Origin: Kiritimatiellia bacterium
Lineage (GTDB): Bacteria > Verrucomicrobiota > Kiritimatiellia > PWTM01
Direction of reading: 5' to 3'
Assembly: GCA_026417735.1 (NCBI GenBank)
Contig: JAOACR010000014.1
Coordinates: 1-64,000, forward strand
DNA: 64,000 nucleotides
Shown here: one piece after another, positions 1 to 64,000 of the stretch
Layout of the letters: the number at the start of each line of letters is the position of its first letter
Numbering within the stretch: the first letter of the stretch is position 1
Position numbers and translations under genes: made by a program
Notes under the pieces: model-generated
Seen by the model: only the letters and a program-made list of their open reading frames with translations
Database searches by the model: none
Told to the model about the DNA's origin: nothing

Positions 1-184
1 GGTAATCCTCAAATGCGTCGGAAATGTATTTGAGGAAGATGAGGCCGAGCACGACGTGCTTGTAGTCGGCGGCGTCCATCGCACCGCGCAGCGCATCGGC
101 CATGCGCCAGAGCTCCGCTTCGAATCCGGTGGTCGCACCGCTCGCGGAGCCGTTCCTCTCTGCTTTCAAACGACGTGGTGGCAT
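1..184 (-). CDS. hsdM: Type I restriction-modification methyltransferase subunit, 5' part (runs off left edge)
   Basis: Only the first 61 codons lie in the window. The start is the ATG at 184-182, with GGAG seven bases upstream. The visible residues include [20 protein letters not shown] and then [20 protein letters not shown]. This is the typical HsdM N-terminal helical domain, in which the helix before L-I-F-L-K-Y-I-S-D is strongly conserved. HsdM methylates adenine and, with HsdS, forms the modification complex of type I systems. The SAM-binding and NPPF motifs would lie beyond the window. A longer overlapping frame (9-191) reads through the same bases but has no family resemblance. Whether hsdS and hsdR follow cannot be seen. 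The family call is confident; intactness is unknown. Confidence 0.85.
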
Positions 185-248
185 CGCCCATCTCCGCCGG
201 TTGTGATGCGCTGGGACGCTCACCGGCCCCCCCGCTTTCGCGCTGACA

Positions 249-325
249 TGGTCGGGGCGGTGGGATTTGAACCCACGACTCACAGCTCCCAAAGCTGTCG
301 CGCTACCGGGCTGCGCCACGCCCCG
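249..325 (-). tRNA. tRNA-Pro (anticodon UGG)
   Basis: Read on the minus strand, the 77-nt sequence folds as a cloverleaf. The acceptor arms are CGGGGCG and CGCCCCG, the D-arm region holds GCGCAGCCCGGTAGCGC, and the anticodon stem ACAGC/GCTGT encloses loop TTTGGGA with anticodon TGG. The T-arm contains GGTTCAAATCC. The 3' CCA is encoded (251-249). It sits between the HAD phosphatase gene and hsdM on the same strand. Confidence 0.96.
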
Positions 326-363
326 ACCCGCCCCATTCTAGCACAGGAACTGCGCAGCCGCGC

Positions 364-1047
364 TCAGATGCCGAGCTCGCGCAGCGTCCGCACCACCGGC
401 CAGCCGGTCGCCGCCAGCCGTGCCGCGCTCTGATGCCCCGCCAAAACCAGCCGGCATTGTGCACCCATCGCCCGCGCGATCGCCGCGTCGTGCGTCGTGT
501 CGCCAATCACCAGCACCTCGCACCCCCGCCAACCGGCCGCTCGAAACCACTCGAGCGCCCGCTCGCCCTTGCCGGCCGCGTAGATGTCATGGGCACCGAC
601 AATCGCCTCCATGTACCGATCCAGCCCAAAATGTCGCAGCAGCTGGCGGAGCGTGTCCTCGCGATAGGCCGAAATCACCGTCTGCCCGATGCCGCGCCGC
701 GCAAGCCGCGTGATCGCCGCGCGCGCGCCGCGCCGCAGCCGGCACTCCAACTTCCGCCGCTCATACTCCTCGATGAACTCCGCGCCGACGCGCTCAAACG
801 GCGTGCGCGCAAAGTCAAAGCCGAGCCGCCGATAGTAGTCGCGCACCGGAAAATCAAACGTCGCGGCATAGCGCTCGGGCGTGAGGCCGGGCAGTCCGTA
901 GCGCCGCAGCAGGCGATCCATGATCTCCACGCACAGCCACGCGTCGTCGAACAGCGTCCCGTTCCAGTCCCACACCACATGCCGGACACTCTGCAGCACT
1001 TCCGCACACGCGGCCGAGGAGGGCGGACGGGGCACCGTGGCGCTCAC
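364..1047 (-). CDS. HAD-superfamily hydrolase, phosphoglycolate phosphatase-like
   Basis: The 227-residue protein carries HAD motif I as VVWDWNGTLFDD (nucleophile Asp in DxNGT) close to the N-terminus. A cap region follows (LLRRYGLPGLTPERYAATF), then a motif II Ser/Thr region (QTVISAYRED), the motif III Lys zone (AAGKGERALEWF) and motif IV VLVIGDTTHDAAIA. This is the phosphoglycolate/nucleotide phosphatase type; the substrate is not predictable. I chose the GTG at 1047 because it overlaps the stop of the upstream zinc-ribbon gene as GTGA. An ATG at 1134 would add 29 residues unlike the family. It is probably the last gene of an rsmB / zinc-ribbon / HAD group ahead of tRNA-Pro. Confidence 0.85.
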   Translation of the reverse strand: MSATVPRPPSSAACAEVLQSVRHVVWDWNGTLFDDAWLCVEIMDRLLRRYGLPGLTPERYAATFDFPVRDYYRRLGFDFARTPFERVGAEFIEEYERRKLECRLRRGARAAITRLARRGIGQTVISAYREDTLRQLLRHFGLDRYMEAIVGAHDIYAAGKGERALEWFRAAGWRGCEVLVIGDTTHDAAIARAMGAQCRLVLAGHQSAARLAATGWPVVRTLRELGI

Positions 1048-1391
1048 CGCTCGAACACGCCCGCCGCCGACGCCCGTCCGCAGTACATGCAGATCGGACG
1101 GCCGCGCGTCATCGGGCGATGACCATGCGGGCATTCGCGCACCGGCGCCGCGCCGACGCGCCCGTTCGCGCGACCATCGTGCAGATCAATCTCCATCACC
1201 CGCCGGAACAGGTCCTCGTCGGTGTAGCCGTGCGGCTCCTTCCAGAAGGTCCACAGCGCCTCGCAAATCCTCAGCAGCCGCTCGATCTCGAACCGCCAGG
1301 GCTCCGGCGCCGCTGTCGGCCAGGCAGCGGGAAGCTCCGCCGACGACCCGGCGCCTTCGTCGAGCCGCTCTTGCAGCAGCGGGAACAGCAT
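1044..1391 (-). CDS. Conserved small protein with C-terminal zinc ribbon
   Basis: This is a 115-residue protein starting at ATG 1391, which is preceded by AAAGGAG six bases away, the clearest ribosome-binding site in this cluster. The middle is helical and aromatic-rich (RICEALWTFWKEPHGYTDED). The C-terminus carries CPHGHRP...CMYCGRAS, a plausible zinc ribbon formed by Cys87-x-His and the Cys101-x2-Cys104 knuckle. I do not recognise the family with certainty. The tight coupling (GTGA overlap) to the HAD gene and its position after rsmB suggest a shared transcript. No catalytic motif is visible; it may act as a nucleic-acid or protein-binding adaptor, which is inference only. Confidence 0.7.
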   Translation of the reverse strand: MLFPLLQERLDEGAGSSAELPAAWPTAAPEPWRFEIERLLRICEALWTFWKEPHGYTDEDLFRRVMEIDLHDGRANGRVGAAPVRECPHGHRPMTRGRPICMYCGRASAAGVFER

Positions 1392-1533
1392 CGCGAACTC
1401 CTTTCGTTCGGCCGGCCGTCGGCGTGCGGCCGCGGGCTGGGCCGGCCACCACATTCTAGCCGGACACGAGAGCGTTGCGAGGGCCCACTCGCCGTCGCAC
1501 CGCAGTTCCAGCACCGCGACGAGCGGAGGCTCT

Positions 1534-2832
1534 TCAACCGCGGCGGACGAGCAACGCGGCGTATGCGCCGTCGGTCGCCGTATCGGTCGGCACCAGTAGC
1601 CGCTCCGCGACGAGCACGAAGTCCGGCCGCCGGCCGAGGAACGCGACGATCTGCCGGTTGTTTTCTTCCGGCTCGAGGCTGCAGGTGCTGTAGACGAGCC
1701 GGCCACCGCCACGCACACGCGGTGCCAGCGCGTCGAGCAGCGCGGCCTGCAGACGGCACAGACGCTCCAGACGTTCCGGCGAGAAGGTCCAGCGCGCGTC
1801 GGGGCGGCGGCGGATCACACCGGTGTTCGTACAGGGGGCATCGAGCAGGATCGCGTCGAACTGCGCGGGCTGATCGGGGCCGGGGGTCCAGGTCGCCGCG
1901 TCCGCGCGCACGATCTCGACGCGCTCAAGGTGCAGGCGCTGCAGGTTTTCGCGCAGCCGGTCGAGACGGTCCTCGTGCAGCTCGAGCGCGATCAGCCGTC
2001 CGCGGCCGTTCATCCGCTCCGCGAGCAGCGCGGTCTTCCCGCCGGGGGCGGCGCACGCGTCGAGCACCGTTTCGCCCGGCTGCGGTGCGAGCAGTTCCGG
2101 CGCCACGGTGGTGGAGGGATCCTGGAGGTAGATAAGGCCCTCCTGAAACAGCGGCAGCGACGCCGGCCGAATCCCGTGGCCGAGCTCGACGAATCGGTCC
2201 GGCGCATATGGGTGCGGCTCGGCGGTGCAGCCGCGCTCACGCAGCTGCGCGACGTAGTGCTCCACGGGCGGGGCGCCGGGGCGCAGCCGCACGCACACGC
2301 GCGCGGGCTGATTGTTCCACTCGCAGAGGCGGTGCGCGCGCAGCGCGCCGAGTTCCCGCTCCCAGCGTTCCACCAGCAACGGCGGATGGGACAAGCGCAC
2401 CGAGGGTGGCATGCGGCGCAGCCGCAGCAAAATCTCGCTGCGGTTCCGCTGCGCGCGGCGGAGCACCGCGTTGACCAGTCGCACGGCCCAGCCCAGACCC
2501 AGCTCGCGCGCGGCCTCCACCGTCTCGTGCACCGCCGCGTGGTCGGGCATGCGGTCCATGAAAAAGAGCTGGACCAGCCCGATGTGCAGCAGCGCGCGCA
2601 GCGGCGGAGCGGGCCGATCCTTCAGGTGCGTGCGCAGGATCCAATCGAGCGTTTCGCGCCGGCGCACCGCGGCGAACACCAGCTCCTGCACCTCCGGGCG
2701 GCGGTCCGCGACGCTCTCGAGCAGTCGGTTAGGGAACGCCCCGCTGCGGAGCCATCGCGCGAGCATGCGCGCGGCCACCGCACGGACGGAGTCGGCAACG
2801 GGCGACGGGGATTCTGGGGAGCGTGCATGCAC
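1534..2832 (-). CDS. rsmB: 16S rRNA m5C967 methyltransferase, RsmB/NOP family
   Basis: About 432 residues. The N-terminal NusB-like RNA-binding domain (residues 10-140) is followed by a Rossmann methyltransferase domain. Its motif I is [18 protein letters not shown]. Motif [22 protein letters not shown], carries one Cys of the m5C mechanism, and motif [14 protein letters not shown], carries the catalytic Cys. This is the RsmB/Fmu architecture, which methylates C967 of 16S rRNA using SAM. The start is uncertain: an ATG at 2934 adds a basic low-complexity leader, while the GTG at 2832 matches the usual N-terminus better but lacks a clear ribosome-binding site. It is divergent from the histidine kinase gene; the two starts are about 100 bases apart. 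Confidence 0.92.
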
Positions 2833-2936
2833 GCGCGAGAGTATTCGAGCCGAGCGGGCGGGCCGCAAGCGGCATCGCGGCTTGTGCAGTACCGGGCCTG
2901 CGGGTAAAAGAGGACGGCCCGGACGGAGCCGCACGG

Positions 2937-4748
2937 ATGACCGGAATCGCCACAGCTGTGCTTGCAGCGGCAGCCTTTCTGGCGGGATGGGCGGCCGGCT
3001 GTTTTCGCCGGCGACGCGAGCTGGAGCAGCGCAGCGCCGAACTGGAGAAGCTGCGGAAGGAGGCGGAGGCCGCGACCGCGGAGGCGCGCCGGCTCGCGGA
3101 GGAGGCGCAGCAGGCGAATCGTGCGAAGAGCGAATTCCTCGCGAACATGAGCCACGAGATCCGGACCCCGATGAACGCGATCATCGGGCTCACCGGCCTT
3201 TTGGAGCAGACGCCGCTGACCTCGGAGCAGCGAGACTATGTGCGCACGATCAGCGCCAGCAGCGAGTCGCTGCTGACCCTGATCAACGACATTCTCGATT
3301 TTTCGAAGATCGAGGCTGGTAAGATCGGCATCCACCGGGAACCGTTCGACCTGGTGCGGATGGTGGAGGGCGTGCTGGATTTGCTGGCCGGCGCAGCCTC
3401 CTCGAAGCAGCTCGAGATGGTGGCGCACGTCGCGGACGAACTGTCGACGATGGTGGTCGGCGACGAGGGGCGGGTGCGGCAGGTGCTGATCAACCTGGTC
3501 TCGAACGCGGTGAAGTTCACCGAGCGCGGCGAGGTGGTGGTGACGGTGCGGCCGGCGGAGGGCGCGGCGGAGGGGCGCATCCGGTTCGAGGTGCGCGACA
3601 CCGGCATCGGCATCCCGCAGGAACAACGAGAGCGGTTGTTCCGCGCATTCTCGCAGCTGGACAGCTCGCTCACGCGCCGGCAGGGGGGCACAGGGCTGGG
3701 GCTGGCGATCTCGCGGCGGCTGGTGGAACTGATGAACGGCGAGATCGGCGTGGAAAGCGAACCGGGCCACGGCTCGACGTTTTGGTTCGAAATCCCGCTG
3801 TCCCCGGCGCCAGATCAGGAACGGCCAGCGCCGCTGGATCTCAGCGTGCTGCGGGGTCTGCGAGTGCTGATTGTGGACGACAACGCGACGAACCGGCTGA
3901 TCCTGGAGCGCCAGGTCGAGGTCTGGGGTATGCGGTCAGAGACGGCGGTGGACGGGGTGGAGGGGCTGGACCGTCTGATCCGCGCGGCGGAGGCCGGCCA
4001 ACCGTTTCAGATTCTGCTCACCGACATGATGATGCCGCGCATGGACGGCGCCGAGCTGGTACGGCGGATGAAGGAGGATCCGCGCCTTCGGGACGTACGG
4101 GCGGTGCTGATGACCTCGATTGGGCGGTCGGTGGTCACCGACCGCATCCGCGACGCGGGCCTGGCGGAATGCCTCACCAAGCCTGTGAAGCGAACGGTGC
4201 TGGCGGAGCTGCTGACGCGCCTGGCCACCGAAACGCCGGCGCCGGCCGCCGGACCACCCCCGCCACCGCCACGGCCGCGGCCGCGGCACGGCCGGTTGCT
4301 GGTGGTGGAAGACAACCCGGTGAACCGCAAGGTGCTGCTGCGGCAGCTCGAACGGCTCGGCTACCGGGCAGACGCGGTCGCGGACGGCATGGAGGCCCTG
4401 GTGGTGTTGCGGGCGGTGCCGTACGACGCGGTCTTGATGGACTGCCAGATGCCGGAGATGGATGGCTACGAGGCGACACGCCGGATCCGCGAAATGGAGG
4501 CGCGCCGGCGCGAGCAGGTCGAGCGAATGCTGCCCGGCATCAGCGTGGGCGCGCCGGCGCGAACGATCATCATCGCGATCACCGCCCACGCGATGCAGGG
4601 CGACCGGGAAAAATGCATTGAGGCGGGCATGGACGACTACATCGCCAAACCGGTTCGGCCGGAGGAGCTGCAGGCCGTGCTGGAGCGCTGGTTAGGTCAG
4701 CCCGGTGGGGAACCCGAACATGACCGAGCCGACACCCTCCGCACCTGA
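2937..4748 (+). CDS. Hybrid sensor histidine kinase with two receiver domains
   Basis: 603 residues. The order is one N-terminal membrane helix (residues 3-22), a charged coiled coil (25-62), HisKA with phospho-acceptor His73 in [14 protein letters not shown], then HATPase_c with N-box [10 protein letters not shown]1 DTGIGIP and G2 [10 protein letters not shown]. Two receiver domains follow, with acceptor Asp363 ([12 protein letters not shown]) and Asp502 ([14 protein letters not shown]). The second receiver ends with the conserved MDDYIAKPV lysine region. There is no PAS or periplasmic sensor domain, so input probably comes through the coiled coil or a partner. The start at 2937 has GGAG nine bases upstream and begins just before the membrane helix. 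It overlaps the Hpt gene, so a His-Asp-His-Asp relay is likely. Confidence 0.93.
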
Positions 4749-5112
4749 GTTGTGGGCCCACGAAGGCATCGCGTATTGGCGAGATCTGATTCCGGATATT
4801 GAAACACGAGCGGCGCCATTTCGGGTCTCCGAGCCGGCGACCGACGCGGAGATCCGCGAGATTTTCTGTGATCATCTGGCCGAGCAGCTGGGCGCCGCTC
4901 GCAACGCCTGCGCCGCGCACGATGCGGAGGCGGTGCGTGCGCTCGGGCACTCGCTACAAGGGGCGGGCGGAACGGTTGGCCTGGCGGCAGTCTCGGTGGT
5001 GGGTCTGGAGCTGTGCAGCGCCGCTCGGGCGGGCGAGTGGGATCGCTGCAGCGCGCTGCTGGAGCGGTTGCAGCAGTGGCTGACCGCGGCGCGCCGCGGC
5101 CCAGGTCCGTGA
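4720..5112 (+). CDS. Histidine phosphotransfer (Hpt) domain protein
   Basis: 130 residues, helical, with the Hpt signature [12 protein letters not shown], in which His77 is the expected phospho-acceptor. It overlaps the 3' end of the hybrid kinase gene in another frame, and a GGTGGGG tract lies a few bases before ATG 4720. A GTG at 4705 is a possible alternative start five codons upstream. The protein would shuttle phosphate between the kinase's receiver domains and a response regulator encoded outside the window. The first about 35 residues are proline-rich and not typical of Hpt domains. The family call is good; the output regulator is unknown. Confidence 0.85.
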
Positions 5113-5149
5113 CGGAAGCACCCTCCTGCCGGCCGGCGAGGGGGCGTTC

Positions 5150-6040
5150 TCAGCGGCCGGTGGGCGTTTCTTCGGTGGGCGGCGCGTACACTCGCACGTA
5201 GTCGCAGAACATGTGCGCTGGCGTTTCGACCCGCATTGGGCGATTCGGACCGCGCGGGTCGGGCAGTAGGGCCAGACAGATGAACAGCGGAACCTGCGCG
5301 ACGCCGCGGCCGGTGCGCCAGCTTTCGCGGCCGTCCACGAAGAACACGTATTCCCGCTGGGTCCAGAGAAGACCGTAGGTGTGGAATCCGCCGCCGCCAT
5401 GGTCTGCGGGGGGCGGCGTCAACACACCAACGCCGGCGGGAGGCGGCGCATTGGACACGACACGCACGACGCCGTCGCGGTTCGTGGTCAGATACGGGAA
5501 CCCCTCGGGTGCGTTCCAGTAGACCGCGTGACCAAACGAGCGCTCGGCGAGGTCGGCGGTGATGCGGCTGAGGATCTGCACCTCTGCGCCGGCCGCGTCA
5601 GGGCGGTCTATTGGCTCGCCGAGTGTCGGGCTCATCAGCCAGAATGCGGCGCGCCACCCGCGCGCGGGTGGTGTGGCGAGTCGGGCTTCGAAATAGCCGT
5701 AGCGTCGGCGGTAGACGGCCTGACTGGACACCCATCCGAACAGGAAATCGCGCTCGTCTCGAATCGCGCTGAGCACCAGATTGCTGCCGTCATGCCCCAC
5801 CGCCTGGCGCGAGGCCCTCGCCCAACTCTGGCGGTCGGGCGGGACAAACACTGACCAGCGGTCGGAGGAGATCGGCACATCGAACTCGTCGTGCCACTCC
5901 AGCGTGTAGCCCGGCGGCAGAGGAGCGGAGGGACGCGGCGCATTGGTGCTGGCCACAGCGGCCGCGATGCCGGCGAGCACAACGGCGCCCACTCCAACGT
6001 GGCGTCGCGTCGGCCCGAAGTTCGTCCGTGCGAAGTTCAT
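5150..6040 (-). CDS. GH16-fold secreted protein with degenerate catalytic motif
   Basis: 296 residues with an N-terminal signal or membrane anchor (VGAVVLAGIAAAVAS). The body resembles family 16 glycoside hydrolases: LEWHDEFD near residue 47, the strand RRRYGYFEARLATPP, WRAAFWLM, a long loop, FHTYGLLWTQREYVFFVDGR, and the C-terminal strand CDYVRVYAP. At the catalytic strand, where active members read ExDxxE, this protein reads E153-V-Q155-I-L-S158. The nucleophile position is kept but the central Asp and the acid/base Glu are replaced. It may be a binding protein or use altered chemistry. The start at 6040 is chosen to give a signal sequence; ATG 6052 is equally possible. It is convergent with the Hpt gene and divergent from the UbiA gene. 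Confidence 0.75.
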   Translation of the reverse strand: MNFARTNFGPTRRHVGVGAVVLAGIAAAVASTNAPRPSAPLPPGYTLEWHDEFDVPISSDRWSVFVPPDRQSWARASRQAVGHDGSNLVLSAIRDERDFLFGWVSSQAVYRRRYGYFEARLATPPARGWRAAFWLMSPTLGEPIDRPDAAGAEVQILSRITADLAERSFGHAVYWNAPEGFPYLTTNRDGVVRVVSNAPPPAGVGVLTPPPADHGGGGFHTYGLLWTQREYVFFVDGRESWRTGRGVAQVPLFICLALLPDPRGPNRPMRVETPAHMFCDYVRVYAPPTEETPTGR

Positions 6041-6196
6041 CTCGCCCAGCATACTGGGCTGCGGCGCGCCGGCAACTGCCGCCGCTCTCCCTCCGCCCAG
6101 CCTCTTGACGGCTCGGTCGCTTCTCGTCACGCTGAATGGACCCGAGCGCGCCCGACTTCGGACGACGCCGGACGGCTGATGTGGAGAGAACCCCAG

Positions 6197-7108
6197 ATGA
6201 AGGGACGACCCGGATGGGTGATGCGGCTGTGGGTTGCCTGCCGGCCGTGGAGTGCGCCGATTTCGACGATCCCCGTGTTGCTGGGCGTGGCCGGCGCGGT
6301 GGTGGTGGCCGGGGCTCCGATGCGCTGGGGCCGGCTGGTGTTGACGCTGCTAGGTTCATGGTTCGCGCACGCCTCCGCGAACCTCTGGAGCGATCTGGCA
6401 GACTTCCGCCGCGGTCTTGACCGGGTCGCGCTGCCGGTCAGCGGCGCGCTGGTACGCGGCTGGCTGAACGAGCAGCAGACGTTTGCGATGGCGGTCACCA
6501 CGCTGCTGCTGGCCGGCGTCTGCGGCCTCGCACTGGCGGCGCTGGCAGGGCCGGTGCCGCTGTGGATCGCGGCGGCGGGATTTCCTCTGGCGCTGGCCTA
6601 CCCGTGGCTGAAACGCATTGCGGCGGGCGACGCGGCGGTGTTTGCGGCGTTCGGTCCGCTGATTTCCGCGGGCGCCTGGAGCGTGATGACCGGCCGATTT
6701 TCCTGGGTTCCCGTCCTCTGGGCGGCGCCGTTCGGCCTGCTGGTCATCGCAGTGCTACACGCGAACAACTGGCGGGACGAGGAGAATGACCGGTCACTCG
6801 GCGTGCTCACCGTCGCGGGTGCACTGGGGCCGGAGGGTTCTCGACGGTATTTCGGCGTGCTGGTCTTCGGAGCGTTCGTGTTGACGGCCGCGCTGATCGT
6901 GGTTCCCCGCTGGGTACCGGCACTGCGCACGGCGGCGATGCCGTGGACGGCCGGACTGGTGTTCGCGGCACTGCCGAAGGCACTCGTCCTGTGGCGGCAC
7001 GCCCGCGCCGCACCGCGGCCCACGACGCTGGACGGGGAAACGGCGGCGTTCATGTTGCCCTTCGGCGTGATGAACGTGGTGGGGCTGCTTTTGGCGGCCT
7101 GGTTCTGA
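6197..7108 (+). CDS. UbiA-family prenyltransferase (MenA-like)
   Basis: 303 residues with about eight or nine hydrophobic segments. The two Asp-rich motifs of UbiA enzymes are visible: NLWSDLADFRRGLD (residues 62-75) and HANNWRDEENDRSLG (188-202). The first resembles the NDYxDxxxGxD form seen in 1,4-dihydroxy-2-naphthoate prenyltransferases, so a role in menaquinone synthesis is plausible, but related enzymes use other aromatic acceptors. The start at 6197 follows GGAGAG at a good distance; an in-frame ATG at 6179 lies inside that site. No other men genes are nearby. The enzyme should sit in the cytoplasmic membrane. Confidence 0.85.
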   Translation: MKGRPGWVMRLWVACRPWSAPISTIPVLLGVAGAVVVAGAPMRWGRLVLTLLGSWFAHASANLWSDLADFRRGLDRVALPVSGALVRGWLNEQQTFAMAVTTLLLAGVCGLALAALAGPVPLWIAAAGFPLALAYPWLKRIAAGDAAVFAAFGPLISAGAWSVMTGRFSWVPVLWAAPFGLLVIAVLHANNWRDEENDRSLGVLTVAGALGPEGSRRYFGVLVFGAFVLTAALIVVPRWVPALRTAAMPWTAGLVFAALPKALVLWRHARAAPRPTTLDGETAAFMLPFGVMNVVGLLLAAWF

Positions 7109-7141
7109 CCGCCGGCGCATGTCCTGAAGAGCGCCGCCAGA

Positions 7142-7491
7142 TGGTGGAGGCGGGGGGGATCGAACCCCCGTCCGCACGAGTGTCCTCCCGGCTTCTACGC
7201 GCGTAGTCGTTCTTTCGGTCTCGCCCTTCGCGCTGCCGAACGACAGGCCACGCGAAGCGCCAGCGGCCACGTGGAAGTCTCGCTCCTCCCCCCGGCCACC
7301 CGGGCTCGGAGCCAGCCTGCTCAACCGTTCGACCCGCTCAGCAGGCGTCGGCGGCGAACGTCGCGGACTTAGGCCGCGAGAGCCATCTCAGCGTTGGCTG
7401 TTGTGTGTGTCCCGGATGATTAACGAGGCCAACCGGGATCCTCGGCGCGCAACCGGAACTCCACTTCGCACGTCGAAACCGCGTCGCCCCC
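7142..7491 (-). ncRNA. ssrA: Transfer-messenger RNA (tmRNA)
   Basis: The 350-nt RNA has a tRNA-like end. Its 5' GGGGGCG pairs with CGCCTCC at the 3' end (one G-U), the T-arm reads GGGGGTTCGATCCCCC, and CCA is encoded at 7144-7142. The 5' part has the usual GGTTTCGACG element. The tag frame lies at 7398-7369 on the minus strand, GCC AAC GCT GAG ATG GCT CTC GCG GCC TAA, giving ANAEMALAA, which ends in the ALAA degron recognised by ClpXP. tmRNA with SmpB rescues stalled ribosomes. It is a one-piece form, not permuted. Confidence 0.95.
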
Positions 7492-7542
7492 ACGGCAACA
7501 TCTCCGCGGCCGCTCGCGCGAGCGGGCCGGTTCCACGGCTCA

Positions 7543-7571
7543 ACTCTACATCCGCAGCGGTCCCCTAGCAA
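7543..7571 (-). promoter_or_regulatory. Candidate sigma-70 promoter for tmRNA
   Basis: On the minus strand TTGCTA (7571-7566) and TAGAGT (7548-7543) are separated by 17 bases. Transcription would start near 7536, about 45 bases before the mature tmRNA 5' end, leaving a leader for RNase P removal. The leader contains a GC-rich inverted repeat. The assignment rests on spacing and partial consensus only. Confidence 0.5.
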
Positions 7572-7598
7572 GCGGCCCGCACCCTCCTCGCCCGGTGT

Positions 7599-8804
7599 TC
7601 AGCCGAAATTTTCCAGCGCATAGCGGGCAATGCTGCGACCGATCGCGATCGAGGCGGTCGCCGCCGGAGAGGGCGCGTTCAGCACGTGGACCATCCGGGG
7701 CGCTTGCACGATGCGAAAGTCATCCACCAATGAGCCGTCGCGCGCGACCGCCTGCGCGCGGACGCCCGCCCCCCCAGGCGCCAGGTCATCGTCCCGGATC
7801 TCGGGCACCAGGCGCCGGAGTGCCTCCGCAAAACGGTGGCGGCTGAGCGAGCGGCGGAACTCGTCCAGCCCCATGCGCCAGTGCCGCGCGGCCATTCGCC
7901 AGAACCCCCCATACGTGGCCAGCTCCGCCAGGTCCAGCAGCGATACGTCGCTGCGCCGATAACCCTCTCGCCGGAACGCGAGCACCGCGTTCGGCCCCGC
8001 CTCGACCTCGCCGGTGATGCGTCGGGTGAAATGAACGCCCAGAAACGGGAACCGCGGGTCCGGCACCGGATAGATCAGGTTGCGAACCAGCCAGCGGCGC
8101 TCCGGCCGGATCGTGTAGTACTCGCCCCGAAACGGCACGATCGCGACGTCCGGCTCCACGCCGCACCGCCGTGCGACGCGATCGGAGTGCAGCCCCGCGC
8201 AGTTCACGAGGCCACGCACATACAACCGCTCCCGCGGTGTGTGCACGATCAGTCCGCTGCTTTCCGGCCGCGCCGCGAGGAACGGCGTACCCAACCGCAC
8301 CGCGCCACCGCGCTCGCGCACTTCGTCGGCCATCGCGCGGCAGACCTCGCGGAAATCCACGATCCCGGTCTGCGGCACATGGAGGCCATCCACGCCGGCC
8401 GCGTGCGGCTCGATCGCACGGATCTCGGCAGGGCTCAGACGCCGAAGACCCGTCAGGCCGTTCGCCCGGCCGCGCCGTTCCAGCTCGTCCAGCCGGGCGC
8501 GGTCGCGCTCGTCAGTCGCGACGACGATCTTGCCGCACCGCTCGCACGGAATGCCGCGCCGTGCACAGAACTCGAACATCGCCTCGCGCCCGGCCGCACA
8601 CAGCCTCGCCTTCAGCGAACCGGGCCGGTAATAGAGGCCCGAATGGATCACACCGCTGTTGCGCCCCGTTTGGTGCGCGGCAAGCTCCGTTTCCTTTTCC
8701 AACACCAGCACCCGGCGCCCGGCCTCCCCCAGCGCCATCGCGGTCGCAAGGCCGACGATGCCGCCGCCGACCACCACCACGTCGAACGTTTCGACTCCGC
8801 TCAT
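7599..8804 (-). CDS. lhgO: L-2-hydroxyglutarate oxidase-like FAD enzyme
   Basis: 401 residues of the DAO/GlpO fold. The N-terminal dinucleotide-binding motif is VVVVGGGIVGLATAMALGEA, followed by LEKE. LhgO-type signatures include HQTGRNSGVIHSGLYYRPGS, GIVDFREVCRAMADE, FRGEYYTI and the C-terminal VLNAPSPAATASIAIG. LhgO oxidises L-2-hydroxyglutarate to 2-oxoglutarate, passing electrons to the membrane quinone pool. It stands alone on the minus strand, back to back with the sulfatase gene. The ATG at 8804 is the natural start and gives a standard-length protein. Related GlpO-like oxidases are the main alternative, but the length and motifs favour LhgO. Confidence 0.88.
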   Translation of the reverse strand: MSGVETFDVVVVGGGIVGLATAMALGEAGRRVLVLEKETELAAHQTGRNSGVIHSGLYYRPGSLKARLCAAGREAMFEFCARRGIPCERCGKIVVATDERDRARLDELERRGRANGLTGLRRLSPAEIRAIEPHAAGVDGLHVPQTGIVDFREVCRAMADEVRERGGAVRLGTPFLAARPESSGLIVHTPRERLYVRGLVNCAGLHSDRVARRCGVEPDVAIVPFRGEYYTIRPERRWLVRNLIYPVPDPRFPFLGVHFTRRITGEVEAGPNAVLAFRREGYRRSDVSLLDLAELATYGGFWRMAARHWRMGLDEFRRSLSRHRFAEALRRLVPEIRDDDLAPGGAGVRAQAVARDGSLVDDFRIVQAPRMVHVLNAPSPAATASIAIGRSIARYALENFG

Positions 8805-8959
8805 TCGCTCGAGGATCCGCCGGCGCTGGACCCGTTCGCGCGCCGGCGCGCGAACTCTACCTGATCCGCCCCCACCGGAGCCACTCGGTTACGGCGCTGC
8901 GTGCTGCTAGTATGCGCGGCTAGCAGGCGGGACGCTCCCGCACGCTCGGAGGTTCGCCG

Positions 8960-10690
8960 ATGAAGTCGGCCGGCATTCTCGGCGCGCTGCTCGCGGCGCT
9001 CGGTGCCATCGCCGCGCCCCGCCCAAACGTCGTGATCATCCTCACCGACGACCTGGGCTATGGCGATCTGGGCTGCCATGGGAATCCGATGATCCGCACT
9101 CCGAACCTCGACCGACTCCACGCCGAGAGCGTCCGGTTCACCGACTTCCACGTGGATCCGACCTGCTCCCCCACCCGCGCGGCGCTGATGACCGGCCGCT
9201 ACTCCACGCGCGTCGGCGTCTGGCACACTGTGATGGGCCGATCACTGATGTTCCGCGACGAGACGACGATCGCGGAGGTCTTCGCCGCGCACGGCTACCG
9301 GACCGCCTGCATCGGAAAGTGGCACCTTGGCGACAACTACCCCATGCGCCCGCAGGATCGCGGCTTTCACGAGACGCTGATCCACGGCGGCGGAGGCATT
9401 GGCCAGACGCCGGACTGGTGGGGCAACGATTACGTCGACGACCACTACCTGCACAACGGCGAGTGGCGTGCGTTCAGAGGCTACTGCACGGACGTGTTCT
9501 TCGATGCGGCGATCGCCTTTATAGAGCGCCACCGCGACCGGCCGTTTTTCCTCTATCTGGCGCCAAACGTACCGCACTCGCCGTACCGCGCACCGGAGGC
9601 TTACCGGCGCGCCTGTGCAGATCGCGGCGTGCCACCGCCGATGGACGCCTTTTACGGCATGATCGAGCATCTCGACGAGGCGATCGGCCGGCTGCGCGAG
9701 CGTCTCCGCTCGCTGGGTGTTGCGGACAACACGATCCTGATGTTTCTGAGCGACAACGGCACTGCGGCGGGGATGCGACACGGGTCAGGTCGACCCGGCG
9801 AGTGGACCGGCTTCAACGCCGGCATGCGCGGCCAGAAGGGCAGCGCCTACGAGGGCGGCCACCGCGTGCCGTGTTTTCTGCACTGGCCCGCGGGCGGCCT
9901 CGCGGGCGGGCGGGACGTGCGCCAGTTGGCGGCGCACTTCGACTTGCTGCCGACCCTGGTCGAGCTGTGCGGTTTGAGCTGGTCGTCGCCCCGACCGCTG
10001 GATGGCCGCAGTCTGGTGCCACTGCTGCGCGGTCGGGAGGCGGAGTGGCCGGACCGAACACTCTTTGTGCACGTGCAGCGGGAGGAGATTCCGCCAAAAT
10101 GGCGGGCGAGCGCGGTGATGACGCAGCGCTGGCGACTGGTGGACGGTCGAGAGCTTTACGACATCACCGCCGACGCCGCCCAGCAGCGCGACGTCGCGGC
10201 GCAATATCCGGCAGTCGTCGACGAGCTTCGGGCGCGGTACGAGGCGTGGTGGGCAACACTGGAGCCGGTGTTCGACCGCTATGCGTGCATCGTCGTCGGT
10301 GCTGACACGGAAAACCCCTGCCGCCTGACCTGCATGGATTGGCACGCGCCCAGCCTCGACGAGGTGCCTTGGGATCAGTCCCAAGTTGCGCGGCTGCCGC
10401 GCGCGAACGGGTGGTGGATGATCGAGGTCGCGCGGGCCGGCCGCTATCGTGTGACGCTGCGACATCAGCCCGCGACGGCACCCCGGCGGCTGGAGGCGCG
10501 CGTCGCGAGGGTGCGAGCGGGGGCGATCGAGGCGTCCCGGCAGGTTCCGGACGGTGCTGACGCGGTCGCGTTTGAGCTGGACCTCCCCGCCGGCCAGATG
10601 CGGCTACAGACCTGGCTGGAGGATCCTGCCAGCGGCGCTTCGCGCGGCGCGTTCTTCGTGGATGTGGAGCGACTGAACGACGGCCGATGA
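8960..10690 (+). CDS. Secreted sulfatase (formylglycine-dependent arylsulfatase family)
   Basis: 576 residues with a short signal peptide (residues 1-19). The sulfatase core begins PNVVIILTDDLGYGD, where the Asp pair binds calcium. The modification motif is CSPTRAALMTGR, with Cys69 converted to formylglycine by an FGE enzyme. IGKWHLGD and FLSDNGT supply further active-site residues. About 140 residues beyond the usual core form a beta-rich C-terminal domain of unknown type. It probably removes sulfate from algal or host glycans in the periplasm or outside the cell. An anaerobic or aerobic maturase is not in the window. A hairpin with arms CCCCCG/CGGGGG lies just downstream. Confidence 0.93.
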   Translation: MKSAGILGALLAALGAIAAPRPNVVIILTDDLGYGDLGCHGNPMIRTPNLDRLHAESVRFTDFHVDPTCSPTRAALMTGRYSTRVGVWHTVMGRSLMFRDETTIAEVFAAHGYRTACIGKWHLGDNYPMRPQDRGFHETLIHGGGGIGQTPDWWGNDYVDDHYLHNGEWRAFRGYCTDVFFDAAIAFIERHRDRPFFLYLAPNVPHSPYRAPEAYRRACADRGVPPPMDAFYGMIEHLDEAIGRLRERLRSLGVADNTILMFLSDNGTAAGMRHGSGRPGEWTGFNAGMRGQKGSAYEGGHRVPCFLHWPAGGLAGGRDVRQLAAHFDLLPTLVELCGLSWSSPRPLDGRSLVPLLRGREAEWPDRTLFVHVQREEIPPKWRASAVMTQRWRLVDGRELYDITADAAQQRDVAAQYPAVVDELRARYEAWWATLEPVFDRYACIVVGADTENPCRLTCMDWHAPSLDEVPWDQSQVARLPRANGWWMIEVARAGRYRVTLRHQPATAPRRLEARVARVRAGAIEASRQVPDGADAVAFELDLPAGQMRLQTWLEDPASGASRGAFFVDVERLNDGR

Positions 10691-10693
10691 ACG

Positions 10694-10711
10694 CCCCCGC
10701 ACAAACGGGGG
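10694..10711 (+). terminator. GC hairpin after sulfatase gene
   Basis: CCCCCG (10694-10699) and CGGGGG (10706-10711) can pair around a six-base loop. No run of T follows on the plus strand, so it is a weak terminator candidate. It separates the sulfatase gene from the DUF1549 operon. Confidence 0.3.
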
Positions 10712-10768
10712 GAGAAAACACCCCCAGGAGGCCGGCAAATCAAACCTCTTGCGGCACAATATCGGCCG

Positions 10769-12370
10769 ATGCCGCCCGTTTTTTCTATGGTGACACTGCA
10801 AACCGCCAACGTGTTCGCGGCCTTCGCGTTCGTGGCCGGCTCAGTGCTCGCCGCGGAGGGGCCGTCGGAGGTGTTTGACGGCGGGCCGGCCCGCCCGCGG
10901 GGGCGGATTGACGAGCTGGTGTGGGCGCGGCTGACGGAGCTGAAGATCCTGCCCGCCCGCGATTGTTCGGACAGCGTCTTTGTTCGCCGGGCGTACCTGG
11001 ACATCATCGGGACGCTGCCGACCGAGCCGGAGGTGAGCAGGTTCCTGCGCGACCCTGCGCCCGACCGGCGGGCGAAGCTGATTGACGCGCTGCTGGAGCG
11101 CGAGGAGTTCGCTGACTATTGGGCGATGAAGTGGTGCGACCTGCTGCGCGTAAAGGCGGAGTTTCCGGTGAACCTCTGGCCGAACGGGGTGCAGGCGTAC
11201 CACCGCTGGATCAGGGATTCAATTCGTCAGAACCTCCCCTATGATCGGTTCGCCCGCGCGCTGCTGACCAGCAGCGGCAGCAACTTCCGCGATCCGCCGG
11301 TGAACTTCTACCGCGCCGCGCAGGGAGGCGACCCCGTCGCGGTCGCGCAGTCGGTCGCGCTGACCTTCATGGGGGTGCGGCCGGACCGGCTGCCGCCGAG
11401 GACGCTGGCGGGCCTCGCCGCGTTTTTCACCAAGGTCGAGTTCAAGGGCACCGGCGAATGGAAGGAGTCGATCCTCGTCTTCAACCCTGCCCGGACGTGC
11501 ACGAACCCGGCGGTCGCGCCCGCGCCGGTGTTCCCTGACGGGTCGCCCGCGCGCATCGCCCCAGGCCAGGATCCGCGCGTGGTGTTTGCGGACTGGCTCG
11601 TTCGGGCTGAGAACCCATGGTTTGCACGTGCGATCGCGAACCGCGTGTGGGCCTGGCTGCTTGGGCGCGGCATCGTGCACGAGCCGGACGATTTCCGCCA
11701 GGACAACCCGCCGTCCAACCCTGCGCTGCTGGAGTACCTCTCGCGGCGGCTTGCCGAGCTGAACTGGGACCTCAAGGGGCTGATGCGCGAGATTCTCAAC
11801 TCGCAGACCTATCAGTTCTCCCCCATCCCCGCCGCCGAGCACCCGCAGGCGGCCGCGCAGTTCGCGTACTATCCGATGCGGCGGCTGGAAGCGGAGGTGT
11901 TGATGGACGCGCTGTGTATGATCACGGGCACCACCGAGGAGTACCAGAGCCCGATTCCGGAACCATTCACCTGGGTCCCCCGCAACGTTCGGACAATCCA
12001 ACTGGCGGACGGGAGCATCACGAGCCCGTTTCTGGAGATGTTCGGCCGGCCGCCGCGTGACACGGGGCTGGAGTCTGAGCGCAGCAACCGCATCACCCCC
12101 GACCAGCGGTTGCATCTGCTCAACTCCACGCACATTCGCCGCAAGATCGAGCAGGGGCCGAAACTGGCGCCGATTTATGCGATGGTGAACAATCAGCCCG
12201 CGGAGATGGTCCGCCGAATCTACCTGACAATCCTCTCCCGCGAACCGACGCCGGCGGAGCGCCAGCGGATCGAGGCATATGCACGCTCCGGCGCCGCCCG
12301 CGGTCGCGAGCTGGCGGTGGATCTGGTATGGGCGCTCATCAACAGCTCGGAGTTTCTCTACCGGCACTGA
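10769..12370 (+). CDS. DUF1549/DUF1553 domain protein
   Basis: 533 residues. A hydrophobic leader (TANVFAAFAFVAGSVLA) suggests export. The DUF1549 region contains FVRRAYLDIIGTLPTEPEV and EEFADYWAMKWCDLLRVK. The DUF1553 region contains WFARAIANRVWAWLLGRGIV, LMREILNSQTYQ, RRLEAEVLMDAL and, near the C-terminus, EFLYRH. These paired domains are hallmark paralogous proteins of planctomycetes and other PVC bacteria and almost always precede a DUF1501 gene, as here. The usual cytochrome-like PSCyt1 domain is absent. The function is unknown; a role in exported polysaccharide degradation is suspected in the literature. The start may be ATG 10769 or ATG 10787; neither has a clear ribosome-binding site. 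Confidence 0.88.
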   Translation: MPPVFSMVTLQTANVFAAFAFVAGSVLAAEGPSEVFDGGPARPRGRIDELVWARLTELKILPARDCSDSVFVRRAYLDIIGTLPTEPEVSRFLRDPAPDRRAKLIDALLEREEFADYWAMKWCDLLRVKAEFPVNLWPNGVQAYHRWIRDSIRQNLPYDRFARALLTSSGSNFRDPPVNFYRAAQGGDPVAVAQSVALTFMGVRPDRLPPRTLAGLAAFFTKVEFKGTGEWKESILVFNPARTCTNPAVAPAPVFPDGSPARIAPGQDPRVVFADWLVRAENPWFARAIANRVWAWLLGRGIVHEPDDFRQDNPPSNPALLEYLSRRLAELNWDLKGLMREILNSQTYQFSPIPAAEHPQAAAQFAYYPMRRLEAEVLMDALCMITGTTEEYQSPIPEPFTWVPRNVRTIQLADGSITSPFLEMFGRPPRDTGLESERSNRITPDQRLHLLNSTHIRRKIEQGPKLAPIYAMVNNQPAEMVRRIYLTILSREPTPAERQRIEAYARSGAARGRELAVDLVWALINSSEFLYRH

Positions 12371-12412
12371 GATGAACCGACTGGCTCCCAACCCCGACAG
12401 GAGGACCCATCC

Positions 12413-13744
12413 GTGAACACCCCGCATGGCCCACTGACCATGAACCGGCGCGAAGCGCTGAAAACCACACTGGTCGCCTCCGCCGGCTGGTGGCTGACGA
12501 ACCGCGCGATCGCGGCGCCCGCCATCCCGACCGGCCGGGCAAAAGCGGTGATTCAAATCTGGATGTGGGGCGGCCCCTGCCACATCGACACGTTCGACCC
12601 GAAACCGAACGCCGGCCACGACTACTGCGGCGATCTGGACAAGGACATTCCGACGAACGTGGACGGCATTCGGATCAACGCGAACCTGCCGTTGCTGGCG
12701 AAACAGGCGGACAAGTTTTCGATCATCCGCAGCCTCACGCACGGCAACAACGCGCACGAGACCGCATCGTACATCGTGCAGACCGGTCGCAAAGCGGGCG
12801 ACGGCCAGGTGTGGCCCAGCGCGGGCGCAGTCGTCTCCTACTTCAAGGGGTACAACGGCGGCTACAAGGGGCTGATTCCGCCCTACGTCGTGCTGACGCG
12901 TCCGCAGGGCCGCTTCTCGGAAGCCGGTTTTCTTGGCAACCGCTACAAGCCGTTTGCGACCGGCGGCGACCCGGCGAGCCGGACCCGGTTCGTCGTGGAG
13001 GGGGTAGTGGCGGAGGGGATCACCGAGGAGCGTCAGCGGGCGCGGCGGGACCTGATGCTGGGGCTCGACCAGCTGCGCGCGCGCCGACGGGAAGACCCGG
13101 CGGTCGCCGAGCTGGAGCGCGCAGATGCGCAAGCCTACGACCTGATTCTCGGTGACGCGGGCAAGGTGTTTGACCTGAGCGAGGAGAAAGAGGAGCTGCG
13201 CGAACGGTACGGCCGTACCCGCTTCGGCCAGTCCTGCCTGGTCGCGCGCCGCCTGGTCGAACGCGGCGTGCCGTACGTGACCATCAACTATGAGGGCTGG
13301 GACACGCACAAGCTGCACTTCCAGGCAATGCGCCGGATGTTGCCGGATCTCGACCGCGGCATGGCCACGTTGATCGAGGACCTGCACCAGCGTGGGCTGC
13401 TGGACTCCACGATCATCTGGTGGAGTGGCGAGTTTGGACGCACGCCGCGCGTGCAGTGGGAACCGCCCTGGAATGGCGGCCGCAACCATTTCGGCCGGGT
13501 CTTCTGCGCGGTGGTCGCCGGTGGCGGCTTCAAGGGCGGCCGCGTGGTCGGCAAAACCGACGAAAAAGGCGAGAACCTCGTGGAGCGGCCGGTGTATCCC
13601 TGGGATCTGCTCGGCACAATGTACGCGCTGCTGGGGATTGACGGCGCGGCGAAACTGCCGCACCCGCAGGGCAAGCCCGTCACCGTCAGCCCGCAGCCGG
13701 ACGAGGGTTACGAGAGCGGCGGGCTGCTGACCGAGCTGGTGTAG
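12413..13744 (+). CDS. DUF1501 family protein, Tat-exported
   Basis: 443 residues starting with GTG at 12413, eight bases after AGGAGG. The N-terminus NRREALKTTLVASAGWWL has a twin arginine and a hydrophobic stretch typical of Tat substrates. DUF1501 is related to the alkaline-phosphatase/sulfatase superfamily. Seen here are WMWGGPCHIDTFDPKP, SIIRSLTHGNNAHE, RYGRTRFGQSCLVARRLVERG, WDTHKLHFQAMRRMLPDLD and WSGEFGRTPRVQ, with the His and Asp residues expected for a metal site. It follows the DUF1549/1553 gene by about 40 bases and precedes the PPC protein gene by about 20, forming one operon. The enzymatic reaction is not established. Confidence 0.9.
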   Translation: MNTPHGPLTMNRREALKTTLVASAGWWLTNRAIAAPAIPTGRAKAVIQIWMWGGPCHIDTFDPKPNAGHDYCGDLDKDIPTNVDGIRINANLPLLAKQADKFSIIRSLTHGNNAHETASYIVQTGRKAGDGQVWPSAGAVVSYFKGYNGGYKGLIPPYVVLTRPQGRFSEAGFLGNRYKPFATGGDPASRTRFVVEGVVAEGITEERQRARRDLMLGLDQLRARRREDPAVAELERADAQAYDLILGDAGKVFDLSEEKEELRERYGRTRFGQSCLVARRLVERGVPYVTINYEGWDTHKLHFQAMRRMLPDLDRGMATLIEDLHQRGLLDSTIIWWSGEFGRTPRVQWEPPWNGGRNHFGRVFCAVVAGGGFKGGRVVGKTDEKGENLVERPVYPWDLLGTMYALLGIDGAAKLPHPQGKPVTVSPQPDEGYESGGLLTELV

Positions 13745-13765
13745 CCCGCGCGGAGGTCTTGCACG

Positions 13766-16018
13766 ATGACCTCGGCGGTTCCATTGCAGATCGGGCGTGC
13801 ACGAACGCCCCTGGCGGCCGTGCTGGCGGTCGCCACCGCCACCGCGCAGGTGCGCGAGCCGCACGCGGGCTACATCTTCCCGGCCGGCGGCATGCGAGGC
13901 ACCACTTTCGAGGCTGTCCTCGGCGGGCAGTACATCGAGGGGGCAACGAATTTGCTCGTCAGCGGCGGCGGCGTATCGGCGCAGATTCTGCGGCACGTGC
14001 GGCTGCTCGCGCCGCAGCAGCTGAACGGGATTCGAAACAACTTCGAGAAGTACATCCAGCTCGTCGACATGGGGCGCACAAATGCGCAGCGGAAGGCGGA
14101 GGCCGAAGAGCTGAAACAGCGCCTGATCGCGCAGTTGCGCGAAATCGGCATCGACGAATTCAGCATGCGGGCGCTGCAGGAGTACCGCCGCATGATGAGC
14201 GATCCGAAGCGCCAGGTGAACCCGGCGATTTCGGAGTACGTGAAACTGCGGATCACGATCGCGCCCGACGCCACGCCGGGCGACCGGGAGGTCCGGATGA
14301 TCGGCGCGCTCGGCATGACCAACCCGCTGCGGTTCCAGGTGGGCGTGCTGCCGGAAAAAACTGAAAAGGAGCCGAACGACACCGGCCCGAACGTCGTCGC
14401 TGGTGAGCTGCCGTTGGTGCTGAACGGCCAAATCATGCCGGGCGACGTGGACCGCTTCCGCATTCGCGCCCGCAAGGGGGAACGTCTGGTCGCCTGGGCC
14501 CAGGCCCGCGCGCTGATCCCCTACCTAGCCGACGCAGTCCCCGGGTGGTTTCAGGCGGTGCTCTCGCTGCGCGACCTCGAGGGGCGCGAGCTCGCGTACT
14601 GCGACGACAACCGCTTCGATCCCGACCCCGTCATCTCCGTCGAGATCCCGGCCGACGGCGAGTACGACCTCGAAATCCGCGACGCGATCTACCGCGGTCG
14701 CGAGGACTTCGTCTACCGGATTGCGGTGGGCCGCATCCCGTACATCCAGGGGATCTACCCGCTGGGTGGCCCGCTCGGCCGGCCGACGACCGTTCAGCTG
14801 ACCGGCTGGAACCTGCCGAATTCCGCGATCCCGTTCACCCCCGCCGCAGCGGGCGTTCAGAAAGTCGCCGTGCGGGCCGGCGAGCTCCTCTCGAACTGGC
14901 AGCCGTTCCTGGCCGACACCTGGCCGGAACTGTATGAGCGCGAACCCAACGATGACAGTGCGCGCGCCACCGCGGTCGTCGCGCCGGTGATCGCGAACGG
15001 CCGCATCGGCGCCCCCGGCGACCGCGACGTGTATCGGTTCGAAGCCAGCGCCGGCGTGAAGGTCGTTGCCGAGGTCTTCGCGCGCCGCCTGAATTCGCCA
15101 CTCGATTCCCTGCTGCGGATCGCCGACGCGGCCGGCCGCGAAATCGCGGCAAACGACGACTTCAATGACAAGGGCGCAGGTCTGGTCACTCACCAGGCGG
15201 ACTCTCGCATCGAGGTGACGATGCCGAGCAATGGTGTCTACACCGTCACGGTCGCCGACGCCCAGGGCAAGGGCGGCCCCGATTACGCCTATCGGCTGCG
15301 CTTGGGCGTGCCTCGGCCGGACTTCGAGCTGAGAGTCGTGCCCGCCACCGTGAATGTTCGACCGGGCCAGACCGTCGCGCTCACCGTGCACGTGTTGCGG
15401 CGCGATGGTTTTGACGGCCCGGTCGAGCTCCGGTTGACGAGTCCGACGAACGGCTGGTCGCTGACCGGCGCTCGGATCCCGGCCGGCGCCGATCATGTTC
15501 GGGTGACACTCACCGGCCCCGCGACCGCGCGCGGCACCGAACCGGTGGCGCTGAAGATGGAAGGTGTCGCCACTATCAGTGGGCGCGAGGTGCGGCGGGC
15601 TGCGACGCCGGCGGACGATCTGATGCAAGCGTTTTTCTACCGGCATCTGGTCCCCGCGGAGTCATGGCTAGCATGGACGGTATCGTCGCGGTTTGGCCCG
15701 ATGCCACCTGTCCAGCTCGTCGGTGCAACTCCGGTGCGGCTGAGCCCGGGTGCGACCGCCTCCGTCCGTGTCCGGGTCCCCATGGGCGCGGGTCGACGCC
15801 GGTTCCAGCTGGACCTTAGCGACCCGCCCGAGGGGATCGGGTTGGACAAGGCCAACTGGAGCAGTGACCAGGTGGAGCTGCTGTTCAAAGCCGATCCGGA
15901 AAAGGCGAAGGCCGGCACGAGCGGGAATTTGATCGTGGAGATTCTTGCGGACGCGGGCGGTCGGCGCGTGCCGGTGGGGGTATTGCCCGCGATTCCTTTT
16001 GAAATTGTCCGCAACTAG
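13766..16018 (+). CDS. Secreted PPC-domain (pre-peptidase C-terminal) beta-sandwich protein
   Basis: 750 residues. A leader of about 27 residues ends ATATA, then comes mature VREPHAGYIFPAGGMRG, a conserved start in PVC proteins encoded with DUF1501. Two PPC-type jelly rolls are recognisable from the hallmarks EKEPNDTGPN...GDVDRFRIRA (residues 195-240) and YEREPNDDSARA...GDRDVYRFEA (390-430), each followed by Asp-rich DDN or DDFND turns. Further beta domains follow to the C-terminus. Such proteins probably bind cell surface or glycan. GGAGG lies nine bases before the ATG. It is the last gene of the three-gene operon and ends close to a repeat with hairpin potential. Confidence 0.85.
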   Translation: MTSAVPLQIGRARTPLAAVLAVATATAQVREPHAGYIFPAGGMRGTTFEAVLGGQYIEGATNLLVSGGGVSAQILRHVRLLAPQQLNGIRNNFEKYIQLVDMGRTNAQRKAEAEELKQRLIAQLREIGIDEFSMRALQEYRRMMSDPKRQVNPAISEYVKLRITIAPDATPGDREVRMIGALGMTNPLRFQVGVLPEKTEKEPNDTGPNVVAGELPLVLNGQIMPGDVDRFRIRARKGERLVAWAQARALIPYLADAVPGWFQAVLSLRDLEGRELAYCDDNRFDPDPVISVEIPADGEYDLEIRDAIYRGREDFVYRIAVGRIPYIQGIYPLGGPLGRPTTVQLTGWNLPNSAIPFTPAAAGVQKVAVRAGELLSNWQPFLADTWPELYEREPNDDSARATAVVAPVIANGRIGAPGDRDVYRFEASAGVKVVAEVFARRLNSPLDSLLRIADAAGREIAANDDFNDKGAGLVTHQADSRIEVTMPSNGVYTVTVADAQGKGGPDYAYRLRLGVPRPDFELRVVPATVNVRPGQTVALTVHVLRRDGFDGPVELRLTSPTNGWSLTGARIPAGADHVRVTLTGPATARGTEPVALKMEGVATISGREVRRAATPADDLMQAFFYRHLVPAESWLAWTVSSRFGPMPPVQLVGATPVRLSPGATASVRVRVPMGAGRRRFQLDLSDPPEGIGLDKANWSSDQVELLFKADPEKAKAGTSGNLIVEILADAGGRRVPVGVLPAIPFEIVRN

Positions 16019-16066
16019 GGACTTTCGGGCGCGCTTCCCTGCAGAGACGGCGCGGATGGGTGTTCC

Positions 16067-16106
16067 GGACGGAGTGGAAGCCGTCCCTCCAAGGTGACGG
16101 GTTCCT
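16067..16106 (+). repeat. Dispersed hairpin repeat, copy 1
   Basis: The 40-base unit begins GGACGGAGTGGAAGCCGTCC and continues CTCCAAGGTGACGGGTTCCT. It matches copy 2 (16186-16225) at all but a few positions. The first 20 bases form an inverted repeat (GGACGGa/GCCGTCC with loop GTGGAA), with one mismatch in this copy. It lies between convergent genes. Confidence 0.8.
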
Positions 16107-16185
16107 CCGCAATCTTCGGCGCAAATGGAGGGCCAGGTTCCACCCCGGCTGATGGATGGAGGGAGGGAGACTTCGGGGGTTTCGC

Positions 16186-16225
16186 GGACGGCGTGGAAGC
16201 CGTCCCTCCAGGGTGACGGGATCCT
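16186..16225 (+). repeat. Dispersed hairpin repeat, copy 2
   Basis: The unit begins GGACGGCGTGGAAGCCGTCC and continues CTCCAGGGTGACGGGATCCT. The arms GGACGGC and GCCGTCC pair perfectly around GTGGAA. It overlaps the last bases of the DUF6807 gene. Same orientation as copy 1, 119 bases apart. Confidence 0.8.
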
Positions 16226-17195
16226 ACTGGCTCCCTCGTCGGACCGATGGTTCGGCATCCCGCGGCAAGTCGGCGAACCAGCGCCATACTTCCTCAAGTC
16301 GTGACGGCGCTGGCATGCCCGAGTGCACGTAGAGTCCGTACCGCAAGCGCAGCGGCGGCTCTTCGCGCACCACCAGCGGCCCTCGCAGCGTAAGGCATGG
16401 TCCCATCCACCCATCATCCCGCACATGAAAGGGTGTTGGATGGTTCGGATTCTCGGGGTGATCGAGCAAGGTCAACCCCTCCACAATGCCGGGTGCAACC
16501 GGACCGGTGTAATCCACCCACTTCGCGGGACGCCGGAAGACGCCGGCTTCGTTGACGCCGCCTTCGGAATTGCGAATGGTCCCTCCCCCATCCTTCACGC
16601 CGAGGGTCTTCGCCACCCGCACTCCGAGGATGCCAAACGGTGTGGCACCAAGTTCAACCTCACCGGCGACCGCCCGCAGCTCAACGTCGAGCAAGAGAAG
16701 CCACTCGCGATTCGGCATCGCGCGTACCGCGATCCGGCGCCGCTCGAGCAGAATCGGCGCGCCGTTGGTGCCCAGCCACTCATTTTGGCAGAGCACCGCG
16801 GCCTCTTCCGCCCCGTCCGTCAAACGCTCGATCCGCCGGTGCGCGATCCGCGCCGGCCCGGGGCGGTCCTCCCAAAAGTTCACCCCCTCCACCGACTGGT
16901 GTGAGATCCAAACGGAGTTGTGATGCCCATGGCTCTCCGGATCGTGGGGATGTCCCATGCGCGTAAGGACGCGCCCCGCCGGGCCGATGACTGGAAACAC
17001 GAACGGGCGGCGGAGCTCCGGCCCGAAGTGATAACGGGCGATCTCCAAACCGTCTCGCTGAAAAGAAATCTGATGGTAGGGCTGCGGGACCGCCTGCAGC
17101 GCCGGTACTACCGCCGTCGCCCCAGTCGCAAGGGCCATGAGCGCGACCTCGAGGGCCGCAAGACTAACAAGCGGACCAGGGATCTCGTGCTTCAT
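16224..17195 (-). CDS. DUF6807 (PmoA-like) family secreted protein
   Basis: 323 residues beginning at ATG 17195, preceded by GGAG. An N-terminal hydrophobic segment (LVSLAALEVALMALATGATAVVPAL) suggests export. Family features include PYHQISFQRDG, LRRPFVFPVIGP, the His-rich HPHDPESHGHHNSVWISHQ (probable metal or substrate site), GVNFWED, and later AKWVDYTGPV and DHPENPNHPTPFHVRDDGWMGP. This family, often called PmoA or DUF6807, is common in polysaccharide loci of Bacteroidota and Verrucomicrobiota; its activity is not known and the methane-oxygenase label is misleading. The gene is convergent with the PPC gene, with two hairpin repeats between them. Confidence 0.82.
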   Translation of the reverse strand: MKHEIPGPLVSLAALEVALMALATGATAVVPALQAVPQPYHQISFQRDGLEIARYHFGPELRRPFVFPVIGPAGRVLTRMGHPHDPESHGHHNSVWISHQSVEGVNFWEDRPGPARIAHRRIERLTDGAEEAAVLCQNEWLGTNGAPILLERRRIAVRAMPNREWLLLLDVELRAVAGEVELGATPFGILGVRVAKTLGVKDGGGTIRNSEGGVNEAGVFRRPAKWVDYTGPVAPGIVEGLTLLDHPENPNHPTPFHVRDDGWMGPCLTLRGPLVVREEPPLRLRYGLYVHSGMPAPSRLEEVWRWFADLPRDAEPSVRRGSQ

Positions 17196-17354
17196 CGGCT
17201 CCACTCGTCCAGGCCTCGGCCGCCCTCTGTGGGCCCACACCCCGCGCCCGGACGCAAGGTAAACTCATCGCAGAATTGTCACGGCGTGTAAACGTCTGCT
17301 CCGGCGCGCCCGCGGCCTCCAGTGTTTTTCCTCGCTCAACCATTGGGCAAGCTC

Positions 17355-17382
17355 TTGACGCCGGACCGCCGGTGAATATCAT
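17355..17382 (+). promoter_or_regulatory. Sigma-70-like promoter of the small lipoprotein gene
   Basis: TTGACG (17355-17360) and TATCAT (17377-17382) are 16 bases apart. Initiation near 17389 would give a leader of about 60 bases before ATG 17448. This is the best consensus promoter I found in the window. Confidence 0.6.
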
Positions 17383-17447
17383 AGACGGCCGAATTGCTGC
17401 TATGGGCGCAAAGTTCCGACCCAAAGGCAGCATGGAGGACAAACAGA

Positions 17448-17609
17448 ATGAAGACGATTGCGAAGGCACTCGCGCTGGTGGCGGCGATCGGCGTTGTGAC
17501 CGCGATGGCGGACGCTGGCTGCGCGAAGAAGGAGGAGAAGAAGGAAGCTCCTGCGCAGACGAACGCCCCCGCGGAGAAGGCCCAGAGCCAGACCGGCGCG
17601 AACCAGTGA
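17448..17609 (+). CDS. Small lysine/glutamate-rich putative lipoprotein
   Basis: 53 residues from ATG 17448, with GGAGGA eight bases upstream. A hydrophobic signal (residues 5-20) is followed by ADAGC with Cys25, then CAKKEEKKEAPAQTNAPAE and a short polar tail. The -3 residue of the lipobox is not the usual Leu, so lipidation is likely but not certain. It has its own promoter and a strong intrinsic terminator, so it is a monocistronic, probably well expressed gene. Small KKEE-type lipoproteins are common in this group and have no known function. Confidence 0.75.
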   Translation: MKTIAKALALVAAIGVVTAMADAGCAKKEEKKEAPAQTNAPAEKAQSQTGANQ

Positions 17610-17620
17610 CGTAGGCGGGG

Positions 17621-17639
17621 CCCGCGCGGTTCGCGCGGG
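17621..17639 (+). terminator. Perfect GC hairpin downstream of lipoprotein gene
   Basis: CCCGCGCG (17621-17628) pairs perfectly with CGCGCGGG (17632-17639) around GTT. No T tract follows directly. It lies between the lipoprotein stop codon and the U-tailed hairpin at 17652 and may aid 3' end stability. Confidence 0.45.
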
Positions 17640-17651
17640 AGACCGACGTTG

Positions 17652-17690
17652 TGAGCCCGTCGTCCTCTGGACGGCGGGCTCATTTCGTTT
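17652..17690 (+). terminator. Rho-independent terminator
   Basis: TGAGCCCGTCGTCC (17652-17665) pairs with GGACGGCGGGCTCA (17669-17682), 13 of 14 positions, around TCT, followed by TTTCGTTT. It ends the 53-residue lipoprotein transcript. Confidence 0.8.
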
Positions 17691-17939
17691 CCTCACCCGC
17701 TTTCCCGGTGGCCACCGGAGACTTTCGAGCCCGACCTACTTTTGCACGCCGCCGTCCAGAGTTCTCCGCCCGCCTTGTGGCCGGGCGGCCAACGATCACC
17801 ACCTGAAACCGCCGATTTACAATGACAACTCGGGAGACGGCGAAGTGCTGCGTCATGACGCGGGAGCAGGAAGGACCGGGCGTCTCCTGCCGCACCTCTC
17901 ACGAGGTCGTGGTCTGCCGCGGCACGCCCCCGGGTCAAG

Positions 17940-18627
17940 TTGACGTTCACCAGCCGCGCCGGCGGTGGTCGGATCCGACAGTGGACCGTCGACGCCCACC
18001 TGGAACCGCCGGAGGCTGGCCACGGCTCTCACGTGGAGGTCGAGAAGTTCCGCTGGAAGACATCCCCGTCCGCAATCCTAGCGCTGGCGATTGTCGACAC
18101 GGATCTCGGCGGATGGGCGGAAGTGCTGTGCCGCCTAGTGGAGACCGACTACTTTCCGGAAACGTATCGAGGCCACGATGAGGTGTTCCGCGCGGTTGTT
18201 TCACCTCTCCGCATGACTCGGTTGACCAACCGACCCGCGCAGCCGTGGTACGGACGGATCACTGCGCCGCTGGTTCGGGCGTATGTGGGGCGGAAACGGG
18301 CCGTCCGGGTGCGCGTGGGGCCCGATGTCGGTCTTTGGAGGTCTTCTCGGAGCGTTGTCGGTGCCCGCGATCCCCGTCGAGGCCGTGGTCGACCGGATCC
18401 GGTCGCGACGGCTCGGCGAGGTGTTCTGGTTCGCAATGGTCTACCCATGGACGATCATGGTCACGATGGTCTCCTACCTCTCCTCGCTGCGCTGGCTGGC
18501 ATGCGCGACGTATTTCCGCACACGGGTAGCGGGATTTCCAAGGCTGCCAGCATCGGGAGCTGGCAGAGGATCGCAACACGGGCACCGCAACGACACCAGC
18601 GACAGCAGCGAGGGGGAGACCGGCTGA
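17940..18627 (+). pseudogene. Possible frameshifted membrane-protein gene in a poorly coding 1-kb stretch
   Basis: Between the terminator at 17690 and the lipoprotein gene at 18717 no normal gene is evident. Two adjacent pieces look coding. In one frame, up to about 18225, a soluble-looking segment includes SAILALAIVDTDLGGWAEVL and DYFPETYRGHDEVFRAVVSP. In the next frame, open from 18226 to 18627, a segment with high third-position GC includes MSVFGGLLGALSVPAI, VFWFAMVYPWTIMVTMVSYL and a polar tail. ATG 18325 could start the second piece alone. A single-base change near 18220-18240 would join them. I do not recognise the family. It may be a decayed gene, a sequence error or two small unknown genes. 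Confidence 0.3.
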
Positions 18628-18716
18628 TCGCGGGTGCGACGCCAGAGACTCAACTGCGACAACGCGACCAGGACTCGGCGGCGACCCGGCGCTCATTCCT
18701 GAGGAGCCAGGGCGTC

Positions 18717-19175
18717 CTAACGTCGGACCCACACCTGAGTGTGGGGGGACTGCCCCTCGACAACCTCCAACACAAGCCGGTCGTTGGATTCCAAGCGGCC
18801 AATCTTCACCACATCATAGTTTTTGGATGGGTGATTCACATAAAGAATATGCTCTTCGACACGGACGCGCCCGTCCGGCGCAATCGCCGCTTCGGTCGGC
18901 ACGGGGTACACGACCGGGTTCTTTGGATCCTGCCTGAATCCCTCGACCCGCGTGGTGCCGGCGTAGAGGCGACCATCCCACTTCAGCGTCATCGTCTCGG
19001 TTTTCCACGTCCAGGTGCCCTCGAGCGGGGCGGCGCGGTCGCGGTCATCGCGCTGGTCCGGCGGCGGAGACTCGTCGTCCCACGGCGCCTCGCAACTGGC
19101 AAGCAGCGCACCGACCGCGATCGCGAAGAACAGCTGGAAGGTGTCACGACGACTGGCTCTTCGGTGGTGGTGCAT
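18717..19175 (-). CDS. Hypothetical lipoprotein
   Basis: 152 residues. A signal peptide (FQLFFAIAVGALLASC) has a good lipobox LASC with Cys28. A charged linker DDESPPPDQRDDRDR follows, then a small beta-rich domain containing LEGTWTWKTETMTLKWDG and RVRVEEHILYVNHPSKNYDVV. The EGTW...LKWDG...Y pattern resembles small lipocalin-like or beta-barrel domains, but no family is assignable. It would be anchored in the inner or outer membrane facing the periplasm. It is divergent from the URO-D operon. No clear ribosome-binding site precedes ATG 19175. Confidence 0.65.
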   Translation of the reverse strand: MHHHRRASRRDTFQLFFAIAVGALLASCEAPWDDESPPPDQRDDRDRAAPLEGTWTWKTETMTLKWDGRLYAGTTRVEGFRQDPKNPVVYPVPTEAAIAPDGRVRVEEHILYVNHPSKNYDVVKIGRLESNDRLVLEVVEGQSPHTQVWVRR

Positions 19176-19307
19176 GGGCTGTTGTGGTTTTCTTCGTTCC
19201 GATTAGATCGCGCACATTGCTAGCGGGAGACGTCGAGGCGGTCAACTCGAACCACAAACCGCTACGATCGCTCGTCGGCGAGCCCGATCCTACGGAGCGG
19301 CCGACGC

Positions 19308-19336
19308 TTGGCGGGAACCCCCTCATACGATATCGT
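19308..19336 (+). promoter_or_regulatory. Candidate promoter of the URO-D/cytochrome operon
   Basis: TTGGCG (19308-19313) and TATCGT (19331-19336) are 17 bases apart, about 26 bases before the ATG at 19363. Each hexamer matches consensus at four positions. Confidence 0.4.
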
Positions 19337-19362
19337 GCGCGCGACAACAGGAGTTGTCCGTC

Positions 19363-20814
19363 ATGAACTCGAGCACCCGCACTCCGGCCGCGATCGAGGC
19401 CCTCTACCAGACCCGTCTCCGGCGCTATGTCACCGCGTTGCGCAACGAGAAGCCCGACTGTGTGCCGGTCCGCCCCTTTGCGGCGGAAATGACCGCGGTG
19501 CACTGCGGCTACACCTGCCAGGAGGTCACCCACGACTACCGGCTCGCGTTCGAAGCGGTGATCCGCTGCTGCAAGGACTATGACTGGGACGCCGCGGTCG
19601 CGAACATGGTGTACGTCTGGACCGGGCTCAGCCAGGCGCTCGGCCTCACCTACTACGGGATTCCCGGCCTCGACGTGCCACCGGACACCGGCTTCCAATA
19701 CCGAGAACCGGATGCGGAACATGCGTTCATGCGCGCCGACGAATACGACGCGCTGATCGCAGACCCCTGCGCGTTTCTCTATGAAACCTGGCTGCCCCGC
19801 GTTTCGAACGCGATCGCGGGACCCGACCGGCCGAACACGGCGCGCAGCATGCAGGCGCTGGTGAAGGGGGCGATGGCGATGCTCTCCTATTTCTCCGCGT
19901 TCGGTCCGCAGGTACAGCGCATGCGCACCGAATGCGGCACAGTTTCTGCGATCGCAGGTATTCTGAAGGCACCCATGGACATCCTCGCGGACAAGCTCCG
20001 CGGGTACCTCGGGCTTGCGGAGGATCTGATCGAACGTCCCGCGAAGGTGAAAGCCGCTTGCGAGGCGCTGATGCCGCATCTGTTTCACGTGGCGCTGACC
20101 TCCTCCGACCCCTCGGGGTTGGTGCCGATCGGGTTCTGGATGCATCGTGGTTGTGTGCCGTTCGTTTCGATGAACGACTTCGAGACGATCTTCTGGCCGA
20201 CGCTGCGTCCGATCATCACGGAGCTCTGGCGGCACGGACGTCAGACGATGTTCTATGCGGAGGGCAACTGGGATGCGCACCTGGACCGGTTCGCGGAGCT
20301 GCCCGAACGCAGCATCATCTACCACGTGGACCGCGGCGACCTGCGCCTGGCCCACCGGAAACTGCACCACAAGTTTGCGCTCAGCGGCGGCATTCCGAAC
20401 TTCTTGCTGGCGTACGGCACGCCCGAACAGGTTCGCGCCTGTGTGCGCGATGCGATCCGAGATGTCGGCGCGGACGGCGGGTACATCGTGGACGCGTGCG
20501 CGATCATGCAGAACGAGGTGCGACCCGAAAACGTGCGGGCGATGACGGAGGCCGCGCGCGAGTTCGGAGTCTACAGCGGAGCGCCGACCGGTGACCTGCC
20601 CGTGCGACCGCCGGCCGACGGCGCCGAACGCCCGCCGCCCGCGCCCGAGCTGGCAGTGCCGCGCGTGCCACCGCCCGGCGTCTGCCGGACCTGGGACCAG
20701 GTTGCGCCCGAAATGCCCCCCGTCACCGGCGACGCAGACCTCGTGCGCCGCATCTGGACGGAGGTCGAGGGGTTCGCACACATGTTCATCTGGCAGGTGC
20801 TACTCTCCTTCTGA
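19363..20814 (+). CDS. Uroporphyrinogen decarboxylase-like (URO-D superfamily) protein
   Basis: 483 residues; GGAG lies nine bases before ATG 19363. The body follows the URO-D/MtaA/CmuA TIM-barrel pattern: an N-terminal RRYVTALRNEKPDCVPVRPF, AAVANMVYVWTGLSQALG, a central KAPMDILADKLRGYLGL, GFWMHRGCVPFVS, MFYAEGNWDAHLDRFAELP, and C-terminal FALSGGIPNFLLAYGTPEQV. Divergent members serve as corrinoid methyltransferases or have no known role, so true heme synthesis is unlikely. The C-terminal about 75 residues are proline-rich and then helical, an extension not typical of the family. It is translationally coupled by TGATG to the octaheme cytochrome gene. The call is to superfamily only. Confidence 0.75.
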   Translation: MNSSTRTPAAIEALYQTRLRRYVTALRNEKPDCVPVRPFAAEMTAVHCGYTCQEVTHDYRLAFEAVIRCCKDYDWDAAVANMVYVWTGLSQALGLTYYGIPGLDVPPDTGFQYREPDAEHAFMRADEYDALIADPCAFLYETWLPRVSNAIAGPDRPNTARSMQALVKGAMAMLSYFSAFGPQVQRMRTECGTVSAIAGILKAPMDILADKLRGYLGLAEDLIERPAKVKAACEALMPHLFHVALTSSDPSGLVPIGFWMHRGCVPFVSMNDFETIFWPTLRPIITELWRHGRQTMFYAEGNWDAHLDRFAELPERSIIYHVDRGDLRLAHRKLHHKFALSGGIPNFLLAYGTPEQVRACVRDAIRDVGADGGYIVDACAIMQNEVRPENVRAMTEAAREFGVYSGAPTGDLPVRPPADGAERPPPAPELAVPRVPPPGVCRTWDQVAPEMPPVTGDADLVRRIWTEVEGFAHMFIWQVLLSF

Positions 20815-23162
20815 TGATGGTGCCGGTCCGGTGTTGGCGGAGCGCGGCGGCGATCGGTGCGATCGGGGCGGCCGCAGCGGGGGGCGAGGTCCCCCTGAGC
20901 GCGATCTTCACCGGTTCCTCCGCCTGCCGCGACTGCCACCCGCGCTTCTACGAGCTCTGGGAGTCGTCGCACCACGGTCGCGCGATGCAGCCGGTCGGCG
21001 CGGTGCTTGCGCGCGGCGAATTGACCCCGCACGAAACACCGCTCGAGATCCCGCCGTACCGCTACCAGATGAGGCTGGAGGGCAATCGCGCTGACATGCT
21101 GGAAGAAGGGCCGGAGGGGCGAAAGACCTACCCGGTGCTGTACACGCTGGGCGGAAAAAACGTGTTCTACTTCCTCACGCTGCTGGACGGCGGACGCCTG
21201 CAGGTGATGCCGGTCGCCTACGACGTGGTCGGCCGGCGCTGGATCGACACCACTGGCAGCATGGTGCGCCACGCGGAAGGTCTGAACGACGAGGCGCTGT
21301 ACTGGAAGGAACGGCCACTGACGTTCAACACCTCCTGCTTTGACTGCCACGTCAGCCAGATGTCCCGCGGCTACGACCCGGCGACCGACTCCTACCGCAC
21401 CACCTGGAACGAGCCCGGCATCAACTGTGAGGTCTGCCACGGCCCCGGCGCTGAACACGTCCGCCGCTTCCGCGAAGCGCAGCAGCGCGGCGAACCGCCG
21501 CCCACGAACCTGTTTCTGATCCGAATGAAGGACCTCACGCCGCAGCAGCGCAACGACGCTTGTTCGCCCTGCCACGCAAAAATGCGGCCGCTGACGCCGC
21601 AGTACATCCCTGGCCAACGGTTTTGGGACCACTACGACCTGGTCACCTGGGAACACCCGGACTACTACCCTGACGGGCGCGACCTCGGCGAAAACTACAC
21701 CCTGGGCTCCTGGTTGATGAGCCCCTGCGCGCGCAAGGGGGGCATGGACTGTCTCCACTGCCACACGTCCAGCGGCCGCTACCGCTTTCGCGGAGAAACC
21801 GCCAATCACGCCTGTCTGCCCTGCCACCGCGAGCGAGTGGAGAACGCAGCGGCACATACCCACCATCCCGTCGGCAGCAAGGGCAACGAGTGTGTGTCCT
21901 GCCACATGCCGATGACGTGGTTCGCCCAAATGCGCCGCAGCGATCATTCGATGCGCCCTCCCGCACCGGCCGCAACGATCGCGTTCGGCTCGCCGAACGC
22001 CTGCAACCTCTGCCACTCGAACCAGACGCCCCAGTGGGCCGACACGAAGGTGCGGGAGTGGCGCACGCGTGATTACCAGGCGCCGGTGCTCGCGCTCGGC
22101 CGGCTTGTGCAAGCGGCCCGTTCCAACGACTGGTCGCGGCTGCCGGCGATCCTCGAGTATCTGGGCCGACCCGATGCGGAAGTGATGGCCGCCGCCTCGT
22201 TGCTGCGCCTGCTGGCGGACTGCCCCGACCCGCGCGCCGCAGCGGCCGCCCGCCAGCGCCTTGCCATCGACCCCTCACCCCTGGTGCGCGCGGCCGCGAC
22301 CGAACTGCTCGGACGACAGCGCGACGCTCCCCCCAATCGTGCCGCGCTGTTCGCCGGCTGCCGTGACGAGGCGCGCCTGGTGCGCATCCGCAGCGCGCTG
22401 GCTCTGTCCGGCGCGGTCGGACCAGCCGATCCCGAACCCGACCGCACCGCCTGGTCGGCCGCCATCGCGGAATACCGTGCCTCGCTCGACTGTCGGCCGG
22501 ACGACTGGGCCTCGCACTACAACCTCGGCAATCTCCATCTCGACCAGGGCGACCCGCGCGCGGCGGTCGCCGCGTTCGCTGCCGCGGTGCGGATCGCCCC
22601 CGAACAACCCATGGCCTGGGTGAACGGTGCGATCGCGCACGCCCGCGCGGGCGACCTGGCACAAAGCGAGCAATGGCTCCGCCGTGCGCTTGCGATCGCG
22701 CCTACCAACGCGGTGGCAAACTTCAACCTCGCTCTCGCCGTCGCGGAGCGCGGCCGCCTCGACGAGGCCGAAACGCTGCTGCGCCGCGCGCTGGCCAGCG
22801 ATCCACGCATGGCCGAGGCCGCGTACAACCTCGGGGTGCTGCTCGGGCGCCGATCGCCGGCGGAAGCCATCGAGTGGACCGCGCGGGCGGTTCGTTTTCG
22901 TCCGGCCGACCCGCGGTATCGCTGGACACATGCGTTCTACCTGCACCGCGCCGGGCGAATCGCGGAGGCGCGCGCGGAGCTTGAAGACCTGATGCAGCGG
23001 CGCCCGGTCTTTCCGGACGCGGTGATCCTGCTCGGCGAAATCTACGAAACCGAGGGCCGCGCGGCGGACGCGCGCAAGATCTACGAACTGGCGCTCCAAG
23101 ACCCGGCACTCCCGTCCGACGCAGTACGCACGATCCGCGCCCGCCTTCGCGCGATGCGATGA
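20814..23162 (+). CDS. Octaheme c-type cytochrome fused to HEAT-like and TPR repeats
   Basis: 782 residues. A short leader (AAAIGAIGAAAAGG) precedes eight CxxCH heme sites at Cys38, 175, 205, 250, 313, 334, 360 and 397. The first lies in SSACRDCHPRFYELWESSHHG, a pattern of cytochrome c554/c-prime-like multiheme proteins. Residues about 415-540 are Ala/Arg/Leu helical repeats like HEAT. Residues about 550-780 are TPRs (SHYNLGNLHLDQGDPRAAVA, NFNLALAVAERGRLDEAETL). The hemes would be attached in the periplasm; the repeats suggest docking to partner proteins. Related fusions occur in planctomycetes and acidobacteria without assigned function. The start overlaps the upstream stop as TGATG, and the end overlaps the pabB-pabC start. 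Confidence 0.9.
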   Translation: MMVPVRCWRSAAAIGAIGAAAAGGEVPLSAIFTGSSACRDCHPRFYELWESSHHGRAMQPVGAVLARGELTPHETPLEIPPYRYQMRLEGNRADMLEEGPEGRKTYPVLYTLGGKNVFYFLTLLDGGRLQVMPVAYDVVGRRWIDTTGSMVRHAEGLNDEALYWKERPLTFNTSCFDCHVSQMSRGYDPATDSYRTTWNEPGINCEVCHGPGAEHVRRFREAQQRGEPPPTNLFLIRMKDLTPQQRNDACSPCHAKMRPLTPQYIPGQRFWDHYDLVTWEHPDYYPDGRDLGENYTLGSWLMSPCARKGGMDCLHCHTSSGRYRFRGETANHACLPCHRERVENAAAHTHHPVGSKGNECVSCHMPMTWFAQMRRSDHSMRPPAPAATIAFGSPNACNLCHSNQTPQWADTKVREWRTRDYQAPVLALGRLVQAARSNDWSRLPAILEYLGRPDAEVMAAASLLRLLADCPDPRAAAAARQRLAIDPSPLVRAAATELLGRQRDAPPNRAALFAGCRDEARLVRIRSALALSGAVGPADPEPDRTAWSAAIAEYRASLDCRPDDWASHYNLGNLHLDQGDPRAAVAAFAAAVRIAPEQPMAWVNGAIAHARAGDLAQSEQWLRRALAIAPTNAVANFNLALAVAERGRLDEAETLLRRALASDPRMAEAAYNLGVLLGRRSPAEAIEWTARAVRFRPADPRYRWTHAFYLHRAGRIAEARAELEDLMQRRPVFPDAVILLGEIYETEGRAADARKIYELALQDPALPSDAVRTIRARLRAMR

Positions 23163-24901
23163 GACGCCGCTCGGCCGTTGTCCCCATTCGCTTCCGAGAC
23201 CCCGACCGCGGCGTCGAGTGGCGATTCTGGGCCACGGATGTGTTGTGCGCGAACCGACTTGCCGACGTGTTTCCGCTGCTGGAGGAGGTGGCCGCCGCGA
23301 CGCGACGGGGCTGGTGGGCGGCGGGTTTTCTCGCGTACGACGCCGCGCCCGCCCTCGACCCGGCGATGCGGGTTCGCGGCGGCTGGCGCGGGCCGCTGGC
23401 GTGGTTCGCGCTGGCCCACGCCCCGCGCACCACTCCCGCCCTGCCCCCCGCGCGACCGCCCGCACCGCCGCGCGTGCAGTGGCACCCCCGGCCGGGTTCA
23501 CTGACGTTTCGCGCCGCGGTCGCGGAAATCCGCCGCCGCATCGCCGCCGGTCGCGTGTACCAGATCAACTACACGATTCGTTGGTGCGCACGGCTGGCAC
23601 CGCATATCGCACCCCGCTGGTTCGCCGCGCTGCTGGCAGCTCAGCCGCGCTCGTTTGCGGCGCTCATCCGGACCGCCACATGGACAGTCTTGTCGGTCTC
23701 ACCGGAACTGTTTTTCCGGTTGGAAGGCACCCACATCGAAAGCCGGCCGATGAAAGGCACACGCCCCCGCGCGCCGGACGCGGCCGGTGACCAGCAACGC
23801 CGTTGGGAACTGGCCGCCTCGCCGAAAGACCGCGCCGAGAACGTGATGATCCTCGACATGGTCCGCAACGACCTCGGCCGAATCGCGCGGCCCGGCAGCG
23901 TGACGGTGCCCGCACTATGGACGGTCGAGCGGCATCCCACCGTCTGGCAGATGACGTCCACCGCCGCGGCGAAAACCGATGCGCCGTTGCCGGAGATCTT
24001 CCGCGCGCTGTTCCCGGCCGCCTCGATCACCGGCGCCCCGAAAATCGAGGCGATGCGCACCATCGCGGAGCTCGAACGCGCACCGCGTGGCCTCTACACC
24101 GGCGCCATCGGCGTGGTCGCACCGCGCCGCCGCGCCGTCTTCAGCGTCGCCATCCGTACCATCTGGCACGCTCACCACCGCGCAAGCGCCCGGTATGGCG
24201 CCGGCTGCGGAATCGTCTGGGACTCCGAGCCGCACCGGGAGTGGCGTGAGGCGGCCGACAAGACCCGCGTGCTCCAGCACCGATGGCCCCGCTTCGATCT
24301 GCTAGAGACCCTTTTGTGGCGGCCGAACCACGGCTACCGCTACCTGCGCGCCCACCTCGCGCGGCTTCGCGCCAGCGCTGAGTACTTCGAACGGCGCTTC
24401 GATCCGGCGGGCGTTCGTTCCTCGCTCGCCCGCGCAGTGCATGGCGCCGCCACCCCTCTGCGGGTACGGCTGCGGCTCGATCCGCAAGGACGCGCATCGG
24501 TCCAGGCAGAACCGTTACGCAACGGCCCCGCCGTTCGAATCGTTGGTCTCGCGCGCACCCCGGTGCGATCGGACGACCCGTTCCTACACCACAAAACCAC
24601 CCACCGCGAAGTCTATGAGCGCGCGCGCCGGGAGCGGCCCGAGTGCGACGATGCGATCCTTGTGAACGAACGCGGCGAGATCACCGAGAGCACCATCGCC
24701 AATGTCGTGGTACGGCGAAACGGCGAGTGGTTGACGCCGGACGCCCGTTGCGGCCTGCTCCGAGGCATCCTTCGGGAAGTGCTTCTGGCGCAGGAACGAA
24801 TCCGCGAAGCGGTGCTGCGGCCGGCCGACCTGCGCACCGCAGAACAGATCTGGCTGATCAACTCCGTTCGCGGCTGGATGCCGGCGCGCCTGCGCGATTG
24901 A
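23159..24901 (+). CDS. pabBC: Aminodeoxychorismate synthase component I fused to 4-amino-4-deoxychorismate lyase
   Basis: 580 residues. Residues 1-370 form a chorismate-binding domain: VYQINYTIRW, SPELFFRLEG, RPMKGTRPR (Lys in the PxKGT motif marks PabB rather than TrpE), ENVMILDMVRNDLGRIA, SITGAPKIEAMRTIAELE and GAGCGIVWDSEP. Residues 380-580 form a class IV PLP lyase domain, with HHKTTHREVYERAR as the likely PLP Lys site and NERGEITESTIANVVV. The fusion makes 4-aminobenzoate for folate from chorismate; the PabA glutaminase must be encoded elsewhere. The ATG overlaps the previous stop by four bases, so it is co-translated with the cytochrome gene although no metabolic link is obvious. Confidence 0.93.
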   Translation: MRRRSAVVPIRFRDPDRGVEWRFWATDVLCANRLADVFPLLEEVAAATRRGWWAAGFLAYDAAPALDPAMRVRGGWRGPLAWFALAHAPRTTPALPPARPPAPPRVQWHPRPGSLTFRAAVAEIRRRIAAGRVYQINYTIRWCARLAPHIAPRWFAALLAAQPRSFAALIRTATWTVLSVSPELFFRLEGTHIESRPMKGTRPRAPDAAGDQQRRWELAASPKDRAENVMILDMVRNDLGRIARPGSVTVPALWTVERHPTVWQMTSTAAAKTDAPLPEIFRALFPAASITGAPKIEAMRTIAELERAPRGLYTGAIGVVAPRRRAVFSVAIRTIWHAHHRASARYGAGCGIVWDSEPHREWREAADKTRVLQHRWPRFDLLETLLWRPNHGYRYLRAHLARLRASAEYFERRFDPAGVRSSLARAVHGAATPLRVRLRLDPQGRASVQAEPLRNGPAVRIVGLARTPVRSDDPFLHHKTTHREVYERARRERPECDDAILVNERGEITESTIANVVVRRNGEWLTPDARCGLLRGILREVLLAQERIREAVLRPADLRTAEQIWLINSVRGWMPARLRD

Positions 24902-24916
24902 CCCCCGTTACTCCCG

Positions 24917-24935
24917 GTCACCCCGGAGGGACGGT
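24917..24935 (-). repeat. Diverged partial copy of the hairpin repeat
   Basis: GTCACCCCGGAGGGACGG-type sequence here matches the reverse complement of the 16.1-16.2 kb repeats over about 19 bases with one difference, then diverges. It sits just after the pabBC stop codon in inverted orientation relative to the two clear copies. Confidence 0.4.
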
Positions 24936-24957
24936 CTGGCACCGGTATTGTCAGGTA

Positions 24958-24970
24958 CCCCAGTCTGGGG
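24958..24970 (+). terminator. Small hairpin after pabBC
   Basis: CCCCA and TGGGG pair around GTC, followed by CATGTTGTT. It is short and lacks a clean T run, so it is only a weak terminator candidate for the 19.3-24.9 kb operon. Confidence 0.3.
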
Positions 24971-25035
24971 CATGTTGTTCAGGTCCGACGAGGTGGTGTT
25001 CGCCAGGCCGCTGAATGCTCGAACGGAGGTGCGCG

Positions 25036-27321
25036 ATGGGTGGGATACAATGGCGATTGGGTCTGGTGGCGTTGCTGACGGGATTCGGCGCACAGGGCGC
25101 GGTGCTGATCGAAGCGGAGTCGTTCGAGAACCTCGGCGGGTGGACGCTCGATACGCAGTTCATCCACATCATGGGGTCGCCCTATCTGCTCGCGCACGGT
25201 CTTGGCCGGCCCGTCGCTGACGCGGTAACGCGCGTGCGTCTGCCCAGCGCCGGCCGGTACCGCGTTTGGGCGCGCACAAAAGACTGGGTGGCGCGATGGG
25301 GGGCACCCGGCGCACCGGGTCGCTTCCAGATCCTGATCAACGGCCGCCCCCTTCCGCAGACCTTTGGCGACCGTGGCGCCGAGTGGCACTGGCAGGACGG
25401 CGGCGTTGTCGAACTCGACTCCGCGGAGGCGACGATTGCGCTGCGGGACCTCACGGGGTTTGACGGCCGTTGTGATGCGATCGTGCTCGCCGCGCCCGAC
25501 GCCCCGCCACCGCCGGCCGGTGGCGACGCGCTATGGCGCTGGCGTCGGGAACGGCTCAACGCAACCGAGCCCGAGGACGGCGGCGAAGCCGATGTGGTGG
25601 TCGCCGGTGGGGGGTTGGCCGGCACGGCCGCGGCGATCTCCGCCGCGCGGATGGGATGCCGCGTGATTCTGATCCAGAACCGACCCGTGCTCGGCGGCAA
25701 CGCGAGCGCGGAGATCCGCGTGTGGCCGCAGGGCAACACGCGGCTGCCACCTTTCCCGCGCATCGGTGAAATCGTCGAGGAGATCGCCGGCAAACCCAGC
25801 GAGAGTCCCGCGCGAACGGAGGAGTACATCGACGACAAACGCGAGGCGGTCGTCCGCGCGGAGCCGAACATCGCCCTGTATCTCCTCCATCACGTTCACC
25901 GCGTCGAAATGGAGGGCGGGCGCATCCGCGCGGTGATCGCGCTGGACGTGCGGCGCGGCGTCGACAAGCGGTTCCGGGGCCGCATCTTCGTCGACGCGAC
26001 CGGCCACGCGGATCTCGGGGTGCTTGCGGGCGCGGACCACACGATCGCGGAGCGCGGCCACATGGGCATGAGCAACATGTGGCGGTGGCGCCGCGCGGAC
26101 GGCCCACGGCCGTTCCCGGATGTGCCCTGGGCGCTGCCGCTGGAGCTGAACGACTTCCCCTTCCCGAAGAATTTCAAGGGCGAGTGGTTCTGGGAAAGCG
26201 GCTTTGACCTGCATCCGATCGACGATCTGGAAGAGGTGCGTGACCACAACCTTCGCGCGGTGTTCGGCGCGTTCGCAGCGATGAAGCGTGCGGAGGCGGG
26301 CGGCAAGCCGATGTTTCCGGATGCGGAGCTGGAATGGGTGGCTGCGATCGGCGGCACCCGCGAATCGCGCCAACTGCTCGGCGACGTGATCCTCACCGAG
26401 CAACACATCCGGCAGCGCACGGAGTTTCCGGACGCCTGCGTGCCGACCACCTGGGACATTGACCTGCACTATCCCGACCCGAAGTACACCAACGCCGCCC
26501 CCCATGCGCCGTTCATCTCTCGTGCGGTCTTCGGCAAGGCCGTGGACCGCACCGTCGGCTACCCGATTCCCTACCGCTGTTTTTACTCGCGCAACGTGCC
26601 GAACCTGTTCATGGCAGGTCGGTGCATCAGTGTCACCCGGGAGGCGCTCGGCACGATCCGGGTGATGAAGACGGGCGGCATGATGGGCGAGGTGGTGGGA
26701 CGCGCCGCATCGGTGTGTCTGCGGAACAACGCGGATCCCCGCGACGTGTATCTGCGCCATTGGGCAGAGCTGCGGTCGCTGCTGGAGCTGCCGGGCGTCG
26801 CCCGACGTGCCCACTACCGGGATGAACCCGTCGTCCCACCCGACGCCCCCCCGCCCGCCCCGCCGCCGGCGCCGTCCAACCCAGATCGCAAACCGGGCAT
26901 CTCGCCGGCAACCTTGCGGGGGGTGGTGGTCGACGACGAAGCTGCACGACTTTCGGGAACCTGGACGGCCGCCGACGGCTTGGAGGGATACGTCGGCATC
27001 GGCTACCGGTACAGCTCACCCGGCCGCGCCGCGACCGCGCGGTTTGAGTTCCCGCCCTCCCTCGCCGGTCGCCACGAAGTGCGCTTCGCCTATCGCCCGC
27101 ACGAAAACCGCGCCTCGAACGTGTTGGTGCGCGTGATACACGCGGACGGCGAAGCGACCATCCGCCTCAACCAGCGGGAATCGCCGCCGCTGCCGGGCGG
27201 TATGGTCTCGCTCGGCACCTTTCGGTTCGAGGCCGGTCGCCCCGGCGCAGTGATCGTGGAGACCGGCGACGCGGGCGGTCACGTCTGTATCGACGCGGTG
27301 CAGGCGCTGCCATCCCCGTGA
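25036..27321 (+). CDS. Secreted FAD-dependent oxidoreductase with golvesin-like C-terminal domain
   Basis: 761 residues; GGAGG lies six bases before ATG 25036. A signal peptide is followed by a beta domain with LIEAESFENLGGWTLD and GRYRVWARTKDW (residues 20-160), like carbohydrate-binding or golvesin folds. The FAD domain starts near residue 185 (DVVVAGGGLAGTAAAISAAR), with NRPVLGGNASAEIRVWPQG, RIFVDATGHADLGVLAGADH, PIPYRCFYSRNVPNLFMAGR and IRVMKTGGMMGEVVG, the FAD_oxidored pattern common in PVC and Bacteroidota glycan loci. Residues about 628-758 form a golvesin-type domain (VVDDEAARLSGTWTA...GIGYRYSS). The substrate is unknown; oxidation of a sugar-derived alcohol is possible. It overlaps the BNR_4 gene start (GTGA). 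Confidence 0.85.
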   Translation: MGGIQWRLGLVALLTGFGAQGAVLIEAESFENLGGWTLDTQFIHIMGSPYLLAHGLGRPVADAVTRVRLPSAGRYRVWARTKDWVARWGAPGAPGRFQILINGRPLPQTFGDRGAEWHWQDGGVVELDSAEATIALRDLTGFDGRCDAIVLAAPDAPPPPAGGDALWRWRRERLNATEPEDGGEADVVVAGGGLAGTAAAISAARMGCRVILIQNRPVLGGNASAEIRVWPQGNTRLPPFPRIGEIVEEIAGKPSESPARTEEYIDDKREAVVRAEPNIALYLLHHVHRVEMEGGRIRAVIALDVRRGVDKRFRGRIFVDATGHADLGVLAGADHTIAERGHMGMSNMWRWRRADGPRPFPDVPWALPLELNDFPFPKNFKGEWFWESGFDLHPIDDLEEVRDHNLRAVFGAFAAMKRAEAGGKPMFPDAELEWVAAIGGTRESRQLLGDVILTEQHIRQRTEFPDACVPTTWDIDLHYPDPKYTNAAPHAPFISRAVFGKAVDRTVGYPIPYRCFYSRNVPNLFMAGRCISVTREALGTIRVMKTGGMMGEVVGRAASVCLRNNADPRDVYLRHWAELRSLLELPGVARRAHYRDEPVVPPDAPPPAPPPAPSNPDRKPGISPATLRGVVVDDEAARLSGTWTAADGLEGYVGIGYRYSSPGRAATARFEFPPSLAGRHEVRFAYRPHENRASNVLVRVIHADGEATIRLNQRESPPLPGGMVSLGTFRFEAGRPGAVIVETGDAGGHVCIDAVQALPSP

Positions 27322-28631
27322 AACCGCAGCAAGTCGCCGCCGTACTCGGGTGGGCGGCGGGCGCTGGGTGGTCGGCTTCCGAAGAGATCACCGTGGACCG
27401 CGTCTGGGCAGGCCATCCCGTGCAGTTCGCACTGCTCACCGCCCCACCCCATCAATATGTCGGCTACTATGACGCCGACCGGTGGATGACCATTGCGCAG
27501 CGTCGGCTCGGCGCGACCAACTGGACCCGCTTGCGGCTGGACAGTCAGCTCGGCTGGGACTCGCACAATTCCATCGCGATGGCGGTGGATCGCACGGGTC
27601 GCCTCCACGTCGCTGGCAACATGCACTGCGTGCCGCTGGTGTACTACCGCAGCCGGGAACCTGCCGATGTCACGACACTTCAACGGCAACCCGGCATGGT
27701 CGGCGAACGGGAGAGCAGTGTCACCTACCCTGTTTTCTTTCGCGACGCGGCCGGCCGACTTCTGTTCCGATATCGGGAGGGACGCAGCGGCCGAGGGGAT
27801 GACCTGCTGAACGTGTGGGACGATACGACGCAACGCTGGCGGCACTGGCTCGACACGCCCCTGTTCAGTGGAGAAGGCAAGATGAACGCCTATGCGACGG
27901 TGCCCACGCAGGGGCCGGACGGCCGGTTTCACATCGTGTGGGTCTGGCGCAACTCCCCCGACTGCGCCAGCTCGCACTCACCCGGCTACGCCCGCAGCCG
28001 CGATCTGTGCGCTTGGGAGGACGCGTTCGGACGGCCGCTGCCGCTGCCGATCACGCCGGCCGCCGGCGGAACCGTGGACCCTGTGGCCCCCGGCGGTGGC
28101 GTCATCAACGGCAATGTACGGCTGGGGTTTGACTCCGCAGCACGCCCCATTGTCACTTACCACAAGTACGACGTGAAGGGGGATCTCCAAATCTTTGTTG
28201 CGCGGCCGGAGTCAAACCACTGGCGGATTGTGCAGGTCAGCGATTGGGCCGGCTATCGGTGGTCGTTTGGTGGCGCAGGCTCGATTGCGTTCGAGGTACG
28301 GGTTCATCCGATCCGGTGGATCGCACCGGGCCGACTGCTATTGAGATGGCACCGACGCGACGAGTCCGGCGTATGGCTCCTGGACGAAACCACCCTTCGA
28401 CTCCTCCCCGCGCAAGCGCCTCCTGACATCGCGGGGGCACGGGAGGCTGCGGAATGCCGACTTTTTTCAGAGCGGCCCGACCTCGAGCTGCGCACCGCAC
28501 CCGACAGCGGTGAATCGCCGTCGGGCACCGTCTACCGACTTGTATGGGAAACCCTCGGCCCGAATCGCGACCGACCCCGCAACCCGCCATGGCCGGCCCC
28601 ATCCCGGTTGCGTGTTGTCCGGATGAAGTAA
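27318..28631 (+). CDS. BNR_4 repeat beta-propeller protein, possible polysaccharide lyase relative
   Basis: 437 residues from GTG 27318, overlapping the oxidoreductase stop. The sequence matches BNR_4 propellers: HQYVGYYDADRWMTIAQR, WDSHNSIAMAVDRTGRLHVAG with NMH following (His83, His97, His103), VTYPVFFRDAAGRLLFRYRE, GKMNAYATVP and GRFHIVWVWR. Seven-bladed ulvan lyases of families PL24/PL25 share this fold and use His/Tyr/Arg chemistry, so a lyase role is possible but not proven. Many BNR_4 proteins have no assigned activity. A weak leader (AAVLGWAAGAGWSAS) may direct export. Coupling with the FAD oxidoreductase suggests a joint step in polysaccharide breakdown. Confidence 0.75.
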   Translation: MKPQQVAAVLGWAAGAGWSASEEITVDRVWAGHPVQFALLTAPPHQYVGYYDADRWMTIAQRRLGATNWTRLRLDSQLGWDSHNSIAMAVDRTGRLHVAGNMHCVPLVYYRSREPADVTTLQRQPGMVGERESSVTYPVFFRDAAGRLLFRYREGRSGRGDDLLNVWDDTTQRWRHWLDTPLFSGEGKMNAYATVPTQGPDGRFHIVWVWRNSPDCASSHSPGYARSRDLCAWEDAFGRPLPLPITPAAGGTVDPVAPGGGVINGNVRLGFDSAARPIVTYHKYDVKGDLQIFVARPESNHWRIVQVSDWAGYRWSFGGAGSIAFEVRVHPIRWIAPGRLLLRWHRRDESGVWLLDETTLRLLPAQAPPDIAGAREAAECRLFSERPDLELRTAPDSGESPSGTVYRLVWETLGPNRDRPRNPPWPAPSRLRVVRMK

Positions 28632-28859
28632 GCGCGGCGCGGTTCTAGCGGCGAATCTGGGCGGCCGCGCAGGCCGTCACCTTCGCCAAGGGTCCCCCGG
28701 GCCGAACTACGTCCCCCGCCCCAGAACGGCGCCGACTTCTAGAGAACGCCACAAAAGCCGCCGCCAGACCCGGCAGACCATCGCGAGGGGCCACCCCCCT
28801 GCGGTTTGGTGAGGGGGTCGAACATTGTCAACAGCGGCATCCGTGGTAGTGTTGAGGTA

Positions 28860-31800
28860 ATGAAGAAGGCTCCCTCACTTCTGCAGCCGCGTTACTTCGC
28901 GCACGCAGCGGCCATCGTGCTCGGGGTATCCGCCGCAGCGCAGGTTCCGACGACCGGTGTCTTTCGAGAAGTCTTTACTGACCTGGCCGGTAGTTCAGTC
29001 TGGAACCTCACGAACATGCCGGTCTATCCCCTCGGCCCGACCCTTGAAGGGTTCCTGCCCCACTTCGAAAGTCCGACGAACTGGGCGGACAACTACGGCC
29101 AGCGGTTGCGCGCACTGCTGCTGCCACCCACCAGCGGTCTGTACCGGTTTGCGATCGCCAGCGACGATGCGTCGGTGCTGTATTTGAGCCCGACCACGAA
29201 TGAAGCCCAAAAAATCCCCATCGCCTCGGTCAGCGGCTGGACCAACTTCCGCCAGTTCGACAAGGAGACCAACCAGTGGTCGTCTCTGATTTCGCTGACG
29301 AACGGCTTCGCCTATTACATCGAAGCGATCCAGAAGGAGGGCACGGGGGGAGACAACCTGACCGTGATGTGGGTGCGTCCGGGCGGAGTGACGAACATCC
29401 CGATCCCCGGTGCAGTTCTTCGCCCGGTTGGTATGACTCCGCCGGTGATCACCTCGCAGCCGCCCGCCTCGCTGGTGATGATGGCCGGCGACCAGAGCGA
29501 ATTCGCCGTCGCGGTGAGCCGCCAGCTGAACACCGGTTACCGATGGCAGCGGAACGAAACGGATATCCCCGGCGCAACGTTCTCCTCGTACTGGTTCGGC
29601 CCAGTGTCGCCGACGAACAACCAGGATCGGCTCCGCTGCATCGTCACGAACCTCCATGGCGCCACAACCACGCGCACCTGCGTGGTTACCGTCGTGCCGG
29701 ACAACGTGCCCCCCACCATTACGGCCAGCCGCATGGTCGGCCCGCGCCACATTGAGATCTGGTTCAGCGAGCCGGTGAACGTGGACTCGGCGACCTGGGT
29801 GGTGGAGGGGGGAACGCCGACGACCGTGCGGCAATCGGGGGACCGTCGGTCGGTGTTGATCGCGTTGGCCGCGCCCGCGCCGACCGGTGTGACCGTGCGG
29901 GTGAGCGGAGTCCGCGATCTCGCGGAGCCACCGAACACGATTGCGGCGAACACACCAGCCGCGTCCGTGTTTGGGCCCGGCCCCACCCCCTTGGAGCTTT
30001 TGCTGGGAGGCCGCGAAATCGCCGGCCCCAGCAGCCGTCGCACCCCGATCGCGATCACCGAGATCCATTACAACCCGCCCGATCGGGCCGACGGTCGAGA
30101 TGTGGAGTTCATCGAACTGTACAACTCGGTGGAATGGCCCTGGGACATCAGTGGGTACCGACTTGGTGGTGAGATCAGTTTCACCTTCCCGCCGGGTACC
30201 GTGATTTCCGGCCGCTCATACCGGGTGGTCGCGAAGGTGCCCGCCGACGTGCAGGCCGTCTATGGATTGGCCGCCGTGGACGGTCCATACGACGGGCGAC
30301 TGTCCAACGGGGGCGGCGACCTCCGGCTCTACGGGCGCCTGGGCGAGCTGCTGCTCGAAATGGAGTACGACGACGAGGCGCCCTGGCCGGCTGCGGCGGA
30401 TGGCGCCGGCCACTCGCTGGTGCTTGCGCGGCCGTCGTACGGCGAACGCGACCCCCGCGCGTGGTCCTCCAGTACACTCTTCGGCGGATCGCCCGGCGGC
30501 GGCGACCCGGTCGCCACCCAGTCCTGGCGGGGAGTCCTGATCAACGAGTGGCTCGCCCACACGGACGATCCGCAACAGGACTTTATTGAGCTCTACAACG
30601 CGACGACGCAGGCAGTCAGCCTCGCAGGGTTCTGGCTGTCCGACGACCCATCCACAAACAAGTTTCGCATACCCGAGGGCACCGTGATCCCCGCGGGAGG
30701 GCATCTGGTGTGGACACAATCGCAACTGGGGTTTGCGCTGGACGCCGCAGGGGAGTTCGTGGTGCTGCGCGCACCTGACGGTGCGACGGTGGTGGACATG
30801 GTCGCCTTCGGGCCCTCCGCGAACGGCGTCGGCTCCGGCCGCGTGCCCGATGGCGCGCCGGACTGGTGTGAACTTGCGGCGCTCACGCCCGGTGCGCCGA
30901 ACGCGGGGCGGCGTTTGCGGCCCGTCGTGATCAACGAGGTGATGTATCACCCGATCACCGAGGACGACCTCGACGAGTTCATCGAGCTGCACAACTGGAG
31001 CGACCAACCCGTGAACGTGGGCGGCTGGCGCATCCGTGGCGGCATTTCGTTCAACATCCCCACGGGCATCGTGATCCCGGCCGGTGGCCATTTGGTGATT
31101 GCGGCCGATGCGGCGCGCCTGCGCCAACGCTGCTCGTGGCTGAACACGACGAACTGCGTCGGCAATTTCGCCGGCCGCCTCTCCGACCGAACCGACACGA
31201 TCCGGCTGCAGATGCCGGAAGACCTCATCGCCACGAATGCCGCCGGCCAGTGGACCACTAACCGCGTGTACGTGATGGTGAACGAGGTCACCTACTGGGA
31301 TGGCGGCCAGTGGGGCAGGTGGTCGGACGGCGGCGGCAGCAGCCTGGAGCTGACCGATCCTCGGGCCGATAATCGGCGCCCCGCCGCGTGGGCCGACAGC
31401 GACGAGAGCCAGACGTGTGGGTGGGTGACGATCGAGCACACCGGCGTGCTCGACCATGGCCACAGCTCCTATTCCGCAAACGAGCTCCACCTGATGGCGC
31501 TGGGGGCCGGCGAGTACGACGTCGACAACGTGCAGGTGTTGAACGCCTCGGGGCAGAACCTAATCACCAATGGCACCTTCACCACCGGCGCGGAGGGATG
31601 GACGCTGCGTGGCTCGCACCAGGACAGCACCTGGCGCGCGGACGCCGGCGAAAGTGGCGGCGGACTGCGACTGATCGCTTCGTGGCGCGGCGACCCCGGC
31701 GTGAATCGCGCCGGCGCAAAACTCACCGCAACCCTCGCCACCGGCACCGTCGCCACCCTCCGCGCCCGCGTCCGTTGGCGCGCAGGCCACCCCGAGGTGC

Positions 31801-34800
31801 TACTGCGACTGCGCGGCAACTGGCTGGAGGCAACGGGGCCGTTGCTGACCACGCAGGTGTTCGGTACGCCAGGCCGGCCGAACAGCCGTCGCACCACGAA
31901 CTCGCCGCCGCAGATCTGGAACGTCACCCATCGCCCGATCCTGCCAGCGACCAACCAGCCCGTGGAAGTCTGGGCGCAGGTGGACGACCCGGACGGTTTC
32001 TTCATGCCGCGCTTGGTGTACCGATTGGACGGTGCCCCCGTCCGCAGTGTGGTGCCGATGGAGCCGCGCCGCGGCGGCTACTTTGTCGGCTCCATCCCGC
32101 CACCGGGCGGCACTACGGCGGTCACGTTCTACGTCGAGGTGGAAGACGCTGCGGCCGCGGGATCGTATCGTCGTTTCCCCGCAAATGCGCCCGCCAACGA
32201 GGGTCTGATCCGTTGGGGCGAGACCAACCTCGCCGGCACGTTCGCGCACTACCGGCTCTGGATCACGGAAGCAACGCGACGGATCTGGACCGACCGTGAC
32301 AAAAACAGCAACCACCCTCTGCCCGGCACCTTTGTCTACAACGCGGATCGGGTGATCTACGACATGCGCTGCATGTACAGCGGCAGCCCCTTCCACACGC
32401 GTGGCTTCAATGGGCCGACGGGCAGCGCCTGGTGCGACTACTCCCTGGAAATGCCGAAGGATCAGCGGCTGCTGAACGCGACCGACTTCGTGCTGCAAAT
32501 GGTCAGCGATGACGGCACCCGTCTGCGCCAGCAGGTCGGCTACTGGGCGGCTGAGCAGCTCGGCGTCCCCTACCTGCACCGTCGCTATCACCACCTCTCC
32601 GTCAACGGCGTCCGCCGCACGCCGCTGTCCGAGGATTCCCAGCAGCCTGCCGGCGACGTGGTCGAAGAGTTTTATCCGAACGATGATCGCGGGCCGTTGT
32701 ACAAGATTGAAGATTGGTTCGAGTTCCAGGACGACGGCCTCACCTTCGCGAACGTGAACGCGACGCTGGGTGATTTCCGGACCGCCGGCGGCGTCCGCAA
32801 AACCGCGCGCTATCGCTGGAACTGGCGCCCGCGCGCGATCCGCGGCACCGCGAACGATTTCTCCCAGCTCTTCACTCTCGTGGACGCGGTGAACGCCACA
32901 TCGCCCTACCCCTACGAGGCGGTCGTGCCGGCCACGCTGGACGTCCGCGAATGGATGCGGGTGTTCGCGTTCGAGCGGGTGTTCCGCAACTATGACTCCT
33001 ACGGGTTTCAGCGGGGCAAGAACATGTACGCGTACAAGCCGGCGCAAAGCCCGTGGCAACTGCTGATGTGGGACATTGACTTTATCTTCGCCACCAGCAG
33101 CACGAACGAACCGCTGTTCGGCAGCGAAAACGACCCCGCGATGGCCCGGCTGAAGTCGTATCCACCGTTTCAGCGTCTGTTCTGGGCCGCGGTAAAAGAA
33201 CTGCTGGACGGCCCGTTCCGCGAAGAAGTACTCGGCCCCCAGATGCAGATGCGGTATTCCGCGCTCGTCAGCAACGGTGCGACGCCCTCCGCCTACAGCA
33301 GTCTGCTCACCTTCGTGCGGGACCGCCGCGCGTACGTGCTGCAGCAGCTCGCGAGCGTGCAGTCGCCGTTCACCGTTGCACTGCCGCCGATCGTCTCCAC
33401 GAACGCGAACTTCATCGAGTTGACCGGTACCGCACCGGTCGAGGCCGACCGGATCACCGTCAACGGCGTGGCGCGGACGCCGGAGTGGCTCTCGATGAAC
33501 CAGTGGCGCGTGTACCTGCCCCTGGCGGAGGGCACCAACGCGATGCGCATCCACGCGGTGGACGTGCGGGGCTCGCCGATCACCAACGCGGCGGTCGATC
33601 GTGTGATCATCTCTGGCGCCGCGACCGAACCGGCCGTCGGCAATGTGGTGATCAATGAAATCATGTACCAGCCCGTCACCTCCGGCGCTGCGTTCGTGGA
33701 ACTGCACAACGCGGCGACCTCCACCTGGTACGACCTCTCGCGCTGGGTGCTGCGCGGGGTGGGGCTGACGATCCCCGACGGCACGGTCCTGCCCCCCGGC
33801 GGCTTTGCAGTGTTTGCGGCGAACCGGGCGATGTTCGCACAGGTTTACGGGGCCGGCGTGCCGGTGGCGGCTGAATATCCGGGCGGGCTGGCCGACGAGG
33901 GCGAAACGCTCGCCCTCATCCGGCCGGGCCCCACCCCGGCGGAGGACGTCATCGTGGACCAGGTCGCCTATGAGTCCCGCCCGCCCTGGCCCCTCGAGGC
34001 CGCAGGACTGGGCGCATCCTTGCAGCTGCGTCATCCCCGGCTCGACCGACGACGCGCCGGCAACTGGGCCGCCACGCTCGGCTCCACCACCGCCACACCC
34101 GCGCAAACGCTGGTCGCGATGACAAACCTCTGGCGATACAACACCGGCGGCACAAATCTCGGCGCCGGTTGGATCGTCCCCACCTACAACGACACCGGAT
34201 GGTCCACCGGCCGCGCGCTGCTCTACAACGACATTGCGCCGATGCCCGCCCCCACCAACACCTGGCTGCCGCTCACCAATGCCGCGGGCGACCGCATTGT
34301 CACCTATTATTTCCGCACACCCTTCGTGTACACCGGCAACCCCGCCGACATCACGCTGCGCATGACCACTGCGCTGGACGATGGTGCCATCGTGTACCTC
34401 AACGGCACCGAGGCACTCCGCATCGGCATGCCCGATGGACCCGCCGCGTGGACCACGCTGGCCGCGCGCGCCGTCGGTCACGCGGTGATCGAAGGCCCCT
34501 TCGATCTGCCCGCCGAGCTGCTGGTCCCCGGCACCAACTTCGTCGCGGTCGAGGTCCACCAGAACGCCACCAACAGCTCCGACGTCGCCTTTGGTCTGGC
34601 GCTCGTCGCGGAGCCTCGCTCCGTCGCCGCGGCGACGCCCGGCACGACGAACGCCGTGCTGTGCAGTCTGACCGACGTTCCCCCGTTGTGGATCAACGAA
34701 CTGGTGGTCTCGAACCTGACCGGCCACACCGACAACGCCGGCCAGCGTGACCCGTGGCTTGAGCTCTACAACGCCCACTCCAACGCGATTCCGCTCGACG

Positions 34801-36119
34801 GCTGGGCGCTCACCGATGACCCTGCCGTGCCGTTGAAATGGCCGTTCCCCGCCGGCTCGTCCGTGCCCGGCCGCGGCTTCCTCGTCGTCTGGCTGGACGG
34901 CCAACCGACCCAGTCCGTTGCGGGTGTACCCCACACCTCGTTCCGAATCGGCGGATCGACCGGCGTCGTCGCGCTCGTGTGGGCGGGCTCCAACCGCGTG
35001 GCCGTCGCCGATCACATTCGGTGGAGCGGCGTCCCGGCCGACCGTGCGTTTGGGTCGTGGCCCGACGGCGACCCGATCGCCCGCAAGCTGCTTCGCACGC
35101 CCACCCCCGCCGCGCCGAACGACGGCACCGCCCCCCCTCTCCAGCTCCGCATCAACGAGTATCTGGCCGACAACGTCGCCGCGTTCGCCGATCCGGCAGA
35201 CGGTCAGTTTGAGGACTGGTTCGAACTGTACAACCCGACCGACGACCCGATGGATCTGGGTGGTGCGTACCTGACCGACGATCTCTCCAACCCGACGAAG
35301 TACAGAATCCCCGCGGGCTTCTCAGTGCCAGCGCGCGGCTTTCTTCTGGTGTGGGCCGACAACGAACCTTCCCAGAACAACCTTTCGGTGCGTCCCGATC
35401 TACACGTGGGTTTTGCACTGAGCAAATCGGGCGAGGCCATCGCGCTCTACGACGCGGACCGCCGGCTCGTGGACTCCGTTGTGTTCGGCCCTCAGGTGAC
35501 CGATGTCACCGAGGGCCGCTATCCCGATGGCGGCCCGCTCGTGGGGCGGCTCCCACGCCCGACCCCCGGCGCCGCGAATGCCGCGCCGGTGACGAACACC
35601 CCTCCACGCCTGCGGCCGCTGCCCGTCCAAACGGTGTTCCGCGGAGCTGTGCTGCGGCTGACATTCGTCGCGGACGATGCGGACCTGCCCCCGCAGACTC
35701 TCACGTACGCGGTGGACGGTCTGCCGCCGCTCGCGCAGTTTGATGCTGACACCGGCGAGCTGGTGTGGGCAGTGCCGGCAGTCGGTGGAGTGGAATCCAT
35801 CCGTCTGGTCGCCCGCGTCACCGACTCGGGCACACCACCGCTGTCGGACGAACGCGAAGTGTTCGTGGTGGTGCTGCCGCTGCCAGAACTATCAGCGGCA
35901 GTGCCCGGCTCGCTCCCACCGGGCGCCGCGCCGCCCGGTTTCCGATTCGGCACGGTGCCGGGTCGCACCTATCAGATCGAATACACCGACTCGCTGTCGC
36001 CGGCGAACTGGCGCCCCTGGAGCTCGCTCTTCGTGGCGGAGGGCGAAACCGTGGAGTTTTACGACCCGGGCGTTGGTCGGCAGCGGTTTTACCGCGTCCG
36101 CGACGCCACCGCTCCCTGA
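28860..36119 (+). CDS. Giant secreted CotH-kinase/lamin-tail-domain exoprotein
   Basis: 2,419 residues from ATG 28860, which begins the signal peptide (KKAPSLLQPRYFAHAAAI). Approximate order: PA14-like domain 35-185, Ig-like 195-280, Big-type domain 280-365, lamin-tail domains at about 395, 560 and 685 (INEVMYHPITEDDLDEFIEL is one), a jelly roll 860-1000, a CotH-like kinase domain 1150-1500 (RGFNGPTGSAWCDYSLEMPK, LLMWDIDFIFA), a fourth lamin-tail domain at 1590, a jelly roll 1755-1920, lamin-tail domains five and six at 1940 and 2090, a cadherin-like Ig domain 2245-2340 and a terminal module GRTYQIEYTDSLSPANW...RQRFYRVR common in Verrucomicrobiota surface proteins. CotH domains phosphorylate proteins in Bacillus spores; here the target is unknown. 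A GTG at 28806 is an alternative start. Confidence 0.9.
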   Translation: MKKAPSLLQPRYFAHAAAIVLGVSAAAQVPTTGVFREVFTDLAGSSVWNLTNMPVYPLGPTLEGFLPHFESPTNWADNYGQRLRALLLPPTSGLYRFAIASDDASVLYLSPTTNEAQKIPIASVSGWTNFRQFDKETNQWSSLISLTNGFAYYIEAIQKEGTGGDNLTVMWVRPGGVTNIPIPGAVLRPVGMTPPVITSQPPASLVMMAGDQSEFAVAVSRQLNTGYRWQRNETDIPGATFSSYWFGPVSPTNNQDRLRCIVTNLHGATTTRTCVVTVVPDNVPPTITASRMVGPRHIEIWFSEPVNVDSATWVVEGGTPTTVRQSGDRRSVLIALAAPAPTGVTVRVSGVRDLAEPPNTIAANTPAASVFGPGPTPLELLLGGREIAGPSSRRTPIAITEIHYNPPDRADGRDVEFIELYNSVEWPWDISGYRLGGEISFTFPPGTVISGRSYRVVAKVPADVQAVYGLAAVDGPYDGRLSNGGGDLRLYGRLGELLLEMEYDDEAPWPAAADGAGHSLVLARPSYGERDPRAWSSSTLFGGSPGGGDPVATQSWRGVLINEWLAHTDDPQQDFIELYNATTQAVSLAGFWLSDDPSTNKFRIPEGTVIPAGGHLVWTQSQLGFALDAAGEFVVLRAPDGATVVDMVAFGPSANGVGSGRVPDGAPDWCELAALTPGAPNAGRRLRPVVINEVMYHPITEDDLDEFIELHNWSDQPVNVGGWRIRGGISFNIPTGIVIPAGGHLVIAADAARLRQRCSWLNTTNCVGNFAGRLSDRTDTIRLQMPEDLIATNAAGQWTTNRVYVMVNEVTYWDGGQWGRWSDGGGSSLELTDPRADNRRPAAWADSDESQTCGWVTIEHTGVLDHGHSSYSANELHLMALGAGEYDVDNVQVLNASGQNLITNGTFTTGAEGWTLRGSHQDSTWRADAGESGGGLRLIASWRGDPGVNRAGAKLTATLATGTVATLRARVRWRAGHPEVLLRLRGNWLEATGPLLTTQVFGTPGRPNSRRTTNSPPQIWNVTHRPILPATNQPVEVWAQVDDPDGFFMPRLVYRLDGAPVRSVVPMEPRRGGYFVGSIPPPGGTTAVTFYVEVEDAAAAGSYRRFPANAPANEGLIRWGETNLAGTFAHYRLWITEATRRIWTDRDKNSNHPLPGTFVYNADRVIYDMRCMYSGSPFHTRGFNGPTGSAWCDYSLEMPKDQRLLNATDFVLQMVSDDGTRLRQQVGYWAAEQLGVPYLHRRYHHLSVNGVRRTPLSEDSQQPAGDVVEEFYPNDDRGPLYKIEDWFEFQDDGLTFANVNATLGDFRTAGGVRKTARYRWNWRPRAIRGTANDFSQLFTLVDAVNATSPYPYEAVVPATLDVREWMRVFAFERVFRNYDSYGFQRGKNMYAYKPAQSPWQLLMWDIDFIFATSSTNEPLFGSENDPAMARLKSYPPFQRLFWAAVKELLDGPFREEVLGPQMQMRYSALVSNGATPSAYSSLLTFVRDRRAYVLQQLASVQSPFTVALPPIVSTNANFIELTGTAPVEADRITVNGVARTPEWLSMNQWRVYLPLAEGTNAMRIHAVDVRGSPITNAAVDRVIISGAATEPAVGNVVINEIMYQPVTSGAAFVELHNAATSTWYDLSRWVLRGVGLTIPDGTVLPPGGFAVFAANRAMFAQVYGAGVPVAAEYPGGLADEGETLALIRPGPTPAEDVIVDQVAYESRPPWPLEAAGLGASLQLRHPRLDRRRAGNWAATLGSTTATPAQTLVAMTNLWRYNTGGTNLGAGWIVPTYNDTGWSTGRALLYNDIAPMPAPTNTWLPLTNAAGDRIVTYYFRTPFVYTGNPADITLRMTTALDDGAIVYLNGTEALRIGMPDGPAAWTTLAARAVGHAVIEGPFDLPAELLVPGTNFVAVEVHQNATNSSDVAFGLALVAEPRSVAAATPGTTNAVLCSLTDVPPLWINELVVSNLTGHTDNAGQRDPWLELYNAHSNAIPLDGWALTDDPAVPLKWPFPAGSSVPGRGFLVVWLDGQPTQSVAGVPHTSFRIGGSTGVVALVWAGSNRVAVADHIRWSGVPADRAFGSWPDGDPIARKLLRTPTPAAPNDGTAPPLQLRINEYLADNVAAFADPADGQFEDWFELYNPTDDPMDLGGAYLTDDLSNPTKYRIPAGFSVPARGFLLVWADNEPSQNNLSVRPDLHVGFALSKSGEAIALYDADRRLVDSVVFGPQVTDVTEGRYPDGGPLVGRLPRPTPGAANAAPVTNTPPRLRPLPVQTVFRGAVLRLTFVADDADLPPQTLTYAVDGLPPLAQFDADTGELVWAVPAVGGVESIRLVARVTDSGTPPLSDEREVFVVVLPLPELSAAVPGSLPPGAAPPGFRFGTVPGRTYQIEYTDSLSPANWRPWSSLFVAEGETVEFYDPGVGRQRFYRVRDATAP

Positions 36120-36215
36120 GCGCCGGCCCATCCCGCGCTCGACAAGCGCATCGGGGAGGGGCAAAATGCCGCCGTTCCATCTGCGGTAGTTGAAGCCGAG
36201 GGAAAGGTGCACAGC

Positions 36216-37013
36216 ATGCAGAAGATCATCCTGAGCCTGTCGCTGGGGGCCGCCGTCGCCATCGCCGTCGCGCAGCAGCCCGGTGCGACCAACGTGTTGC
36301 CCCACGTGGTGGACCAGACGATCGCCGCGGAACTGCTTCGGGGCGCAGTCGCCAATCAGTCCCTCAATGTGCTGGTCCAAAGTCCGGACCTTCAACGCAA
36401 CTACGTCATCGGTGTGATCGAACAAGAGCTCGTGCAGGAGGCCGCCCGGCGGGGTCTGCAGGAACGGCTCGACGTACAGCGCGCTCTGATGCAAAGCCGC
36501 TACCAGATCCTCATCCAAGCGCTGCAGCAGGATGTCATGCGGCGCGTTCCACCACCCGCGGATGCGGAAGTGCAGGCCGCCTATCGCAAGGACAAGGATC
36601 GCTGGGTGATGCCGGAAGCGTATCGGCTCCTGATCTTCGCGGCCGACGACACCAACACCAACGCGGTCGCCGCGCTGCGCGCAGCCGCCGGCACAACCCC
36701 GCCGAACGCGGAGCGACTCACCGCCGCCGGCGCCCGCCCGCTGCTGCCCCCCGCCGCCGGGGAGATCTGGGTGACCGAGCGCGACATCGTGCCCGAAGTC
36801 TGGAAGGCGCTGCCCTCGCTGCGCGATGGCGAGTCGCGGACGTTCGGCGTACAAAACAGCGTATGGCTCGTCCACCGCATCGCCTACCGCAAGAGCGGGC
36901 CGATGACCTTCGAACAGGCGAGGGATGCGATTCGCGCCGAACTGTTGCAGCAGCGGCAGCGGCAGGAATGGGAGGCGTTCCTGGATGCCCGCCGCCGCGC
37001 GCTCGGGCTCTGA
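36216..37013 (+). CDS. Periplasmic peptidyl-prolyl isomerase-like chaperone (PpiC/SurA type)
   Basis: 265 residues with a signal peptide (KIILSLSLGAAVAIAVA). The N-terminal half is helical (IGVIEQELVQEAARRGLQER, ALMQSRYQILIQALQQDVMR), like SurA/PrsA chaperone domains. The segment from about residue 125, starting EVQAAYRKDKDRWVMPEAYR, leads into a parvulin-like region with ALPSLRDGESRTFGVQNSVW and WLVHRIAYR and ends in a basic helix. The parvulin domain is shortened and its catalytic His residues are not obvious, so it may be a chaperone without isomerase activity. AGG lies eight bases before ATG 36216. It ends 16 bases before the pheS start. Confidence 0.7.
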   Translation: MQKIILSLSLGAAVAIAVAQQPGATNVLPHVVDQTIAAELLRGAVANQSLNVLVQSPDLQRNYVIGVIEQELVQEAARRGLQERLDVQRALMQSRYQILIQALQQDVMRRVPPPADAEVQAAYRKDKDRWVMPEAYRLLIFAADDTNTNAVAALRAAAGTTPPNAERLTAAGARPLLPPAAGEIWVTERDIVPEVWKALPSLRDGESRTFGVQNSVWLVHRIAYRKSGPMTFEQARDAIRAELLQQRQRQEWEAFLDARRRALGL

Positions 37014-37029
37014 ACCGACCGACCGGCCG

Positions 37030-38070
37030 GTGAGCGACACCCCCGATTCCGCCCCCACCGTCACCGAGGTCGCGCAGAGGACGGCGGCCGCCGTAGCGGA
37101 AATCAGCGCGGCGCAGGACCTCACCGCGCTCGAGGCGCTTCGCATCCGATACCTGGGGCGCAAAGGCCTCGTGCCCGCGCTAATGGACCGGCTGCGCGAA
37201 CTGCCGGCCGAACAGCGCCGGGAGTACGGACGGGCAGTGAACGCACTGAAGGATGCGGTTGCGCAAGCCGTGGCCGAACGGAAGGCCACACTCGAGCGCG
37301 CCGCCGCACAGCACCCCCGCGCCGACGTCGACTGGACGCTGCCCGGCGAATGGCGCGGCCTCGGCCGGCTGCACCCCGTCACCCAGATCATCGAGCGGTC
37401 GGTCCAGATTTTTCGATCGCTCGGTTTCACCGTCGCGACGGGACCGGACGTTGAAACCGTGTACAACAACTTCGATGCGCTCAATACGCCGCCTGACCAT
37501 CCCTCGCGCGACCCCCAGGACACGTTCTACCTTGACAATGGTGACCTGCTGCGCTGCCACACCTCGCCGGTGCAGGTGCGCTACATGATGTCGCGCCCGC
37601 CGCCGGTGCGAATCGTCGCGCCGGGACGCTGCTACCGGCGGGACACTCCCGACGCGACCCACAGCGCGAACTTTCATCAGATCGAGGGTCTCTATGTGGA
37701 CCGCGCGGTCTCGCTCGCCGACCTAAAAGGCGACCTCTCCTACTTTGCGCGCGAGCTGATGGGGCCGGACGTACGCGTACGATTTCGCCCCCATTTCTTC
37801 CCGTTCACCGAGCCGAGCGTCGAGGTGGACTTCTCCTGCCACGCCTGCCGCGGCAGCGGTTGCCGGATCTGTAAGCAGAGCGGATGGATCGAGATCGCGG
37901 GCGCGGGCATGGTGCATCCAAACGTGTTCCGCGCAGTGGGCTATGACCCAGAGGAGGTCAGCGGCTACGCGTTCGGGATGGGCATCGAGCGCATCGCGAT
38001 GATCCTGTTCGGCATTCCCGATATCCGCCTCCTCTACGAGAACGATCTTCGTTACCTCTCGCAGTTCTGA
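37030..38070 (+). CDS. pheS: Phenylalanine--tRNA ligase alpha subunit
   Basis: 346 residues with the N-terminal coiled coil (ALEALRIRYLGRKGLVPALM) and class II catalytic core. Motif 2 includes VRIVAPGRCYRRDTPDATHS and FHQIEGLYVD. The zinc-like CHACRGSGCRICKQSGWIEI segment is characteristic of many bacterial PheS. Motif 3 reads GYAFGMGIERIAMILFGIPD. The enzyme charges tRNA-Phe as an alpha2-beta2 tetramer with PheT, which is not adjacent here; exbB follows instead. The GTG at 37030 is the best start by length (family about 330-350), though its ribosome-binding site is weak; an upstream in-frame start at 36925 lies within the preceding gene. Confidence 0.95.
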   Translation: MSDTPDSAPTVTEVAQRTAAAVAEISAAQDLTALEALRIRYLGRKGLVPALMDRLRELPAEQRREYGRAVNALKDAVAQAVAERKATLERAAAQHPRADVDWTLPGEWRGLGRLHPVTQIIERSVQIFRSLGFTVATGPDVETVYNNFDALNTPPDHPSRDPQDTFYLDNGDLLRCHTSPVQVRYMMSRPPPVRIVAPGRCYRRDTPDATHSANFHQIEGLYVDRAVSLADLKGDLSYFARELMGPDVRVRFRPHFFPFTEPSVEVDFSCHACRGSGCRICKQSGWIEIAGAGMVHPNVFRAVGYDPEEVSGYAFGMGIERIAMILFGIPDIRLLYENDLRYLSQF

Positions 38071-38108
38071 GCTGGCGCGGCGCCCCGCTCGTGGCTGGCG
38101 ACAACCGG

Positions 38109-38138
38109 TTGGAGTTTTCCCGGGTCGCACGATATGCT
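38109..38138 (+). promoter_or_regulatory. Candidate promoter of the exbB-exbD-TPR operon
   Basis: TTGGAG (38109-38114) and TATGCT (38133-38138) are 18 bases apart, about 50 bases before the exbB start. It allows transcription independent of pheS. Confidence 0.4.
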
Positions 38139-38189
38139 TCGTTTTTGTGTGATGCGGCCCCGATGAGCGGGCCGCAAGGGGATAGCGCG

Positions 38190-38933
38190 ATGAATCAGGT
38201 CGTTTTGATCCGACGTTGTGTCTGGCTCGCCGTCGCGACACTGTCCGTCGCCGCGCTCGCCGACGAGCCGACCGCTACGGACGCCGCGACGCGGATGATG
38301 ACGCTGCGCGAGATCCTCGAGGCCGGCGGTGCGCTGATGTATGTGCTCGGCGCGCTCTCGGTCGCCGCGCTCGCGTCGATCCTGTACCTCGCGGTGACGC
38401 TGCGCCCAGCCGCGGTCGCGCCGGCGGATCTGCTGCATGACCTGCGCGAAATGCTCGGCGCGGGCCGCCGCGAAGAAGCGCGGCTGGCCTGCCGCCGAAG
38501 CCGCTCCGCACTGGCCGCGATCGGCGAGACCGCGCTCACCTGGCTGCAGCGTAACGAGGGCGGCGACCCGGCGATGTTGAAGGAGGTGATGGAAGGAGAG
38601 GGCAGCCGCCAGGCCGCGCTGCTGCAAAACTCGACCCAGTACCTGCACGACATCGCGGTGATCGCGCCGATGGTCGGCCTGCTGGGCACGGTGATCGGCA
38701 TGTTGCGCGCGTTCAACGCGGTCGCGCTGGACCTCGCGCGCGCGCGCCCCATGACGCTCGCCGCCGGCGTTGCGCAGGCGCTGATCACCACCGCCGCCGG
38801 CCTCATCGTCGGCATTCCCGCGATGGCCTTCTACTCCTACTTCCGCGGCCGCGTCGCGAAGCTCACCGCCCAGCTCGAGACCGCCGCCGCGGACCTGCTG
38901 GCGATTCTGTCACCGGAGCGGAGGACCCGATGA
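38190..38933 (+). CDS. exbB: ExbB/TolQ/MotA-family proton channel protein
   Basis: 247 residues from ATG 38190, with AAGGGGA seven bases upstream. A cleavable-looking leader (WLAVATLSVAALADE) is followed by three membrane segments: GGALMYVLGALSVAALASIL, then IAVIAPMVGLLGTVIGMLRA and ITTAAGLIVGIPAMAFYSYF. The second and third carry the conserved Gly/Thr pattern of ExbB/TolQ channels. With ExbD it converts proton-motive force to mechanical work on a periplasmic partner. The stop overlaps exbD as ATGA. No TonB or Tol-Pal gene follows; a TPR protein takes that position. Confidence 0.92.
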   Translation: MNQVVLIRRCVWLAVATLSVAALADEPTATDAATRMMTLREILEAGGALMYVLGALSVAALASILYLAVTLRPAAVAPADLLHDLREMLGAGRREEARLACRRSRSALAAIGETALTWLQRNEGGDPAMLKEVMEGEGSRQAALLQNSTQYLHDIAVIAPMVGLLGTVIGMLRAFNAVALDLARARPMTLAAGVAQALITTAAGLIVGIPAMAFYSYFRGRVAKLTAQLETAAADLLAILSPERRTR

Positions 38934-39346
38934 ACTTCCACGCCCGGCTGCGGCCCGAACCAATCGGCTTCCAGCTCGCACCGATGATTGATGTCGTATT
39001 TCTGCTGCTCTGCTTTTTCATGACCAGCCAGTTGTTTGCGCAGTGGGAGACGGACGTTCCGCTCACGCTGCCCACCGCGCGCACCGGGGAGACCTCCCGC
39101 CGATTGCCCGGCGAGATCACCCTCAACATCACAGCGGACGGGCGGGTGATCGTGAACGCAAAACCGTACACCGATGAGGAGCTCGCCCGTATGCTGGAAC
39201 GGCTCGCCAAGCTGTATCCCGGCCAGCCCGTGGTGCTGCGCGCCGATCGCTCCACCCCCTACGAGCAGATCATCCGCGTGCTCGATCTGTGCCGTCAATC
39301 CGACATCTGGAATATCTCGTTCGCGACGCTGCCGCCGTCCCGTTGA
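38930..39346 (+). CDS. exbD: ExbD/TolR-family protein
   Basis: 138 residues. One N-terminal membrane helix with the family Asp is seen in LAPMIDVVFLLLCFFMTSQL, where Asp is the proton-carrying residue. The periplasmic domain has the usual ITLNITADGRVIVNAKPYTD and PVVLRADRSTPYEQIIRVLD segments. It works with ExbB as the stator or motor. The start overlaps exbB by four bases and the stop overlaps the next gene's TTG. Confidence 0.93.
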   Translation: MNFHARLRPEPIGFQLAPMIDVVFLLLCFFMTSQLFAQWETDVPLTLPTARTGETSRRLPGEITLNITADGRVIVNAKPYTDEELARMLERLAKLYPGQPVVLRADRSTPYEQIIRVLDLCRQSDIWNISFATLPPSR

Positions 39347-41652
39347 GCCCTCGCGCCCCTTGGGCGGCGACCCTCGCGATCGCGGCGCTGCTCGGCCTGG
39401 CGACCGGTGCCGGCCATTGCGCCACGCTCGAAGAGCAGCAGCAGTTCGCCGATGGTCTTTACGCACGCGGACTCTACGAACTGGCTCTGCGCGAGTACAT
39501 GGCGATTCTTCGCGTCGCACCGCAGTACTCCGCGCTGGACCAGGTGCTCTACCGTGTCGGCGAATGCTACCGCGAGCGCGGCAACGTCGCCGCCGCGGAC
39601 CTGTTCTACCGGCGCGTGATCGCCGAACATCCCAACAGCCCCTTCCGCGCGCGGGCGGAACTCCGCCGTGCAGAACTGTTCCTCGGCGAGCGACGACCCG
39701 CCGAGGCGATCCAGATGCTCCGCGAGCTGGTCGCGCGGGCTCCGCCACCCGAGATCGAAGCCGGCGCGCACTACTACATCGGGATCGCGGCCCGCATGAC
39801 CAACGGCCTCGCGGACGCGGAGGCCGAACTGCGCCAGGTGCTCGAGCGGTTTGCAAAAACGCCCTTCCATCCGCTCGCCGCAATGGAGCTGGCGGACCTC
39901 CGTCAGCGCGCCGGCGCGCCGCTCGATGAAGTGGCGCAGCTCTATCGCGAGGCGGCGGTTCATGCCGCTTCCAGTAACCTCGCCGCGGAGGCCTGGCAGC
40001 GGCTCGGCAACGCCGCGTATGCGGCCACGAACTACCCGCTGGCGGCGGAGGCCTACGGTCGCCTGCTCCAAGACCATCCCGGACATCCACGCGCGGCCGA
40101 GGCCTCGCTGCCCGCCGCCTGGTCGCTCTACCACGTCGGCCGGCCCGCCGACGCGCTCGCGCTCGCGGAGCGCGAAATCGCCGCGCGAGGCGAAACGGAG
40201 GAGTGGCTGTACCTAGCTGCAAATGCGCGCCGGGCGCTGCTGGACACGGATCGCGCAGTCGACACGTACGACGCGCTTGCCCGTCGGTTCCCCGCCAGCC
40301 GCCTCGCCGCGGCCGCGCGCTTTGAAAGCGCGCAGGCGCTCTTCCGCCAGCGCCGCTACGTGGAGGTGATCCGCCGTCTCGATCGCGCAGACTGGGAACC
40401 CGACCTGCGCGCAGAGGTGGACTGGATGCTCGCCGAATCGTACGCGCAGACCGGCTCGCCGGAGACCGCAATCCAGCACTACCGGCGCGTCGTCGAGGCG
40501 CAGCCCCCCTCCCCACGTGCGCCGGAGGCAATGTACCGGCTCGGCACGATGCTGGTGGAGCGCGGTGCGCGCGCGGAAGCCTCCGAGCTTCTGCGTGCGA
40601 TGGTGGCCCGATATCCCGATCACCCGATGGCGCCCGCCGCGCTGCTGACCTCGGGCTTCGCGCACGCCGCCGACGAACGGTGGGAGGAAGCGATCGTGGA
40701 CTGGGGCCGCGTGGAACGGTCCTGGACGAACTCTCCCCACGCGGAGGAAGCGCTCTTTCAGAAGGGTCTCGCGGAGCTGCGGCTGAAGCGCCACGCCGCC
40801 GCCACCGCATCGCTGCAGGCGCTGCTGCGCCGCTTTCCCTCCACCGAGCGCGCGGCAGAGGCGAACTACTGGCTGGCCGTCCTCGCCGACCAGTCCGGCG
40901 AAACGGCCGAGGCGGAAAACCGGCTCCGGCGCGTTTTGGAACTCGACCCGTCGCCGGATCTGCGCCGCAACGCGCGTTTTCTGCTCGCGCGCACGCTGCA
41001 GAAGCTGCGGCGCGACGCGGAGGCCGCCGACCTCTGGCAGGAGCTGCTCGCAACACCGTCGCGCGCAGAGATGCCCCCCGATCTGTTGGAATGGCTCGCG
41101 CTGTTCCGCCTCGAGCACCGCGCCTACTCGAACGCGCTCGCGGTCGCCGAAACGCTGCTCGCCGGTGCGCCAGACGACGCCTGGCGGCAAATCGGCGCTC
41201 ATCTGCTCGGACGCGCGCGCGAGGGGCTCGGCGACACGACGGGCGCGCTGGCGGCGTTCGAGCAGGCCGATCGTGGCGCACCGGTCACCCGCGCTCGCGT
41301 CGAAGCACTGCTCGCCGCCGCCCGTCTGCGGCTGGCCGCCGGCGAAACGGAACGCGCCGAGCACGCCGCCCGCCGCGCTGCGGAGTTCGCCTCCGACGAC
41401 CGCCTCGCCGAGCTGAAGGCGCGCGCGCTCCGCCTGCTCGGCGAAATTGCAGAAGCGCGCCGTGATCTCCCCTCCGCCGCCCGCTACTATCTCAGCGTCG
41501 CGATTCTCTACGACCACCCGGAGCTGTCGCCGGAGTGCCTCTGGCGCGCGGCCGCCCACCTCGCAACGCTCGGCGATACCAACGAGGCCGCTCGGCTGCG
41601 CGCGGAGCTCCGTCAGAGGTATCCCGACAGCAGCTACGCAAAACAGCGCTGA
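39343..41652 (+). CDS. Exported tetratricopeptide-repeat protein of the ExbBD operon
   Basis: 769 residues if the TTG at 39343, overlapping the exbD stop as TTGA, is the start. This gives a signal peptide WAATLAIAALLGLATGAGHC. A GTG at 39289 is possible but lies inside exbD. Almost the whole mature chain is TPR-like, from EEQQQFADGLYARGLYELAL to SPECLWRAAAHLATLGDTNE, about 17-20 repeats, including FYRRVIAEHPNSPFRARAEL-type YbgF/BamD motifs. In position it replaces TonB/Pal, so it is probably the periplasmic partner of this ExbBD motor, as reported for Myxococcus-type and PVC systems. Its cargo is unknown. Confidence 0.82.
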   Translation: MSPRAPWAATLAIAALLGLATGAGHCATLEEQQQFADGLYARGLYELALREYMAILRVAPQYSALDQVLYRVGECYRERGNVAAADLFYRRVIAEHPNSPFRARAELRRAELFLGERRPAEAIQMLRELVARAPPPEIEAGAHYYIGIAARMTNGLADAEAELRQVLERFAKTPFHPLAAMELADLRQRAGAPLDEVAQLYREAAVHAASSNLAAEAWQRLGNAAYAATNYPLAAEAYGRLLQDHPGHPRAAEASLPAAWSLYHVGRPADALALAEREIAARGETEEWLYLAANARRALLDTDRAVDTYDALARRFPASRLAAAARFESAQALFRQRRYVEVIRRLDRADWEPDLRAEVDWMLAESYAQTGSPETAIQHYRRVVEAQPPSPRAPEAMYRLGTMLVERGARAEASELLRAMVARYPDHPMAPAALLTSGFAHAADERWEEAIVDWGRVERSWTNSPHAEEALFQKGLAELRLKRHAAATASLQALLRRFPSTERAAEANYWLAVLADQSGETAEAENRLRRVLELDPSPDLRRNARFLLARTLQKLRRDAEAADLWQELLATPSRAEMPPDLLEWLALFRLEHRAYSNALAVAETLLAGAPDDAWRQIGAHLLGRAREGLGDTTGALAAFEQADRGAPVTRARVEALLAAARLRLAAGETERAEHAARRAAEFASDDRLAELKARALRLLGEIAEARRDLPSAARYYLSVAILYDHPELSPECLWRAAAHLATLGDTNEAARLRAELRQRYPDSSYAKQR

Positions 41653-41667
41653 CCAACCCCCGCGCGT

Positions 41668-43689
41668 TCAGCGTCCGCCACGCGCGCGCAACCACTGCCG
41701 GATCTTTTCTGCCTTCGGATCGTTTGGCGACAGCTCAAGGAACTTCCGCAACGCGCGGGCCGCCTCGATCTCACTGCCCGGATCGCGACTGAGAATCACG
41801 CCCAGCAGATAGTGCGCCGCCGCATGGTTCGGATCCCGCGCGATCAGCTGCGCCAGCTGCTCGCGCGCCACCGCGGTCTCGCCCAGCATGTCGAGCACCA
41901 GCGCCAGGTTGTAGCGGGAGTCGTTGTAGTCCGGATTCACCATCAGCGCCCGCCGAAACGCCTCGCGGGCCAGGTCCAGTTCGCCGGCGCGCAGGTACAC
42001 GTCGCCCAAGTTGTGATAGGCCAGTAGAGACTGCGGATCGAGTTCGATCGCGCGCAGATATTCCTTTGCGGCACGGTCGAGGTCGCCGCGCTGCACGTAC
42101 GCCCGCGCTCGATTGAACGCCTCCGTCGACGCCTTCAGGTCCCGCCGGTCCGACGCACGCACCGGCAGCGGCCGGCCGGCCGGCGGCGGCACCGCCGGGT
42201 CGGGTGCGGCCGGCGCAGCGGGGCGAACCGGCGGCGCGGCGGTCACCGCCAGCACGGGGAGACGAGCCGGTTGCGCGATCGCCCGCAACCGCTCCGCCGC
42301 CGTCAACGAGCGCGGGTCGCCCGCCGCGCGCCGCACGAACTCCTCGTATTCGCGTCGCGCATCGGCGGGGCGGTTCAACTGCTCGTCGTACAGCCGCGCC
42401 AGCGTCCAGCGCGACTCCGTGTCATCCGGATCAATCTCGAGCACTCGCCGCAGCGAGAGCACCGCCGCATCCATCTCCTCGCCGTTGCTGGACAGTGCGA
42501 GCCGGGCAAGCCCCCGATGCGCGTCGGCCAGCGCGGGGTTCAGCTCAGCCGCCTTCGCATAGGCCGCCCGCGCTCCCGTCGAGTCGCCCCGCGCCTCCAA
42601 CCAGCGCGCCAACGCCAGATGCGCGGCCGGCTCCTCCGGCCCCAGCTGCACCGCGATCCGCAACGCGGTCTCCTCCGCCGCAGCGTCGCCCGCCGCGCGC
42701 GCCCGCGCGGCCGCCTCCAGGCACCGCTCCACCGCCTCCGCAGGCCGCCCGCGTGCGGCCAGGCGACGGCCGGCCTCGACCAGATCCGCCGGCGTGGGCG
42801 AACGTGCGCTGACGACTACACCGGTCGGTACCGGGACCGCACCTACCGCCGAGGTCGGAGCCGGCGGTCCTTTCACCACCGCCGCCGTGGCGGTGCCCAG
42901 CAGAGCCCGCGGCGCAACCACCCGGCTGCCCCCGCGCCGCGCTTCCAGCCACGCCCGGACCCCTACCGCTCGCGGGTCCTCCGCCGGCGCCGCTTCGAGA
43001 AACTGTTGCGCATAGGGTTCGGCCGCCGTCGCGTCGCCCAGCGCATGCGCATGGATCACATACAAGTTGTAGAGCGCCGGCGCATACCGCCGGTCGTGTT
43101 CCAGCGCTTTCAGCAGAAACTGAACCGCGGCCGCCGGACCGCGCCGGTGCAGTTCCACCTCCGCGAGCGAGGTGAGAATGCGCGGCGAAGTCGGGGCACG
43201 CTCGTGCGCGGCCTGCCACCGCGCCGCCGCGTCGTTCCACTGGCGGTGATCCGCGTGAATGCGGCCGATCATCTCCAACGGGCGGGGATCGTCCGGCGCC
43301 AGCCGCGCCGCCTCCGCAAAAAACTCGATCGCACGGTCGTACTGGCGCGCCTGGCGATACAGACATCCCAGGTTGTACCACGGCGCCGCCAGCGCCGGAT
43401 TTAGACGGCGGCTCTCTTCAAACGCCCGCGCCGACGCGCCGAGATCCCCCAGCGCATGATGCGCCAGCCCCAGCAGATTGTACGCGACCGCGTTGGTCGG
43501 ATGCCCCGGGCGCAGCTGAATCGAACGGTCCAACAAATCCCGGGCACGCACCGCCCGCCCGCGCTCCAGTTCGCGCCGGCCCAGCTCAAATTCCGCCTCG
43601 CCGCGCCCGCGGCAGGCGGCGGCCAGCACACACACGCCCAGCCCGCAGACAAGGCCCCGCCACCACCCAGCATCGGGAAGAGTCTTCAC
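41668..43689 (-). CDS. TPR-repeat lipoprotein
   Basis: 673 residues from GTG 43689. The leader LVCGLGVCVLAAAC has a lipobox with Cys26. Mature sequence starts RGRGEAEFELGRRELERG and continues as TPRs (LLGLAHHALGDLGASARAF, NLGCLYRQARQYDRAIEFF). A central linker of about 60 residues rich in Ala/Val/Pro (residues 290-340) separates a second block of TPRs that ends with FLELSPNDPKAEKIRQWLRA. A longer upstream frame (to 44091) has no coding signal before the signal peptide. It is convergent with the ExbBD-TPR operon and shares the TPR theme. Likely an outer-membrane scaffold; no enzyme motif is seen. Confidence 0.78.
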   Translation of the reverse strand: MKTLPDAGWWRGLVCGLGVCVLAAACRGRGEAEFELGRRELERGRAVRARDLLDRSIQLRPGHPTNAVAYNLLGLAHHALGDLGASARAFEESRRLNPALAAPWYNLGCLYRQARQYDRAIEFFAEAARLAPDDPRPLEMIGRIHADHRQWNDAAARWQAAHERAPTSPRILTSLAEVELHRRGPAAAVQFLLKALEHDRRYAPALYNLYVIHAHALGDATAAEPYAQQFLEAAPAEDPRAVGVRAWLEARRGGSRVVAPRALLGTATAAVVKGPPAPTSAVGAVPVPTGVVVSARSPTPADLVEAGRRLAARGRPAEAVERCLEAAARARAAGDAAAEETALRIAVQLGPEEPAAHLALARWLEARGDSTGARAAYAKAAELNPALADAHRGLARLALSSNGEEMDAAVLSLRRVLEIDPDDTESRWTLARLYDEQLNRPADARREYEEFVRRAAGDPRSLTAAERLRAIAQPARLPVLAVTAAPPVRPAAPAAPDPAVPPPAGRPLPVRASDRRDLKASTEAFNRARAYVQRGDLDRAAKEYLRAIELDPQSLLAYHNLGDVYLRAGELDLAREAFRRALMVNPDYNDSRYNLALVLDMLGETAVAREQLAQLIARDPNHAAAHYLLGVILSRDPGSEIEAARALRKFLELSPNDPKAEKIRQWLRARGGR

Positions 43690-43775
43690 ATCGGCGTCGC
43701 GCGATGGTAGGCCCCCGCACCGTCGCGGGCAAGCGCCCTCTCCAGACGCGATCCGCAGCCCGACTCCGCCCGAAC

Positions 43776-44501
43776 TCAGCGGCCCGTCGGCCCTCCCCCA
43801 GCGCCGGCGAGATCGCGAATCCGAATGTTGCGGAACGCCACCTCGTCCCCATGGCCCAGAAAACCGATCCGCCCCGACCGGCGGTGGACGCCGCCGTGCT
43901 GATCCAGCCCCTTGCCATCTGCGGTGCCGCTCAGTTGCGAAAGATCCGCGTCCATGATCGTGCGGCCGTTCAGCACCACCGTGATCCGACTGCCGACCGC
44001 CCGCACCTCCTGCTCGTTCCACTCTCCCGGCGGTCGCAGCGCTCCCGGCGTCGCAGCCACCACTCCGTAGATCGAGCCGTGCTTCTGCCACGGCTGAAGT
44101 CGGTAATTGTGCACTTCAAAGTAGTTGTCGTCGTCAATGATCTGAATCTCCAGACCGTCATACGACGGATTTCCTCGCTCCGGAGCTCGGATCGCCAGGC
44201 CGTTGTTCGCACCGCGTGTGAGCCGGAACTCAAACCGAATCACGAAGTCGGAGAATTCCCGCCCGTAAAAAAGATTGTTCTTGCACCCCTTCGGGCAGAT
44301 CAGCAGCCCGTCGCGCACCTCGTACCCGCTGCCGTCCGCCAACCATCCCTCCAGATCCCGTCCGTTGAACAGAGGGACAAATCCCTCCTCGCCACCGTTG
44401 GTCGCCGCCGGCCCCGCGCCGCGAGACGTGACCCCGATGCCCAGCACCAACGCCGCGATCACTGCCGCGCGCTTTCCCACGCCGCCACCCGCCCGATTCA
44501 T
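43776..44501 (-). CDS. DUF1080 (3-keto-disaccharide hydrolase-type) secreted protein
   Basis: 241 residues from ATG 44501, with GGAG five bases upstream. After a signal peptide comes the DUF1080 hallmark FVPLFNGRDLEGWLADG. Concanavalin-like strands follow: FSDFVIRFEFRLTRGANNGL, GLEIQIIDDDNYFEVHNYRL, PPGEWNEQEVRAVGSRITVV, LNGRTIMDADLSQL and RIGFLGHGDEVAFRNIRIRD. Some family members hydrolyse 3-keto-glycosides. It overlaps the stop of the BASS transporter gene by four bases, so uptake and hydrolysis may be linked. The family call is firm; the substrate is unknown. Confidence 0.9.
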   Translation of the reverse strand: MNRAGGGVGKRAAVIAALVLGIGVTSRGAGPAATNGGEEGFVPLFNGRDLEGWLADGSGYEVRDGLLICPKGCKNNLFYGREFSDFVIRFEFRLTRGANNGLAIRAPERGNPSYDGLEIQIIDDDNYFEVHNYRLQPWQKHGSIYGVVAATPGALRPPGEWNEQEVRAVGSRITVVLNGRTIMDADLSQLSGTADGKGLDQHGGVHRRSGRIGFLGHGDEVAFRNIRIRDLAGAGGGPTGR

Positions 44502-45484
44502 GTGCTCTCCTTCCCTGGCGCCGGCCCGCCTCCCGTGGCCGGCTGCCTTCCATCCTGTGCCAGCGGAGGCGCCGGGCGCAACCGCCACCACGCCGCCAGC
44601 GCCGCCCCAATCACACAGTGGCAGAACGCCGAGATGGCAGCGGGCGCCGCGGCCGCCGGATGCGGCAAGTTCCTCGCCAGTGCCGAACCCAACCCCGAAT
44701 TTTGCATGCCGACTTCGATGCTGATCGTCCGCCTCCACATCACCGGATATCCCCACGCGCGTGCCAGCGCATACCCCAGCGAAAATCCGAGCCCATGAAG
44801 CGCAACCACCGCACCAACCAGCCGCACGCCGCTCTCCAGGATCACCCGCCGCTGCGCGCCCGCGATCGCGCCGACGATCAGCACGATCCCCACCACTGAG
44901 ATGAGCGGCGAAATTCGTTTCACCACGCCGAGATACCGGCCGGACATCTGGTTGATCGTAATGCCCGCCGCAACCGGCAGCAGCACGACCATCGCCGTGT
45001 CGCGGATGAGCGCAGCGCGGTCCACCGGCACGTACTGACCGGCCAGCCATCCGGTCAACAGCGGCGTCATCACCACCGCCAGCAACGTCGAGCACATCGT
45101 CATCAGCACGCTCAGACACGTGTCGCCGCGCGCCAAATGCGTGATCACGTTGCTGGCGGTCCCGCCCGGACAACACGCCACCAGAACCAGACCGGCCGCC
45201 AGACCCGCGGGCAAATTCGAGAGCCGGGCGATGAGCCAACCGCACAGCGGCATGATCAGATACTGGGCGAACACCCCGCTGCCAACCACCACCGGGCGGC
45301 GAGCGACCTCCCGAAATTCCCGCACCGTCAGCGTCAGCCCCATGCCGAGCATGATTACCGCCAGCCCCGGCGCAATGTAGGGCAGGAACCACGTGAAATC
45401 CGTCGGCCGCCACCAGGCCCACCCCACCCCCAGTACCGTCCACAGCCAAAAGAGATTTGTCAGCCGCTCAATGAACATCCGCAT
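44498..45484 (-). CDS. Bile acid:sodium symporter (BASS) family transporter
   Basis: 328 residues with nine or ten hydrophobic segments. Typical BASS/SBF signatures are MLGMGLTLTVREFREVARRP, LAAGLVLVACCPGGTASNVI (the substrate-site GGTASN) and IEVGMQNSGLGSALAR (the Na+-site motif). BASS carriers move organic acids with sodium; the name does not imply bile acids. The start at ATG 45484 is preferred over a longer upstream frame; ATG 45478 is another option. The C-terminal 25 residues are polar. Coupled by ATGA to the DUF1080 gene. Confidence 0.9.
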   Translation of the reverse strand: MRMFIERLTNLFWLWTVLGVGWAWWRPTDFTWFLPYIAPGLAVIMLGMGLTLTVREFREVARRPVVVGSGVFAQYLIMPLCGWLIARLSNLPAGLAAGLVLVACCPGGTASNVITHLARGDTCLSVLMTMCSTLLAVVMTPLLTGWLAGQYVPVDRAALIRDTAMVVLLPVAAGITINQMSGRYLGVVKRISPLISVVGIVLIVGAIAGAQRRVILESGVRLVGAVVALHGLGFSLGYALARAWGYPVMWRRTISIEVGMQNSGLGSALARNLPHPAAAAPAAISAFCHCVIGAALAAWWRLRPAPPLAQDGRQPATGGGPAPGKEST

Positions 45485-45660
45485 CCCGTCATCGTGCCCG
45501 ATTTTTGAAGCCCCGCAACCCGCCACCCTTCCCGAGCCGGGGATGGACAGCGCGGCCGCGGGCGGCACAGCTTGCATTCGTGTATCGCGAGCCGATAATG
45601 CAGATGGAGAGCGGTAGGCCCCGTTGCGGCGGCGCCGCCGCTCCGAACCCGAGGTGCGCG

Positions 45661-46245
45661 ATGACGTGTCCGCCCAGCCGAACGCGAAACCGACGGCGGC
45701 GCGCCATTCGGAGTCGGCGAAGCCTCCGCGCGACCGCGTTCACACTGGTCGAAATGCTCATTGTGATGGGCATCATCGGCATTCTGGTCGCGCTGCTCTA
45801 CCCCACCATTCGAAGTTCACGGCTCGCCGCCGAACGCAACGAGGCCGGCCGCGCGGTCGCCGCGATCGAGGCTGCGATGAACGCCTACCAGAACGAATAC
45901 GGGCGGTTCCCGCTCCAGCAAAGCGGCGCCGGCGATCGCGAGTACACCGGCAGCGACTACGTCGCTCTCTGGCGCATCTTGAGGGGACTCGATGCCCAGT
46001 GGAACCCCAAGGGACTGCCGTTCATGGACCTCCCCGACAAGGCGCTGACCTCCGACGGCCGTTTTCTCGACCCGTGGGACACCGAGTTCCGCGTCTTCGC
46101 CGATTTCAACAACGATCGGCAGATCAGCGCGGGCCCGTACGGGGTGGTCTTCGGGCGCAGCGTGGTGGTCTGGTCCCGGGGACCTGACCGGCAGGACACC
46201 ACCCCCACCAACCGCGCCGACGACGTGCGCTCCTGGGGAGGCTGA
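45661..46245 (+). CDS. Type II secretion/type IV pilus-like pseudopilin (GspG-like)
   Basis: 194 residues; GAGGTG precedes ATG 45661. A long basic leader ends at the prepilin peptidase site, ATA then FTLVEMLIVMGIIGILVALL. The mature chain follows the GspG pattern: long helix RLAAERNEAGRAVAAIEAAM, YQNEYGRFPLQ, and a C-terminal region with LDPWDTEFRVFADFNNDRQI like the calcium-binding loop of GspG. It is probably the major pseudopilin. It heads a run of five pilin-like genes. Confidence 0.88.
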   Translation: MTCPPSRTRNRRRRAIRSRRSLRATAFTLVEMLIVMGIIGILVALLYPTIRSSRLAAERNEAGRAVAAIEAAMNAYQNEYGRFPLQQSGAGDREYTGSDYVALWRILRGLDAQWNPKGLPFMDLPDKALTSDGRFLDPWDTEFRVFADFNNDRQISAGPYGVVFGRSVVVWSRGPDRQDTTPTNRADDVRSWGG

Positions 46246-46248
46246 CCG

Positions 46249-46977
46249 ATGAGCGCATCGGTGGTTCGCGGTGGCTGGAGCCGACGGGTGGACCGGCGGC
46301 GCGCGATGATTCGAAGGGCGTTCACGCTCGTCGAGCTGCTCGTCGTCGTCGGGATCATGGGCATGATGCTGGCGATCACCGTCGTCGCGTTCGAGGGAAT
46401 CGGTCGCGGCGCGAAGATGCGGGCGGCTCTGATGACGATCAAATCCACCCTCGCGCTCGCCCGGCAGTATTCGATCACCGATCGCACTCTCTGCTTCGTG
46501 GTTTTTCCGGACGATCAGGTGAATTTCTCCGCCGTGACGAACCTCGGCGCGACCCGCTACTCGGCGATGTTCATCGGCACCACCGCTCGATGGAGCCGTA
46601 TGCTCGCAAAGTGGTACCACCTGCCGCGGGGCATTGTGTTCGACCGCGACCGGCAGCCCCCCGCCTACCCCCGAGTGCTCAACGTGTTCGACCGCAGCAA
46701 TACTAACAACGTCTCCGGGATTCCCTTTCCGATTGAGGCATCGAACCAGGTGGACCAACTGGTCGCATGCATGCGCTTTCACCCGAACGGCCGGCTGCAT
46801 CAGCCCGACGCGATGACCGACCCGGCGATCATCATCACGGAGGGGACCATTCGCTACGATCCGTCAACCTCCGCGCTTCTGGAGTACTTCAAACAGCCGA
46901 ATGCACCGGCGTACATGATCGAGGTGCGACCGCTCACCGGACGGACGAAAATCACGGAGCTTCCGCCGAACCCATGA
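46249..46977 (+). CDS. Minor pseudopilin (GspH-like)
   Basis: 242 residues; the strong GGGAGG site is seven bases before ATG 46249. The leader carries the class III signal RRAFTLVELLVVVGIMGMML. The helix RAALMTIKSTLALARQYSIT is typical of GspH/FimT, which shield the tip of the pilus. The rest is beta-rich with no catalytic motif. The stop overlaps the next ATG by four bases. Confidence 0.8.
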   Translation: MSASVVRGGWSRRVDRRRAMIRRAFTLVELLVVVGIMGMMLAITVVAFEGIGRGAKMRAALMTIKSTLALARQYSITDRTLCFVVFPDDQVNFSAVTNLGATRYSAMFIGTTARWSRMLAKWYHLPRGIVFDRDRQPPAYPRVLNVFDRSNTNNVSGIPFPIEASNQVDQLVACMRFHPNGRLHQPDAMTDPAIIITEGTIRYDPSTSALLEYFKQPNAPAYMIEVRPLTGRTKITELPPNP

Positions 46978-47507
46978 TCTTCCGACGACGTGTCTGCGGC
47001 CGTCAGGGCTTCACGCTCATCGAGATCGCGCTCGCACTGCTGGTGATTTCGATCGGAGTGCTCGGCGCGTTTTCGCTTTTCCCCCATGGCCTCGCCGAAG
47101 CGCAAATGGCGAGCTTCGAGACGCAGGCCGGCCTGATCGGCGAAATGATCTTCCGAAGCTACCGGGCGCTGGCGGTGACGCAGTCATGGAATTCGATCAA
47201 CTCCTCGCTGCGAGTCCGCGTGCCCGGGGTGGAACCCGGCATCTGGAGCGGTAGCAGCACCACCGCGGAAATCTTCCCCGACGGCGCGGTGCGCGAACTG
47301 GTAATGGCCGCCAACATCCCCGCCGCGACCGGCGGCACCGGCGAGACCATTGACCATGCGATGCGCTACCGGCTGATCATCGAGGACCGGGTGCCGCAGC
47401 GGTTGAAGCGGTTCACGCTGTACCTCTGGCCGGGCCGCTACGGCTCGACCGACCCGTCGCTCGCCCGGATCTATGTGACGGAAATCTACAACATCCGAAT
47501 GCAATAG
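46974..47507 (+). CDS. Minor pseudopilin (GspI/PilV-like)
   Basis: 177 residues. The prepilin signal is CGRQGFTLIEIALALLVISI, with Gly before Phe at the cleavage site and Glu5. The hydrophobic helix continues GVLGAFSLFPHGLAEAQM. The remainder, including RYRLIIEDRVPQRLKRFTLY, resembles GspI/PilV tip subunits. It begins inside the previous stop codon (ATGA). Confidence 0.78.
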   Translation: MIFRRRVCGRQGFTLIEIALALLVISIGVLGAFSLFPHGLAEAQMASFETQAGLIGEMIFRSYRALAVTQSWNSINSSLRVRVPGVEPGIWSGSSTTAEIFPDGAVRELVMAANIPAATGGTGETIDHAMRYRLIIEDRVPQRLKRFTLYLWPGRYGSTDPSLARIYVTEIYNIRMQ

Positions 47508-47515
47508 GGGGCCCC

Positions 47516-48301
47516 ATGAACCGGAGGCACCGGGCCGGCTTCAGTCTGATCGAAGTTCTCTCCGCGATGGCGATCCTCTCGATCATCGTGTTGATGGCCG
47601 CCCGGCTGTTCAACGACAGCGTTCAGATGTGGAAGATCGGCAGCCGCCGCGTCGAACAGGACATCAATGCGCGCGCATCGCTGGAGCTGATCGGTCGGCA
47701 GCTGACGATGGCGATGGTGGATCCAGTGCTGCAGATGCGAGTCGCGAACGGCGCGCAGGACTTGTACGGCAATCTCAGCCACACCGTCACCTTCGCCTCG
47801 TTCGATCACCGCGCGGAAAACAAGTGGTTTCAGAGCCTCAACGCGTCCCGCCCGTACCGTGACATTCAGCAGACGCGGTACGCCCTCTTCCGCCCCGCCA
47901 CCAATCCGCCGATCGGCTTTCTGCTCCTGCGGGTGGTCACCGAAGACGAGTCGTGGACCACCTTTCGCGCCTACAGCGACCCCGCCTGGGCCGAGACGTT
48001 CACCGTCGGCATCACGAACGTGATGGCGGAACACGTCGCGCGCTTCAACATCTACACCTATTTGCCCGGCCCCGGCGGCCAGCCCGTGCGGCGCGACAGC
48101 TACGACTCCCGCTACGATCCGCCGCCGCTGTGGTTTGACATCGTGCTGTACCTGCTAGATGAAGACGACGCGATCAAGGCCGCGAACCTCACCGGCGGCA
48201 CGCGCAACAACTTCCTCGATCGCAACGTGCGACGGTACGTCCATCGCGCCTATCCCCACAACGTGCCGGGCATGAACATCCTCGGGAGACCGACGCCGTG
48301 A
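47516..48301 (+). CDS. Minor pseudopilin (GspJ/PilW-like)
   Basis: 261 residues with prepilin signal RRHRAGFSLIEVLSAMAILS and a following helix LMAARLFNDSVQMWKI. The soluble part includes RRVEQDINARASLELIGRQL and GFLLLRVVTEDESWTTFRAY. This matches GspJ/PilW tip pilins in order and size. Its stop overlaps the GTG of the next gene. Confidence 0.78.
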   Translation: MNRRHRAGFSLIEVLSAMAILSIIVLMAARLFNDSVQMWKIGSRRVEQDINARASLELIGRQLTMAMVDPVLQMRVANGAQDLYGNLSHTVTFASFDHRAENKWFQSLNASRPYRDIQQTRYALFRPATNPPIGFLLLRVVTEDESWTTFRAYSDPAWAETFTVGITNVMAEHVARFNIYTYLPGPGGQPVRRDSYDSRYDPPPLWFDIVLYLLDEDDAIKAANLTGGTRNNFLDRNVRRYVHRAYPHNVPGMNILGRPTP

Positions 48302-50670
48302 CCACCGCAGCCGCCGACCGCCGCCGCGGCATCGCCCTGGTGATCGTGCTGGGCCTGATGGCGATGCTCGCGATTCTCGGCATCAGCTTCGCGACGACCA
48401 TGCGCACCGAACACCGCGCCGCCCGGATGGGTGGCGACAACCTCGGCGCGATCGAAATGACCTACTACGGCCTCGCCGAGGCGCTCTACCACATCGACCG
48501 CGACTCCGAATCGGCTCAGTGGGTCGCGCCAAACTGGACAAAATATACGATCCACTCCGGCCAGAACAGCTACCACCCCGACCGACAGGGTTCCGGGTTG
48601 AACGACATGCTCGTCGGCTACGGCGTGTGGTTCACCCCCAGCGCGATCGTCGGCGGCCCCGCGGGCGGCGGGGCGCGGGACGAGACGAACAACGTCCGCT
48701 GGATCCGCGTAAAGAGCCCCGAAGGTCAAGTGATTGGCCAGTTCTGCTACATGCTGATCGACGTCAGCGGCTTTCTCGACCCGAACGGCAACTACAGCAT
48801 GGTCCCGGAGCTTGCCCGCAGCCAGCCGCGAATGTTCGGGACCAACGTGACGGAATTGGCGTTGACGAACCCGATCCTCCGGGAATTGAGAACCGGCCGC
48901 GAGCGCTTCATCTACGATGGCCGCATCGGCACGCCGCGGCGAAAACCCTACGGCCGCATCGAAACGCTCGCCGACATGCGACCGGCGCTCGCCTGGCAGG
49001 ACCTCTGGGAAGGTACCGCGCCGATGTTGAACATCATCGCCACCAATTTCTTCCCCTTCTCGTACTTCCTCCCCGGTTATGCGGATGCCGCCACCCGAGA
49101 GGCAAAGCCCCAGACCGACCTGCGCGGGGGCGGCGCAGAGCTGGCCGCGCGCATCAACGAAATCCGCGCCGCCTGTCAGGGAATCCTCCCGTCCTCCGAG
49201 GTCGACATGTTCGTGAACAATTTGATTGATTACGTCGACAGCGACTATGTGCCGGGCGGTCTCGAAGAAACGATCAAACCGGGCGAGAACAACGCCGACT
49301 CGTTCTGCACCGAACCGGTGCCGATGCTCAACGAGCTGCAAATCGGCTGCGTGTATCAGGCCAGCGGAACGAAGTATCTTCTGCGGTTCCGCATTCATAC
49401 CGAACTTTTCTTCCCGTTCCTGTTCACCAGCAATTCGATCGCCTCGGCACCGCCGTCCCCGATTCAGCTTCGTTTCCGCGGCCGCCTCGAGGGCGGCACG
49501 TTCGAGCCGAAAACCTTCAATGAAGTCATGACAATCGGATGGAACCCAAACTGGTGGGTCCGCAACCACGCCACCGCCGCGGCAGATCCGACCAGCCCGC
49601 AGATCACCACCTACGCGATGAACCTGACCATGTCCGCGGACAACACCAACGCGGTGGCGCCCGAGCGTTTCGTGATTGAAGACTGGAGCGTCACGCTGCC
49701 CAATGGCGTCGTACTGGACCGCCTCTCGCCCGCTGCGGGCGGGGTCGTCGCCTCGCTGCCGATGGATGAATATCTCAGCAGGAACATCAACTCACCTCAG
49801 GCCTTCTATTGCGGCTGGGAGTGCAATGACCCGCGCATCAACTGGCTGCTCGGGAACACGACCCACTGGCCCTATTCATACAAGGCCCGCGCGCTGAGCA
49901 ACCCCTTCGATCCCGACGCAACCACTCTGAACAGGATCAACCGGTTAGCCGCCAAGGAGCAGGGCGAATGGGTGATGTACGTCAGCAACGGCCCGCTCTA
50001 TTCGATCGGCGAACTGGGGTACCTTCTGTTTCACCGGAACCGGCCTTGGACGACCATTTCGTTCTTCCCCGCCGCCGGCGGCAGCGTGGCGATCATGCCC
50101 GTGCTGGACCGTTTCACGTTGTTCCCATATCCCCGACACGGGCTGGTCAACATCAACACCCGCATCACCAACGTCCTGGCCACCGCGTTCCACATGTGCC
50201 CGGTGGAGCTGGCGCCAGGAATACGCCTCAGCGGCAGCGCCGGCAACCCCGTGAACCCCGCCGAGGCCATGGAGCTGGCGGGCTGGATCGTCAGCCGACG
50301 TCCTTCCGTCGGATTCATCAACATGTCGGACATTCGAAACGTTCCGGAACTAGGCACCGCCGTGCCGCGCATCACCTCCTGGCTCGCCCGGGAAGGCCTC
50401 ATCCGCAACACCCATGGGCTGCTCGGTATCCGGCAAAACCTGATCATGGCCCTCATCGCGGGACAGTCTCTCGAGCAGTTCACCGACCCAGAGAGCGGCA
50501 GCACCTCCGTCACCCGACTCGCCGGCCACCGCGCGTTCGCAACGATCTGGCGCGACCCCTACAAGGAAAATATCGGCGGACAGCTCATGCACCGGACGTT
50601 CGTCCGCAACTTCCGCTGGTACGACGAGTGGGTTGGCACCGGTGAAATCGTCGAGCCGGGCCTGCCGTAA
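48298..50670 (+). CDS. Large minor pseudopilin (GspK/PilX-like)
   Basis: 790 residues from GTG 48298. The N-terminus RRRGIALVIVLGLMAMLAIL lacks the canonical FxxxE start but has the GspK-type G-I-A-L-V-I-V-L-x-L-M-A-M-L segment, as in GspK/PilX. The large soluble domain is about twice the size of ordinary GspK. It includes FCYMLIDVSGFLDPNGNYSM and VNNLIDYVDSDYVPG, the latter like the GspK region that binds calcium, and MVPELARSQPRM. Short helices and loops follow to the end. It caps a five-gene pilin operon without any visible gene for the ATPase, platform or secretin. Confidence 0.8.
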   Translation: MTTAAADRRRGIALVIVLGLMAMLAILGISFATTMRTEHRAARMGGDNLGAIEMTYYGLAEALYHIDRDSESAQWVAPNWTKYTIHSGQNSYHPDRQGSGLNDMLVGYGVWFTPSAIVGGPAGGGARDETNNVRWIRVKSPEGQVIGQFCYMLIDVSGFLDPNGNYSMVPELARSQPRMFGTNVTELALTNPILRELRTGRERFIYDGRIGTPRRKPYGRIETLADMRPALAWQDLWEGTAPMLNIIATNFFPFSYFLPGYADAATREAKPQTDLRGGGAELAARINEIRAACQGILPSSEVDMFVNNLIDYVDSDYVPGGLEETIKPGENNADSFCTEPVPMLNELQIGCVYQASGTKYLLRFRIHTELFFPFLFTSNSIASAPPSPIQLRFRGRLEGGTFEPKTFNEVMTIGWNPNWWVRNHATAAADPTSPQITTYAMNLTMSADNTNAVAPERFVIEDWSVTLPNGVVLDRLSPAAGGVVASLPMDEYLSRNINSPQAFYCGWECNDPRINWLLGNTTHWPYSYKARALSNPFDPDATTLNRINRLAAKEQGEWVMYVSNGPLYSIGELGYLLFHRNRPWTTISFFPAAGGSVAIMPVLDRFTLFPYPRHGLVNINTRITNVLATAFHMCPVELAPGIRLSGSAGNPVNPAEAMELAGWIVSRRPSVGFINMSDIRNVPELGTAVPRITSWLAREGLIRNTHGLLGIRQNLIMALIAGQSLEQFTDPESGSTSVTRLAGHRAFATIWRDPYKENIGGQLMHRTFVRNFRWYDEWVGTGEIVEPGLP

Positions 50671-50693
50671 CCCCCCCGCGGCGCCGTTCGTTC

Positions 50694-51137
50694 ATGTGGA
50701 AATGGTTTGAGCGGGCGATCCTTCGTTTAGGCCTCTTCGTTCGCCCCGTGTCTCCGCGTCGACCGGGCGAGTGGGGCGAGCGGGTCGCCGAGTGCCACCT
50801 TCGGCGCGCCGGCATTCGGATCATCGGCCGGAACGTCCGCGTCGGCCGACGTGACGAGCTGGACCTCATCGGTTGGGACAGCGACACGCTGGTCTTCGTA
50901 GAGGTCAAGACCCGCGCCTCTGAAGAGTTTGGCCCGCCGGTGAGCGCGGTCGGGCCGGCGAAACGCCGCCATCTCTCGAGGGCCGCGGTGCGCTTTCTCC
51001 GCGGACGATACCGCGGCCCGCCACCGGCCTATCTTCGTTTCGATGTGGTCGAGGTCGTTGGTCGGCCCGATCAGGGCAAGCCGCTCGTCCGGCACCTGCG
51101 CAACGTCTTCCCTCTCGAAGGCGGTTACCGCCCCTAA
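50694..51137 (+). CDS. yraN: UPF0102/YraN-family endonuclease-fold protein
   Basis: 147 residues. The core reads RRPGEWGERVAECHLRRAGI, RRDELDLIGWDSDTLVFVEV and VKTRASEEFGPPVSAV, which gives the D...ExK nuclease-fold triad of the YraN family. The family has a Holliday-junction-resolvase-like fold and is near-universal, but its role is unclear. The gene lies 23 bases after the last pilin gene and is convergent with maf; their stop codons overlap. Start ATG 50694 gives the expected length. Confidence 0.9.
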   Translation: MWKWFERAILRLGLFVRPVSPRRPGEWGERVAECHLRRAGIRIIGRNVRVGRRDELDLIGWDSDTLVFVEVKTRASEEFGPPVSAVGPAKRRHLSRAAVRFLRGRYRGPPPAYLRFDVVEVVGRPDQGKPLVRHLRNVFPLEGGYRP

Positions 51138-51772
51138 GCGCGGCCTTCGATGTCCGGGCTCGGCCGAACGCCCAGCCGCTGCAGCTCCACGACCACTTCC
51201 GCCAGGGGCAGCCCAATCACATTCGTCACTGAGCCGCACACCGCGCGCACAAAATGGGCCGCTCCCTCCTGAATCCCGTACGCGCCGGCCTTGTCCATGG
51301 GATCACCACTGCGGACATACGCCGCAATTTCCGCCGCCGAGAGACGGCGGAAAAGCACTCGAGTCTCCACCGCGAATACTCGCCGCCGCGGCCGCTGGCC
51401 CGGCGCTTGCCGGATCAGCGCCACGCCAGTGATCACCGAGTGCGAGCGGCCGCTGAGTTGCCGAAGCATCCGCCGCGCTTCCGCAGCATCCCTCGGCTTG
51501 CCAAGGATGCAACCGCCGAGCGCCACCACCGTATCGCACGCCAGTACAACCCGGAGCCGGCGGGCGGCAGCGAGCCCGTCAGCGGCCGCCCGTGCCTTCT
51601 CCAGTGCCAAACGCTGAGCACAGTCCGCCGGCGACTCTCCCCGGCGCGGCCGCTCGTCCACCGTCGGCACCACGACCCGCGGCCGATAGCCCGCCCGCCG
51701 CAACAGCACACGACGCCGCGGCGAAGCGCTGGCCAGCACCAGCTCAATCTCGCCGGCCGGCGCAGGAGGCAT
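51134..51772 (-). CDS. maf: Maf/YceF-family nucleotide pyrophosphatase
   Basis: 212 residues; GGAGG is near ATG 51772. Maf signatures: ELVLASASPRRRVLLRRAGY, TVDERPRRGESPADCAQRLA, ACDTVVALGGCILGKP and GDPMDKAGAYGIQEGAAHF. Maf proteins hydrolyse non-canonical or standard NTPs such as dTTP or UTP and affect septation in some species. It is the last gene of a pyrE-trpB2-maf run on the minus strand. Confidence 0.93.
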   Translation of the reverse strand: MPPAPAGEIELVLASASPRRRVLLRRAGYRPRVVVPTVDERPRRGESPADCAQRLALEKARAAADGLAAARRLRVVLACDTVVALGGCILGKPRDAAEARRMLRQLSGRSHSVITGVALIRQAPGQRPRRRVFAVETRVLFRRLSAAEIAAYVRSGDPMDKAGAYGIQEGAAHFVRAVCGSVTNVIGLPLAEVVVELQRLGVRPSPDIEGRA

Positions 51773-51783
51773 CGGCGGCCGCC

Positions 51784-53157
51784 TCACGCCAGCGGCGGCG
51801 GCTTCGGCAGGTTCGCCACCGCCTCCAGCGAACGCCGCATCTCCTCCTCCGTCATCACGTAGTTCTGCAGCCGGCCCGACAGAAACGCGTCGTAACCCGT
51901 CAGATCCATCAGCCCGTGCCCGGACCAGTTCAGTAGGATCACCTTCTCCCGCCCCTCCTCCGCCGCACGACGCGCCTCCCGGACCGCGGCCGCAATCGCG
52001 TGGGAAGTCTCCGGCGCCGGAATGAAGCCCTCGGTCCGCGCCCACATCACCGCCGCCTCATAACACTCCAGCTGCGGCAACGCGACCGCTTCGATCAAAT
52101 CCAGCCGGCGCAAATGGGAAACCAGCGGCGCCATGCCGTGGTAGCGCAGACCGCCCGCGTGGATCGGCGGCGGCACAAATGTGTGCCCGAGGCTGTACAT
52201 CGGCAGCAGCGGCGTCATCATCGCAACGTCGCCCGAGTCATACACGTACGGTGCCATGCTCATGCGCGGCGCCGCCGCCGGCTCCGCCGCAATCACCCGC
52301 AGATCGCGGCCATGAATCTTGTCGCACACAAACGGAAAACTGATCCCCGCAAAGTTGGACCCGCCACCCGCGCAGCCGATCACAATGTCCGGATACTCGC
52401 CGAACGCCGCCATCTGCTTCTTCGCCTCCAGACCGATGATCGTCTGGTGCAGGCACACATGGTTCAACACGCTGCCCAGCGAATAGCGCGTGTTCGGCGA
52501 GGTCACGCAGTCCTCAATGGCCTCGCTGATCGCAATACCAAGACTCCCCGGGGTGTTCGGATCCTTCTCCAGGATCGCCCGACCGGTCTTCGTCGCCGGG
52601 TTCGGGCTCGGCAAACACTCCGCGCCCCACGTCTGCATCATCATCTTGCGAAACGGTTTCTGATCGAACGAAATCCGTACCATGTAGACGCGGCACTGCA
52701 GCCCGAACAACCGGCACGCAAATGCCAGCGCGCTGCCCCACTGCCCCGCGCCCGTCTCGGTGGTCAATCGCTGAATGCCGAACACCTTGTTGTAGTAGGC
52801 CTGCGGCACCGCGGTGTTCGGCTTGTGGCTGCCGGCGGGAGAGACGCCCTCGTTCTTGTAGTAGATCCGGGCGGGCGTCTTCAGTGCCTGTTCGAGCGCG
52901 CGCGCCCGATACAGCGGCGTTGGCCGCCACAGCAGCAGTTTGTCCAACACCGGCTCCGGAATATCAATCCAACGCTCGGTCGAGACCTCCTGCTCGATGA
53001 TGTTCATCGGGAAGACCGGCGCCAGGTCCTCCGGCCGCACCGGAGATCCGTCCGGTCGGATCGGTGGCGGCATCGGTTTGGGCAAGTCTGCCGCGATGTT
53101 GTACCACTGCCGCGGAATGTCCCGCTCGTCCAGCGTCACCTTGATTCGTTCCACCAT
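51784..53157 (-). CDS. trpB2: Tryptophan synthase beta-like protein, TrpB2 type
   Basis: 457 residues from ATG 53157, with GGGAGG seven bases upstream; a GTG three codons earlier is possible. TrpB2 features are the long N-terminal arm, [40 protein letters not shown] (PLP lysine Lys112), [37 protein letters not shown] and the C-terminal [20 protein letters not shown]. TrpB2 condenses indole with L-serine, often without TrpA, and may act in indole salvage. No trpA or other trp gene is nearby; the neighbours are pyrE and maf. Confidence 0.95.
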
Positions 53158-53191
53158 GTGCGTCACCTCCCGCCGCCCCGGCGGCGCTTCC

Positions 53192-53761
53192 TCAGCTTCC
53201 CGGATGCTCTGCTCGTGAGCCGGCCGCGCACAGCGGACAGCTCGCCGGCGCCCACGTCGAGGGCGTGATCCTCAACAGCGAGATCAGCGGCACCGAAAAC
53301 TGCGCCGCGCCCCCGCTGCGGTCCACCAGCACTGTAACGCCCACCGCGATCCCGCCGCCCTCGCGCACAATGTCGAGCGTCTCCTGCACCCGCCCCCCGC
53401 GCGTCACCACGTCCTCCGCAACCAGAAACCGCTCGCCCGGCCGGATTCGGAAGCCCCTGCGCAACACGAGCCGCCCCTCCTGCTTCTCCGCAAAAATCGA
53501 CCGCACGCCCAGCGCGCGCGCCAGCTCGTGGCCCACAAACAACCCCCCCATCGCCGGCGCGATCACCGCATCCGCGGTCCACCCCGCCGCGCGCACGCGC
53601 CGCGCCAGCTCACCGCACAGCCGCGCCGCATGCGCGGGCCACTGCAGCACCAGCGCACACTGCACGTACTGGTCGCTGTGCAGTCCCGACCGCAACTCAA
53701 AATGCCCCGAGAGCACCGCGCCGGTCTCGCGCAGAATCGCGAGCACATCCGCATCGCTCAT
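53192..53761 (-). CDS. pyrE: Orotate phosphoribosyltransferase
   Basis: 189 residues from ATG 53761. The short N-terminal helix [20 protein letters not shown] is followed by [58 protein letters not shown] and the PRPP-binding loop [20 protein letters not shown]. The enzyme converts orotate to OMP with PRPP, the fifth step of UMP synthesis. A longer frame upstream (to 53917) covers non-family sequence with two small palindromes. It leads a minus-strand operon with trpB2. Confidence 0.94.
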
Positions 53762-54105
53762 CGGACCGCCGCCGCCAACCCCGTCCGCACCCACACCGGC
53801 ACCTCCCGCCTCCAAGGCTTGGAAGCACTCACCGCCAGCCCGTCCAACCCTTGGAATCGCGCACATTCTGCCGGCCTCACCGCAAAAGAAAAGCCGTTTC
53901 ACCATCGCCGTGGGCATCTGGCACCTACGGCCGGGAACCCGCCGCCGGCCCTCCGAAATCCACCGGCCGCAGCGGGCATTGCGTTCCCCAACATTCGGTG
54001 TAGAGTTTGTCCGCGCTCGCCTATGGGTTGTGGTTTGGCCCGCGAGTGGCGGAGCTGGACGGCCGAGGTGAAAACGCGGATCATGAAACCCGGAGGATCT
54101 CTTCG
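53762..54105. promoter_or_regulatory. Divergent intergenic region between pyrE and nrdJ, with paired palindromes
   Basis: This 344-base gap separates divergent genes. Two short palindromes are present: TCCAAGGCTTGGA (53811-53823) and TCCAACCCTTGGA (53843-53855), 32 bases apart, which is roughly three helical turns. They are on the pyrE side. No B12-box-containing cobalamin riboswitch or NrdR box could be seen upstream of nrdJ. The remainder shows nothing recognisable beyond the nrdJ ribosome-binding site (GGAGG near 54092). Confidence 0.4.
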
Positions 54106-57051
54106 ATGATCGAACACGGCGGACGATTGTCTCCGACGAACACCGACGATCAGTCCACCGCGGCCCGCAGTGTGGACGCGACGGCGCGGCCGCGCAGCGC
54201 GCGCGGTCGGCGTCCGCGGCCGCTGAGCTGGCAGCGCGTGTTCACCGATCCGGCACGCGACGTCTTTGACACCGTCACCTGGGAAACGCGCAAGGCGCAA
54301 ATCACCGACGACCGCGGCGAGGTGATCTTCGAGCAAAGCAACGTCGAGGTGCCCGCGTTCTGGTCGCAGCTGGCGACCAATGTGGTCGCGTCGAAGTACT
54401 TCTACGGGCCGCACGGCTCGCCCGAGCGCGAACATTCGGTCCGTCAGCTCGTTCACCGTGTCGCCCGCACCATCGCGGACTGGGGTCTTGAGGACGGCGT
54501 CTTTGCGTCCGCGGCCGACGCGGAGTCGTTCTATCAGGAGCTCGCCTGGCTCTGCCTGCATCAGTACGGCTCGTTCAACTCGCCGGTGTGGTTCAACTGC
54601 GGTCTGTACCAGATGTACGGCGTCGGGCGAGATGGCGGCCCGGGCCTGTGGTATTTCGACCGCGAGCTGAACGCGGTGCAGCGCGCATTGACCCAGTACG
54701 AGCACCCGCAGTGCTCCGCCTGCTTTATTCAGTCGGTGCAGGACACGATGGAGAGCATCATGGACCTCGCCCGCAGCGAGGCGATGCTCTTCAAGTACGG
54801 CAGCGGCAGCGGCACAGATCTCTCGCCGCTGCGGTCGTCGCGCGAGCGCCTCAGCGGCGGCGGCAAGCCGAGCGGCCCGCTTTCGTTTCTGAAGGTGTAC
54901 GACGCGATCGCGAGCGTCGTGAAGTCGGGCGGCAAAACCCGGCGCGCCGCAAAGATGAACACGCTGAAGATCAGTCATCCGGACATCAAGGAGTTCATCC
55001 TCGCCAAGCTGAATGAGGAGAAGAAGGCCTGGGCGCTGATCGAACAGGGCTATTCTGGCAGCTTCAACGGCGAGGCCTACGCGTCGGTCGCATTTCAGAA
55101 CGAAAACCTCAGTGTGCGTGTCACCGACGAGTTTCTGCGCGCGGTGGAAGAGGATCGGGAGTGGACCACCCGCTGGGTCACCGATCCCTCGAAGCCCGGG
55201 CCGACCTACCGTGCGCGCGACCTGATGCGGTGGATCGCGGAGGGCGCCTGGACCTGCGGCGATCCTGGTGTGCAGTACGAGGATACGATCCAGCGCTGGC
55301 ACACCTGCAAGGCCGACGGCCCCATCAACTCGAGCAACCCCTGCAGCGAGTACATGTTTCTCGACGACAGCGCCTGCAACCTCGCCTCGCTGAACCTGAT
55401 GAAGTTCTGGCGTGAGGAGACCGGCGTGTTCGATGTGCCGCGATTCCTCGCCGCGGTGGAAACGTTCATCACCGCGCAAGAAATCATCGTGGACCGCGCC
55501 AGCTATCCGACCGAGCGGATCGCGCTGAACAGCCACCGGTACCGGCCGCTCGGGCTCGGCTACGCGAACCTCGGCGCGCTGCTGATGGCGATGGGGCTGC
55601 CCTACGACAGCGACGAGGGCCGCGCGGTCGCCGCCTGCCTGACCGCGCTGATGCACGGGCACGCGTATGCGCACTCCGCCCGCCTCGCCGAGGCGCTCGG
55701 GCCGTTCGAGGCGTTCGAGCGCAACCGCGAGCCGATGCTCGGCGTGCTCGAACTGCACCGCAACGCCGCGCTCGCGATCCCGACGCTCGCGCCCCCCGAG
55801 CTGCGCACCGCCGCAATCGAACGCGCCGAGGCCGCGCTCGCCGCAGGCCGCACGCACGGCTTCCGCAACGCCCAGGTCACCGTGCTGGCGCCCACCGGCA
55901 CCATCGGCTTCATGATGGACTGCGATACCACCGGCGTGGAACCGGACATTGCGCTGGTCAAGTACAAGACGCTCGCGGGCGGCGGGCTACTGAAAATCGT
56001 GAACCGCACCGTCCCGCTCGCGCTGCGCCGTCTCGGCTACGACGAACGCACCATCGCCGCGATCGTCGACCACATCGACCGCACCGACACGATCGAGGGC
56101 GCGCCCGGGCTGAAACCCGAGCATCTGCCGGTGTTCGACTGCGCGTTCCCACCCCGCAACGGGCGCCGCAGCATCCACTATCTCGCCCACCTGAAAATGA
56201 TGGCGGCGGTGCAGCCGTTCCTTTCCGGCGCGATCTCCAAAACCGTCAACATGCCGAACTCTGCGACGGTGGAGGACGTCATGCAGGTCTACATGACCGG
56301 CTGGAAACTCGGCCTGAAGGCGGTCGCGATCTACCGCGACGGCAGCAAACGCAGCCAGCCGGTCAGCACTGCGAAGGAGGGCGAACGGAAGCCCTCCGCG
56401 GCCACCGTTTCGGCCGCCGCCGCACCGGGCGGCAACGGCGCACGCGCACGCCCGCTGCGCCGTCGCATGCCCACCACGCGACGCTCAATCACCCACAAGT
56501 TCGACATCGTCGGCCATGAGGGCTACCTCACCGTCGGCCTGTATGACGACGGCACGCCCGGCGAGCTGTTCATCACGATGGCGAAGGAGGGCAGCACCAT
56601 CGGCGGATTGATGGACTCTTTCGGCACCGCCATCTCGCTCTGCCTCCAGTACGGCGTGCCGCTGAAGACGCTGGTCGAAAAGTTCGCGCACTCGCGGTTT
56701 GAACCCAGCGGCTTCACGAAGAATCCGGACATTCCGATCGCAAAGTCCATCACCGACTACATCTTCCGCTGGATGGCGCTGACCTTCATCGAGCGCCGCG
56801 AACCGTCGGAGCCGGACTCCGGCGCCACCTCGAGCAACGACACGCCCGAGCGCCGCACCATGTCCGGGACCGCGACCAGTGCGCCGCCGGCGAAACCGGC
56901 CCGGCCAGAGCCAGCCAGTGACCGAATCGACGCGCAGTTCCGGCACTTCATGGAGGACGCCCCGGTCTGCGACCAGTGCGGTGCGATCACCGTCCGCAAC
57001 GGCGCCTGCTATCGCTGCTACAACTGCGGAAACTCGATGGGATGCTCGTAG
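54106..57051 (+). CDS. nrdJ: Adenosylcobalamin-dependent (class II) ribonucleotide reductase
   Basis: 981 residues from ATG 54106, with GGAGG nine bases upstream. The core contains HQYGSFNSPVWFNCGLYQ, EHPQCSACFIQSVQDTMES, YGSGSGTDLSPLRSSRERLS, SNPCSEYMFLDDSACNLASL, LGLGYANLGALLMAMGLPYD and LAPTGTIGFMMDCDTTGVEP. This is the vitamin-B12-dependent NrdJ pattern, in which a cysteine radical reduces ribonucleotides. The C-terminus includes TRRSITHKFDIVGHEGYLTV, KEGSTIGGLMDSFGTAISLC, and a final zinc-like CDQCGAITVRNGACYRCYNC, which holds the redox-active cysteines. It means the organism needs cobalamin. It is monocistronic and convergent with the HtrA gene. Confidence 0.96.
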   Translation: MIEHGGRLSPTNTDDQSTAARSVDATARPRSARGRRPRPLSWQRVFTDPARDVFDTVTWETRKAQITDDRGEVIFEQSNVEVPAFWSQLATNVVASKYFYGPHGSPEREHSVRQLVHRVARTIADWGLEDGVFASAADAESFYQELAWLCLHQYGSFNSPVWFNCGLYQMYGVGRDGGPGLWYFDRELNAVQRALTQYEHPQCSACFIQSVQDTMESIMDLARSEAMLFKYGSGSGTDLSPLRSSRERLSGGGKPSGPLSFLKVYDAIASVVKSGGKTRRAAKMNTLKISHPDIKEFILAKLNEEKKAWALIEQGYSGSFNGEAYASVAFQNENLSVRVTDEFLRAVEEDREWTTRWVTDPSKPGPTYRARDLMRWIAEGAWTCGDPGVQYEDTIQRWHTCKADGPINSSNPCSEYMFLDDSACNLASLNLMKFWREETGVFDVPRFLAAVETFITAQEIIVDRASYPTERIALNSHRYRPLGLGYANLGALLMAMGLPYDSDEGRAVAACLTALMHGHAYAHSARLAEALGPFEAFERNREPMLGVLELHRNAALAIPTLAPPELRTAAIERAEAALAAGRTHGFRNAQVTVLAPTGTIGFMMDCDTTGVEPDIALVKYKTLAGGGLLKIVNRTVPLALRRLGYDERTIAAIVDHIDRTDTIEGAPGLKPEHLPVFDCAFPPRNGRRSIHYLAHLKMMAAVQPFLSGAISKTVNMPNSATVEDVMQVYMTGWKLGLKAVAIYRDGSKRSQPVSTAKEGERKPSAATVSAAAAPGGNGARARPLRRRMPTTRRSITHKFDIVGHEGYLTVGLYDDGTPGELFITMAKEGSTIGGLMDSFGTAISLCLQYGVPLKTLVEKFAHSRFEPSGFTKNPDIPIAKSITDYIFRWMALTFIERREPSEPDSGATSSNDTPERRTMSGTATSAPPAKPARPEPASDRIDAQFRHFMEDAPVCDQCGAITVRNGACYRCYNCGNSMGCS

Positions 57052-57068
57052 TTCCGCGGGCGCGTCCC

Positions 57069-57089
57069 AGCGCCTCCCCGGCAGGCGCT
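57069..57089. terminator. Bidirectional hairpin between nrdJ and htrA-like gene
   Basis: AGCGCCT (57069-57075) and AGGCGCT (57083-57089) pair perfectly around a seven-base loop between two convergent stop codons. There is no T run on either side, so any termination would be weak. Confidence 0.4.
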
Positions 57090-58936
57090 CAGTTGCCGGC
57101 GGGCGGTGGGGTGTCGGTGTCGGCGGGGTCGGGCTCTTCGGGAGGGGAGTCGAGCGCCCAGATCGCGCGCCGGACCGCACGGGCGAACGCCCGCACGGAG
57201 GCGCGGTCGGCACCCGTCGCGGTGATCCACCGACCATCCGTCACCATCGCGCCGCCGACGTAGCGGCCGCCCAGCCTCTTCACTTCCGCTGAAAGTGCCG
57301 GATCCGTCGTCAGCTTTCGGTTGCGCAACTCCGGTACGCCCTCCAGCACCACCAGCACCGCCGGCCCCATCGCCGCCACCACACCGCCGCCCGCCCACAC
57401 CGCCGCCAGCTGCCGCGCCACATCCGCGCGTCCCCGAAGACCTCCGACCGCATCGGCCAGCACCACCATCGCGTCCGGCGCCGCTGCCGAGCCGCTCTCC
57501 ACCGTTTCAATCTCCGCGCCGTCCGCCAGCAGCTCCCGCCGCACCAGGTCCGCAAACACTGTGTTGGTGGTCGCCGCCAGCCATCCCACACGACGGCCTG
57601 CCAGCGGATAGGCCGGCGCCAGCGCGGTGGGCAGCCGCCGCCGTCCGCGCACCGCCTCGAGCTCAATCTCGGGAAGCCGCCGGGCCAGATTCGACTCGAG
57701 CACGGCGACGAACGTCGCCGCGTCCGGCGTCGGCCGGCCACCGAGCGATGTGACGATGTCGAACCTCCGCAGCCCCGCGCGCGCAGCCGCGCTGTAGGGT
57801 TGGACCGTCTGCACCAGCACGCCGCAGTCGTCCGGCAGCGAATGCAGCAGGCGGTGCAGCGTCACGATGGGCAACACTCCCAGCCCAAGCGCCTCAATGC
57901 GGGTCTCAACCAGTTCCCCGGCATGCCGCCCCATCGCCGGCAGCGGCTCCAACGCTTCCAGCCGCGCCCGTACCGTCAGGTTCGTGACGCCGTGGGCTGT
58001 CCGCCGCCGCACCGTGTAGGCCACCGTTTCTCCCGGCTGCCGAATGGACTGCTCCCACTCGAAGTCCAGCAGCTCCACCCGCCGCCGCGCCGAGCAGGGA
58101 CGGCCGTCCACCTCGATCAACACGTCGCCATCCCGCAGCCCGGCGCGATGCGCGGCCGAACCTGGCAGCACGAAGTGAATCAAGATGCCGCGGTCTACGC
58201 CCATCGCGCGCGCGAGCTCGTCGTAGAGCTCGTCGGTGAGGAACAGCGGCACCACCGCCCGCACAAACCGCCCATACCGCAGGAAGTGGTCACGCAACAC
58301 CAACGCGACATCAATCGGGATCGTAAAGCCGAGATTCTGCCCGCGCCCCGCATAGGTGTTCAGCCCCAGGACCCGCCCGTCACGGTCAAACAAAGGGCCG
58401 CCGCTGTTGCCCGGATTGATCGCAGCGTCCGTTTGGAACACCCGGGTCTCCGTACCGAGGTCCGCGCGTTCCACATTGCTCAGAATGCCGCGCGTGTAGG
58501 TCCGTTTGAGCCCAATCGGCGTGCCCACCGCGAAACACACCTGCCCGACGTGCGCCTCCCGAGGGTTCGCGAACTCGACCGGCCGCACCGGCCGGGGCGG
58601 ATCCACTTTGAGCAGCGCGACGTCCGGATCCAGCGAAAACCCGATCACGCGCGCGGGCAGCTTCTGTTCGTCGTACATCACCACTGTGATCGAGCGCGCC
58701 GGCTGCGTCGGGTCCTCTTCGTCGTTGCCGCGCACCACGTGGCCGTTCGTGAGAAGGTAACCATCCTCCGAGATGAAAAACCCGCTGCCGGCCGCCCGCT
58801 CGTGCTGAATCGCGACGACGGAGGGATCGACCCGTCGCACGACATCATCGGTGATCTCATCCGTCGGCGCGGCCGCCAGCCGCATCCGGGTCGCGGTGGC
58901 GAGGATCACCATTGTCCACCGCCGGCCTGCGCTCAT
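57089..58936 (-). CDS. HtrA/DegP-like serine protease with PDZ domains and C-terminal DJ-1/PfpI-like domain
   Basis: 615 residues. The trypsin-like domain has an intact triad: His66 in TNGHVV, Asp105 in SLDPDVALLKV, Ser178 in NPGNSGGPLF. One PDZ domain lies at about 225-330 (LPGSAAHRAGLRDGDVLIEV) and a second at about 350-430 (YSAAARAGLRRFDIVTSLGG). Residues 447-592 align with the DJ-1/PfpI fold: GRRVGWLAATTNTVFADLV, AMVVLADAVGG, GGGVVAAMGPAVLVVLEGV, ELRNRKLTTDPALSAEVKRL and GGRYVGGAMVTDGRWITATG. The DJ-1 nucleophile Cys, normally in an AICxGP motif, is missing here (AAM-GP). The enzyme likely cleaves misfolded periplasmic proteins. It overlaps the pseudoprotease gene stop. Confidence 0.88.
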   Translation of the reverse strand: MSAGRRWTMVILATATRMRLAAAPTDEITDDVVRRVDPSVVAIQHERAAGSGFFISEDGYLLTNGHVVRGNDEEDPTQPARSITVVMYDEQKLPARVIGFSLDPDVALLKVDPPRPVRPVEFANPREAHVGQVCFAVGTPIGLKRTYTRGILSNVERADLGTETRVFQTDAAINPGNSGGPLFDRDGRVLGLNTYAGRGQNLGFTIPIDVALVLRDHFLRYGRFVRAVVPLFLTDELYDELARAMGVDRGILIHFVLPGSAAHRAGLRDGDVLIEVDGRPCSARRRVELLDFEWEQSIRQPGETVAYTVRRRTAHGVTNLTVRARLEALEPLPAMGRHAGELVETRIEALGLGVLPIVTLHRLLHSLPDDCGVLVQTVQPYSAAARAGLRRFDIVTSLGGRPTPDAATFVAVLESNLARRLPEIELEAVRGRRRLPTALAPAYPLAGRRVGWLAATTNTVFADLVRRELLADGAEIETVESGSAAAPDAMVVLADAVGGLRGRADVARQLAAVWAGGGVVAAMGPAVLVVLEGVPELRNRKLTTDPALSAEVKRLGGRYVGGAMVTDGRWITATGADRASVRAFARAVRRAIWALDSPPEEPDPADTDTPPPAGN

Positions 58937-60354
58937 GGCGCAGCCCTCCGCGCCGCCCGGCCCAGCGTCAGGTTGAGCGCCTCGAAGTCGGTGGTACGGC
59001 CGCGCACGAGCCGGATCAACACCACCTCCGCGCGGCGCGCGCGCAGATCGTCGAGCACCGCGCGGAACCGGGCGACGTCGGGCGTCGGCCGCCCATCCAT
59101 CTCCACAATCACATCGCCCGGCATGATCAGATTCCTACCAAACGCGCTGCCGGTCGCCGCGGGGCTGCCCTTCTCCACCGCGGTCACCAGCACGCCCCGC
59201 TCGACGAACAGCGAGCGCTGAAACACATCGAAGTCTTTCACCGTCTGCACGGTCAGGCCGAGATCCTCCGCCTGCAGTGTCTCCGGCTCGGGCCGCCGCT
59301 CGAGACGCCCCGCCAGCTCGAGAGTCCTCCCCTCCCGAAGCACGCGCAGACGGAACGGTTGGCCGGGCCGGTTACCCAACGTCTGAAAGAAAAACTCCGT
59401 CGCTCGGGCGCCGTAGAGCCGGATCGCTTGCCCGTTCACGTGCGTGACGACATCCCCCGCCCGCAGGCCGACCTTCGCGGCGGGGCTGCCCCCCGCGACG
59501 TGCGTCACCCAGATCGCCGAGGCCGGCCAGCCGCGACGCCTTGCAAGATCGCGATTCACCGGCTCGATGAACACGCCCAGCCAGCCCCGCGCCGCCATCA
59601 CCGTGCCCGTGCCGCCGTCGCCGCGCGCCTCCGCCAGCAGCACCTCCAAATCCTCCGCCAGATCTTGGGCAACCAGCACCGATCGCCCGTCGAAAATGCC
59701 GGCCCAACGGCCCCGCAGGTCCGCCACCGGCGCTCCCCGCGCCTCCGACGGCAGCGACTCCACCAGATGACGGCGATATCGGCCCGCAATCTCGCCACGG
59801 CTGATCGCGGGAAACATGAAGCGTTCGTCCGCCTCCGCGGTGACGGTCGGCACGACCGCGACCAGCCAGTCGCCGGCGGCTGGCGGCGGCGCGGGCGACC
59901 GGTCCAGCGGCGCGAGCGGTGCCCGAGGCCGAAACTTTAGAATCGTGAGGTTCAGCGTGTCGCTCGATCGAACCGGCCGAGCGGGGTACGCATCCACTCC
60001 GATTCGCACCTCGATGCGGCCACCGTAATCGCTTTTGTACCGACCGGGCACCAGCACATGGCCCTCCGGCGTAAGCACCGTTCCGGTCAGATGCACCGCC
60101 GTCGGCGCCGCCGCTGCGGCGCCCTCGCCGGTGCGGCCGCTCTCACCGGCGGGGGGCGGTTCCGGCTCGATCGTGACGGCAACCACCGATGGCTCAATCG
60201 CGCGGGCCGCGTCGGCAAGGCCCGCGCGCAGCGACGCAGCGGCCAGCCGGCCCACGGCCGGTCTTGCGAAGCCTGCACACCCGCCGGCCGCCACGGCCGC
60301 CAGCAACACCGCGCCCACGCGGACCGCTGTCGCCACCAGGCGGCCTGTGCTCAT
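58933..60354 (-). CDS. HtrA-like pseudoprotease lipoprotein with two PDZ domains
   Basis: 473 residues from ATG 60354. The lipobox VAAGGC (Cys26) anchors it to a membrane. The protease-like domain (about 45-245) still follows HtrA strands, but the triad is gone: HVLVPGRYKSD replaces the TNxHVV His, TLNLTILKF has Asn at the Asp site, and SEARGAPVADLRGRWAGI replaces GNSGGP. Two PDZ domains remain, at about 256-345 (GSPAAKVGLRAGDVVTHVNG) and 370-465 (AFGRNLIMPGDVIVEMDGRP). It probably binds or presents substrates or modulates the active HtrA protein encoded immediately downstream. It overlaps the Gfo/Idh stop by ATGA. Confidence 0.82.
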   Translation of the reverse strand: MSTGRLVATAVRVGAVLLAAVAAGGCAGFARPAVGRLAAASLRAGLADAARAIEPSVVAVTIEPEPPPAGESGRTGEGAAAAAPTAVHLTGTVLTPEGHVLVPGRYKSDYGGRIEVRIGVDAYPARPVRSSDTLNLTILKFRPRAPLAPLDRSPAPPPAAGDWLVAVVPTVTAEADERFMFPAISRGEIAGRYRRHLVESLPSEARGAPVADLRGRWAGIFDGRSVLVAQDLAEDLEVLLAEARGDGGTGTVMAARGWLGVFIEPVNRDLARRRGWPASAIWVTHVAGGSPAAKVGLRAGDVVTHVNGQAIRLYGARATEFFFQTLGNRPGQPFRLRVLREGRTLELAGRLERRPEPETLQAEDLGLTVQTVKDFDVFQRSLFVERGVLVTAVEKGSPAATGSAFGRNLIMPGDVIVEMDGRPTPDVARFRAVLDDLRARRAEVVLIRLVRGRTTDFEALNLTLGRAARRAAP

Positions 60355-61676
60355 GGCTGCAGTGGCCAGCCGTCCCGGTAGGTCCGCCGGAGATACGCGT
60401 TGGCGTCCGGCACGTTTGTGACCACGCCCCGCTCGCCGTCGTACTGCAGCTTCTTCCCCGCACGGTACGCCACCAGCCCCAGCAGCATCATCTCGATCAT
60501 CAACCCCGCGTAGTCGAAGTTGCACGAGGTGCGCTTGTCCCCCTTGCACGCCTCGATCCATTCCCGCTGAAAGTGCTTCGGTTTCGGCAGCCGTTGGTCC
60601 GGCGAGCGCGGCCGGTAGTAAGTAAAGTCTGCTCCGTCGCCGACCGGAATCACCATCCGCGAGGTGAAATCGGCAACCACCACGCCCTGCGTACCCTTGA
60701 ACATCGCGCCGTGGTCGATCTTCTTCAGATCCACCCAATCCTTGGGCGACTTCGGCATGTGCCCCCCCTGGCACCACTGCACCGTGATCGCGGGCCGCCA
60801 GTCGTTTTTCGGTAGCTCGAATGTCGCGGTGAGTTCCACCGGCGTGACGTCCGGGTTGAACGGCTCGCCCGTCGCCTCCGCCGACACCGGATGCGTGCCG
60901 TCCACGACGTTCCACACGATGTCCATCGTGTGACTGCCCATGTCGCCCACCTGGCCGCTGCCAAAGTCCCAGTACATGTTCCACTGCAGACAGTTCGCAC
61001 CCGGGCCGCCCGAGAAATAGCCGGGGTTGTACGGATGGTACGGTGAGGGTCCCAGCCAAAGGTCCCAATGCAGCCACGGGGGCGGGTCGCCCGCGGGGGG
61101 CAGGTAGCCGCTGCGGCGGATCTGGCGATTGCCCCACGCCCACGCCGCCCGCAGCTCACCAATCACGCCGTCGTGAATCATTTCGCGCAGCCGGTTGAAG
61201 TTCTCGTGGGCATGGCGCTGCGTGCCCACCTGCGTGGCCAGCCGGTCGCGATTCTTCAGGTAGGTTGCGCGCACCACCCGGGCTTCCTCGACGCTGTTCG
61301 CGAGGGGCTTCTCCATGTACACGTGCAGCCCCCGGTGCATCGCCCAGTTCGCAATGTGCGCGTGCGTGTGATCCGCGGTGCAACAAACGATCGCATCCAG
61401 GTCCTTCTGCTCGATGCACTTTCGCCAGTCCACATACGTCTTCGCGTTCGGATACTTCTTCGCCGCCTCCGCGAGATGCTGCTCGTTGATATCGCAGAGC
61501 GCCACAATGTTCTCGTCCTTCAGCGCGTCGTACAGCGCCAGCGCCCGCCCCCACACTCCGATCATCGCAATGTTCAAACGATTGCTCGGCGCACCTGGCC
61601 CTCCCAACGCTCCCCCGCGAAGAATCAGGAAGCTTCCCACCGACGCGCCGGCGCGAAGAAAGGTACGCCGTTTCAT
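60351..61676 (-). CDS. Tat-exported Gfo/Idh/MocA-family oxidoreductase
   Basis: 441 residues; AAGGAG lies eight bases before ATG 61676. The N-terminus KRRTFLRAGASVGSFLILRG is a twin-arginine signal. The Rossmann domain has RLNIAMIGVWGRALALYDAL (the GxGxxG is degenerate: GVWGRA), ENIVALCDIN and the conserved YMEKPLANSVEEARVV, with Lys-Pro of the family active site. The C-terminal domain includes WLHWDLWLGPSPYHPYNPGY and WDFGSGQVGDMGSHTMDIVW. Exported Gfo/Idh proteins are numerous in PVC bacteria and act on glycosides, often with NAD bound before export. It heads the operon with the protease pair. Confidence 0.9.
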   Translation of the reverse strand: MKRRTFLRAGASVGSFLILRGGALGGPGAPSNRLNIAMIGVWGRALALYDALKDENIVALCDINEQHLAEAAKKYPNAKTYVDWRKCIEQKDLDAIVCCTADHTHAHIANWAMHRGLHVYMEKPLANSVEEARVVRATYLKNRDRLATQVGTQRHAHENFNRLREMIHDGVIGELRAAWAWGNRQIRRSGYLPPAGDPPPWLHWDLWLGPSPYHPYNPGYFSGGPGANCLQWNMYWDFGSGQVGDMGSHTMDIVWNVVDGTHPVSAEATGEPFNPDVTPVELTATFELPKNDWRPAITVQWCQGGHMPKSPKDWVDLKKIDHGAMFKGTQGVVVADFTSRMVIPVGDGADFTYYRPRSPDQRLPKPKHFQREWIEACKGDKRTSCNFDYAGLMIEMMLLGLVAYRAGKKLQYDGERGVVTNVPDANAYLRRTYRDGWPLQP

Positions 61677-61713
61677 GCTGACCACTCCTTGGTTGGGGCA
61701 CACACCGCGCCGC

Positions 61714-61742
61714 ACTCTAACGGACCTGTCACACACCTTCAA
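61714..61742 (-). promoter_or_regulatory. Promoter of the Gfo/Idh-pseudoprotease-HtrA operon
   Basis: On the minus strand TTGAAG (61742-61737) and TAGAGT (61719-61714) are 17 bases apart, about 38 bases before the start codon. The -10 is the same TAGAGT as the proposed tmRNA promoter. Confidence 0.55.
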
Positions 61743-61843
61743 GCATTGCCAGTGCCGCGGCGCCGCACCAACCGCCCGGCCACCGTTCCACCGGTTGACA
61801 TCGCCGAGCCGGTCGAGCACCTTCTGCGGTCAAAGGAGCCTCC

Positions 61844-64000
61844 ATGCCTTCGATCGAGCGGTTCCTCGCCGTCGTGGTTTTCGCGCTGTTGCCGCTGGTC
61901 GCCACCGGCTGGTCCGGTCACCACACCCACGCCGACGGGCTGTGGCTCTCGATCCCCGAGATCGCACCGGTCGAACAGCCCTCGCTGCCGCAGCCGGTGG
62001 TGGTCGTTGTGTCCAACGGGCGGTCGAGCGAATGGCGGGGGCAGCTGCGAATCGAACATCTCGTGGACGACTGGCACTGCGACGGGCCGGACCGATTCGC
62101 GATTCAGCTGCCGGCCGCATCGGCGACCGCGCTCTCCACCCGCATTCGCAGCGGAGCGTTCGTGTTCGATGCGCTCTATCCTCTGCACGCACGGCTCTAC
62201 CCAGAAGGAGCCAGCACCGCGCAGCTGCACGCGGTCCGCATTTTCGAAGTGCGACGCCCGGCGACCGCCGTCCGGCCACCTACCGTCGCGACCAACCAGA
62301 CGATTCGTCTGCCCTTCGATCGCGCGATCGCGCTGCGGCCGACCCGCGCCCACCGGTTCGGCTGGGCCTATGACGGCGGGCCCGAACGGTTCGCCGCGGC
62401 CCCCGGCTGGACCGGCTCGGACCCCGTCTCGCGCGCGTCCATCGTGTTCGAACGGGTGTCGGCACCGGATCCCCGAGATGCGGTTGGACTGCACGTCCCC
62501 TTTGAAGGCGGTGTCGGCCGTGCCTGGGTTGAATGGACGGTGTCGCTGCCGCCGGCTGGCCCGGTGGAACTGCGCAGCGCTACGACGATCTACCACGCCG
62601 GTGAGAGCGCTCGCGGCCGCAGCGACGGCATCGTGTTTCGCGCGATGGTGATCGCCCCCCCGGCGCCACCGGTGTTGGTTCGCGAAGAAATGTGCACGAA
62701 CCGCCAGTGGCAGAGTTTTTCTGCGGACCTCAGCGCTTGGACGGGCCGAACCGTCGCGATCCGTCTCGAGTGCGATCCAGGCCCGAAACGCAACACCGCA
62801 TTTGACCAGGCATGGTGGGCGGAGCCGGTGCTGGTGGCCGGCAGCGCGCGCGAGCTGCTCCCCCCGCCCCGGTTGCTGCCGCCGCAACCGGAGCAGACGC
62901 GTTCGCTGCGACAGTTGGCCGAGGAGGTTGCCGCAGGACGGCGGAGCGCCGACGGCGCGGAGAGCTTTGCGCTTGGCCACAGCGCCGCGGCGGCACTGCG
63001 GCCAGGGCCGGCAGGTCTGCTGGACGGCCTCATCGCGCTGGCTGCACACAACGCCGGTTCGGTTGCGTTGGCCGGGCTGGAAGTGGATGTGGAAGGCCGT
63101 CCCGCCGGCCGTTATCCGAGTACCGTGCTATGCCGTGGAGCCGACGTCATGCGAGTTGATCGCGGGGTGCGCGTTCGTCACCGCATGGCGGACGAGCGGG
63201 GCGAGTTTCTCCTCGACGTGTCCGTGTGCGCAGAACGTGGCGCGCTGCGCCTGGCCGTCCAGTGTGAGCGCGAGGTGACCGCATTGCGGCTCGCTCCATG
63301 GGACCGTGTCCCGGCACGGGTGTACTGGGGTCACGGATACGTGGTGGAACAGCCGGACGCGAACGTCTGGCATGCCGGCGGCCACGGCATGGCCAGCAGC
63401 CATGTCGGCATCGAGTTCGAAGGGGGACCCGCGGTGCTGCAGGGGCTGGACGTTCCGCCCGCGTTGTTCACCGTGGACCCGGCTCGTCGGGTCGCCGCGA
63501 TCGAGACCCGCATGGCCGGCACGCTCTCCCTCATGGTGGGGCGCCGCGCGATGGACCTGGCGATTGGCTGGCGCCAGGCCGATCCACGGCGCGCCGCCCC
63601 CGCGGTGCCCACGCTCGCCGGACGCTACGTTTTTGATATCTGGGGCGGCCGTTTCGCCGAGATCGAGACAAATCTCAACTGGATGGTGCGTTACGGGCTC
63701 ACGAACGCCGTTCTGATCATCCACAGCTGGCAGCGGTGGGGCTACGACTATCGCCTGCCGGACATCTGGCCGCCCGATCCGCAAATCGGCACGATCGAGG
63801 ACCTCCGACGCATCGAAGCGCTCGCTCGGACCTCGAACGTGCTGTGGGGGCTCCACGACAATTACATCGACTTCTACCCGGACGCGGAGGGCTACAGCTA
63901 CCGACGCATCTACTTTACCGCCGATGGCCGACCGCACCCCGCCTGGTACAACGAGGGTCGCGACGCGCGCTCCTATAAATGGCGGCCGGACGCCATTCTG
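61844..64000 (+). CDS. Large secreted glycoside-hydrolase-like protein (DUF5696/GH129-like), 5' part
   Basis: 719 codons with no stop before the right edge; AAGGAG lies five bases before ATG 61844. A signal peptide (ERFLAVVVFALLPLVATGWS) is followed by long beta-rich domains, then what looks like the start of a TIM-barrel at about residue 590: RYVFDIWGGRFAEIETNLNW, GLTNAVLIIHSWQRWGYDYR, LWGLHDNYIDFYPDAEGYS. This DIWGG...HxWQRxGYD...HDNYxDxYPD pattern resembles DUF5696 and the GH101/GH129 endo-alpha-N-acetylgalactosaminidase group. Catalytic residues in the missing C-terminal part cannot be checked. TTGACA at 61795 may be part of its promoter. Substrate unknown. Confidence 0.7.
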   Translation, partial: MPSIERFLAVVVFALLPLVATGWSGHHTHADGLWLSIPEIAPVEQPSLPQPVVVVVSNGRSSEWRGQLRIEHLVDDWHCDGPDRFAIQLPAASATALSTRIRSGAFVFDALYPLHARLYPEGASTAQLHAVRIFEVRRPATAVRPPTVATNQTIRLPFDRAIALRPTRAHRFGWAYDGGPERFAAAPGWTGSDPVSRASIVFERVSAPDPRDAVGLHVPFEGGVGRAWVEWTVSLPPAGPVELRSATTIYHAGESARGRSDGIVFRAMVIAPPAPPVLVREEMCTNRQWQSFSADLSAWTGRTVAIRLECDPGPKRNTAFDQAWWAEPVLVAGSARELLPPPRLLPPQPEQTRSLRQLAEEVAAGRRSADGAESFALGHSAAAALRPGPAGLLDGLIALAAHNAGSVALAGLEVDVEGRPAGRYPSTVLCRGADVMRVDRGVRVRHRMADERGEFLLDVSVCAERGALRLAVQCEREVTALRLAPWDRVPARVYWGHGYVVEQPDANVWHAGGHGMASSHVGIEFEGGPAVLQGLDVPPALFTVDPARRVAAIETRMAGTLSLMVGRRAMDLAIGWRQADPRRAAPAVPTLAGRYVFDIWGGRFAEIETNLNWMVRYGLTNAVLIIHSWQRWGYDYRLPDIWPPDPQIGTIEDLRRIEALARTSNVLWGLHDNYIDFYPDAEGYSYRRIYFTADGRPHPAWYNEGRDARSYKWRPDAIL

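Follow-up and report, generated by a model that had tools for sequence, protein, structure and literature searches.

An octahaem cytochrome c fused to HEAT-like and TPR repeats is a variant inside the NrfA superfamily, with sulfatase genes as frequent neighbours in several phyla

The NrfA superfamily includes NrfA, ONR, HAO, OTR, MccA and OcwA. HAO carries a Tyr-crosslinked P460 haem, and MccA, the octahaem sulfite reductase (PDB 4rkm), binds one of its haems by a CX15CH motif and also has a Cu site. OcwA (PDB 6i5b) is a nonahaem terminal reductase at the cell surface of Thermincola potens, with electrodes as acceptor; its hemes 1, 3, 4, 6, 7 and 8 have bis-His ligation, heme 9 is His/Met and hemes 2 and 5 are open (PMC6703420). 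Hemes 1-4 and 6-9 of OcwA superpose on those of the copper-containing MccA, the active site being heme 2 in both, and OcwA reduces nitrite slowly and both reduces and oxidises hydroxylamine (PMC6703420).

We analysed a window of 64,000 nucleotides from a Kiritimatiellia bacterium (assembly GCA_026417735.1, contig JAOACR010000014.1), in which one gene encodes eight haem-binding motifs and a long tail of helical repeats (Table 1). The first-pass annotation of this window had placed eight CxxCH motifs in residues 38-401, followed by HEAT-like and TPR repeats; the motif positions were confirmed exactly, and both kinds of repeat appear as helix pairs in the AlphaFold2 model. In the entire genome, CxxCH-coding DNA occurs 139 times in 6.2 Mb (both strands), and since only about 0.03 occurrences are expected by chance in 1.1 kb of one strand, eight motifs in frame are not a chance occurrence. 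The TGATG junction with the upstream URO-D-like gene is present as annotated (TGA at 20812-20814, ATG at 20814-20816). At its other end, the cytochrome gene overlaps the downstream PabB-PabC gene by ATGA at 23159-23162. The URO-D-like ORF opens at TTG 19354, and ATG 19363 is the likelier start by conservation. Viral contigs gave no match.

To judge from its sequence, the cytochrome is probably exported. Its N-terminus is Sec-like, with a positive n-region followed by an Ala/Ile/Gly hydrophobic stretch, and residues 1-34 form a loose, low-confidence tail in the AlphaFold2 model; an export signal, whose absence had been named beforehand as evidence that would exclude haem attachment, is plausible. 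The proteins of the relatives also open with Sec-like or lipobox signals, several of them with a lipoprotein lipobox. A search of the source genome for cytochrome c maturation genes, as the annotation had proposed, found a CcsA-like gene (PF01578) and a ResB gene within 2 kb on contig 18, a pair which is the System II of cytochrome c maturation.

Table 1. Features of the octahaem cytochrome gene and of its two flanking genes (positions in the window)
Feature	Position	Strand	Basis
URO-D-superfamily protein, upstream, translationally coupled	19363..20814	+	PF01208 E 7.3e-22
Octahaem cytochrome c with HEAT+TPR solenoid, 782 aa	20814..23162	+	ORF, Pfam, AlphaFold2
Probable signal peptide, residues 1 to about 24, MMVPVRCWRSAAAIGAIGAAAAGG	20814..20885	+	sequence, low-confidence model tail
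Octahaem domain, residues 28-405: haem 1, beta-rich insert (about 77-145), haems 2-8	20895..22028	+	haem-domain model, Foldseek, profile
Haem 1 CRDCH, residues 38-42	20925..20939	+	motif, invariant
Haem 2 CFDCH, residues 175-179, candidate catalytic haem	21336..21350	+	alignment with OcwA and MccA haem 2
Haem 3 CEVCH, residues 205-209	21426..21440	+	motif
Haem 4 CSPCH, residues 250-254	21561..21575	+	motif
Cys305, invariant non-haem cysteine in subfamily A	21726..21728	+	family alignment
Haem 5 CLHCH, residues 313-317	21750..21764	+	motif
Haem 6 CLPCH, residues 334-338	21813..21827	+	motif
Haem 7 CVSCH-MP, residues 360-364; aligns with NrfA CxxCHMP haem	21891..21905	+	motif, alignment
Haem 8 CNLCH, residues 397-401; aligns with last NrfA haem	22002..22016	+	motif, alignment
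HEAT-like repeats, four helix pairs, residues 406-530	22029..22403	+	DSSP of AlphaFold2 model
TPR solenoid, seven helix pairs, residues 541-781	22434..23156	+	TPR_16, model pLDDT mostly >90
PabB-PabC fusion (aminodeoxychorismate synthase I / lyase-like), overlapping, downstream	23159..24901	+	PF00425 E 6.6e-77, PF01063 E 3.1e-38

The annotation had also pointed to the coupling with the URO-D-like gene, as proteins of this superfamily can bind corrinoids or tetrapyrroles, and had suggested looking for the same three-gene order elsewhere. This order turned out to be confined to the genus: relatives of URO-D and PabB-PabC adjoin the cytochrome gene only in same-genus loci, and outside the genus no URO-D relative was found near the cytochrome gene among more than 80 loci. 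Within the genus, the upstream stop and the cytochrome start overlap in all four genomes (4/4), and the downstream overlap with PabB-PabC is present in two of the four. URO-D and PabB-PabC were therefore rejected as conserved partners, and the three genes look like a local operon rather than a conserved module. Corrinoid or tetrapyrrole chemistry carried out jointly by the cytochrome and the URO-D-like protein would agree with the overlap kept throughout the genus, but the lack of such a neighbour in the loci outside it, and the assignment of the third gene in the order to folate biosynthesis, make this highly improbable.

Pfam searches with the window protein matched Cytochrome_C554 (1.9e-8), Cytochrome_C7 and TPR_16 (1.8e-25); HEAT_2 was weak and below the Pfam cut-off in the window protein, and above the cut-off in a Rhizobium relative. 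The AlphaFold2 model of the full-length protein, built on 37 sequences, reached a pLDDT of 85.3 and a pTM of 0.85. Because TPR matches swamped the Foldseek search with the full-length model, the haem domain was folded alone (pLDDT 85.8, pTM 0.83). Foldseek with this model returned OcwA (6i5b) as the best match (E 7.9e-14, TM (query) 0.57, 18% identity) and MccA as the second (E 6.2e-3), with no others below 0.01. The family profile, when compared with the PDB, also matched OcwA 6i5b best (E 1.6e-25), followed by 6qvm (multihaem cytochrome), cytochrome c554 and NrfA, and the C-terminal haem block is NrfA-like, its CxxCHMP...DH...CxxCH pattern aligning with NrfA 6v0a, 8bcx and 1fs7. By these sequence and model comparisons the haem domain has a core of the NrfA/MccA/OcwA type, so that a redox enzyme is no less likely than a passive scaffold. 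The electron-transfer scaffold proposed at first may still be correct, but its core is like that of the catalytic NrfA, MccA and OcwA cytochromes.

The fusion is not unusual, being general in the relatives. A match at E 1e-8 was found in 23 of 97 genomes, including all four of the genus, and a scan of GTDB species gave at least 479 stretches encoding relatives. We parsed 77 genes from the best 80 of these loci, which are the best-scoring ones and not a random sample; genes in unannotated loci were taken as the longest non-overlapping ORFs, with the consequence that starts may be misplaced and antisense ORFs chosen, as this procedure did for the window's own URO-D gene. Eight CxxCH motifs lie in one gene in 75 of the 77 (720-1088 aa as called) and seven in the other two, one of which begins at a contig edge. 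All 35 further relatives from other genomes or plasmids kept the eight motifs, and the repeats accompany them in nearly all of the 77 + 35 relatives (36 of the parsed ones were aligned through the repeats). The covalent fusion of haem domain and repeats that had been annotated is thus confirmed as one gene in the relatives, and the TPR part as a separate gene, named beforehand as evidence to the contrary, is not the case there. Note that an Alisedimentitalea relative has Pfam matches to the haem domain and none to TPR at 1e-6.

Phyla with the fusion are Verrucomicrobiota, Planctomycetota, Desulfobacterota, Bacteroidota, Acidobacteriota and Proteobacteria. A more distant subfamily B (about 30% identical) has the same layout; among its members are plasmid genes from Methylosinus, Rhizobium, Sinorhizobium, Vibrio and Pseudoalteromonas, whose products are about 27-33% identical to the window protein. 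The family tree was made quickly and leaves many forks open, and several genomes are MAGs, perhaps incomplete. RefSeq names the relatives 'multiheme c-type cytochrome' or 'tetratricopeptide repeat protein', and a literature search combining multihaem, TPR or HEAT, and sulfatase found no paper on the family. The octahaem-HEAT-TPR family is large and conserved across many phyla, and its architecture is absent from the literature searched.

The first real hint of the function of the family is a link by gene order to sulfatases in several phyla, Desulfobacterota and Proteobacteria among them. Within three genes of the cytochrome, 31 of 437 slots are occupied by sulfatase genes, compared with 8 of 527 slots farther away, and 29 of the 31 close genes are co-directional with the cytochrome. 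Among close co-directional neighbours, Sulfatase is the commonest Pfam family (24/129), the next reaching 6/129 when the sulfatase's own C-terminal domain is set aside. In 17 Desulfobacterota-type and Nitrospirota genomes, which hold one to eight sulfatases each, a sulfatase lies within 5 kb of the cytochrome in 11, with 0.18 expected (nominal p 6e-19, a value which ignores relatedness and belongs to a statistic picked after seeing the data). Seven of eight plasmid loci, chosen by rank and taxonomic spread without regard to their neighbours, have a sulfatase adjoining the cytochrome; the two genes overlap by 4 bp in Methylosinus, and rhizobia have them in the order arylsulfatase-HAD-cytochrome, one of the rhizobial loci with an additional gene. 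The window's own class shows almost no sulfatase adjacency, and most PVC members of subfamily B lack it; in the window, about 11 kb separate the cytochrome gene from the nearest sulfatase, in a genome with 41 sulfatase matches.

A HAD gene accompanies the sulfatase in Desulfobacterota and rhizobia. As recurrent neighbours of the cytochrome, histidine kinases, RidA-like proteins and HAD were rejected (at most 6/129 each), and the shared order of HAD, kinase and PtsI-like genes in Pontiella-like genomes was taken as lineage synteny and not as an indication of function.

It is possible, although we consider it less likely than not, that the sulfatase neighbourhood itself is an inherited island, or a general stress or sulfated-glycan context, and says nothing of function. 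The clustering of related Desulfobacterota loci in the tree and the rarity of sulfatase adjacency in Kiritimatiellota/Lentisphaerota point that way; against it, the adjacency is seen with both cytochrome subfamilies, in different phyla, and the gene is flanked on one side or the other by sulfatases of differing subfamilies (CTAGR, CSPTR, CxPSR). These patterns suggest a functional tie to sulfatases, which the window member may or may not share. If the link is functional, it would imply a redox step in sulfate-ester metabolism which has not been assigned so far; it spans sulfate reducers to nodule rhizobia, among which Sinorhizobium meliloti is a genetically tractable carrier.

One form of such a tie, in which the cytochrome would serve periplasmic sulfatases as their dedicated redox partner (for example, in a third route of making or repairing formylglycine, with the TPR part gripping the sulfatase), seems very unlikely. 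No anaerobic sulfatase maturase or FGE was found, at the thresholds used, in two genomes where the cytochrome immediately adjoins a Cys-type sulfatase (loci L108 and L121), the genomes screened being MAGs that may be incomplete. A known sulfatase maturase lies on the same contig as the cytochrome in two other loci (L094 and L102), and most of the genomes tested have known maturases, which weakened sulfatase maturation as a general role.

The conservation of putative haem ligands bears on what the haem domain may do. All eight Cys-Cys-His sets are invariant across 76 aligned relatives, and six histidines outside the motifs are conserved at about 90% or more (54, 215, 273, 348, 351 and 378). The column of Cys305 has Cys throughout subfamily A but Met in subfamily B, and in the alignment with OcwA it falls five residues ahead of the His-His motif over haem 2. 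The OcwA ligand plan minus haem 5 has six bis-His haems, one His/Met haem and an open haem 2. Because the six conserved histidines fit this plan and Cys305 aligns near OcwA haem 2, one open, possibly catalytic haem is likely, as far as an alignment can tell.

We propose that the protein is exported and that its eight haems would be attached in the periplasm by the Ccs (System II) machinery. In a fold with the octahaem core of the NrfA superfamily, nearest to OcwA and then to MccA, a His/His haem wire involving the six conserved histidines may conduct electrons into or out of a single haem. This would most likely be haem 2, which would have no conserved histidine on its distal side and could reduce or oxidise a small substrate. 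The C-terminal HEAT-TPR arm may dock a partner protein and so position the redox domain, the partner or its pathway being connected with periplasmic sulfatases across the family. Export, the ligand pattern, catalysis at haem 2 and the docking role are inferred, and we give the joint reading about an even chance; the lack of a catalytic CxxCK motif counts against it, as does the scarcity of sulfatase adjacency in the window's own class and in PVC members of subfamily B. Most likely, the octahaem cytochrome is a redox enzyme or a terminal electron carrier, with the repeats holding its partner.

The protein could instead be a non-catalytic periplasmic hub, in which the haems form a wire from an inner-membrane quinol dehydrogenase (e.g. 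of the NrfH/NapC type) to TPR-held proteins, including those of extracellular electron transfer. All eight motifs are plain CxxCH, the similarity to the DmsE/decahaem profile, though weak, points in this direction, and an NrfHA pair is encoded on contig 9 of the source genome. Further, OcwA, which is structurally its nearest relative, acts at the cell surface as a terminal reductase for electrodes (PMC6703420), and porin-multihaem clusters have been proposed for Verrucomicrobia (PMC5615132). However, neither a porin nor a quinol dehydrogenase recurs often beside the cytochrome gene, the core matches NrfA/MccA-type enzymes, and the conserved histidines are too few, leaving haems without a His ligand; we consider the hub a less probable, if serious, alternative to a catalytic haem 2.

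Catalysis could also be that of a reductase of N or S oxyanions (nitrite, hydroxylamine, sulfite or tetrathionate), with a docking tail and no tie to sulfatases. Its NrfA/MccA/OcwA fold and the activity of OcwA, slow on nitrite and in both directions on hydroxylamine (PMC6703420), would suit such an enzyme. We regard it as improbable, since the CxxCK and MccA CX15CH motifs are lacking, NrfHA is already in the genome, and the sulfatase neighbours would be left unexplained.

In comparison with known systems, OcwA is nearest to the window protein by both profile and fold, sharing with it a c554-like front, an NrfA-like back, a long beta-rich insert between haems 1 and 2 and, once OcwA haem 5 is set aside, the count of conserved distal histidines; unlike the window protein, OcwA has nine haems, two of them open, and no HEAT-TPR arm. 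MccA shares the octahaem core as the second-best fold match, whereas all eight haems of the window family are of the standard CxxCH type with no CX15CH motif (76 relatives), and MccA copper is held by two cysteines beside haem 2, compared with a single invariant non-haem cysteine (C305) in subfamily A. The last two haems align with the CxxCHMP...H...CxxCH block of NrfA and the octahaem nitrite reductases, whose catalytic CxxCK haem has no counterpart in the window protein or the 76 relatives, and here repeats are fused. In OTR, a Lys ligates the active-site haem; K115 of the window protein is conserved only in subfamily A. Local similarity to DmsE/MtrA-type decahaem cytochromes (TIGR03508) was seen around haems 2-4 in all 76 relatives, but the window protein scored 39.1 bits against an NCBIfam cut-off of 192 and has eight haems, not ten. 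Closer to home, the plasmid-borne proteins of subfamily B differ from the window protein in having Met for Cys305 and, unlike the window gene, adjoin a sulfatase. Because the window protein has neither the CxxCK of the nitrite reductases nor the CX15CH of MccA nor the nine haems of OcwA, we file it as none of these enzymes; it is a variant inside the NrfA superfamily.

In G002, another genome in which a URO-D-like gene lies upstream of the cytochrome gene, the tblastn pieces of the upstream gene fall in several frames (stretches L065 / L146, L009), so this copy is broken or mis-assembled.

On the Rhizobium and Sinorhizobium plasmids (loci L163, L167 and L169), the order arylsulfatase, HAD hydrolase, octahaem-TPR cytochrome is conserved, and a histidine kinase and response regulators adjoin these genes. 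Across the 3.1 Mb of the window's own genome (G000), there were 41 sulfatase matches, three FGE-type matches and one anaerobic maturase match, which was below the cut-off and contained a TGA stop. The BNR_4 protein encoded in the window is kin to an alpha-L-rhamnosidase family.

Gene pairs in G000
Genes, in order	Location	Position
FAD-dependent oxidoreductase with golvesin C-terminal domain, then BNR_4 protein	window 25015-28631	downstream
NrfH, then NrfA-like gene	L159:8703-10623 (contig 9, about 251702-253622)	

The contig 9 NrfH has four CxxCH motifs. All five haem motifs of the NrfA-like protein are likewise CxxCH, the first being CLHCH, whereas the usual NrfA has CxxCK there.
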